32,830 nucleotides of DNA from Chitinophaga pinensis. Lineage in GTDB: Bacteria > Bacteroidota > Bacteroidia > CAMBQF01. The stretch covers positions 1 to 32,830 of the forward strand of contig CAMBQF010000021.1 in assembly GCA_945869825.1 (NCBI GenBank), read 5' to 3'. The notes under the pieces were generated by a model that saw nothing but the letters and a program-made list of their open reading frames with translations, ran no database searches and had not been told where the DNA came from. Below are positions 1 through 32,830 of the stretch, piece after piece. Numbering within the stretch: position 1 is the first letter of the stretch; each line of letters begins with the position of its first letter. The position numbers and the translations under genes are program-made.

Positions 1-201
1 ACTGTTGGCTACCGCGAGTTGTTTGATTATTTTGAAGGCCATGATACTATTGCTGCCGCTGTAGAATTAATTAAACGCAACAGCCGCCGCTACGCCAAGC
101 GCCAAATGACATGGTTTAACCGCAACGAAGAAATTAAGTGGTTTAACCCCGCTGATGTGAAAGAGGTAATTGCCTACACAGAGCAACAGCTATCGCTTTA
201 A
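1..201 (+). CDS. miaA: tRNA dimethylallyltransferase MiaA, C-terminal fragment
   Basis: Only the last 66 codons lie in the window; the frame is open to the left edge, so this is a partial gene. The visible part has the MiaA C-terminal pattern: TVGYRE at the start, then AVELIKRNSRRYAKRQMTWF, a basic aromatic helix that contacts tRNA in this family. The enzyme puts an isoprenoid group on A37 of tRNAs that read UNN codons. The stop at 199-201 lies six bases from the stop of the convergent TPR gene, and no terminator hairpin is visible between them. The identification rests on the C-terminal motif alone. Confidence 0.87.
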   Translation, partial: TVGYRELFDYFEGHDTIAAAVELIKRNSRRYAKRQMTWFNRNEEIKWFNPADVKEVIAYTEQQLSL

Positions 202-207
202 TTATCG

Positions 208-1464
208 TTACTCGTTATCTTCCTTTATTAGCAGGTAGTTTGCCAACCATTGAAATGCGACAAACCCCAGAATGAAAACGGGTGTCATTACATTAAACAA
301 TTCATTTGTTGAGAAAGTTAACGCTATAGCAATAGCGCCTACAATGCCTAAACCAATGGTATAACCTAGTAGTAAGTATTTGTTTTTTGATGGCGAAAAC
401 ATGGTACCCAATGGCAACATCATGGCAAAGCCAAACGCCGCAATTGCCAACATCTTTTCATCGGCCAATGCAAAGTACAATGCCAGCCCGGTAATGCATA
501 CAGCCAAACTTAGCGCTACAAAATTCGAGCTTATTTTCTCCTTTCTATCCAGCAGCAATTGCCCGTATTTATTGAATCGTAGAAAGAGGTTACTTACAGG
601 GGTAATTATCCAGGTAGAGAATGCAATTATAGCAATGGCAATAATTAAAGGTGTAAGGTAAGGTTGAAGCGCCGGGCTATTGCGGGCTACGGTTCTTAAT
701 GCCCTAAAACCAAAAGCAAAACCTATTATAACGCCCCACTGGTATTTGGCTGTCATATTGCCCATCCAAAATGAATACTTCAAAAACAGCCTGTACACAG
801 GGTTTGCCGCTTTTAAAGCTTCCAGCATCCCCGCTTGGGTATAGCCTAAATTAGGGTTGTTGGTTAGGGCTTCTTTAAAATGCTCCAGCGCTTTTTTATG
901 GTCTCCCTGTTCTAATAATCCCCACCCATAATTGGCATGGGTATAAGCATTGTTAGGGTCGTTTTTTAATGCGCCCTCAATAGTTTCGTACGATTCTTCC
1001 TTACGGTTTAGCTTGTTAAGTGCCGTGCTCCGTACGTTTAGTGCCAGTAAATTTTCAGCATCAATTTCTAAGGCTTTGTTTGCTGCATCAAGTGCCACTT
1101 CGTACTGTTTACGTAGCAGGCTAATGTGTGCCTGTAGTGCAAAATAATCAGCATCATAAGGGTCTAGCGCTATGGCCTCGCTAATAGTCTCTTCCGCATT
1201 ATCAAATTTATCCTGCTGTATTGCAATGCGCGATTTGATGTAAAACAGGTGTGGGTTTTCAGGCGCCAACCCAATAGCATCATCAATTATATTATTGGCA
1301 ATCTCATACCTGTCTTGTTGCAGGTTTACTTCTGCAAGTAATGAAAGTACGTAAATGTTATTAGCGTCTTGTGCCAGCAATTCGCCCAGTATCTTCTCCG
1401 CTTCGGTATATTTTTCCTGCTGGATAAGGATTTCAACTTTTGATAGCCTGATGTCTTCTACCAT
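208..1464 (-). CDS. TPR-repeat integral membrane protein
   Basis: A 418-residue protein with two halves. Residues about 1-225 are tetratricopeptide repeats with the usual A/G/Y/A/P spacing (for example DRYEIANNIIDDAIGLAPEN). Residues about 240-415 hold roughly five or six hydrophobic segments, including LTPLIIAIAIIAFSTWIITP and MTPVFILGFVAFQWL. There is no signal peptide, so the TPR half is probably cytoplasmic. The ATG lies one base after the stop of the upstream AAA+ gene, so the two are almost certainly translated together. The likely job is membrane adaptor or partner of that ATPase; this is inference. I do not recognise a named family for the membrane half. Confidence 0.8.
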   Translation of the reverse strand: MVEDIRLSKVEILIQQEKYTEAEKILGELLAQDANNIYVLSLLAEVNLQQDRYEIANNIIDDAIGLAPENPHLFYIKSRIAIQQDKFDNAEETISEAIALDPYDADYFALQAHISLLRKQYEVALDAANKALEIDAENLLALNVRSTALNKLNRKEESYETIEGALKNDPNNAYTHANYGWGLLEQGDHKKALEHFKEALTNNPNLGYTQAGMLEALKAANPVYRLFLKYSFWMGNMTAKYQWGVIIGFAFGFRALRTVARNSPALQPYLTPLIIAIAIIAFSTWIITPVSNLFLRFNKYGQLLLDRKEKISSNFVALSLAVCITGLALYFALADEKMLAIAAFGFAMMLPLGTMFSPSKNKYLLLGYTIGLGIVGAIAIALTFSTNELFNVMTPVFILGFVAFQWLANYLLIKEDNE

Positions 1465-1465
1465 G

Positions 1466-2779
1466 TTATTTCTTAATTTTCATGTAAGTAAGTATGTCAT
1501 CATACAGCCCTGAATTGTTGGCAAACAAAGCAAAGTTTTTTGCTGTAGAAAACCACTCTTGCGTGCTTGGCTTATGTTTTTTTAACGCGGTAAGCAAATC
1601 GCCCGTTTCCAACGGTTGCGGTATACCATCGCTAAACGATGATTCCAGTTTCTGCTCAATGGCTATATCAATAACCGCGTCAATGTCAGCCCCCGAATAG
1701 TGTTCCGCTTTTTTGGCTATGCTTTGTACATCAATTGTACCCGTGGGTTTGTTGTTTAGTTTTAACCTCAATATTGATTCTCTTGATACGACATCAGGTG
1801 GCGGCACAAATACAATCCTATCGAACCTTCCAGGCCGCCTAAATGCAGGGTCTAAATTCCATGGGGTGTTGGTTGCCCCAATAATCAAAACGCCATCGTT
1901 TGTGCTATCAATGCCATCCAGTTCTTGCAAAAACTGGTTTATCAGGTGCCTGCCACTCGATTGTTTCATATCGCTACGGCTGGCGCCCAGGGCATCAATC
2001 TCATCAATAAACAAAACGCAAGGCGTATTTTGCCTGGCCAGTTCAAATATATCATGCAGGTTTTTCTCGCTGTTGCCAACCCACATATCTAAAATATCAT
2101 TTAACCCAACACTAATAAATTTAGCATTTACCTGCCCGGCTGTTGCCTTGGCAATATAGGTTTTGCCACAGCCCGGCGGGCCATAAAGCAAAATGCCACC
2201 ACCAATTTTTTTGCCATAGGCTTTGTAAAGTTCGGGGTGGAGGAGGGGCTTTATTATTTTTAATTCTATTTCTTTTTTTACCGCATCCATTCCGCCAACA
2301 TCACTAAAATTGATAGTTGGTTTTTGAAGAAACCGGCTATCGGGCTCATCCACTTCGTCAGTGTCTGTAGCCTCATTGCTGCCCCGTTGGCGCAATTGGC
2401 TATCCAGCTCTTCGTCAAAATAGTTTTTGTCAATAGCCAATGCTTTTTTGTAAGCCTCTATTGCTTTAGCTATTGCATGTTCTTTTAAAAGGGCTTTTGC
2501 ATGCAGGGTAAAAACGACAATTTCATTTGTGCCCCTGTCAATTACTTCCTCTAAAATAACATTGCAGGTAGAGTAGTTTCCCTTTTTAAAAAACACGGTT
2601 GCCAGCCCCACTTTTGCCTTTGTATCGTTAGCTATTTTAATAAGGGTTGAATACTCTGTTTCTGCCTCATCCAGCCTGTTTAACGATAATAACGTATCGG
2701 CCAGTAAAAACCGTAGCGGGGTATTATCAGGCGAGTGTGCTAATGCATCCCGTAAACTATCTATTGTATTGTCGTTCAT
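1466..2779 (-). CDS. TPR-AAA+ ATPase (CDC48/FtsH-like single AAA domain)
   Basis: A 437-residue protein. Residues 1-125 are TPR repeats, about 130-150 an acidic linker, and about 155-345 a classical AAA domain. Visible motifs are Walker A GPPGCGKT (200-207), pore loop MWVGNSEKN (232-240, aromatic W233), Walker B VLFIDE (255-260), the arginine-finger region FRRPGRFDR (313-321) and the lid motif YSGADIDAVI (361-370). The pore loop resembles that of the second p97/CDC48 domain, which suggests polypeptide threading. There is no protease domain and no membrane segment. It is the first gene of a pair with the downstream TPR membrane protein (one-base gap). The substrate is unknown. The AAA assignment is certain; the role as unfoldase or remodelling ATPase is family inference. 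Confidence 0.9.
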   Translation of the reverse strand: MNDNTIDSLRDALAHSPDNTPLRFLLADTLLSLNRLDEAETEYSTLIKIANDTKAKVGLATVFFKKGNYSTCNVILEEVIDRGTNEIVVFTLHAKALLKEHAIAKAIEAYKKALAIDKNYFDEELDSQLRQRGSNEATDTDEVDEPDSRFLQKPTINFSDVGGMDAVKKEIELKIIKPLLHPELYKAYGKKIGGGILLYGPPGCGKTYIAKATAGQVNAKFISVGLNDILDMWVGNSEKNLHDIFELARQNTPCVLFIDEIDALGASRSDMKQSSGRHLINQFLQELDGIDSTNDGVLIIGATNTPWNLDPAFRRPGRFDRIVFVPPPDVVSRESILRLKLNNKPTGTIDVQSIAKKAEHYSGADIDAVIDIAIEQKLESSFSDGIPQPLETGDLLTALKKHKPSTQEWFSTAKNFALFANNSGLYDDILTYMKIKK

Positions 2780-2892
2780 GTTTTCAATATTACTGTATTC
2801 CGAAATAAAAGTAGGTGGTATTTACAGGGCTAATATAATTAGAATGTTGTTGCTGACAAGAGGGGTGTAGGGCATCAACTGCCAACTATTAT

Positions 2893-2900
2893 TATATTTG
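2893..2900 (+). promoter_or_regulatory. Bacteroidota -7 promoter box (TATATTTG)
   Basis: Matches the TAnnTTTG consensus exactly. It lies 15 bases before the TTG start chosen for the barrel protein, and the upstream in-frame TTG at 2898 falls inside the box, which argues against that earlier start. No clear TTG -33 element at the usual spacing is visible. Confidence 0.6.
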
Positions 2901-2915
2901 CAAAAAAGGATACTG

Positions 2916-4568
2916 TTGAAAAAGTTACTCTTAGCACTGTTTTGCATTGCCACACTTGCCCTTAACGCCCAGCAAGACACTACAAAAAAAGGCATTGATT
3001 TGGGCCAGATTCATGGAAATTTCCAGGCTGATTTTCAGTACTATAATACTGATACCCTTATTGGCGCACCCATAGTGCCAGAGAAGATACGCTCTAACGG
3101 TTTTATGAACCTAACCTATACCCGCGGTAACTTTACCGCAGGGGTGCGTTTTGAGAGCTATTTAAATGTATTACAGGGCTTCGACCCACGATATAAGGGC
3201 ACAGGCATTGCCAACCGATACGCATCGTATGCTTTTGATGGGCTTGAAATAACCGCAGGTAACTTTTACGAGCAGTTTGGCACTGGTATGGTGCTACGCT
3301 CTTACTGGGAACCTAACCTTGGGGTTGATAATTCATTTGACGGTGTTAGGGTAAGGTTTACGCCTGTTGCAGGCGTATACACCAAGCTTATGGTGGCCAA
3401 GCAGCGTGCTTTTTTTGATAAAGGTCCGGGTATTGTGCGCGCTGCCGATGGCGAGGTAAACTTTAACGAACTCATTAAAAAATGGGAAGACAATAAATTC
3501 CGATTAACCGTTGGTGCCAGCGCTGCCAGTATTTATCAAAAAGACGAAGACCCCATATACATTTTGCCTGAAAACCAGGCTGCCTTTGGTGGGCGTATGA
3601 ATATAGGCTATGGCAAATTCAACCTGTATTCAGAGTATGCCTATAAAATGAATGCCCCATCGGCTGTAAATGGTTTTATCTACCGCCCGGGCCAGGCATT
3701 AATAGTAAACGCATCGTATTCGCAAAAAGGGTTTAGTGTGTTGCTGGGTGCTAAGCGTTTGGATAATATGGATTACAGGTCGGACCGTACGGCAACCTTA
3801 ACCAACCTTACCACCAATTTTTTGCCGGCCCTTACCCGCCAGCATACCTACAACTTAGCGGCTACTATTTACCCTTACGGCACACAGCCTAATGGCGAGA
3901 TGGCTTACCAGGCAGATATATCATACAAAATTAAAAAAGGTACCATGCTGGGTGGTAAATACGGCACCGATATTTCACTTAACATATCAGGTGTAAACGA
4001 TATTGAACGTTCAGCCGCACCTAACGACACTTTTGGCTACAACTCACGCTTTTTCGGCGTTAGCAAAACCATCCTTTTCCGCGATTATAACATCGAAATT
4101 TCGCATAAGTGGAATAAGGATTTGAAGACTAACCTGATGTACATGTACTTTGCTTACAATAAAGATATTGTGCAGTTTCAGAACTATGCTTCAAGCGTGT
4201 ATGGCATCATCCGTGGGCATATTGTAGTGCTTGATGTTAATTACAAATTCAGCAAAAAAGTAGGCTTACATGCCGAGTTACAAAACCTATACACCAAACA
4301 AGACGAAGGGAGCTGGGCTATGGGGCTTTTAGAGCTATCTATATCACCTCATTGGTTTATAGCCGTGTTAGACCAGTATAACTATGGTAACACCGTTAAA
4401 ATTGAACGTGTACATTATGTTACAGGCTCTGTTGGGTATACCCGTGGTGCGCACCGTTTTATGGCTACTTATGGCCGCCAGCGTGCCGGTATTTTCTGTG
4501 TGGGTGGTGTGTGCCGAAACGTGCCGGCATCAAATGGTTTAACGCTTTCTGTTAGTACTAGTTTTTAA
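2916..4568 (+). CDS. Secreted/outer-membrane barrel protein, DUF6029-like
   Basis: 550 residues from the TTG at 2916. This start gives a perfect signal peptide (KKLLLALFCIATLALNAQ, cleavage after NAQ). The longer frame begins at a TTG at 2898 that lies inside the promoter box. The mature protein is rich in alternating aromatic and polar strands (YARYNFT-like patterns, many Y/G/N turns) and ends in SVSTSF, a C-terminal Phe typical of outer-membrane barrels. The content resembles the Bacteroidota DUF6029 family, whose function is not known to me. It is transcribed alone and diverges from the AAA+ gene. Confidence is high that it is a real exported protein, moderate for the family name. Confidence 0.82.
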   Translation: MKKLLLALFCIATLALNAQQDTTKKGIDLGQIHGNFQADFQYYNTDTLIGAPIVPEKIRSNGFMNLTYTRGNFTAGVRFESYLNVLQGFDPRYKGTGIANRYASYAFDGLEITAGNFYEQFGTGMVLRSYWEPNLGVDNSFDGVRVRFTPVAGVYTKLMVAKQRAFFDKGPGIVRAADGEVNFNELIKKWEDNKFRLTVGASAASIYQKDEDPIYILPENQAAFGGRMNIGYGKFNLYSEYAYKMNAPSAVNGFIYRPGQALIVNASYSQKGFSVLLGAKRLDNMDYRSDRTATLTNLTTNFLPALTRQHTYNLAATIYPYGTQPNGEMAYQADISYKIKKGTMLGGKYGTDISLNISGVNDIERSAAPNDTFGYNSRFFGVSKTILFRDYNIEISHKWNKDLKTNLMYMYFAYNKDIVQFQNYASSVYGIIRGHIVVLDVNYKFSKKVGLHAELQNLYTKQDEGSWAMGLLELSISPHWFIAVLDQYNYGNTVKIERVHYVTGSVGYTRGAHRFMATYGRQRAGIFCVGGVCRNVPASNGLTLSVSTSF

Positions 4569-4595
4569 GAGCTAAGCGGGTTTGGGTTGATACTG

Positions 4596-4961
4596 TTACG
4601 GTGTTTCCCTTATCCAGCTTATTACAATGGCTTCAGGTATTTGCCCGTCTATTATTTCTTCCATATCATCATCGCCCTGTTTGGTAAATTTAGAGTGTAC
4701 CGTCAGGTTGGTTGATGGGGTAAAGCTGTTAAAGCTCATTACATTGTCAATAATTAGTAAGTCTGATACCTTAATTATTTCCCCGTCTTCCAGGTCCCAT
4801 TGTATAGCCTGGAAACGGTCGTAAGCGTCTTTGTAAACTACCATGCCGGTATTGTTTTCGTGGTTGGTCCAATGCCCTAAAAATGCATAGCCGCCATCTT
4901 GCGCCAATACACCTTGTAGCGAAGCCGTAAACAGTATTAATAGTAAAACTACTTTTTTCAC
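4596..4961 (-). CDS. Small secreted hypothetical protein
   Basis: 121 residues from a GTG start at 4961. That start is supported because the signal peptide (KKVVLLLILFTASLQGVLAQ) begins there and no upstream ATG fits. The mature part of about 100 residues has GHWTNHENNTGMVVY near its start and an acidic DDDMEEI segment; it resembles small secreted beta-rich proteins, but I do not recognise a family. The start lies five bases after the hldD stop on the same strand, so it probably shares the hldD transcript. It converges with the barrel gene ending at 4568. Confidence 0.68.
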   Translation of the reverse strand: MKKVVLLLILFTASLQGVLAQDGGYAFLGHWTNHENNTGMVVYKDAYDRFQAIQWDLEDGEIIKVSDLLIIDNVMSFNSFTPSTNLTVHSKFTKQGDDDMEEIIDGQIPEAIVISWIRETP

Positions 4962-4966
4962 TTTTA

Positions 4967-5920
4967 TTAATTTTCTAAATAATCCTGTACATATTCCCGC
5001 ACCCCTTCTTCCAATGTAGTAAAAGGTGCCGTGTAACCAATACCACGCAGTTTATCCATAGTAGCCTGGGTATAGTATTGGTATTTATCGCGTATATCAA
5101 CCGGGGTATCTATAAATTCAATTTTAGGCTCAAGGCCCAAAGCTGCGTATGTAGCATTGGTAAGGTCTGTAAAGGTGCGGGCAACGCCTGTGCCAAGGTT
5201 ATATATGCCACTATGTTTACGGTTTAGCATAAGCCAAAAGCATACGTTTACTACATCTTTTACATATACGAAATCGCGCAGCTGGCCACCATCGGTGTAG
5301 TTTGGGTTGTGGCTGCGGAATAACTTTACAACCCCTTTTTGCTTTATCTGGTTGTAAGAGTGGAATATAACCGATGCCATACGGCCTTTATGGTTTTCGC
5401 CGGGGCCATAAACATTAAAAAACTTTAAACCGGTCCAAAAATAGGGCTTCTCAGGCTGCTTAATGGCCCATTTATCAAAGTTGTTTTTGCTTTCTCCGTA
5501 AGGGTTTAGGGGCACTAATTTCGGTATTATCGTTTCATCATCCTGGTACCCTAAATCGCCATTGCCGTAAGTAGCGGCCGATGATGCATAAACCATAGGC
5601 AGGCCAAACTCAACACATAACTGCCATAACTGTTTGGTATAGTCAAGGTTTAGCTTATTAAATATCTCTACGTTAAATTCGGTAGTATCTGTACGCGCCC
5701 CAATATGGAATATAAACTGTACCAGCTTGTGGTTCTCTTTAAGCCAATAAAAAAAATCATCGCGGTGCACCCGTTTGGTAATTAGCTTATGCTCAAGGTT
5801 AGGGGCTTTTGCAGGGGTAGAAAAATCATCAACGGCAATAATATCATTATAGCCCTCATCATTCAACTTACCTATCAGGTTGCTGCCAATAAACCCTGCT
5901 GCGCCGGTTACAATAATCAT
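4967..5920 (-). CDS. hldD: ADP-L-glycero-D-manno-heptose-6-epimerase
   Basis: 317 residues, the usual length for HldD. It is an extended short-chain dehydrogenase: NAD(P)-binding GAAGFIGSN at 6-14, SSAATYG around 113-119 and the catalytic pair Y141/K145 in NPYGESK. The enzyme epimerises ADP-D-glycero-D-manno-heptose at C6 to make the L,D-heptose precursor of the LPS inner core, so the organism has a heptose-containing outer membrane. The specific HldD features FFNVYGPGENHKGRMASV and the GQLRDFVYVKDV segment are both present. A Bacteroidota promoter box ends six bases before the ATG. The small secreted gene follows after five bases. Confidence 0.94.
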   Translation of the reverse strand: MIIVTGAAGFIGSNLIGKLNDEGYNDIIAVDDFSTPAKAPNLEHKLITKRVHRDDFFYWLKENHKLVQFIFHIGARTDTTEFNVEIFNKLNLDYTKQLWQLCVEFGLPMVYASSAATYGNGDLGYQDDETIIPKLVPLNPYGESKNNFDKWAIKQPEKPYFWTGLKFFNVYGPGENHKGRMASVIFHSYNQIKQKGVVKLFRSHNPNYTDGGQLRDFVYVKDVVNVCFWLMLNRKHSGIYNLGTGVARTFTDLTNATYAALGLEPKIEFIDTPVDIRDKYQYYTQATMDKLRGIGYTAPFTTLEEGVREYVQDYLEN

Positions 5921-5925
5921 ATCTG

Positions 5926-5933
5926 CAAAGATA
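5926..5933 (-). promoter_or_regulatory. Bacteroidota -7 promoter box (TATCTTTG) for hldD
   Basis: Exact TAnnTTTG match on the minus strand. Only five bases (5921-5925) separate it from the hldD ATG, so transcription should begin at or within a base or two of the start codon. No -33 TTG is seen at the expected distance. Confidence 0.55.
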
Positions 5934-5965
5934 GTATTTAGTATTAGCCTTATATTAACTATGGC

Positions 5966-6793
5966 TTAAATGAACAGGGGGTAATTACTTGGCGGTATAA
6001 CACCATTTGTTTGCCCTATGGTAAACATGGTTTCTATTGCTTTTTTACCCTCTGCACCAAGGTTTACAGAGTATTTGTTTACGTATAGGTTGATGTGTTG
6101 TGCTATCACACTATCTTCCATCTCTTGCGAGTGTTGTTTTATATATGCTCTGCTGCTTTCGGGGTTGGCAAAGGCGTATTCTATACTCTCGCGTATCAAC
6201 GCGTCAACGGTGTATTGCAGTTCAATGTCTAAATCACGTTTTATAAAAATACCGCCCAGAGGAATAGGCGAGTTGGTTTGTTTTTCCCATTCTTCACCCA
6301 AATCTGTTACTTTAAAAAGGCCTTTCTGCTCGTAGGTAAACCTGTTCTCGTGAATAATTAACCCCATATCTACCGACCCATCCACTACAGCCCCCTCAAT
6401 ACCTGAGAATATCACTTCTTTTTTACTGCGCGCCTTTGGATATAATACACCTAACAAAAAGTTGGCGGTAGTCATTTTGCCGGGTATTGCTATGGTTGAT
6501 GTAACAATATCTTCTTTTTGTAGTGGGTGTTTAGCTATAAGCATGGGGCCGCAATTGTTTCCCAACGCACTGCCTGAATTTAGCAGCACATAGTTTTGCA
6601 TACAGTAAGCGTATGCATGAAAACTAAGTTTGGTAATATCCAGCTTGCCCTCTGTAGCCCATTGGTTTAGTTGCTCTACATCGGCATACTCCACTTCAAA
6701 TTCAATGCCTTTGGTATCAATTTTCTTGTTTACCAGCGCATCAAAAATAAATGTATCGTTAGGGCAGGGCGAAAACCCAAGTGTTAATTTCAT
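5966..6793 (-). CDS. mqnD: 1,4-dihydroxy-6-naphthoate synthase
   Basis: 275 residues, full length for MqnD. The N-terminus LGFSPCPNDTFIFDALV is diagnostic; the fold is that of periplasmic-binding proteins, but there is no signal peptide, so it works in the cytoplasm. MqnD converts cyclic dehypoxanthine futalosine to 1,4-dihydroxy-6-naphthoate in the futalosine route to menaquinone. The ATG overlaps the TGA of mqnB by four bases (ATGA), which indicates translational coupling. The menaquinone made is the presumed electron donor for the ACIII complex encoded further along this window. mqnA, mqnC and mqnE are not in the window. Confidence 0.94.
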   Translation of the reverse strand: MKLTLGFSPCPNDTFIFDALVNKKIDTKGIEFEVEYADVEQLNQWATEGKLDITKLSFHAYAYCMQNYVLLNSGSALGNNCGPMLIAKHPLQKEDIVTSTIAIPGKMTTANFLLGVLYPKARSKKEVIFSGIEGAVVDGSVDMGLIIHENRFTYEQKGLFKVTDLGEEWEKQTNSPIPLGGIFIKRDLDIELQYTVDALIRESIEYAFANPESSRAYIKQHSQEMEDSVIAQHINLYVNKYSVNLGAEGKKAIETMFTIGQTNGVIPPSNYPLFI

Positions 6794-7404
6794 TTTAGCA
6801 GACCTATCAGGTACTCATTCAAATTTTTTACAGCCAAATCCATTTTCCAGTTTCCTTTATTGCGCGGTTCTACGTAGTTAGAAATTGCCCTTATTTGCAC
6901 GTATTTAGCGTTTTCCAGCTCGCATACGTAGGCAAAAGCCGCACCTTCCATACTTTCGGTTACAGGTTTGTACTGCTCTATTAACAAATCTATTTGTTGT
7001 TGGTTCCCGCTGGCTGTATTTACCGTAATGCCTATAACCTCTTCGAGGCTGCCAAAGGGTGCAGGGCTAAAGTTAATAATAAGCCCATCGGTAAAAGGCC
7101 TTTCGTTTTTGTCAACGAGGTTTAAGCCAAACAAATCAATAAACCGGCCATTATCATCAGCCCCTAAATCGGCAAATGCATCTACAGATATGTTAAGCAC
7201 GGTGCCTAATTTATAGTTAACGTTGAAACATCCGCAAACACCGGCATTTATAATAAAGTCGTAGCTGTGTGTAGCCAAGTGCTTGCCCAGTTTATAGGCG
7301 GTGTTTACCATACCTACACCGGTTACCAAAAACTCAACACCCGGCAGCGCATCCATAGCCTGCTTTACCTCCATCTCTGTAGCGCTTACAACAAGGGTCT
7401 TCAT
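6790..7404 (-). CDS. mqnB: Futalosine hydrolase
   Basis: 204 residues from the ATG at 7404; a TTG one codon upstream is less likely. It belongs to the nucleoside phosphorylase/hydrolase superfamily: GVGMVNTA near residue 30, INAGVCGCF around 53-61, the MEGAAFAYVC motif with the ribose-binding Glu, and RAISN near the end. Futalosine hydrolase removes hypoxanthine from futalosine to give dehypoxanthine futalosine, two steps before the MqnD reaction. Adjacency and four-base overlap with mqnD support this over MTA/SAH nucleosidase, its closest relative. The upstream region carries an intergenic double-hairpin repeat and no recognisable promoter box. Confidence 0.92.
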   Translation of the reverse strand: MKTLVVSATEMEVKQAMDALPGVEFLVTGVGMVNTAYKLGKHLATHSYDFIINAGVCGCFNVNYKLGTVLNISVDAFADLGADDNGRFIDLFGLNLVDKNERPFTDGLIINFSPAPFGSLEEVIGITVNTASGNQQQIDLLIEQYKPVTESMEGAAFAYVCELENAKYVQIRAISNYVEPRNKGNWKMDLAVKNLNEYLIGLLK

Positions 7405-7424
7405 CAATTATTTTATATTTTTTA

Positions 7425-7470
7425 TCCCCTCTTGAGAGGGGTGCCAAAGCTATGCTTTGGCGGGGTGTGT
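7425..7470. repeat. Intergenic double-hairpin repeat, copy A
   Basis: Two adjacent perfect hairpins: CCCCTC-TTGA-GAGGGG (7426-7441), then GCCAAAGC-TAT-GCTTTGGC (7443-7461), followed by GGGGTGTGT. The leading CCCC could also pair with the trailing GGGG to close a three-way structure. The layout is shared with copies at about 10036-10085, 11145-11190 and 13898-13938. It lies between the TonB-type receptor stop and the mqnB start. Confidence 0.72.
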
Positions 7471-7489
7471 CATATGGTCTAATTGATTA

Positions 7490-10009
7490 TTAAAATCCAC
7501 CACCACCACCGCCATTGTCCTGCATTTCGCTGGGTGCCGATTTTGGTCGCTTGCTTTGTGGTATAAGCTTACCAAACTTCCAGGTAATGCTAAGGTTTAC
7601 CCACCGGGTTTCGCGCTTGCGCAAACCATCCTGGTTAAAGCCTATCCCTTCTGTTACATAACCAAACTGGCGCTGGTCAAATACATCGCTAAGGCGGGCA
7701 ACAACACTCAGGCGGTCTTTCCAAAAATCGTATTTAACAGATATATCCATATTTTGGAATGGCCTGATGTAGCCCTGGGTAAATACCCATGGCACACCCA
7801 GGCTGTAGCTAAGTTGAACATCCAGGCCTTTTAAAGGTTTAAAAGACATCATGGCACGGCCCATACCACCCCAGCGGCCCGCGCTTAAACCCTGTTGCAG
7901 GTTGTTTGCGTTTAGCCTGGTATAAAAAGCACCACCGTTTAGGTTTATACGCCACCATTTGGTAGCATCGTAGCGCAGGGTTAAATCTATTCCGCCAGAG
8001 TGTGATGTGTTTAGGTTAAAAGATGTAATGCGGCTAACGCCCAAACTGTCTACCGAACGGAAACGGGTAAACACACCCGTGGTGTAACGGTAGTATACCG
8101 ATGGTGCTATGGTTATCTTTTTAGTTATTACCTGTGCCGACACATCAAAAGAATTAACATATTCAGGGTTTAGGTATGGGTTGCCAACAAACAAAAAGTA
8201 GGGGTCAGAGTAATCGGGAAAAGGGTTTAAATCCCAGCCGCGGGGGCGGTTTATGCGGCGGCTGTAGCTAAACCCAAACTCTGCACCCTCATTCATTTTA
8301 TACTTTAAAAAAGCACTGGGGAATAGGCTGAAGTAGTTGCGGTTAAACTTCTGGTTTAGTGTTTTTTGGTCTACCGTATAAAAGGTTTGTTCTGCACGCA
8401 AGCCTGCGCTATAGCCCAGTTTTTTGTAGCTACCGGTAAACGTGCCGTAGGCTGAGTATACCTGGTCGCTGTAAGTAAAGCCATTGTTCAGGTTAACATC
8501 GGGCGTGTAGTTGGTATTGTTTTCGTAGGCGCGTTTAGAGTAAAAGTTATAGTCCATTTTGCGGGCTATTGTTTTTAATCCGGTCTCAATTTTATAGCTT
8601 TCGCCCAACCTCATGCTATAATCGGTTTGCCCGGTCAAAATAAGGTTTTTGCTTGTGTTTTGTGTCAACTGGCTCATCCAGGGTTGGTTAGCAGCATCAT
8701 AGTAGCTTTGGAACGCATCTAACGAGTCGGTAGGGGCAGAGTATGATATGTAAAAATCTGCCGTATAGTCTATACCCGGTTTGCGGAAGGTACGTGCATA
8801 GTTTACCGATGCATCGTAGTTTATGCTACGGTTAACGGTTGTATTATCGCGTGTAAAGTAATCCAGCGTATCGCCCACGCTATCGTACCAAAAATACTTT
8901 ATCAGGTTAGGGTTTGTATTTTGCCTCCACGATGGGGTAAATGCTGCCGACAGGTTGTTAAACTTATTTATATTCCAATCTAAGGCAATGCGACCCATGT
9001 GCGACTCGTTAACAGAGTAACCGTTGCTGGTTTGGTCCATAAAGTATAACGTATCCTGCGAGTATTTTGTAATAGAACTGCCTAAGTTGAAAAACCGTTG
9101 GTTCATGTAGTTGTACGATGCAGCTATATTTAGCTTTTTACCGCGTGCGTTTAGGTTTATGCCGCCATTGTATTTGTCGCCATTGCCTACTGTTGCGTTA
9201 ACAGAGCCGTTAAAGCCCGGTTTGTCATTTTTTTTAAGTATAATGTTGATTATGCCACCCACACCATCAGGGTCGTACTTGGCCGATGGGTTGGTAATTA
9301 CCTCTATACGGTCTATAGAACCTGCTGGCAGCTGGTCTAAAGCGCCTGCAGCTGTCATGTTCGATGGTTTTCCATCAATCAGAATATTTACATTGGCACC
9401 ACGCAGGCTTATGTTTTTATCCTGGTCTACCGTTACCGATGGTACGTTTTGTAATACATCTACCGCGCTACCCCCGGTGTTAGATAGGTCTTTCTCTACG
9501 TTGTAAATCTTTTTATCTATACCACCGCTTAGCATGCTCTTGTCAGCAGCAACTTCAACCGTTTTAAGCTGTTTGCTGTTTGGCCTTAGGTTGATTTTTT
9601 CGAAGAATTTTTCAGGGTTTTTGGGTAATAACAAAAAGCTGTCGGTTTGGGTTTCTAAATAGCCAATAAAAGTAACTTTTAGCTTTACTAATCCCAAAGG
9701 CAGGTTTTCCAATTGAAAATAGCCTTTGTCGTCAGTGTATCCACCGCCGGTAACACTTTTATCTTTTATCTTAATTACAGAAACTACGGCATAGCTAATA
9801 GGTTTGCCTGTTTCACTGTCTACCACCGTGCCCATAACCTTGCCAATGGCAGGCATTTGTCCACCGGGTGCGCCGCCCTGCGGAGGTGTACCTGTTTTTG
9901 GTGCCCCCCCTGCGGGTGGGGTTTGGGCATTAACAATCAATGTAAGTGCTGCAAAAACAGCAATAAATAATAATCGTGCGTCTTTCAAAATCAGTCTGTT
10001 GTTTGTCAT
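7490..10009 (-). CDS. TonB-dependent receptor-like outer membrane protein (OMP_b-brl_3 type)
   Basis: 839 residues. A signal peptide ends at VNAQ (about residue 29). A Pro/Gly-rich stretch follows (30-55), then a carboxypeptidase-regulatory-like beta domain (about 57-135, MGTVVDSETGKPISYAVVSV), a TonB plug (about 150-265, DVLQNVPSVTVDQDKNISLR, then IDRIEVITNPSAKYD) and a long C-terminal barrel with many aromatic strands. The tail is Gly-rich (six consecutive Gly, then Phe). No SusD partner is adjacent, so a glycan PUL role is not supported; the ligand is unknown. The ATG at 10009 fits the signal peptide. An AAGGTG segment lies about 12 bases upstream of it. Confidence 0.9.
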   Translation of the reverse strand: MTNNRLILKDARLLFIAVFAALTLIVNAQTPPAGGAPKTGTPPQGGAPGGQMPAIGKVMGTVVDSETGKPISYAVVSVIKIKDKSVTGGGYTDDKGYFQLENLPLGLVKLKVTFIGYLETQTDSFLLLPKNPEKFFEKINLRPNSKQLKTVEVAADKSMLSGGIDKKIYNVEKDLSNTGGSAVDVLQNVPSVTVDQDKNISLRGANVNILIDGKPSNMTAAGALDQLPAGSIDRIEVITNPSAKYDPDGVGGIINIILKKNDKPGFNGSVNATVGNGDKYNGGINLNARGKKLNIAASYNYMNQRFFNLGSSITKYSQDTLYFMDQTSNGYSVNESHMGRIALDWNINKFNNLSAAFTPSWRQNTNPNLIKYFWYDSVGDTLDYFTRDNTTVNRSINYDASVNYARTFRKPGIDYTADFYISYSAPTDSLDAFQSYYDAANQPWMSQLTQNTSKNLILTGQTDYSMRLGESYKIETGLKTIARKMDYNFYSKRAYENNTNYTPDVNLNNGFTYSDQVYSAYGTFTGSYKKLGYSAGLRAEQTFYTVDQKTLNQKFNRNYFSLFPSAFLKYKMNEGAEFGFSYSRRINRPRGWDLNPFPDYSDPYFLFVGNPYLNPEYVNSFDVSAQVITKKITIAPSVYYRYTTGVFTRFRSVDSLGVSRITSFNLNTSHSGGIDLTLRYDATKWWRINLNGGAFYTRLNANNLQQGLSAGRWGGMGRAMMSFKPLKGLDVQLSYSLGVPWVFTQGYIRPFQNMDISVKYDFWKDRLSVVARLSDVFDQRQFGYVTEGIGFNQDGLRKRETRWVNLSITWKFGKLIPQSKRPKSAPSEMQDNGGGGGGF

Positions 10010-10035
10010 AATATAGTTTCACCTTTTTAAATGGG

Positions 10036-10085
10036 GCGCCCCGGCTTGTCGGGGTATGGGATTTTCTCTCTCCCCTAGAGAGGAG
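10036..10085. repeat. Intergenic double-hairpin repeat, copy B (diverged)
   Basis: On the minus strand it reads as a CTCTC/GAGAG hairpin (10066-10080 on the plus strand as CTCTC-CCCTA-GAGAG) followed by a CCCCG/CGGGG hairpin (10040-10054). Same order of parts as copy A, but the sequences have drifted. It lies between the DoxX stop and the receptor start. Confidence 0.5.
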
Positions 10086-10090
10086 TTTGT

Positions 10091-10495
10091 CTAGCTAAAC
10101 AAGGCCTTATCTGCCGAAAATTTACCCGGCCCCATTATCAGCAAAGTCATATAGCCTATCATATACAACAGGGCATGCTCGCCATCGCCTAAAATATCAT
10201 CTCCGTGGGCGCCAAATACGGCTACTCCCATAGTTATAACCAAAGTGGCTGCTGCAAAACGGGTAAACAGCCCAGCTGCCAAAAGGGCGCCGCATACTAG
10301 CTCGCCAAACACAGCAAGTGCAAGGCTGGCTTCGGCGCCCATGCCAATATCATAAAATTTAATATTACCATCACCAGTCAATTTACCTAGTTTTCCCCAT
10401 CCGTGATTTACAGCCATAATGCCCCCAAAGCTCAGTCGGAGTAGCAAAAGGGTAATATCGGGGGCGTATATTTTTGTGGTAAGTAACTTCTTCAT
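10091..10495 (-). CDS. DoxX family membrane protein
   Basis: 134 residues from the ATG at 10495; a TTG two codons further upstream is possible but unneeded. Four hydrophobic helices are visible, with the DoxX signature LRLSFGGIMAVNHGWGKLGKL in the first and LVCGALLAAGLFTRFAAATL in the second and third. In this family the proteins sit in the inner membrane and are linked to thiosulfate oxidation (in archaea) or to redox and stress functions elsewhere; no specific role can be read here. A near-consensus promoter box lies about 30 bases upstream of the ATG, and the divergent lipoprotein pair starts beyond it. Confidence 0.86.
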   Translation of the reverse strand: MKKLLTTKIYAPDITLLLLRLSFGGIMAVNHGWGKLGKLTGDGNIKFYDIGMGAEASLALAVFGELVCGALLAAGLFTRFAAATLVITMGVAVFGAHGDDILGDGEHALLYMIGYMTLLIMGPGKFSADKALFS

Positions 10496-10524
10496 TTTCA
10501 AAATGGTGTTATGCTATTTTTTTG

Positions 10525-10532
10525 CAAAGGTC
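10525..10532 (-). promoter_or_regulatory. Likely -7 promoter box (GACCTTTG) for doxX-type gene
   Basis: Matches TAnnTTTG in all but the first base. It would give a leader of about 25 bases before the ATG at 10495. Confidence 0.4.
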
Positions 10533-10667
10533 AGGTTTTACAACAAATATTATGCACTTATTGGTCTTAACAGAGCTTATTTAATTACAAAATGCAATAA
10601 CCAGCTTTAAATAACGGAAGTAAGGCCTTGTTAAACAGTGTGAACAGGCTTGGCCGGGCTAAAATGT

Positions 10668-10698
10668 TTTGTTTGTTTCTCAAATTCCTCTATATTTG
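10668..10698 (+). promoter_or_regulatory. Bacteroidota promoter: TTTG (-33) and TATATTTG (-7)
   Basis: TTTG at 10668-10671 and TATATTTG at 10691-10698 are separated by 19 bases, which fits the TTTG-N19-21-TAnnTTTG consensus of the phylum's major sigma factor. It drives the first of two lipoprotein paralogues; the leader would be about 30 bases. Confidence 0.7.
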
Positions 10699-10732
10699 AA
10701 ACCCTAATATGCGTTTAACAGTAAAATACCCT

Positions 10733-11128
10733 ATGAAAAAATTTTTACAAAGCAGATTATTCCTTAGTGCCATTGTTTTAACAATATTGGTCTCGTTTAC
10801 CTTTTCATCGTGTAAAAAAGACCAAACCTGCAGGGTAAAAGTTACTGTTACCGATACATTGGGCACTAAACAGCGTTTTATGTGGGTTATATTAGATATT
10901 CCTGAGAACACCCCGCCAAGCCAAACTGGCAACGCCCCCAGCGATGTTTTTCCTTTACAGTTAAATACAAATACCGATGGTTTTGTAGAAGCTGAATTTA
11001 AGCTGCCTGCCATTATACAGGCCAATATTTACGACTCGGTAGACGTGCAATTCATCAACCCGCTTAAAAAGAAAATTATTAAGCTGGAAGCCGGTGAAAC
11101 CGTTAGCGAGGTTGTAGAGGTACAATAA
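10733..11128 (+). CDS. Small lipoprotein, tandem paralogue 1
   Basis: 131 residues from the ATG at 10733; the upstream ATG at 10709 would spoil the signal peptide. The N-terminus is a lipoprotein signal ending in FSSC with Cys27, followed by KKDQTCRVKV. The mature domain of about 100 residues looks like a beta-sandwich: TWV/MWV-ILDIPENTPP, VFPLQLNTNTDGFVEAEF, then a C-terminal strand EAGETVSEVVEV. It has a clear paralogue immediately downstream (11268-11636) with the same pattern. The function is not known. Its promoter is one of the best in the window, and a terminator-like hairpin follows the stop. Confidence 0.83.
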   Translation: MKKFLQSRLFLSAIVLTILVSFTFSSCKKDQTCRVKVTVTDTLGTKQRFMWVILDIPENTPPSQTGNAPSDVFPLQLNTNTDGFVEAEFKLPAIIQANIYDSVDVQFINPLKKKIIKLEAGETVSEVVEVQ

Positions 11129-11144
11129 TCATTAAATTTAAAGT

Positions 11145-11190
11145 ACTCCTTTTTAGAGGGAGTGCCCGAACATACTAAGGGGTAGGGGTT
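11145..11190. repeat. Intergenic repeat, copy C (degenerate)
   Basis: Contains CTCCTTTTTAGAGGGAG, then TGCCCGAA and AGGGGTAGGGG. The AGGGGGAGTGCCCGAA core of copy D (13911-13926) is recognisable, but the second hairpin has decayed. It lies between the two lipoprotein genes and contributes the left arm of the terminator-like hairpin. Confidence 0.55.
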
Positions 11191-11213
11191 TTTTCCTTCC
11201 CCTTTTCTTTTTT
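11177..11213 (+). terminator. Terminator-like hairpin after lipoprotein 1
   Basis: AAGGGG (11177-11182) pairs with CCCCTT (11199-11204). An inner AGG/CCT stem follows one T-T mismatch, the loop is eight bases, and a T-rich tail runs through 11213. It would separate the two lipoprotein transcripts. It is built partly from the intergenic repeat. Confidence 0.5.
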
Positions 11214-11230
11214 CTATTTACTGAATTTTG

Positions 11231-11238
11231 TATATTTG
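11231..11238 (+). promoter_or_regulatory. Bacteroidota -7 promoter box (TATATTTG)
   Basis: Exact consensus match, 29 bases before the ATG of lipoprotein 2. The ten bases TATATTTGAA are identical to those before lipoprotein 1, which suggests that the promoter was duplicated with the gene. No -33 TTG is seen in the T/C-rich upstream stretch. Confidence 0.6.
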
Positions 11239-11267
11239 AATTAACATCAACCTACAATGCTTTGAAT

Positions 11268-11636
11268 ATGAAAAAATTTCTACCTTTTTTATTCCTTCTT
11301 TCAACTGTTCTTATTTGCTTTTCGGCTTGTAAAAAAGACGAAACCTGCGATGTACGTGTGTATGTAAAAAATGCTCAGGGCCAGAAAAAGAAAAATACAT
11401 GGGTTAAAATAGACCTTAGCCCTGGCACCCCTCCGGGTAATTTTACAGACAGGGTACCTGTGCAGCTAAATACAGGCGATAACGGCTTTGTAGATGCAGA
11501 GTTTTCACTTCCCGCTAATCTAATGGCATTTGTTTACGATTCTGTCAACGTAGCGCTTGTTGACCCTCCTATCGGACAGGCAGTTATTAAGCTAGAGCCG
11601 GGCGAAAACGTTACTGTAACAATTGATGTACCTTAG
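11268..11636 (+). CDS. Small lipoprotein, tandem paralogue 2
   Basis: 122 residues from the ATG at 11268; a TTG two codons upstream is less likely. The lipoprotein signal ends in FSAC with Cys21, then KKDETCDVRV. Shared with paralogue 1: MKKFL start, CKKDxTC after the lipid Cys, WVxxDxxxxTPP, VQLNTxxxGFVxAEFxLPA, YDSVxV, and a C-terminal IKLExGExV. The second Cys six residues after the lipidated one is conserved in both. The two therefore arose by tandem duplication. The mature domain is probably a small Ig-like or regulatory-like beta fold; no function is known. Confidence 0.83.
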   Translation: MKKFLPFLFLLSTVLICFSACKKDETCDVRVYVKNAQGQKKKNTWVKIDLSPGTPPGNFTDRVPVQLNTGDNGFVDAEFSLPANLMAFVYDSVNVALVDPPIGQAVIKLEPGENVTVTIDVP

Positions 11637-11680
11637 GTTTAACCAGGCAAAGGTGTGATTTAGAAATTGTTCGCATCTAA

Positions 11681-11719
11681 CTCGCCCCTAACCCCTATAA
11701 CCTATCCCCTCTATATCCC
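11681..11719. repeat. Pyrimidine-rich CCCCT repeat tract, possible copy of the intergenic repeat
   Basis: CTCGCCCCTAACCCCTATAA continues with CCTATCCCCTCTATATCCCC. Read on the minus strand, it resembles the GGGGTAGGGG and GGGCGAGGGG parts of copies C and D. It has no intact hairpin. It runs into the last codons of the gene on the minus strand at 11711. Confidence 0.35.
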
Positions 11720-12058
11720 CTGCTCTTTAAAATATTCAACTATGGCTTCGCGCATCAGCAAATGCTGTTGCGCAGGCTTTAGTGGCGGTAGCTTTTCGTT
11801 CAGTTTAAAGTGTGGCCAGTGATCTTCATCGCGGCCCTCAAACTCATAGTATCCGTAGCGTTCAAGCAAGGTGCAAATGGCAATATGCATTACAGCCAGC
11901 TTATCATCTTTCTTAAATTTCTGGAAACCCATTCCCAGTTCCTGCACCCCAATTAAAAATAATATGCCCTGCATATCAATAGGCGCGCCATCGCCAAATT
12001 GCTTGGATATAACCTCGCTAATACGTTTAAACTCATTATCTAATTCTTCGGTATTCAT
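11711..12058 (-). CDS. Conserved hypothetical protein, 115 aa
   Basis: A soluble, mainly helical protein without signal peptide or membrane segment. Notable segments are MQGILFLIGVQELGMGFQKF, AICTLLERYGYYEF and a C-terminal LPPLKPAQQHLLMREAIVEY. It looks like a conserved single-domain Bacteroidota protein, but I do not recognise a family or function. Its last codons overlap a CCCCT-rich tract that may be a repeat. A CCACAG/CTGTGG inverted repeat lies just upstream (12077-12094). Real coding is supported by length, composition and the lack of a better frame. Confidence 0.68.
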   Translation of the reverse strand: MNTEELDNEFKRISEVISKQFGDGAPIDMQGILFLIGVQELGMGFQKFKKDDKLAVMHIAICTLLERYGYYEFEGRDEDHWPHFKLNEKLPPLKPAQQHLLMREAIVEYFKEQGI

Positions 12059-12134
12059 TTCAAATCATTTTTAATTCCACAGTTAATGCTGTGGGGTATA
12101 CCCTCTCCTCTCTCCTAGCTCAACTCTCCTCTAA

Positions 12135-13253
12135 TTAAAACCACACAGCCAGGCTGCTAAACAGTACAGTGCTGTAATTAACGGGTAGGTTGCTGCGGGT
12201 AAAAATACCATTACGGCCTCCATAGCCGCGACCTTCAAAACGCAAGAGTACATTTTTTACAGGGCTATAGCCAAGGCCCAGTGTTCCGCTATAGGCTTCA
12301 AAAGCCCTCGCCTGCAGCTGGTTAGGTGCAGATAGTACTCCGTTAGGGTCGTTAAAATATTCTAAACGCCCGCTAAGGCTAAACTTATCGTTAAATTTAT
12401 AACGCGCAGCAGCATTTACGGTATACCAGGCATAATCGGGCTTGGCAGAGTTATACACCCCTTGCAAACCAATGTATGCTGTAGCGTTTACATCCCATTT
12501 ACCTGCTTGCCATGTTAAAAAGAAATCGTTGAAATAGCGTGCGGCCAGCCATTGCTGGTTTGGGCTTCCGGCATCGCCAGCAAAGGTGTTCCAGTATAGG
12601 TTCAGGTTGGGCTTAATTTTATATTGCAGCTGCGATGCAAAGGCCGTACTTCGGGCGCTGGCGCTATTAAAGTTGATGGTTTGCCAACCGTTTAAGCCAT
12701 ATAACGTAAGGGTAAACTTTGGTGATAACGGCATGGTTAATCGTAGGCCACTAACATAGTAAGGGGCATTTTCTGCCGCCAGCGACCGGCTATAAAGCAA
12801 TTGGTCTTTAGATATAGGTGTTTCATAAGTAAAGGGCGATGTAAATACCCCCACATCCAACCACATATTTTTATTTTTGCATAGTTTAAAGCCACCGTAG
12901 GTCTCAAGCAAAAAGCGGTTTAGCACATTTTCGCTGCCGTAGTTATCAATCATATATGTGCCATAGCCGGGCGTAAGTTGCAGGCGTACACGCTCGCTTC
13001 GGTACCCAATACCTAAGTAAGCCACGTTTATAGCAAACTGCCTTAGCCTTGCCGATACTGTAGCATATGGCCGCCTGTTGCTGTTGGGGTTAAATACATC
13101 AAAATTGTAGTACCCATCTACATAGCCTGATATTATAAGGGTGTCTTTAGACCCCGTTTCAGTGGCATTTGCTGAGGGGAATGGTATATTTATCTGGGCC
13201 TGGGCTACTACGCCAATAAGTAATAAAAGGGCCGCTATGGTATATCTTTTCAA
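12135..13253 (-). CDS. Outer membrane beta-barrel porin (OmpL-like, BBP2-type)
   Basis: 372 residues from a TTG start at 13253. The signal peptide begins there (KRYTIAALLLLIGVVAQAQ), and a promoter box 20 bases upstream leaves no room for a longer gene. The mature protein opens with SGYVDGYYNFDVFNPNSNRR, typical of the putative beta-barrel porin-2 family, and shows regular amphipathic strands (RVRLQLTPGYGTY, FTLTLYGLNGW, VLLRFEGRGYGG). It ends in SSLAVWF, a C-terminal aromatic residue as expected for the outer-membrane insertion signal. It should form a diffusion channel; the substrate is unknown. It is transcribed alone. Confidence 0.85.
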   Translation of the reverse strand: MKRYTIAALLLLIGVVAQAQINIPFPSANATETGSKDTLIISGYVDGYYNFDVFNPNSNRRPYATVSARLRQFAINVAYLGIGYRSERVRLQLTPGYGTYMIDNYGSENVLNRFLLETYGGFKLCKNKNMWLDVGVFTSPFTYETPISKDQLLYSRSLAAENAPYYVSGLRLTMPLSPKFTLTLYGLNGWQTINFNSASARSTAFASQLQYKIKPNLNLYWNTFAGDAGSPNQQWLAARYFNDFFLTWQAGKWDVNATAYIGLQGVYNSAKPDYAWYTVNAAARYKFNDKFSLSGRLEYFNDPNGVLSAPNQLQARAFEAYSGTLGLGYSPVKNVLLRFEGRGYGGRNGIFTRSNLPVNYSTVLFSSLAVWF

Positions 13254-13273
13254 AGTATCAGTTTTTAATTATG

Positions 13274-13281
13274 CAAAACTA
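13274..13281 (-). promoter_or_regulatory. Bacteroidota -7 promoter box (TAGTTTTG) for the porin
   Basis: Exact TAnnTTTG match on the minus strand, giving a leader of about 15 bases before the TTG start at 13253. No -33 TTG at 19-21 bases. Confidence 0.5.
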
Positions 13282-13474
13282 AGTAAATAGCTGATAGCTT
13301 ATAGCGTGCAGTTTACAGGAGTTTTAAACTGGCAAGGGTAATAAATATCACGGCAATATGCTATTATAAGCTATTAGTTATGTTAAGAAAGAGAACAGAA
13401 TAATTTTTGCGGTGTTGTTTAGAATTTAAAATTCAGGATGTTCAATTATGAATATTGAACTATGAATTCTACAT

Positions 13475-13879
13475 TTAACTGCCCAGTTTCAATATCCTGT
13501 CAAACTCGTCTTTGGTAAGGGGCATAACAGATAAACGGCCCTGGCGTATTAAGCCGACATTCTGTAAAGTTTCGTCGGCTTTTATAGTTTCTAACGTAAC
13601 GGGCTTTTTAAGCTTTTTATGCGGGGCTAAATCAACTACTACCCATCGCGGGTCGTCAATAGTAGGGTCGGGGTAAAACTCTTTTACAACCTTGGCAATA
13701 CCCACAACACACATACCTTCGTTACTATGGTAAAACATAACAAGGTCGCCCTTTTTCATGGCTTGTAGGTTGTTGCGCGCCTGGTAGTTACGCACACCAT
13801 CCCAAACGGCGTTGCCGTCTTTTTCAAACTGTTCCCAACTGTATTTTACGGGTTCTGATTTTACAAGCCAATGATTCAT
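13475..13879 (-). CDS. EVE domain-containing protein
   Basis: 134 residues, one complete EVE domain. Visible hallmarks are HWLVKSEPVKYSW at the start, VWDGVRNYQARNNLQ at 25-39, KKGDLVMFYHSN at 43-54 and DPRWVVVDL at 76-84. EVE belongs to the PUA-like fold; the human relative THYN1 and bacterial members are proposed readers of modified bases, but the role of free-standing EVE proteins in bacteria is unproven. It follows holA on the same strand with a 61-base gap that contains repeat copy D. The family call is secure, the function is not. Confidence 0.92.
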   Translation of the reverse strand: MNHWLVKSEPVKYSWEQFEKDGNAVWDGVRNYQARNNLQAMKKGDLVMFYHSNEGMCVVGIAKVVKEFYPDPTIDDPRWVVVDLAPHKKLKKPVTLETIKADETLQNVGLIRQGRLSVMPLTKDEFDRILKLGS

Positions 13880-13897
13880 AGTAGTTTTTTTAAAACT

Positions 13898-13938
13898 CTC
13901 CCCCTAAGGTAGGGGGAGTGCCCGAAAGGGCGAGGGGG
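13898..13938. repeat. Intergenic double-hairpin repeat, copy D
   Basis: CTCCCCCT (13898-13905) pairs with AGGGGGAG (13911-13918) across a five-base loop. A GCCC-GAAA-GGGC tetraloop hairpin (13920-13931) follows, then GAGGGGG. It is the same two-hairpin plan as copy A, with different stem sequences. It lies between the EVE gene start and the holA stop. Confidence 0.72.
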
Positions 13939-13940
13939 TA

Positions 13941-14963
13941 TCAATTCAAAATTTTGTACATCAATTCGTTCAATATCTCCTTTTCGCTAAGTGCGGGGTA
14001 GCCAATACCTTTGCTCATCATATCAGCCTCGCGCAAAAAGGTAATAATATGCCGTAGTTTGCCGTAAGGGTATATGCGTGCCGATGCTATATAATCTTTA
14101 GCAATAAAAGGGTGAATGCCTATAACCGAAGCTACGTTTTTATCTGTTTTATCGTCCAGCGTATGTATCAGCAAAAGTTTGGTAAAATAGCCATACAATG
14201 TACCTATAGTCATCACCAACGGGTAGTTTTTCTGGTTGCGGGCAAAGTAGTCTACAATTTTGTAAACCTTAAGCGCATCGCGTTTACCAAGGGCATTGTT
14301 AAGCTCAAAAATATTATACTCTTTACTAACGCCAATATACTTTTCAATAAGTGCCTCATCTATAACCTGGCCCGGGGGTACGTTAATAAACAGCTTATCA
14401 AACTCGTTGGCAATTTTAGATAAATCGGCTCCTAAAAACTCCGATACCAGTATGGATGCTTTAGGGGTAATTCTATAGCCCTTTTCGCCAATATAAGCTG
14501 TAATCCAGTCTGTTAGCTTATAGTCTTTTATCTTTTCGGCAACAAATAAAACTGCGTGCTTATCAAGTGCTTTAGCCAGTGCGGTGCGCTTGTCTATTGT
14601 TTTATTTTTGTAGCAAAAAACCAGCACCGTGGTAGGTTGCGGGTTTTGAATATAGTTGAGTAAAAAAGCCGCGCGTTCTTCGTCTTTGCTAATTAAGTCT
14701 TTTACGTTTTGGGCTTCTTTTATAATTACCACCTGCTTCTCACTCATCATGGGGAAACGCTTGGCATTTGCCAGAATATTGGCAGTGTCAGTGTCTTGCC
14801 CGTAAAGTATAGTCTGATTAAAATCGCGTTCTTCTTCAGCTAAAACATGGTTTTCAATATAGTCGCTAATGGTATCAATAAAATAAGGTTCCTCTCCACA
14901 TAAAAAGTATATGGGGCGGAATTTCTTTTGTTTCAGTTCCTGTAAAATCGCTTCAAAAGTCAC
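13941..14963 (-). CDS. holA: DNA polymerase III delta subunit
   Basis: 340 residues from a GTG start at 14963. The start gives the expected family N-terminus (TFEAILQELKQKKFRPIYFL), and a promoter box lies four bases upstream, so no longer start is possible. The delta subunit opens the sliding clamp as part of the clamp loader. It has the AAA+-like N-terminal fold without ATPase motifs: CGEEPYFIDTISDYI at 24-38, then TVLVFCYKN around 113 and a C-terminal helical collar domain (ALGKRDALKVYKIV around 225). The length is normal for HolA. It is followed by the EVE gene. Confidence 0.91.
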   Translation of the reverse strand: MTFEAILQELKQKKFRPIYFLCGEEPYFIDTISDYIENHVLAEEERDFNQTILYGQDTDTANILANAKRFPMMSEKQVVIIKEAQNVKDLISKDEERAAFLLNYIQNPQPTTVLVFCYKNKTIDKRTALAKALDKHAVLFVAEKIKDYKLTDWITAYIGEKGYRITPKASILVSEFLGADLSKIANEFDKLFINVPPGQVIDEALIEKYIGVSKEYNIFELNNALGKRDALKVYKIVDYFARNQKNYPLVMTIGTLYGYFTKLLLIHTLDDKTDKNVASVIGIHPFIAKDYIASARIYPYGKLRHIITFLREADMMSKGIGYPALSEKEILNELMYKILN

Positions 14964-14967
14964 AGCG

Positions 14968-14975
14968 CAAAGGTA
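14968..14975 (-). promoter_or_regulatory. Bacteroidota -7 promoter box (TACCTTTG) for holA
   Basis: Exact consensus match. Only four bases (14964-14967) lie between it and the GTG start codon of holA, so the transcript would start at or beside the initiation codon. Confidence 0.55.
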
Positions 14976-15010
14976 TAGGTTTTTACCACGTTGGCGTAGG
15001 GATAATGGCT

Positions 15011-15412
15011 TTATTCATTAACAAAAACCCTATCCGTTCCATCGCTATGCGGCGCCATTACCGATAGTACTTTTAAAGGGCGCTTGGATGTTACTTTTAC
15101 AGCGTGTACAGTACCTTTAGGGATAAATACAATATCGCCGTTTTTTATTTTTACTGTTTTATCGCCCAGGCGCATTTCAGCCTCACCATCAATAACATAT
15201 ACATGCTCAGAGTGGGTAAGGTGCTTATGGGGCTTTAGTTCTGTTTTTATCCATATTACGTTGCCTGATGAAAGTGAATCGCTACCAATATCCCTGCCTT
15301 CAACTGTTGCCAGTTTGGTAGGGGTAATTAAATCGGCCTCGTTTGTTATGGTTTGTGCATTGGCAAGGGTAGCCCCAATGGCAATACTAAGTATGGTAAA
15401 GAGCTTTTTCAT
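15011..15412 (-). CDS. Secreted cupin-domain protein
   Basis: 133 residues. The signal peptide KKLFTILSIAIGATLANAQ is cleaved after NAQ, so the protein is periplasmic. The single cupin domain has both metal-binding motifs: HKHLTHSEHVYVIDGEAEM (about 62-80) with His and Glu ligands, and PKGTVHAV (about 98-105) with the last His. Cupins of this size include many sugar- or small-molecule-binding proteins and dioxygenases; the ligand cannot be told. The gene diverges from the UbiA-family gene across an 79-base gap. Confidence 0.84.
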   Translation of the reverse strand: MKKLFTILSIAIGATLANAQTITNEADLITPTKLATVEGRDIGSDSLSSGNVIWIKTELKPHKHLTHSEHVYVIDGEAEMRLGDKTVKIKNGDIVFIPKGTVHAVKVTSKRPLKVLSVMAPHSDGTDRVFVNE

Positions 15413-15477
15413 CCGGGTGATTTATACCCGCAATATACAGCAAACCATTTAGCTGCTTACTTGTTGCTTTTATCAGT

Positions 15478-15485
15478 TACCTTTG
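15478..15485 (+). promoter_or_regulatory. Bacteroidota -7 promoter box (TACCTTTG) for the UbiA-family gene
   Basis: Exact TAnnTTTG match. Six bases separate it from the ATG at 15492. The alternative TTG start at 15483 lies inside the box and can be dismissed. Confidence 0.55.
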
Positions 15486-15491
15486 CATTGT

Positions 15492-16373
15492 ATGATTGCC
15501 GCTATCTCCGGGACAAAAAAATTCTTATCGCTGGTAAAATTCAGCCACACCATATTTGCATTACCCTTTGCTATTATTGGTTTTATGCTGGGTACTGCAG
15601 CATCGGAGCAACCATTTAGCCTAAAGCTTTTTGGGTTGATGTTGCTGTGCATGGTTTTTGCCCGCAGCGCAGCTATGGGCTTTAACCGCTATATAGACCG
15701 GGAGTTTGATGCCCGTAATGCGCGTACGGCTATCCGCGAAATTCCTGCCGGGGTTATTAGCCCAACAGCGGCTTTGGTGTTTGTTATTATTAGCAGTGTA
15801 CTATTTATAGCTACTACTTGGTTTATCAACCCTTTGTGTTTTTACCTATCGCCGGTGGCTTTGTTGGTTGTGTTGGGCTATAGCTATACTAAGCGTTTTA
15901 CATGGCTATGCCATGTTGTTTTGGGTATTGGCCTATCGTTAGCCCCAATAGGTGCGTATTTGGCTGTTACCGGAGTATTTAACCTGTTACCACTGCTATT
16001 CTCTTTTACAGTGCTATTTTGGGTTAGTGGGTTCGATATTATTTATTCCCTGCAAGATGAAGAGTTTGATAGTGCTAATAACCTGTATTCTATCCCTGCT
16101 TTTCTAGGTAAAAAAAATGCTCTGTTGGCAAGCCGCTTTTTACACCTTGCCAGCATAAGCTTTGTTATAGCAGCTGGCATAATTGGCCATTTCGGGTTTA
16201 TTTATTGGATTGGCGCCGCCTTCTTTTTATCAATGTTAATTTATCAGCATAGCCTGGTAAAACCTACCGACCTTAGTCGCGTAAACCTGGCATTTGCTAC
16301 TACCAATGGTGTTGCCAGCGTGGTGTTTGGCTGCTTTGTGGTAGCTGATATTTTATTGCGGGGAAATATCTAA
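15492..16373 (+). CDS. mqnP: UbiA-family prenyltransferase, probably MqnP of the futalosine pathway
   Basis: 293 residues from the ATG at 15492. Eight or nine membrane helices are visible. Both Asp-rich prenyl-diphosphate motifs are present: NRYIDREFDARN (about 62-73) and DIIYSLQDEEFD (about 184-195). The protein attaches the isoprenoid tail to an aromatic head group. Because the window encodes mqnB and mqnD, the head group is most likely 1,4-dihydroxy-6-naphthoate, which would make it MqnP. A 4-hydroxybenzoate role is unlikely in a menaquinone-only Bacteroidota. The stop lies one base from the convergent epimerase gene. The UbiA family is certain, the MqnP substrate inferred. Confidence 0.85.
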   Translation: MIAAISGTKKFLSLVKFSHTIFALPFAIIGFMLGTAASEQPFSLKLFGLMLLCMVFARSAAMGFNRYIDREFDARNARTAIREIPAGVISPTAALVFVIISSVLFIATTWFINPLCFYLSPVALLVVLGYSYTKRFTWLCHVVLGIGLSLAPIGAYLAVTGVFNLLPLLFSFTVLFWVSGFDIIYSLQDEEFDSANNLYSIPAFLGKKNALLASRFLHLASISFVIAAGIIGHFGFIYWIGAAFFLSMLIYQHSLVKPTDLSRVNLAFATTNGVASVVFGCFVVADILLRGNI

Positions 16374-16374
16374 T

Positions 16375-17295
16375 TTAAATCCTCCTCACATACAAATCGC
16401 GAATGGCAGTGGTCAATTCCGGGAATTGAAATACAAACCCTGTTTCTTCAATTTTATCAGTAGTTACATGGCTTCCCTCAAGCACTGTTACACTCATTTC
16501 ACCATACATCATTCTAATAGCAAATGGCGGAACGGGTAAAGGCAACATGGGCCGGTGTATTTGGTGGCCAAGTGCTTTGGTAAAGTCTTTATTATCATCT
16601 TTTGCAGGCGATGTAGCATTATATGGCCCACTCATGCTATCGTCTTCAATGGCTTTTATGTATATACCACATATATCATCAATATGTATCCATGGCATAG
16701 CCTGGTGTCCGGTACCAACTGCTGCTACAGGGCCAAACTTTGCCAACCCGGCAATTTTTTCCATAGCTCCGCCGTGGGTAGATAGTACTACACCGGTGCG
16801 CACATTTACTGTGCGTATGCCCAAGGCTTTAATCTGGTTAACTGAGTTTTCCCATGCTACACAGCATTGCCCCAAAAAATCGTTTGCGGGGGCGTCTGTT
16901 TCATTAAAAGGCGTTGGTTGGGTAGTTGCACCGTAATAACCTGTTGCTGATGCTGAGATAACCGCTTTTACTTTATTGGGTACTAATTTTAATCTTGTAT
17001 ATAGCAAGTTGCTGCTTTTTACCCGGCTATCTATAATCTCCTGCTTGCGCTCTTTAGTCCAACCCTTATCAGCTATTCCGGCGCCTGCCAGGTGAATTAT
17101 ATAGTCGCAGTTAGTAAATGCGGCATCGTCTATTACAGCTTTGGTTACATCCCATAAATACACATGGTTATAATCAGCAATAGGCTTTTTATTATCCCTG
17201 CTTAGCAGGTTTACGGTATAACCCTTATCAGCTAATATTGTGGCAAGGCGCTTACCAAGCAAACCACTTCCTCCGGTAATTAATACTGTAGACAT
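16375..17295 (-). CDS. TIGR01777 family NAD(P)-binding epimerase (YfcH-like)
   Basis: 306 residues. An extended SDR: ITGGSGLLGKRLA at 5-17 binds the nucleotide, IIHLAGAGIADKGW around 65-78 is the family signature, and the YYGATT loop holds the Tyr. The C-terminal DUF1731 segment is visible (PVPPFAIRMMYGEMSVTVLEGS). These proteins are widespread, and the true substrate is unknown; some have been linked to cell division (SulA/YfcH naming) without firm proof. It lies downstream of the coxA terminator, so it is probably transcribed separately, but no promoter box is visible between them. Confidence 0.9.
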   Translation of the reverse strand: MSTVLITGGSGLLGKRLATILADKGYTVNLLSRDNKKPIADYNHVYLWDVTKAVIDDAAFTNCDYIIHLAGAGIADKGWTKERKQEIIDSRVKSSNLLYTRLKLVPNKVKAVISASATGYYGATTQPTPFNETDAPANDFLGQCCVAWENSVNQIKALGIRTVNVRTGVVLSTHGGAMEKIAGLAKFGPVAAVGTGHQAMPWIHIDDICGIYIKAIEDDSMSGPYNATSPAKDDNKDFTKALGHQIHRPMLPLPVPPFAIRMMYGEMSVTVLEGSHVTTDKIEETGFVFQFPELTTAIRDLYVRRI

Positions 17296-17340
17296 GGTTA
17301 AATGACAGTTAAGGCACTATTTTGTTGTATATAGGCAACA

Positions 17341-17371
17341 AAAAACCCTGACTGTTATCGTCAGGGTTTTT
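17341..17371 (-). terminator. Rho-independent terminator closing the act-cox operon
   Basis: AAAAACCCTGAC (17341-17352) and GTCAGGGTTTTT (17360-17371) form a perfect 12-base stem with a seven-base loop, eight bases after the coxA stop. The A and T runs on both sides make it bidirectional in form. An overlapping weaker inverted repeat (TTTTGTTG at 17320-17327, CAACAAAA at 17336-17343) shares its left arm. Confidence 0.85.
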
Positions 17372-17379
17372 CTTAATTT

Positions 17380-19176
17380 TTAGTGGCCTTCGTCCATCTC
17401 GCCGTCTCCCATCGGTATGTTTTGCGGAACAAAGTCTTTTTCTTTACCTGGCTTGCTGTAATCATAAGCCCAACGATAAACATGTGGAATTTCTCCGGGC
17501 CAGTTACCATGCATATGTTCTACAGGGGCTGTCCACTCTAGGGTATTAGAGTTCCATGGGTTTTGTGGAGCTTTAGGGCCGCGCCAAATGCTGTAGAAGA
17601 AGTTGAACAGGAACAAAGCCTGTGCAGCCGCTGCTAATATGGCAAATGATGTAACTAATACGTTAATGTCAACTAAGCCGTCAAACATAGGGAATTCAGT
17701 GTTGGCATAATAACGGCGTGGTACACCTGCTAAGCCTAAAAAGTGTTGTGGGAAGAATACACCGTAAGCACCAACAAATGTTAACCAAAAGTGGGCATAA
17801 CCTATCTTCTTGTTCATCATACGGCCATACATGCGCGGAAACCAATGGTAAATACCAGCAAACATACCAAATATGGCAGAGCTACCCATTACAATATGGA
17901 AGTGGGCTACAACGAAGTATGTATCGTGTACGTTAATGTCAAGGGCAGAGTCGCCAAGGATAATACCTGTAACACCACCAGTAATAAAGAACGACACAAG
18001 GCCGATACCAAACATCATGGCTGGAGTAAGCACCAGGTTACCTTTCCATAGGGTTGTCAGGTAGTTAAATACTTTAACGGCTGATGGGATAGCTACCAAC
18101 AGGGTTGTAAATACGAATACTGAACCTAAGAATGGATTCATACCTGTAATAAACATGTGGTGGCCCCAAACGATAAACGAAAGGAAAGCGATGCCTAACA
18201 TTGATGCAATCATGGCGCGGTAACCGAAAATCGGCTTGCGCGAGTTGGTTGCTATTACCTCTGATGCTAAACCGAGAGCCGGAAGTAATACAATGTATAC
18301 CTCGGGATGGCCTAAAAACCAGAATAAGTGTTGGTAAAGAATTGGGCTACCACCGGTTTGCTCTAGTGCCTGGCCTCCAATAAATATATCAGACAGGTAA
18401 AAGCTAGTACCCATACTGCGGTCAAAAATAAGAAGCAATGCGGCAGCTAAAAGCACAGGGAATGATAACACACCTAAAATAGCAGTGATAAAGAAAGCCC
18501 AGATTGTAAGTGGTAGGCGGGTCATTTTCATGCCTACGGTGCGTAGGTTGATAATGGTAACAATGTAGTTAAGGCTACCCAGTAATGATGATACAATAAA
18601 TATTGACATAGATACTAACCACAACGTCATACCCAAGCCTGAACCTGGCATTGCCTGAGGTAATGCACTTAACGGAGGGTAAACTGTCCAACCGCCTGAT
18701 GCAGGTCCTGTTTCAATTACTACTGAGTAAACCATAATGGCGCTAGACACAAAGAAGAACCAGTATGAAAGCATATTTAGGAAACCCGATGCCATATCGC
18801 GGGCACCAATTTGAAGAGGTATAAGAAGGTTACTAAACGTGCCACTTAAACCACCAGTAAGCACAAAGAATACCATGATGGTACCGTGTATGGTTACCAG
18901 GGCAAGGTAAAACGATGGGTCTAATACACCGTCTTTTGCCCATTTACCTAAAAATGTTTCTAAAATAGGGAACTTTTCGCCGGGGTAAGCCAATTGCAAT
19001 CGGAATGCAGTTGACATAAGCATGGCAATAATACCCATTATAATAGCAGTTATTAAAAACTGCTTAGATATCATTTTATGGTCTTGGCTAAAAACGTATT
19101 TGTTAAAAAACGTTTCGTGGTGGTGGTGATCTTGATGATCGTCCGCTGCGTGCCCATGATCAATTACGTGAGACAT
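17380..19176 (-). CDS. coxA: Cytochrome c oxidase subunit I
   Basis: 598 residues, about 12 membrane helices. Heme a ligands H97 and H427, heme a3 ligand H425, CuB ligands H290/H339/H340 and the cross-linked Y294 are all present. GHPEVY (E292) marks a type A1 oxidase with the D-channel end, R126-D127-M with N134 forms the channel entrance, and K368 belongs to the K channel. The Mg-site pair H417/D418 is kept. The N-terminus carries an unusual His-rich tail (about ten His in the first 20 residues, including HHHH at 17-20). It is the last gene of the act-cox operon, 43 bases after coxB, and takes electrons from cytochrome c or directly from ACIII. Confidence 0.96.
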   Translation of the reverse strand: MSHVIDHGHAADDHQDHHHHETFFNKYVFSQDHKMISKQFLITAIIMGIIAMLMSTAFRLQLAYPGEKFPILETFLGKWAKDGVLDPSFYLALVTIHGTIMVFFVLTGGLSGTFSNLLIPLQIGARDMASGFLNMLSYWFFFVSSAIMVYSVVIETGPASGGWTVYPPLSALPQAMPGSGLGMTLWLVSMSIFIVSSLLGSLNYIVTIINLRTVGMKMTRLPLTIWAFFITAILGVLSFPVLLAAALLLIFDRSMGTSFYLSDIFIGGQALEQTGGSPILYQHLFWFLGHPEVYIVLLPALGLASEVIATNSRKPIFGYRAMIASMLGIAFLSFIVWGHHMFITGMNPFLGSVFVFTTLLVAIPSAVKVFNYLTTLWKGNLVLTPAMMFGIGLVSFFITGGVTGIILGDSALDINVHDTYFVVAHFHIVMGSSAIFGMFAGIYHWFPRMYGRMMNKKIGYAHFWLTFVGAYGVFFPQHFLGLAGVPRRYYANTEFPMFDGLVDINVLVTSFAILAAAAQALFLFNFFYSIWRGPKAPQNPWNSNTLEWTAPVEHMHGNWPGEIPHVYRWAYDYSKPGKEKDFVPQNIPMGDGEMDEGH

Positions 19177-19219
19177 AACTTAAAATTTTTGTATTATAAA
19201 ATCTACTTTTACTTACAAT

Positions 19220-20644
19220 TTATTTAGCAGGCTTAGCTGTTGGTGCTTTTGCCATCGTTGTATCGGTTGCAGGCACCAGTGTTTGGGTTATAGTGCTGTC
19301 TGCAGCAGGCGGTGCTAATAATGCAGCCATTTGCGTAGCAAATGTTTTTTGTTCTTTAATCCAATTATCATAGCTTGCCTGGTCTTCAACCACAATAACC
19401 ATTTTCATGTTGTAGTGTGCGTTACCACAAATTTTGTTACATAACAAATAGTAATCAAAAGTTGGGTTTTTAGTTTTCTCGCGCATTTGGGCCGTAGTAA
19501 TAGTTGGCGTAAATGCGAAGTTTGTTTTCATACCCGGAACAGCATTCATTTGTACACGGAAGTGTGGCATGTAAGCAGAGTGGATAACATCTTGCGCACG
19601 GAACTGGAATAAAACTGCTTTATTTACGGGTAAGTGGAATTCGCCTTTAACCAATAAGTCGTCTCCAGATGATGTAAACCTTTTCTTAGCAAAAGTTTCT
19701 ATGCTCCTTTTCATACGGCTTAATCGCTCAAGTTCATCAACAATAGCACGTACAGGTTTGCTGTTACCTGCCCATGCATATGGGTCTTCATGATGGCCAC
19801 CACCGTGCTCACCCTCTTTGGCGTGCGCTTCTGGGTTTGGTGCGGGGGTGTGGTGTTCAGCGCCTGCATCGTGGCTGGCGGCTCCGTGTGCATGAGGGTC
19901 TACCGGTTTAGACTTTTTAGGAAATATTATACCCTCCAGCCTTACCTGCTCATCAAGTTTGGCACGCAAAGCAACACTGTCTTTAGTAATTTCAGCTAAA
20001 CGGTCGGTAATGGCTTCTGGTGTAATTAGGCCTAATGCGTTGCTTCCGTTTATCATTTGAAAGTTAGCATCGCCCAGTTTTTTGTCGGCTCCGGCGTAGC
20101 GGGCTGTCCAGTCAAACTGACGAGCATACAGTTCAATATTTACGGGGTTTTCATTAGCCGAAATTGAAGTATGGTCTGTAACATCATTCCATACACGTAA
20201 ACCATAAATAATAAGTGCAGAAAGTACAATTGCCGGAACAACAGTCCATATAGCCTCTAACTTGTTGCTGTGTGCAAAAAAGTCGGCTTTATTGGTTTTT
20301 TTGTAGCGGTATTTGTTTAAAAAGAAAAACAACAATACGTTGCAAATAATAAATGGTATACCAATGATAACCATTGTTACATCCCAAAGCTGGTCAATTT
20401 CTACACCATGCTTAGAAGCCGGCTCAGGCAAAAGCTTATCGCCCCACTTATAAATGCACCACAAGATGAAGGTAAAGAAGCCTATGATAAACACAATGCC
20501 TAAACGTGCGTTCATACGGCTATCTGCTTCGGTAATTACCGGTGCTTCATCGGGCCTCAACTCTCTCGATAGCTCGTAAATTTTAAGCAATTGAAAAATT
20601 GCTACTACGGCTAGGATGATTATTGCTAATATCAGAAAATCCAT
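19220..20644 (-). CDS. coxB: Cytochrome c oxidase subunit II with His-rich insertion
   Basis: 474 residues, longer than typical subunit II. Four hydrophobic helices (about 2-20, 47-67, 88-109, 132-150); the last two are the standard pair, the first two an N-terminal extension. The CuA domain holds H355, C402, C406, H410 and M413 (CNKICGNAHYNM). The usual Glu between the two Cys is Lys here. Between the aromatic strand FDWTARYAG (178-186) and the rest of the CuA fold (from about 327) lies an insertion of about 140 residues with a charged helical part and a His/Gly/Ala stretch (251-285). A Pro/Ala/Thr-rich tail closes the protein. It receives electrons for coxA. Confidence 0.94.
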   Translation of the reverse strand: MDFLILAIIILAVVAIFQLLKIYELSRELRPDEAPVITEADSRMNARLGIVFIIGFFTFILWCIYKWGDKLLPEPASKHGVEIDQLWDVTMVIIGIPFIICNVLLFFFLNKYRYKKTNKADFFAHSNKLEAIWTVVPAIVLSALIIYGLRVWNDVTDHTSISANENPVNIELYARQFDWTARYAGADKKLGDANFQMINGSNALGLITPEAITDRLAEITKDSVALRAKLDEQVRLEGIIFPKKSKPVDPHAHGAASHDAGAEHHTPAPNPEAHAKEGEHGGGHHEDPYAWAGNSKPVRAIVDELERLSRMKRSIETFAKKRFTSSGDDLLVKGEFHLPVNKAVLFQFRAQDVIHSAYMPHFRVQMNAVPGMKTNFAFTPTITTAQMREKTKNPTFDYYLLCNKICGNAHYNMKMVIVVEDQASYDNWIKEQKTFATQMAALLAPPAADSTITQTLVPATDTTMAKAPTAKPAK

Positions 20645-20667
20645 GTTGTTATATCTTCGTTAGCTTA

Positions 20668-20802
20668 TTATTGCTGGTTATTAATATCTTCTTTCTTTTC
20701 TATATACTCACTGTACAGTGTGCGCGATAGTTTTTTAATTTGAATAGCTTGCGAGGTTGCTACCAACCCTAAAATGCTTACTGTCAAAATTAAAAATGCC
20801 AT
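20668..20802 (-). CDS. Small 44-aa membrane protein between actF and coxB
   Basis: The ATG at 20802 starts a 44-codon frame with stop TAA at 20668-20670. The protein begins MAFLILTVSILGLVATSQAI, one hydrophobic helix, and continues with QIKKLSRTLYSEY and a charged KKEDINNQQ end. It starts five bases after the actF stop and ends 23 bases before the coxB ATG, so it is in step with the operon; no other frame fills this space. The first helix is followed by basic residues, which predicts an N-out/C-in orientation. It may be a small accessory subunit of the ACIII-oxidase complex, or a degraded remnant. No family is recognised. Confidence 0.62.
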   Translation of the reverse strand: MAFLILTVSILGLVATSQAIQIKKLSRTLYSEYIEKKEDINNQQ

Positions 20803-20807
20803 AGCTA

Positions 20808-22004
20808 CTATATGTGGTGGTGTAAACTCTCTTCCAAAAATGGGTGGTTTTTAACCTCCGTTGGTGCTTTAGCCAGGCTCCTGTGTACTATAAACAGGAA
20901 TAAGCCTAAGAAACCAAGGAAGGTACCTATCTCCATTATGCCGTAGTGTAGTTTTTCGCCTACAGTACCTGGCATTACTATAATAAACATATCAGACCAG
21001 TGACCAACAAATATTACTGTACCTACTACTGCTAATATACCTGCGTGGCGTTTTGCGTCGCGCATCATTAACATGAAGAATGGAAACAAAAAGTTGATTA
21101 CAATGTTCCCCAGCATTAATGGTTTATAGCTTTCAAAACGAGCCATAAAGTAGGTTACTTCTTCAGGTATGTTTGCATACCAGATAAGCATAAACTGAGA
21201 GAACCATATGTAGGTCCAGAATACTGAGAAGGCAAACATAAATTTACCAATATCGTGCAGGTGGTTTTCATTTACACCAGGCAAGTATCCTTTGCCTTTC
21301 AGGTATACTGTAAATAATACAATAGTAATAAGACCGCTAATAAACATACCAGCAAAAATGTACCACCCAAACATGGTAGAAAACCAGTGTGTATCTATTG
21401 ATAAAATCCAGTGCCACGCTGATGTTGAAGATGATACCGCGAAGAATACCACAAACCATGCGGCCATAAAGTAGTTCTTCATGTGGTTAGTTGTGCCACC
21501 AATCTGGTCTTCTTCAATAGAGCGTTTGCGGAATACCCATGTAAAAGCACACCATCCGCCCAGGTAAATAATTGTAGCAATCCAAAAAAATGGCAGGTTT
21601 AAGAAACCAGATTTACCTGCAATAATTTCATCATAATGCTCGCTTGCGGGGTCCATGATACCTTCGTGTTGCCAGTGGTATATGTGGTGGCCGCCAAGTG
21701 CTAGTACAACCGCAAATATGGCCGAACCTACAAATATGTATTGGCTAATGCCTTCAAATACGCGTTTAATAGCTGTGTACCAGCCCGATTGGCCAATGTA
21801 CTGAACAGCCATAAAGAAAGTAGCAGCCAGCGATATGGCCATAAAAAAGAAGGAGTTAATGAACATATTGGCCCAAAAGCGGGTAGCATTATGTCCTTCT
21901 CCAAAAGGGTTTAAGGTAACTGCCCCGTAGATTATCGCCAAAAGTCCTACACCCATTAGGGCGAAGATTATTTGTTTTGTGCGTGTCGATATAACGTAAT
22001 TCAT
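20808..22004 (-). CDS. actF: Alternative complex III subunit ActF (NrfD-like membrane subunit)
   Basis: 398 residues with about ten membrane helices, for example IIFALMGVGLLAIIYGAVTL near the start. Characteristic ACIII segments are WHWILSIDTHWFSTMFGWY around 195-213 and FWTYIWFSQFMLIWYANIPEE around 260-280. ActF is a paralogue of the quinone-binding ActC and forms part of the membrane core, with a possible proton path. It has no cofactor motif of its own. The C-terminus is EESLHHHI. It follows actE after 20 bases and precedes the small 44-aa frame by five bases. Confidence 0.92.
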   Translation of the reverse strand: MNYVISTRTKQIIFALMGVGLLAIIYGAVTLNPFGEGHNATRFWANMFINSFFFMAISLAATFFMAVQYIGQSGWYTAIKRVFEGISQYIFVGSAIFAVVLALGGHHIYHWQHEGIMDPASEHYDEIIAGKSGFLNLPFFWIATIIYLGGWCAFTWVFRKRSIEEDQIGGTTNHMKNYFMAAWFVVFFAVSSSTSAWHWILSIDTHWFSTMFGWYIFAGMFISGLITIVLFTVYLKGKGYLPGVNENHLHDIGKFMFAFSVFWTYIWFSQFMLIWYANIPEEVTYFMARFESYKPLMLGNIVINFLFPFFMLMMRDAKRHAGILAVVGTVIFVGHWSDMFIIVMPGTVGEKLHYGIMEIGTFLGFLGLFLFIVHRSLAKAPTEVKNHPFLEESLHHHI

Positions 22005-22024
22005 CTCTTCCTGTTATTTCGGGG

Positions 22025-22666
22025 TTATTTCGTTTTAGTACTGTCTTTAGCTGCAGATGCTGTAGTATCGGCAGGCATAGCACCACCTTTTTGCAGCGTT
22101 TGCACGTAGCGGATAATAGTCCAGCGCTCTGTCATATTTACCTGCGATGCATGAGAACCCATCATGTTTTTACCATACATAAGTGTGTGGTACATTTTGC
22201 CTTCGGTCAGGTCTTTTAACTGGCCAGAATATGAAGGTACGCCAGCAAACTTGCCGCTGGTAACTAACCAGCCTTGCCCATCACCTTTTTCGCCGTGGCA
22301 ATGCACGCAGAAAACTTCGTATAAGCGTTTGCCTTCTGCAAGTATGGCAGGCGTGGCCGCAATTGGGTTTTTAAGGTTTAAACCGGCAGCTTCGTACCCC
22401 TCATTGGTATTTGGGTATTCGTAAGGTGCGTAGTTGGTGTACATGCCACCACGGGGTATTGTACCTTTAACCGGCAAACGTGCCTCCATGCTGTCAGCAA
22501 AGTTTGGGTTAACTTCGTATGCTTTGTAAGAAGCACTACGGTACATGTCGGGCATGTATTCAAAGCCTGGGCTGGCAGGGTCGCTTTTGCAGCCTTCAAG
22601 CGCAACAAGTGCACCTGTAGATACTACAGCAACCAGTAAACCCATTTTAATTTTTCTCATTTTCAT
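22025..22666 (-). CDS. actE: Alternative complex III subunit ActE, monoheme cytochrome c lipoprotein
   Basis: 213 residues. The lipoprotein signal ends in LEGC with Cys26, so the protein is anchored to the outer face of the inner membrane. One CVHCH heme site lies at 120-124, with M168 or M169 (GKNMMGSH) as probable axial ligand. The segment PRGGMYTNYAPYEYPNTNEG (71-90) is typical of ACIII ActE. It probably passes electrons from ActA hemes to the oxidase. It starts 26 bases after the actD stop. A short Ala/Thr/Lys tail closes the protein. Confidence 0.93.
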   Translation of the reverse strand: MKMRKIKMGLLVAVVSTGALVALEGCKSDPASPGFEYMPDMYRSASYKAYEVNPNFADSMEARLPVKGTIPRGGMYTNYAPYEYPNTNEGYEAAGLNLKNPIAATPAILAEGKRLYEVFCVHCHGEKGDGQGWLVTSGKFAGVPSYSGQLKDLTEGKMYHTLMYGKNMMGSHASQVNMTERWTIIRYVQTLQKGGAMPADTTASAAKDSTKTK

Positions 22667-22692
22667 CGTAAAACGCTTCGTATATCAGGGTT

Positions 22693-23235
22693 TTATCGTT
22701 CTTTAATTTCGCTTGCGCCGGTTTGTTTCAATAAGTAAACAACCTCGTCGTATTTTGCATCCCAGTTATCGCTCATGTTAATTTCCATAATGAATTTATC
22801 ATCAGTAGAACGAGGATCGGGGTTGCGAGGGTTAAAGCCGGGTAGCAGGCGGTTTAACAACAGGTAAGTAATAGACATGCCGTGGGCTGCACAAAATACT
22901 GTACTCTCAAACAACACCGGAACAAAGGCCGGAAAGTTTGCAGCAAATGTCCAGTTTGGTTTACCACCTACGTTAATAGGCCAATCGCTAATTAGCATGT
23001 ACCAAATCATTAACACAGCTAAAGAAAAACCTGTAGCACCAAAAACAAATGCGGCAACAGAAATGTTAGTGCGTTTGTGGCCTATTACAGGGTCTATACC
23101 GTGGATAGGGAACGGCGAGTATACGTTGGCTACCGATATACGGTTGGCGCGAAAAACTTTTGCGCTTTGCAGTATATCATCGTCATCGTCAAAGATGCCG
23201 TAAATAATGGATGGATTATGTTTTACTTCGCTCAT
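22693..23235 (-). CDS. actD: Alternative complex III subunit ActD (DUF3341)
   Basis: 180 residues from the ATG at 23235. A longer frame runs back into the actC coding end, but the family begins at SEVKHNPSIIYGIFDDDDD, so I chose this start. The DUF3341 domain is followed by two membrane helices (around 70-90 and 106-135, FVPVLFESTVFCAAHGMSIT). ActD has no cofactor and sits beside ActC in the complex. It follows actC after 19 bases. The last residues, TGASEIKER, are cytoplasmic by helix count. Confidence 0.91.
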   Translation of the reverse strand: MSEVKHNPSIIYGIFDDDDDILQSAKVFRANRISVANVYSPFPIHGIDPVIGHKRTNISVAAFVFGATGFSLAVLMIWYMLISDWPINVGGKPNWTFAANFPAFVPVLFESTVFCAAHGMSITYLLLNRLLPGFNPRNPDPRSTDDKFIMEINMSDNWDAKYDEVVYLLKQTGASEIKER

Positions 23236-23254
23236 CGCTTTGTTAAATCTCTTA

Positions 23255-24712
23255 TTAATGATGTTCTTCGCCGTGTATTGCAGCACCGTGTCCTTTGCGG
23301 CTATCCAATATAAGGTCTTCTATTTTATATTCAGGCTGTGGGCTTGTACGTTTGTATTTACCTGTAGCCTTTAATATCGTTTTTAACTCGTTTAGTGCAA
23401 TTACCGGGAAAGTGCGTGCAAACAACAAGAACATGGTAAAGAATAAGCCTATAGAGCCTACAAATATGCCAATATCAACAAACGATGGGTGGAACATCAT
23501 CCAGCTTGATGGAAGGTAGTCGCGGTGAAGTGATGTAACGATAATTACAAAACGCTCGAACCACATACCAATGTTTACAAATATTGAGATGATGAAAGTT
23601 GCTACAAAGCTTTTACGGATTTTAGGGAACCAGAAAAGCTGTGGGGTAACAACATTACAGGTCATCATGCTCCAGTAAGCCCACCAGTAAGGACCGGTAG
23701 CGCGGTTAAGGAAAGCGTATTGCTCATACTCAACACCAGAATACCACGACATGAAAAGCTCTGTTAAATAAGCCACACCTACAATAGAGCCGGTAAGGAT
23801 GATAATTTTATTCATCGCCTCTACGTGGGCTACGGTAATGTAAGCTTCTAAGCCTAACACCTTACGTACAATAAGCATAAGGGTAAGTACCATGGCGAAA
23901 CCTGAGAAGATAGCACCCGCCACAAAGTATGGTGGGAAGATGGTGGTATGCCAGCCCGGAATTACCGAGGTTGCAAAGTCCATAGATACAATAGTGTGAA
24001 CTGAAAGTACCAGAGGGGTAGATAAACCTGCAAGTACTAACGATACTTCCTCAAAACGTGCCCAGGCTTTTGCGTTACCTGTCCAGCCGAAGCTTAACAA
24101 GGTGTATGCTTTTTTAGCTGCAGGTGTTATAGCACGGTCGCGTACGGTTGCAAAGTCTGGTATTAATCCAATGTACCAGAAAACTAATGATACAGAGAAG
24201 TAAGTTGATATTGCAAACACGTCCCACAGCAGGGGAGAGTTAAAGTTGGCCCAAAGAGAACCGTATTGGTTTGGCAGAGGTAACACCCAGTAACCTACCC
24301 ATACGCGGCCCATGTGGAATACGGGGTAAAGGGCTGCGCAAATTACCGCGAAGATGGTCATCGCCTCTGCTGCGCGGTTAATAGACATCCTCCAACGCTG
24401 GCGGAATAGTAAAAGAATTGCCGAGATTAGTGTACCAGCGTGGCCAATACCAATCCACCAAACAAAGTTGGTGATATCCCATGCCCATTCTACTGACTTA
24501 TTTAAACCCCAAACACCTAAACCAGTGCCAACGGTATAGGCAATAAGGCCAATACCCCATAGCATGGTGATGAATGATAGGCCAAATACCACGTACCACA
24601 ATTTGTTGGCGCGTGTTTCAATTGGGCGGCAAATATCTACGGTAATGTCGTGGTACGACTTCTCGCCTAATATCAGCGGTTCGCGTAGAGCATTTAACGG
24701 TGCGTGTGACAT
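23255..24712 (-). CDS. actC: Alternative complex III subunit ActC (NrfD/PsrC quinone-binding subunit)
   Basis: 485 residues, about ten membrane helices, NrfD family. Visible segments include WVGYWVLPLPNQYGSLWANF, VHTIVSMDFATSVIPGWH (around 240-257) with the His/Asp pair of the quinol site, and WWAYWSMMTCNVVTPQLFW. In ACIII this subunit binds menaquinol next to the 3Fe-4S cluster of ActB. The C-terminal tail is His-rich (GHGAAIHGEEHH). The gene follows actB after 29 bases and precedes actD by 19. Confidence 0.93.
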   Translation of the reverse strand: MSHAPLNALREPLILGEKSYHDITVDICRPIETRANKLWYVVFGLSFITMLWGIGLIAYTVGTGLGVWGLNKSVEWAWDITNFVWWIGIGHAGTLISAILLLFRQRWRMSINRAAEAMTIFAVICAALYPVFHMGRVWVGYWVLPLPNQYGSLWANFNSPLLWDVFAISTYFSVSLVFWYIGLIPDFATVRDRAITPAAKKAYTLLSFGWTGNAKAWARFEEVSLVLAGLSTPLVLSVHTIVSMDFATSVIPGWHTTIFPPYFVAGAIFSGFAMVLTLMLIVRKVLGLEAYITVAHVEAMNKIIILTGSIVGVAYLTELFMSWYSGVEYEQYAFLNRATGPYWWAYWSMMTCNVVTPQLFWFPKIRKSFVATFIISIFVNIGMWFERFVIIVTSLHRDYLPSSWMMFHPSFVDIGIFVGSIGLFFTMFLLFARTFPVIALNELKTILKATGKYKRTSPQPEYKIEDLILDSRKGHGAAIHGEEHH

Positions 24713-24741
24713 ATATATACTTTTCTGTCTAAATCCTTAAA

Positions 24742-27700
24742 TTATAGTTCGCTTTCGCTTACGTTGCGTACTTTGGTTAGGTAGAATACTGAAGGCTGAA
24801 TACCTACTTCTTCTAATAAATGGTACATACGTGGCTCTTTAATGTGTTTAGTAACCGTGTGCGATTCGTCGTTCAGGTCGCCAAAAGTAATGGCGTTGGT
24901 TGGGCAAACCTGCTGGCATGCTGTTTTAATCTCACCATCAATAGGGCGACGGTTTTCTTTTTTAGCGGTTAGCTTGCCTTCCTGAATACGTTGTACACAC
25001 ATTGAACATTTTTCCATAACACCACGGCCGCGTACAATCACATCCGGGTTAAGAACCATTTTGCCCAAAGTATCGCCCATGTGGAAATCAAACTGCTGAG
25101 GGTTGTCAGCATATTTAAACCAGTTGAAACGGCGTACTTTGTATGGGCAGTTGTTGCCGCAGTATTTAGTACCAATGCAACGGTTGTATGTCATTTGGTT
25201 AAGGCCTTCGTTGCTGTGTGTTGTAGCCAGTACAGGGCATACAGTTTCGCAAGGGGCATGGTTACAATGCTGGCACATTACCGGTTGGAAAACAACGCGT
25301 GGGCTTTCTGACGGAACTTCCATATCAAGGAACTTCTTAATAGCACCTACGCCTTCTTCTTCGGCTTTTTTCTCAGTCATGTCGCTGGTGTAGTAGCGGT
25401 CAATGCGAATCCAATGCATATCGCGGCCACGACGTATTTCGTCTTTACCTACAACAGCCACGTTGTTTTCTGTTTGGCAGCCAATAACACAGGCAGAGCA
25501 ACCAATACAGGTATTTAAGTCGATAGACATACCCCACTTGTGGTTTAAGCGTGGGTGGTCTTCCCATAGGTTTACATTGCCCGGGGTGTCTTTAGTGCCA
25601 TCGCTTAATGCTAAAAGAATAGGGGCATTACCTGCCTTTGCATCGTTTTTGTAAGCATCAACAGTAGCTTCTTTAACAATAGCACGGCCCATCATAGTAT
25701 GGTGGGTTTGTGTACCTGCTAAGTTGTAGGTTTCGTCTGTAGCGGTAACCTTAACATCAAAAGCATTGTACTCAAAGTGGCCATTATCTTTGTTTATGCT
25801 AACCGCAGGGAATGCATTGGCACCAATGTTGTTTGCTGTTTTACCGGCTTTGGTACGGCCATAACCAAGGGCTATACCAATTGTGCCTTTAGCCTGACCC
25901 GGTTGGGCATAAACAGGCAGTTTTATTGAAACACCGTTTACAACAACTTCGGCAACGTTTGATAGTTGTTCCTGGCCGTTGATGGTGTTGAATTTAAACT
26001 GGTCCATATCGCTTAACGACATGGTTATATAGTTATCCCAGGTTACTTTAGAAATAGGGTCGGGCATTTCTTGCAACCAAGGGTTGTTTGCAAGACTACC
26101 GTTACCAAGACCTGCTTTTTCGTAAACTACCAATTCAAAAGCACCACCTTTAATTTTATTAAGGTTAGCGGCAGCGGTAGAAAGGGCAGCAGGGTCGGCA
26201 GCAATAGCAGCAGCTACTACAGGTGCAGCCGCAGCTTCAGCTTGTGGGCGGCCGTGTGGAGTTGCATGTTCGCCGTGCTCGTCAACCTTTGCAGGAGCAA
26301 CGGTTTCTGCAGGGGCAGTTTCAACAGCTAAGCCACCGCCTATACTGTATACACCATCATGCAGAGCTTTATTCCAAAAATCGGTAAATGAACCAAAGCC
26401 ACTTCCAGGGAAGGTTTTAGCTTGCCATGTAGCCTTAATATAGTCGGCATACGGTGTTGGGTTACCTGCCCATACCAGGAACGACTCTTGTGCCTGGCGA
26501 GTGTTGTAAATAGGCGCAATAGTTGGCTGGCCAAGGCTAAACTCGCCTGTGCGTGGGTTAAAATCGTTCCACGACTCAAGGAAGTTATTATCAGGGCAAA
26601 CATATTCGCATTCTGCAGCGCTCTCGTCAATATTAGCGGCAAAAGAAACGCGTAGGCCTACCTTTTTAAGGCCGGCTGAAAAATCTTTAGCGTTTGGCAG
26701 GGTATAAACTGGGTTTACATTGTATAGTAAAACAGCTTCTACCGCACCGGCATTCATTTGTGCTATAAGGTTAGCAACGGCTTTGTCATTGCCTTTTTTG
26801 GTTTCGTTAGCCACACTCAGGTCAATAGTATTGCCATAGTTGCCTAACATATCGTTAATGGCGTTAGCCACCACTTGAACGTCAGGGTTGTTAGAACCAG
26901 CAACAACTAATGATTTGCCTGCACTGGCAATAAGTTCTTTAGCTGCTTTTGCAATGTTAGCATCGACTTTGCCTAAAGAGCGGCCAGTTAAAGCAGCTTT
27001 GCCTTTAGCTTTGGCAATCTCGTTATATAGGTTAATAGCCACAACACCTAAGTCTGATGGCTTAACCATGGTGCGCAAATCGGCGTTAGAGCCAGTTAGC
27101 GACATGGCAGCCTCGAACTGGAAGTGGCGTGATAGTTTAGTTTCTTTGTGGTTAGCACCAGCAGCTATCCTTTTGCCTTTTGCATATTGCGATGCAAACT
27201 CAATAGGCGATAACCAGCTGGCTAAAAAGTCGGCACCAATGCCAACAATAGTTTCAGCTTTATCAAAATGGTAGGTAGGTATAACCTCTTTGCCAAAGCT
27301 TAGCGCGTTAGCAGTGCGTATACCGGCATACGATACGCTATCGTATTGTACAACCTCTACATTACCATATTTAGTAGTAAACTCTTCAATAGCCCTTGTA
27401 GTAGATGGGCTTATGATGGTTGAAGACAAGATGGCAATTTTGCCTTTGCGGCCAGCAATAGCGGCAAGTTTATCTCCAATCTCTTTATCGGCAGTGGCCC
27501 ACGATACGGGAGCGCCGTTTTTAGAAGCACCTTTTAAACGCTCGGCATCGTAAAGGTTTAGTATAGAAGCCTGTACGCGGGCGTTAGCACCACCTAAAGT
27601 AACAGGCGACATTTCGTTACCTATAACTTTAATAGGGCGGCCTTCGCGGGTTTTAACCAAAACACTGCAATACTCATGTCCATCGTAATAAGTAGATGCA

Positions 27701-27981
27701 TAGTAGTTAGCTATACCTACAGTTACTTCTTCAGGCTTAAATAAGTATGGGATAGTTTTTGTAACAGGCGTTTCGCAAGCTGCAAGTGTTGCAGCAGTAA
27801 CACCAAAACCTAAAAATTTAAGAAAGTCGCGGCGTGGGGTTTTACCTTCGGCCAAAGCAGAATCGCCTAAGAACTCATCCATTGGAAGCTGCTCGGCAAA
27901 TTCATTTTCTTTAAGCTTGGTGAACTCGGGCGTATTCTCCAGTTCTTCAACTCCGCGCCAGTATTTTAATTCTTTACTCAT
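24742..27981 (-). CDS. actB: Alternative complex III subunit ActB, iron-sulfur molybdopterin-fold protein
   Basis: 1079 residues, two domains. After an unusually long N-tail of 49 residues come twin arginines R50-R51 in TPRRDFLKFLGFG and a lipobox LAAC with C69, so it looks like a Tat-exported lipoprotein. Residues about 75-810 have the molybdopterin-oxidoreductase fold, which lacks the cofactor in ACIII. Residues about 820-1030 hold the ferredoxin-like part: CIGCSACVIGC, CQHCNHAPCETVC, CIGTKYCGNNCP and CSMC with a distal CQQVCP, enough for three 4Fe-4S clusters and one 3Fe-4S. A low-complexity His/Ala/Pro/Glu stretch of about 50 residues interrupts the first domain at about 550-600. It accepts electrons from quinol at ActC. 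Confidence 0.94.
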   Translation of the reverse strand: MSKELKYWRGVEELENTPEFTKLKENEFAEQLPMDEFLGDSALAEGKTPRRDFLKFLGFGVTAATLAACETPVTKTIPYLFKPEEVTVGIANYYASTYYDGHEYCSVLVKTREGRPIKVIGNEMSPVTLGGANARVQASILNLYDAERLKGASKNGAPVSWATADKEIGDKLAAIAGRKGKIAILSSTIISPSTTRAIEEFTTKYGNVEVVQYDSVSYAGIRTANALSFGKEVIPTYHFDKAETIVGIGADFLASWLSPIEFASQYAKGKRIAAGANHKETKLSRHFQFEAAMSLTGSNADLRTMVKPSDLGVVAINLYNEIAKAKGKAALTGRSLGKVDANIAKAAKELIASAGKSLVVAGSNNPDVQVVANAINDMLGNYGNTIDLSVANETKKGNDKAVANLIAQMNAGAVEAVLLYNVNPVYTLPNAKDFSAGLKKVGLRVSFAANIDESAAECEYVCPDNNFLESWNDFNPRTGEFSLGQPTIAPIYNTRQAQESFLVWAGNPTPYADYIKATWQAKTFPGSGFGSFTDFWNKALHDGVYSIGGGLAVETAPAETVAPAKVDEHGEHATPHGRPQAEAAAAPVVAAAIAADPAALSTAAANLNKIKGGAFELVVYEKAGLGNGSLANNPWLQEMPDPISKVTWDNYITMSLSDMDQFKFNTINGQEQLSNVAEVVVNGVSIKLPVYAQPGQAKGTIGIALGYGRTKAGKTANNIGANAFPAVSINKDNGHFEYNAFDVKVTATDETYNLAGTQTHHTMMGRAIVKEATVDAYKNDAKAGNAPILLALSDGTKDTPGNVNLWEDHPRLNHKWGMSIDLNTCIGCSACVIGCQTENNVAVVGKDEIRRGRDMHWIRIDRYYTSDMTEKKAEEEGVGAIKKFLDMEVPSESPRVVFQPVMCQHCNHAPCETVCPVLATTHSNEGLNQMTYNRCIGTKYCGNNCPYKVRRFNWFKYADNPQQFDFHMGDTLGKMVLNPDVIVRGRGVMEKCSMCVQRIQEGKLTAKKENRRPIDGEIKTACQQVCPTNAITFGDLNDESHTVTKHIKEPRMYHLLEEVGIQPSVFYLTKVRNVSESEL

Positions 27982-28036
27982 TTTGCAGTATTTCGTGGTT
28001 TGACCTTGAAATTCTTGTTATGCTATATAATATATA

Positions 28037-29281
28037 TTAATAGTGGCATTTACCACACTCTAAGCCGCCTATCTGTTCTACGGTAAATTTCTCGCCCGGG
28101 TGAACAGCGTTGAACTTAGATTTTAAGTCAGTATAGTATAAGTTAGTGCTATCAACTTTAACTTCAGTTTCGCGGTGGCAGTTAATACACCAACCCATAG
28201 TAAGCGGTGAAAATTGCTGCACAACATCCATAGTTTCAATTGGGCCGTGGCATTGTTTACATTCTACACCGCCAACCTTAACGTGTTGAGAGTGGTTGAA
28301 GTAAGCCAAATCGGGCAGATTGTGGATGCGTATCCATTTGATAGGTTTTGGGTTAGGGCCATAAGTACCTTTCTCAGGGTTGTAATCAAGCGCAGCGTAG
28401 ATTTTAGCAATCTCGCCTTTGCCCGTAACAGGTCCTTCCTGAATGTACTTGTGGCAGTTCATACACACGTTAGCCGATGGTATGTTTGCGTGTTTACTTT
28501 TTTCAACACCGGTATGGCAATACTGGCAGTCGATTTTATTTTCGCCCGCGTGGATTTTATGAGAGAACTTAATTGGTTGTTCAGGCTGGTAGCCTTCGTA
28601 AACACCAATACCTGATAAAGCATTCCAACCCACAACAAACAGCATAAGGAACACAAGGAAACCAAGTAACATAACCGGTTTTTTGTGGCTGTAAATCCAG
28701 GCTTTAGTTTCGCTCCAGAAGCTAGCGTCAGGGTTGTATACTTTACCTTGCTTAGCTTGTGCTGAGTTTGCCAGGTTACGACGAACAGGGGCAAGGATAA
28801 TAATCAGGATAACGAAGAATAAACCTAGGCCGATCCAGATGTAAGTCCAGTTAGTTTCGGCTGGCTCTCCACTTGTTTCAGCTACCGGAGTGTTAGTAAC
28901 AACTACCGGAGGCACGTAGCTGTCAACGTAGTCAAGGATAGCCTTAACCTCATCGGCACTAACGGTTTGGTTAGGCATAACAGAGCCGTTATACTCTTTA
29001 AACAAGTTGTTGGCGTAGCTGTCGCCGGTTTTCAAGTAAGCTTGTGAGTTTTGAACCCACTTTACTAATTTGGCATCATCATTACCCCAACGGCCGCGAG
29101 CACCCTTTAAACCAGGGCCAACCAATTTTTGGTCGGTAGCCTTGTGGCACGATGAACAATTGGCTTTAAAAAGCTTCTCTCCATCGGGTTGGGCGTAGCC
29201 GTTAAAACCGAATGATATTAATGCGAAAACTAAAACTAGTTTCTTGAAATGCTTGACGCTAAACGTTTTCAAACGATCCAT
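28037..29281 (-). CDS. actA: Alternative complex III subunit ActA with extra N-terminal heme domain (six CXXCH)
   Basis: 414 residues from the ATG at 29281; a TTG 11 codons upstream is unlikely because the signal-anchor starts here. Signal peptide to GYAQ at 31. A class I cytochrome c domain follows (CSSCH at 42-46, Met ligand in VMPNQ at about 102), then two membrane helices (145-165, 203-221) and the standard pentaheme domain: CQYCH 252, CMNCH 273, CKQCH 341, CINCH 365 and CGKCH 409. The protein ends one residue after the last motif. Well-known ActA proteins are described as pentaheme, so the N-terminal monoheme is an added domain that could shuttle electrons to the oxidase. It heads the operon; a promoter box lies about 44 bases upstream. 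Confidence 0.94.
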   Translation of the reverse strand: MDRLKTFSVKHFKKLVLVFALISFGFNGYAQPDGEKLFKANCSSCHKATDQKLVGPGLKGARGRWGNDDAKLVKWVQNSQAYLKTGDSYANNLFKEYNGSVMPNQTVSADEVKAILDYVDSYVPPVVVTNTPVAETSGEPAETNWTYIWIGLGLFFVILIIILAPVRRNLANSAQAKQGKVYNPDASFWSETKAWIYSHKKPVMLLGFLVFLMLFVVGWNALSGIGVYEGYQPEQPIKFSHKIHAGENKIDCQYCHTGVEKSKHANIPSANVCMNCHKYIQEGPVTGKGEIAKIYAALDYNPEKGTYGPNPKPIKWIRIHNLPDLAYFNHSQHVKVGGVECKQCHGPIETMDVVQQFSPLTMGWCINCHRETEVKVDSTNLYYTDLKSKFNAVHPGEKFTVEQIGGLECGKCHY

Positions 29282-29324
29282 AAGCAGTTGTGAACATTGT
29301 GTTTTTGAAGTCAAAAACCGGGTG

Positions 29325-29332
29325 CAAATTTA
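29325..29332 (-). promoter_or_regulatory. Bacteroidota -7 promoter box (TAAATTTG) for the act-cox operon
   Basis: Exact TAnnTTTG match on the minus strand, with a leader of about 40 bases. It is the only good box upstream of actA and would drive the whole nine-gene operon. No -33 TTG at the consensus spacing, so it may need an activator. Confidence 0.55.
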
Positions 29333-29419
29333 GGAGAAAGTAGCTTCAAACCTAAGCTGCAATTGAAATATTTCTAATTTAAAATAATTCTAAATAACTA
29401 TAGCTGTGTTAAAGTGTCA

Positions 29420-29450
29420 TTTGCTTTTTTAAGTTGAAAGGCTATCTTTA
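29420..29450 (+). promoter_or_regulatory. Bacteroidota promoter (TTTG, then TATCTTTA) for the SPOR gene
   Basis: TTTG at 29420-29423 and TATCTTTA at 29443-29450 (one mismatch to TAnnTTTG) are spaced by 19 bases. The GTG start at 29455 follows by four bases. It is divergent to the actA promoter. Confidence 0.6.
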
Positions 29451-29454
29451 AATC

Positions 29455-29943
29455 GTGAAGTGCTCTGCAAGCATACTAATTAAGCGTTTCAGGCAAGTTA
29501 GCTTTTGCCTGCTAGCGGGGTTTGTACTGTTTTTTTGGGGCAGCCCTGTCTCATTTGCATCAAAAAACAAGGCGACTTTTTGCCTGCCAGCTGATACGGT
29601 AGATACATTATTGGTCGGATCGGTTGTTATAATACAAAGTGAAAATGTCAGCCGTTTGGTTAATCAACAAATAGTATATAATAAGGGGCTGAAAGAGATT
29701 GACGGGTACCGTATACAAATATTCTCTGAAAATGGGGTAAACGCTAAAACCGATGCTGCCAATGCTAGGTTGGCATTTATAAATAAGTTTGCCGGTATGG
29801 AAGCTTACTTAAGCTACAAGCAACCCTACTTTAAAATTTGTGTTGGCGATTTTAAAAGCCAAACCGATGCCCGTAGCGCCTTGTTAAAATTGCTGCGCAG
29901 CTACCCTAATGCCATTATAGTAAGAGAAAAGGTATTGCCTTAA
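29455..29943 (+). CDS. Exported SPOR-domain protein
   Basis: 162 residues from a GTG start at 29455. The N-terminus is a signal peptide or single anchor (residues about 14-36, VSFCLLAGFVLFFWGSPVSFA). The C-terminal half is a SPOR domain: DGYRIQIFSENG, NAKTDAANARLAFINKF, PYFKICVGDFKSQTDARSAL. SPOR domains bind denuded glycan strands of peptidoglycan, so it likely acts in the periplasm in wall remodelling or division. Its stop overlaps that of the convergent phosphate transporter by three bases (shared TTAA). The GTG is supported by the well-placed promoter and the lack of any ATG before the signal. Confidence 0.84.
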   Translation: MKCSASILIKRFRQVSFCLLAGFVLFFWGSPVSFASKNKATFCLPADTVDTLLVGSVVIIQSENVSRLVNQQIVYNKGLKEIDGYRIQIFSENGVNAKTDAANARLAFINKFAGMEAYLSYKQPYFKICVGDFKSQTDARSALLKLLRSYPNAIIVREKVLP

Positions 29944-31379
29944 CCGCCAAATGCCCTTAGCAATAAGAATAAGCTTGCAGATAGGACAACAGTTACCGGC
30001 AGAGTAAGCACCCATGCAATAAATATGTTTTTTAATGTACCGCCCTGCAGGTTTTTAATACCACCTGCCGATGCCATAGCACCGGTTACGCCACCGGTTA
30101 GCACTTGTGTAGTACTTACAGGCAGGCCAGCATAGGTAGAGAAGGCAATAGTTGACATGGCTACTAACTGTGCCGATGCGCCCTGGGCATAATTCAAATT
30201 GGTGTTGCCAATTTTTTCGCCAATGGTAATAACAATACGTTTCCAGCCTACCATGGTGCCAAGGCCAAGGGCCAGTGATATCATAATGATAACCCATGTA
30301 GGGGCATAGTTGGTAAACGATTTTAGGCCAATTACCTGGTCATTAGGTATAAAGAAGCTACCCTCTTCACCATTAATGGCTGCGGTTAGTTCTTTTTTAT
30401 CCTTGTCAGATATTTTAACATGGCCGCCTTTTAATACTTTATCAATATTACTTGCTATAAGCAGCACATCTTTACGCACCTCAAAAGCCTTTTCGCGCGG
30501 TATCTCGGTGCCGTTGGTTTGCAAAAGCAGTTTAAGGTCGGCAATTTCTGCTACGGCTTTATCAATTTTTTCGCGGTCGCCTTTTTCCAATTGCTGTTTG
30601 CTAATATCGTTAACAGCCAGTTCAATTTTAGCAAGTGGCTCTAAAACGGCTTTAGGTTCTATGCCCCTGTCTATAGCAAAGTACATAGGTACAATACCTA
30701 TTAGCACCAACATAACAAGGCCTACGCCTTTTTGGCCGTCGTTAGAGCCGTGGGTCCAGCTAACGCCAATAGAGGTGCCTATTAATATGGTACGAATCCA
30801 CATAGGGGGTTTTTTGCCCGGCTGTGGTTCTTTAAATATGGTTTTATTTTTTACGGTATAGCGTAAAAAAAGCATTAATATAACCGACAGGAAGAAACCA
30901 ATGGCGGGCGATAGGAGTAGCGACATGCCAATATCCTGCGCTTTAGACCAGTTGATGCCTTTGCCAAACTCGCCGCCAATGTAGCTGTATGCCAGGCCAA
31001 CACCAATAATAGAACCAATAAGTGTATGCGAGCTAGAGCAGGGGATACCAAAATACCAGGTGCCTAAATTCCAGCCGATGGCTGTTATAAGCAGGGCCAG
31101 GACCAGGCTGGCGCTATGCCAGATATTGGCATCGGTAACGGCCTCTACAGGTAGCAGGCTTACTATAGCCATAGCTACGCTTAAGCCCCCAACCAACACC
31201 CCAACCGAGTTGAAAAGGGCAGAGATAACAACAGCCGTTGATGGCCTTAGGGAATTAGTATAAATTACGGTAGCTACGGCGTTTGCCGTATCGTGAAAGC
31301 CATTGATAAACTCAAATGCAAAGGCGCATAAAAGGCAGAAAATCAATAAACAGGTGAGCCATGCGTCTAATCCGAACAT
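29940..31379 (-). CDS. Inorganic phosphate transporter (PiT family)
   Basis: 479 residues. Both PiT signature repeats are present: NGFHDTANAVATVIYTNSLR (about 26-45) and the C-terminal GASAQLVAMSTIAFSTYAGLPVSTTQ. About ten membrane helices flank a central cytoplasmic domain of about 110 residues (about 245-350) that is helical and charged, which makes the protein larger than the simple form. PiT proteins import phosphate, often as a metal-phosphate complex, with the proton gradient (or Na+ in eukaryotes). The usual DUF47/PhoU-like partner is not adjacent. It probably has its own transcript; no promoter box was seen upstream. The stop overlaps the SPOR gene. Confidence 0.92.
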   Translation of the reverse strand: MFGLDAWLTCLLIFCLLCAFAFEFINGFHDTANAVATVIYTNSLRPSTAVVISALFNSVGVLVGGLSVAMAIVSLLPVEAVTDANIWHSASLVLALLITAIGWNLGTWYFGIPCSSSHTLIGSIIGVGLAYSYIGGEFGKGINWSKAQDIGMSLLLSPAIGFFLSVILMLFLRYTVKNKTIFKEPQPGKKPPMWIRTILIGTSIGVSWTHGSNDGQKGVGLVMLVLIGIVPMYFAIDRGIEPKAVLEPLAKIELAVNDISKQQLEKGDREKIDKAVAEIADLKLLLQTNGTEIPREKAFEVRKDVLLIASNIDKVLKGGHVKISDKDKKELTAAINGEEGSFFIPNDQVIGLKSFTNYAPTWVIIMISLALGLGTMVGWKRIVITIGEKIGNTNLNYAQGASAQLVAMSTIAFSTYAGLPVSTTQVLTGGVTGAMASAGGIKNLQGGTLKNIFIAWVLTLPVTVVLSASLFLLLRAFGG

Positions 31380-31482
31380 AAAATATATTTCGGCGATAAA
31401 ATTAGGGAAAGCCTACGGGTTGTGGGAGTTAAAACAATTCCTTAAAGCTAAGTTAATGCTAGCTTAATATAGAGCCAGATCA

Positions 31483-32202
31483 TTATTCGGGTGTGTTGGC
31501 CTCGTTGGCCTGCTTTAATACATCCCAACCTATGCCCACAATTTTCTGGTCGGTGCGGTCAAAGGTGAAGTTGTACACTTCTGATGCTTTATTTTGACGG
31601 TAAACCACGGCCCTTACGGCCATAACATCGCGGCCGGTAATTTCTGTATGGGTTTCTTCAAAACCTACCATTTTAATATCGGTAAGGTTGCCGTTGTTCA
31701 TTTTCTGGTCATCATCCATAATATAAACCTGCACCATATCATTGTGGTTTATAACGTCGGGCTTAAGCGCCGCCATAATAGCAGCGCTATCTACATTGGT
31801 AATATTGATGATAAAGTCTTTAGCCTTGGCATAATAGCTATCTACATTATTTAGTGTTTTAAGGCTGTAACGGTTGCTGTATACATAGCCCTTAATGCCC
31901 AGCTTAATAATAATGTTGTGGTAAGCAGTAGCTTTATCAAGGCCCAGCTTATTTACATAGTTGTAGGCTGTTTTTGACGATAGGTAAACAGGGTCTAATT
32001 CCGGCGACTCCATTTTGGGCTCTTTAAAGTATAGCACCAATGTGGGGTGTTCTGCTTTGTTTTCAAAAATGGTAGTATCGGCAACGGTAAACTCTGTTAC
32101 GCCTAAATCTTTAGCTATGGCTTCGGCAGCCTCTTTTTCATCGGCCAGGGTACACGCACTAAATAAAACTACTACTGCAAAAAATAGCAGGCTGTTCTTC
32201 AT
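31483..32202 (-). CDS. Putative lipoprotein, 239 aa
   Basis: The lipoprotein signal ends in FSAC with Cys17 (LLFFAVVVLFSAC). The mature part has an acidic, Ala-rich beginning (EKEAAEAIAKDLGV) and a C-terminal beta-rich half (VVYRQNKASEVYNFTFDRTDQKIVGIGWDVL) like NTF2- or DUF4864-type folds. No family is recognised. It is the third gene of the thioredoxin operon: its ATG lies three bases after the stop of the 80-aa gene, so co-translation is likely. A 103-base gap follows before the phosphate transporter. Confidence 0.76.
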   Translation of the reverse strand: MKNSLLFFAVVVLFSACTLADEKEAAEAIAKDLGVTEFTVADTTIFENKAEHPTLVLYFKEPKMESPELDPVYLSSKTAYNYVNKLGLDKATAYHNIIIKLGIKGYVYSNRYSLKTLNNVDSYYAKAKDFIINITNVDSAAIMAALKPDVINHNDMVQVYIMDDDQKMNNGNLTDIKMVGFEETHTEITGRDVMAVRAVVYRQNKASEVYNFTFDRTDQKIVGIGWDVLKQANEANTPE

Positions 32203-32205
32203 ATA

Positions 32206-32448
32206 TTAAGATATACTGTTACGTACCCTTTGGGCGTAGGCACGTATGGCTGTCATAGCCTCGGTGCCGTTGGTATCCATTTCGCCTTTTACCCAAACAG
32301 CGGCCAGCACATGGGTTAGTTTCTCGCCTTCGTCGTCGCCTTCAATTTCAATAGCCGGGGTTTGTTCTTCTAATATGGCAGCCTCGGCAGCAACCAACTC
32401 TTCTAAAGTATACTTGTCTACTATTTTTTTTATAACGGGAATTTTCAT
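32206..32448 (-). CDS. Small conserved protein, DUF6952-like, 80 aa
   Basis: A soluble 80-residue protein: KIPVIKKIVDKYTLEELVAAEAAILEEQ, then an acidic turn EGDDEGEKLT, HVLAAVWVKGEMDTNGTEAM and a basic end. It resembles a small family found beside thioredoxin genes in Bacteroidota that I associate with the DUF6952 label; I cannot check this. It sits between the thioredoxin (7-base gap) and the lipoprotein (3-base gap), so all three are one operon. A role in the redox unit is inferred from position only. Confidence 0.74.
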   Translation of the reverse strand: MKIPVIKKIVDKYTLEELVAAEAAILEEQTPAIEIEGDDEGEKLTHVLAAVWVKGEMDTNGTEAMTAIRAYAQRVRNSIS

Positions 32449-32455
32449 AGTGTGG

Positions 32456-32773
32456 TTACTTTATCTTGTTAATTAATTCAGTTACCACAGGCTCAAGCGA
32501 TGTAGCAGTGCCCGAAACCAGTTTTCCGTTTTCAAAAGTGGCAAAAAAGGGCAGATTATCTACATTGGCCAGTTTACGTGCTTCGGGGTTGGTTTCGGCA
32601 TTTACATCAATAAAGGTAACACCCTCAAAATCGGGGCTCTCGCTCATGCGGCGAAACTTTGGGGCAAACAACTTGCAGTTGCCGCACCAATCGGCAAAGT
32701 ATTTAACCACAACCTTCGGGTTGTTTTGTAGCAGGGTGTTGAAATCAGCGTCGGTAGAAAGGATAACGGCCAT
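32456..32773 (-). CDS. Thioredoxin-family protein with WCGNC active site
   Basis: 105 residues, the length of classical thioredoxin, without signal peptide. Active site DWCGNCK at about 29-35 where most thioredoxins have WCGPC. The cis-proline is in NLPFFATF (around 73-80), and the C-terminal helix is VTELINKIK. The Asn instead of Pro between the Cys should change the redox potential. It heads a three-gene operon with the 80-aa protein and the lipoprotein; a promoter box lies just upstream. Likely substrates are peroxiredoxins or small protein partners, not known here. Confidence 0.92.
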   Translation of the reverse strand: MAVILSTDADFNTLLQNNPKVVVKYFADWCGNCKLFAPKFRRMSESPDFEGVTFIDVNAETNPEARKLANVDNLPFFATFENGKLVSGTATSLEPVVTELINKIK

Positions 32774-32789
32774 TGTATTAATTTTTTTA

Positions 32790-32797
32790 CAAAGGTA
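32790..32797 (-). promoter_or_regulatory. Bacteroidota -7 promoter box (TACCTTTG) for the thioredoxin operon
   Basis: Exact TAnnTTTG match on the minus strand, 16 bases before the ATG at 32773. No -33 TTG at 19-21 bases in the remaining sequence. Confidence 0.55.
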
Positions 32798-32830
32798 TAT
32801 AATTAGCTAATTATGTAACAGTAACAAATA

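Follow-up and report, generated by a model that had tools for sequence, protein, structure and literature searches.

The small gene and its neighbours

The window, the whole 32,830-nt stretch of DNA that was analysed, carries an act-cox operon on its minus strand. The gene for ACIII subunit F, actF (20808..22004), was recognized by the match of its product to 6btm_F of Flavobacterium johnsoniae (E 2.5e-111). It is followed downstream by coxB (19220..20644), which encodes subunit II of an aa3 oxidase, a COX2 protein by Pfam search with four predicted transmembrane (TM) helices and the CuA ligand motif CNKICGNAHYNM, and by coxA (17380..19176), which encodes subunit I. CoxA has the GHPEVY motif, which we take to mark an A1-type oxidase. 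The names actF and coxB given to the flanking genes in a preliminary description of the window, made without database searches, are therefore correct.

Between actF and coxB lies a small open reading frame, here called smORF (20668..20802, minus strand, read 20802→20668), which comprises 44 codons from its ATG and translates as MAFLILTVSILGLVATSQAIQIKKLSRTLYSEYIEKKEDINNQQ. The actF stop is TAG, and five bases (TAGCT) separate actF from the smORF ATG. At the other end a double stop, TAATAA, closes the frame and is kept in the genus; its second stop opens a 23-nt spacer (20645..20667, minus strand) that has 0-1 substitutions among three genomes and leads to the coxB start at 20644. The smORF reading frame differs from the frames of both neighbours and, together with the conserved double stop, shows that the smORF is an extension of neither actF nor coxB; readthrough or a frameshift fusion with coxB is ruled out on the same grounds. 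The predicted peptide has one N-terminal hydrophobic stretch followed by a charged tail, and the structure model is one helix spanning residues 2-43 (mean pLDDT 86.7). Thus, both the frame filling the gap 5 nt after the actF stop and the single hydrophobic helix with its charged tail were read correctly in the preliminary description.

Three genomes of the genus, which make up the whole order within the collection examined, each have the 44-codon frame at the same locus; the lineage is represented there by assembled genomes only. In the two relatives of the window genome, a pond Bacteroidetes MAG and Sphingobacteriales bacterium JAD_PAG50586_3, identity to the window copy is 95% and 73%. Pairwise dN/dS among the three genomes is 0.10, 0.12 and 0.18, whereas the shifted frames give the opposite pattern, with higher apparent dN/dS. 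These ratios are conservative, because the 5' ends of the operon genes are synonymously constrained in the genus, such that dS is if anything underestimated. Base differences fall mostly at third codon positions (6/7 and 17/31). With the same base changes placed at random, 2% of trials in the closest pair, and 0.005% and 0.02% in the two distant pairs, kept the frame intact with equally few amino-acid changes. To judge from these substitutions, the smORF amino acids are under purifying selection and the smORF is almost certainly a coding gene and not a chance frame. The earlier proposal of a real, easily overlooked single-helix gene in the act-cox operon is upheld by the equal length of the frame in 3/3 genomes and by dN/dS of 0.10-0.18.

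Relationship to the first helix of CoxB

The main point, overlooked in the preliminary description, is that the smORF product appears to be a paralogue of the first helix (helix 0) of the adjacent CoxB. A gapless Met-to-Met alignment pairs the smORF segment MAFLILTVSILGLVATSQAIQIKKLSRTL with CoxB MDFLILAIIILAVVAIFQLLKIYELSREL, encoded by coxB codons 1-29 (20558..20644, minus strand), and 15 of the 29 residues are identical. The BLOSUM score of this alignment is 62, and the maximum was 52 among 5000 composition-preserving shuffles in which helix and tail segments were shuffled separately, so that 0/5000 scored as high. Apart from the smORF itself, a search of its own 3-Mb genome matched only the beginning of the neighbouring coxB, with the first residues of both aligned; the E-value of 0.09 is weak taken alone, because the sequence is short. 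In both sister genomes the coxB start is likewise the only non-self match, and in a comparison of the smORF with the N-termini of approximately 1,430 ORFs at related loci, those ranking at the top all belonged to CoxB. The resemblance therefore exceeds both that of shuffled sequences and that of other proteins.

The two sequences share the same start and a hydrophobic helix, and the identity then runs past the hydrophobic core into the polar juxtamembrane Q...I..LSR.L, a likeness that one would not predict for just any membrane helix. The smORF product differs from the Bacteroidota CoxB in being a stand-alone protein of 44 residues with its own charged tail; only residues 1-29 are CoxB-related, no COX2 family is matched, and there is no second helix, COX2_TM domain or CuA domain. 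On the strength of these comparisons homology between the smORF product and CoxB helix 0 is very probable, within the limits set by 29 aligned membrane-helix residues and a close family in only three genomes.

Other searches yielded no accepted relative. The smORF sequence matched no PDB chain at E<=10; with the smORF profile the matches were confined to potassium transporters and a designed toroid protein, and these were taken as chance. In the Pfam/NCBIfam search only a sub-threshold match, to DUF2721, was returned (E 0.042, 14.2 bits vs a cut-off of 28.3).

In a CoxB model based on 30 aligned CoxB sequences, four TM helices (2-29, 39-70, 78-111 and 127-156) precede the copper domain, and the first is modelled at pLDDT about 90. 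The canonical COX2_TM domain, with its two helices, is assigned by Pfam to residues 71-151, so that helices 2-29 and 39-70 are extra. Comparison of the model with the PDB returned ordinary subunit II proteins only, with poor overall rmsd, and no outstanding solved relative with extra N-terminal helices.

Within residues 7-29, positions 11, 14, 15, 18, 22, 25, 26 and 29 are the same in CoxB, in the window smORF and in the most divergent smORF copy. They fall on a single face of the helix (R=0.80, reached in 8e-5 of random draws), the 7-29 interval having been picked after inspection and the 2-29 interval for the pair giving 0.02. At several of these positions CoxB is itself conserved throughout the class (L11 97%, A15 77%, Q18 77% and L25 83%). 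The smORF is without three residues that are conserved in CoxB helix 0, namely L19, K/R21 and E24, and for this reason should not dock identically. Together, the shared and the missing residues suggest that the smORF copy has kept one face of the helix and changed another. By the positive-inside rule, both helices are expected to lie N-out/C-in.

Distribution of frames in the actF–coxB gap

At 60 Bacteroidia loci from about 35 families the actF–coxB gap has a median length of 40 nt, is usually 3–80 nt and is usually empty. An equivalent frame was present at none of these 60 loci, and likewise at none of the closest 30 loci or in the named genomes. The preliminary description had looked to relatives for an equal-length frame with synonymous bias: such a frame exists in the three genomes of the genus, but outside it the gap is short and empty. 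Persistence of the frame across other Bacteroidota act-cox loci is accordingly not supported, the gap being normally empty, with one parallel case in another genus. The smORF gene is lineage-restricted, and there is no support for a Bacteroidota-wide "supercomplex linker".

The parallel case concerns one distant genus, in which 3 of 45 genomes carry a similar short CoxB-like frame in the gap. Two of these frames (G296 and G297) are 46 and 45 aa long and 53% identical to each other; the third (G262) is related to them, with a shift of frame after about codon 34. All three match their own CoxB N-termini above segment shuffles. Their pN/pS is about 0.5-0.8 with near-saturated sites, and selection is less clear than in the window genus. 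The window-genus smORF scores 62 against its own CoxB and 35-46 against the parallel small frames, and the parallel frames reach about the same score with their CoxB (44-47). Of independent duplications and one old duplication, the scores appear to fit the former. It is tentatively suggested that the oxidase has, at least two independent times, recruited a free-standing duplicate of its own subunit's helix at the actF–coxB junction in Bacteroidia, as a subunit or as an assembly competitor.

In G262 (L032 1337-1495) the stop of the small frame overlaps the coxB start codon (ATGA), and the C-terminal motif EQDHPFTG of the G296/G297 family persists in the other frame; the shift is either real or an assembly error.

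Other apparent candidates were set aside. A short-frame match in G278 is a coxB cut by the contig end and not a small gene. Gap ORFs in G188, G272, G048 and G210 are not CoxB-like and were left out of the count. Among the latter, G210 (L036 1345-1485) has a 165-nt actF–coxB gap with a 46-aa frame (MASVLRSTLRNALARLKAAAERALGS...) that is not hydrophobic and is unrelated to CoxB, and in G272 (L254) the gap of about 303 nt before coxB is taken up by a 94-aa frame consisting of near-perfect repeats (TKLDSKETNLDSHD...). Long apparent gaps at Pedobacter/Mucilaginibacter-like loci, several of which were unparsed, seem due to a longer CoxB N-terminus and not to a small gene.

Comparison with known small subunits

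By analogy, the closest functional precedent may be subunit IIa (CbaD) of B-type (ba3) oxidases, a single helix of 34-78 aa that is encoded directly upstream of subunit II, is often unannotated, and provides a helix whose location is related to that of a helix of subunit II (PMC3128077). That study reports no similarity in sequence between IIa and subunit II helices, and left a fission or fusion origin open for that reason (PMC3128077). The smORF likewise encodes a single helix, within the 34-78 aa range, directly upstream of subunit II. IIa, however, occurs together with a subunit I of B type and a subunit II that has one helix, whereas the smORF is found with an A1-type CoxA and a CoxB of four predicted helices; it retains sequence similarity to a subunit II helix; and it lacks the IIa motif PX1-3GT/A (PMC3128077), having no proline at all.

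CydX is another very small and often unannotated protein, with conserved residues on one helix face and a YxxWxxG motif (PMC4325964). CydX/CydY of cytochrome bd oxidase and the smORF product are alike as tiny one-helix proteins with a charged tail encoded in an oxidase operon, but the oxidases are unrelated, and the smORF, which contains neither Trp nor YxxWxxG, lies in an act-cox and not a cydAB operon. To our knowledge, CydX is not a copy of any piece of CydA or CydB. The smORF product would, on these analogies, work like subunit IIa or CydX while belonging to neither family.

The poorly known small ACIII subunit ActG is relevant by position, its gene lying right after actF in the order actABCDEFG (PMC3150298). 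It has one predicted helix, gave no density in the R. marinus cryo-EM map and is not present in all clusters (PMC5928083). The smORF similarly lies directly after actF and encodes one predicted TM helix, but it is CoxB-like; the comparison with ActG is by description and PDB-chain search only. Subunit IV (COX4_pro) of aa3 oxidases is also a small membrane subunit of the oxidase, but the smORF has no match to PF03626, and a separate COX4_pro gene exists at G000:C80. There, at 11180-12671 (L260-L262), two adjacent COX3-family open frames (201 and 238 aa) accompany COX4_pro, apart from the act-cox operon.

Proposed function and alternatives

From sequence comparison it is proposed, with moderate confidence, that in this lineage the smORF is translated into an accessory subunit with a single helix, belonging to the aa3 oxidase or to the ACIII–aa3 supercomplex, and that it was derived from the 5' end of coxB by a partial duplication. 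The proposal draws on the paralogy, the selection on the peptide, the tight operon spacing of 5 and 23 nt, the parallel gap frames and the precedent of subunit IIa. The duplication would have comprised the helix and juxtamembrane tail without the copper domain. Encoded in the same operon, the peptide would be synthesized shortly before CoxB, would insert into the membrane N-out/C-in as CoxB helix 0 does, and would dock via the face shared with CoxB (L11, V14, A15, Q18, I22, L25, S26 and L29), either beside CoxB or in a groove on subunit I or ActF equivalent to the site of CoxB helix 0. There it may stabilize the oxidase or the contact between oxidase and ACIII.

Several considerations count against a subunit. 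CoxB retains its own helix, such that nothing obvious is missing from the oxidase, and since most Bacteroidia are without the gene, it must be dispensable for a working ACIII-aa3. Ordinary subunits III and IV are already encoded on another contig, so that the smORF is no replacement for either.

Tiny single-helix respiratory subunits are routinely missed, and their origins are mostly obscure. As the similarity between smORF and CoxB is still readable, it could be followed directly at this locus how a small oxidase subunit arises when part of a gene is duplicated. Should the subunit reading hold, this would be a single-helix oxidase subunit with a visible origin from its host subunit's own helix, and the smORF is a concrete candidate sequence for ACIII–aa3 supercomplex maps and mass spectra.

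Alternatively, the peptide might be an assembly placeholder or chaperone, which holds the CoxB helix 0 site on subunit I or ActF, hands it over and is absent from the finished complex. One face of the CoxB helix is copied, the gene lies directly before coxB and would be translated first, and the absence of L19, K21 and E24 might befit a weaker, displaceable copy. Yet a stoichiometric subunit would fit expression from the shared operon, presumably at a similar level, no less well, and a placeholder is considered unlikely.

A supercomplex linker in the place, and perhaps the role, of ActG is distinctly unlikely, even though the position after actF and the single predicted helix agree with descriptions of that subunit (PMC3150298, PMC5928083). 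The sequence comparisons point to CoxB and not to an ACIII subunit, and a paralogue of CoxB is more suggestive of the oxidase than of a neutral linker position. No PDB chain matched the smORF at E<=10, in a collection that includes ACIII structures but not certainly an ActG chain. Moreover, the F. johnsoniae ACIII-aa3 contact is on oxidase subunit III and not subunit II (PMC8361435), so that the linker reading gains no particular support from it.

There is also little likelihood that the smORF, though a genuine gene, encodes a small membrane protein with some unrelated function and resembles CoxB in its helix by chance. Hydrophobic helices have low complexity and the own-genome E-value is modest, but the match is ungapped from residue 1 to residue 1 with the very next gene, takes in the polar juxtamembrane motif, was equalled by no segment-preserving shuffle and outranks the other N-termini compared.

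Finally, a regulatory leader, the translation of which controls coxB by coupling while the peptide sequence matters little, would account for the near-invariance of the DNA between the end of the smORF and coxB codon ~42, but is highly improbable given that selection acts on the smORF amino acids, that 5'-end conservation is raised at other operon genes also and hence is not smORF-specific, and that the coxB-start stretch, rejected as an RNA element, has no Rfam match and an unremarkable folding energy (z -0.71).

Conserved gene starts in the operon

Among the three genomes, DNA identity is approximately 92-97% at 20706-20516, 19176-19006 and 22819-22540, vs an average of 79% over about 10 kb. 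These stretches are the 5' ends of coxB and coxA and the junction of the actD end with the actE start. For actC, D, E, F, coxB and coxA, third-position identity in the closest pair is 0.91-0.98 over codons 1-45, vs 0.63-0.79 over codons 46-150. Synonymous constraint at the gene starts of this operon is thus unusually long. The near-invariant stretch of coxB also contains, at about codons 35-39 (near 20530-20542), the perfect palindrome CGGTAATTACCG of 12 bp, which is present in 3/3 genomes.
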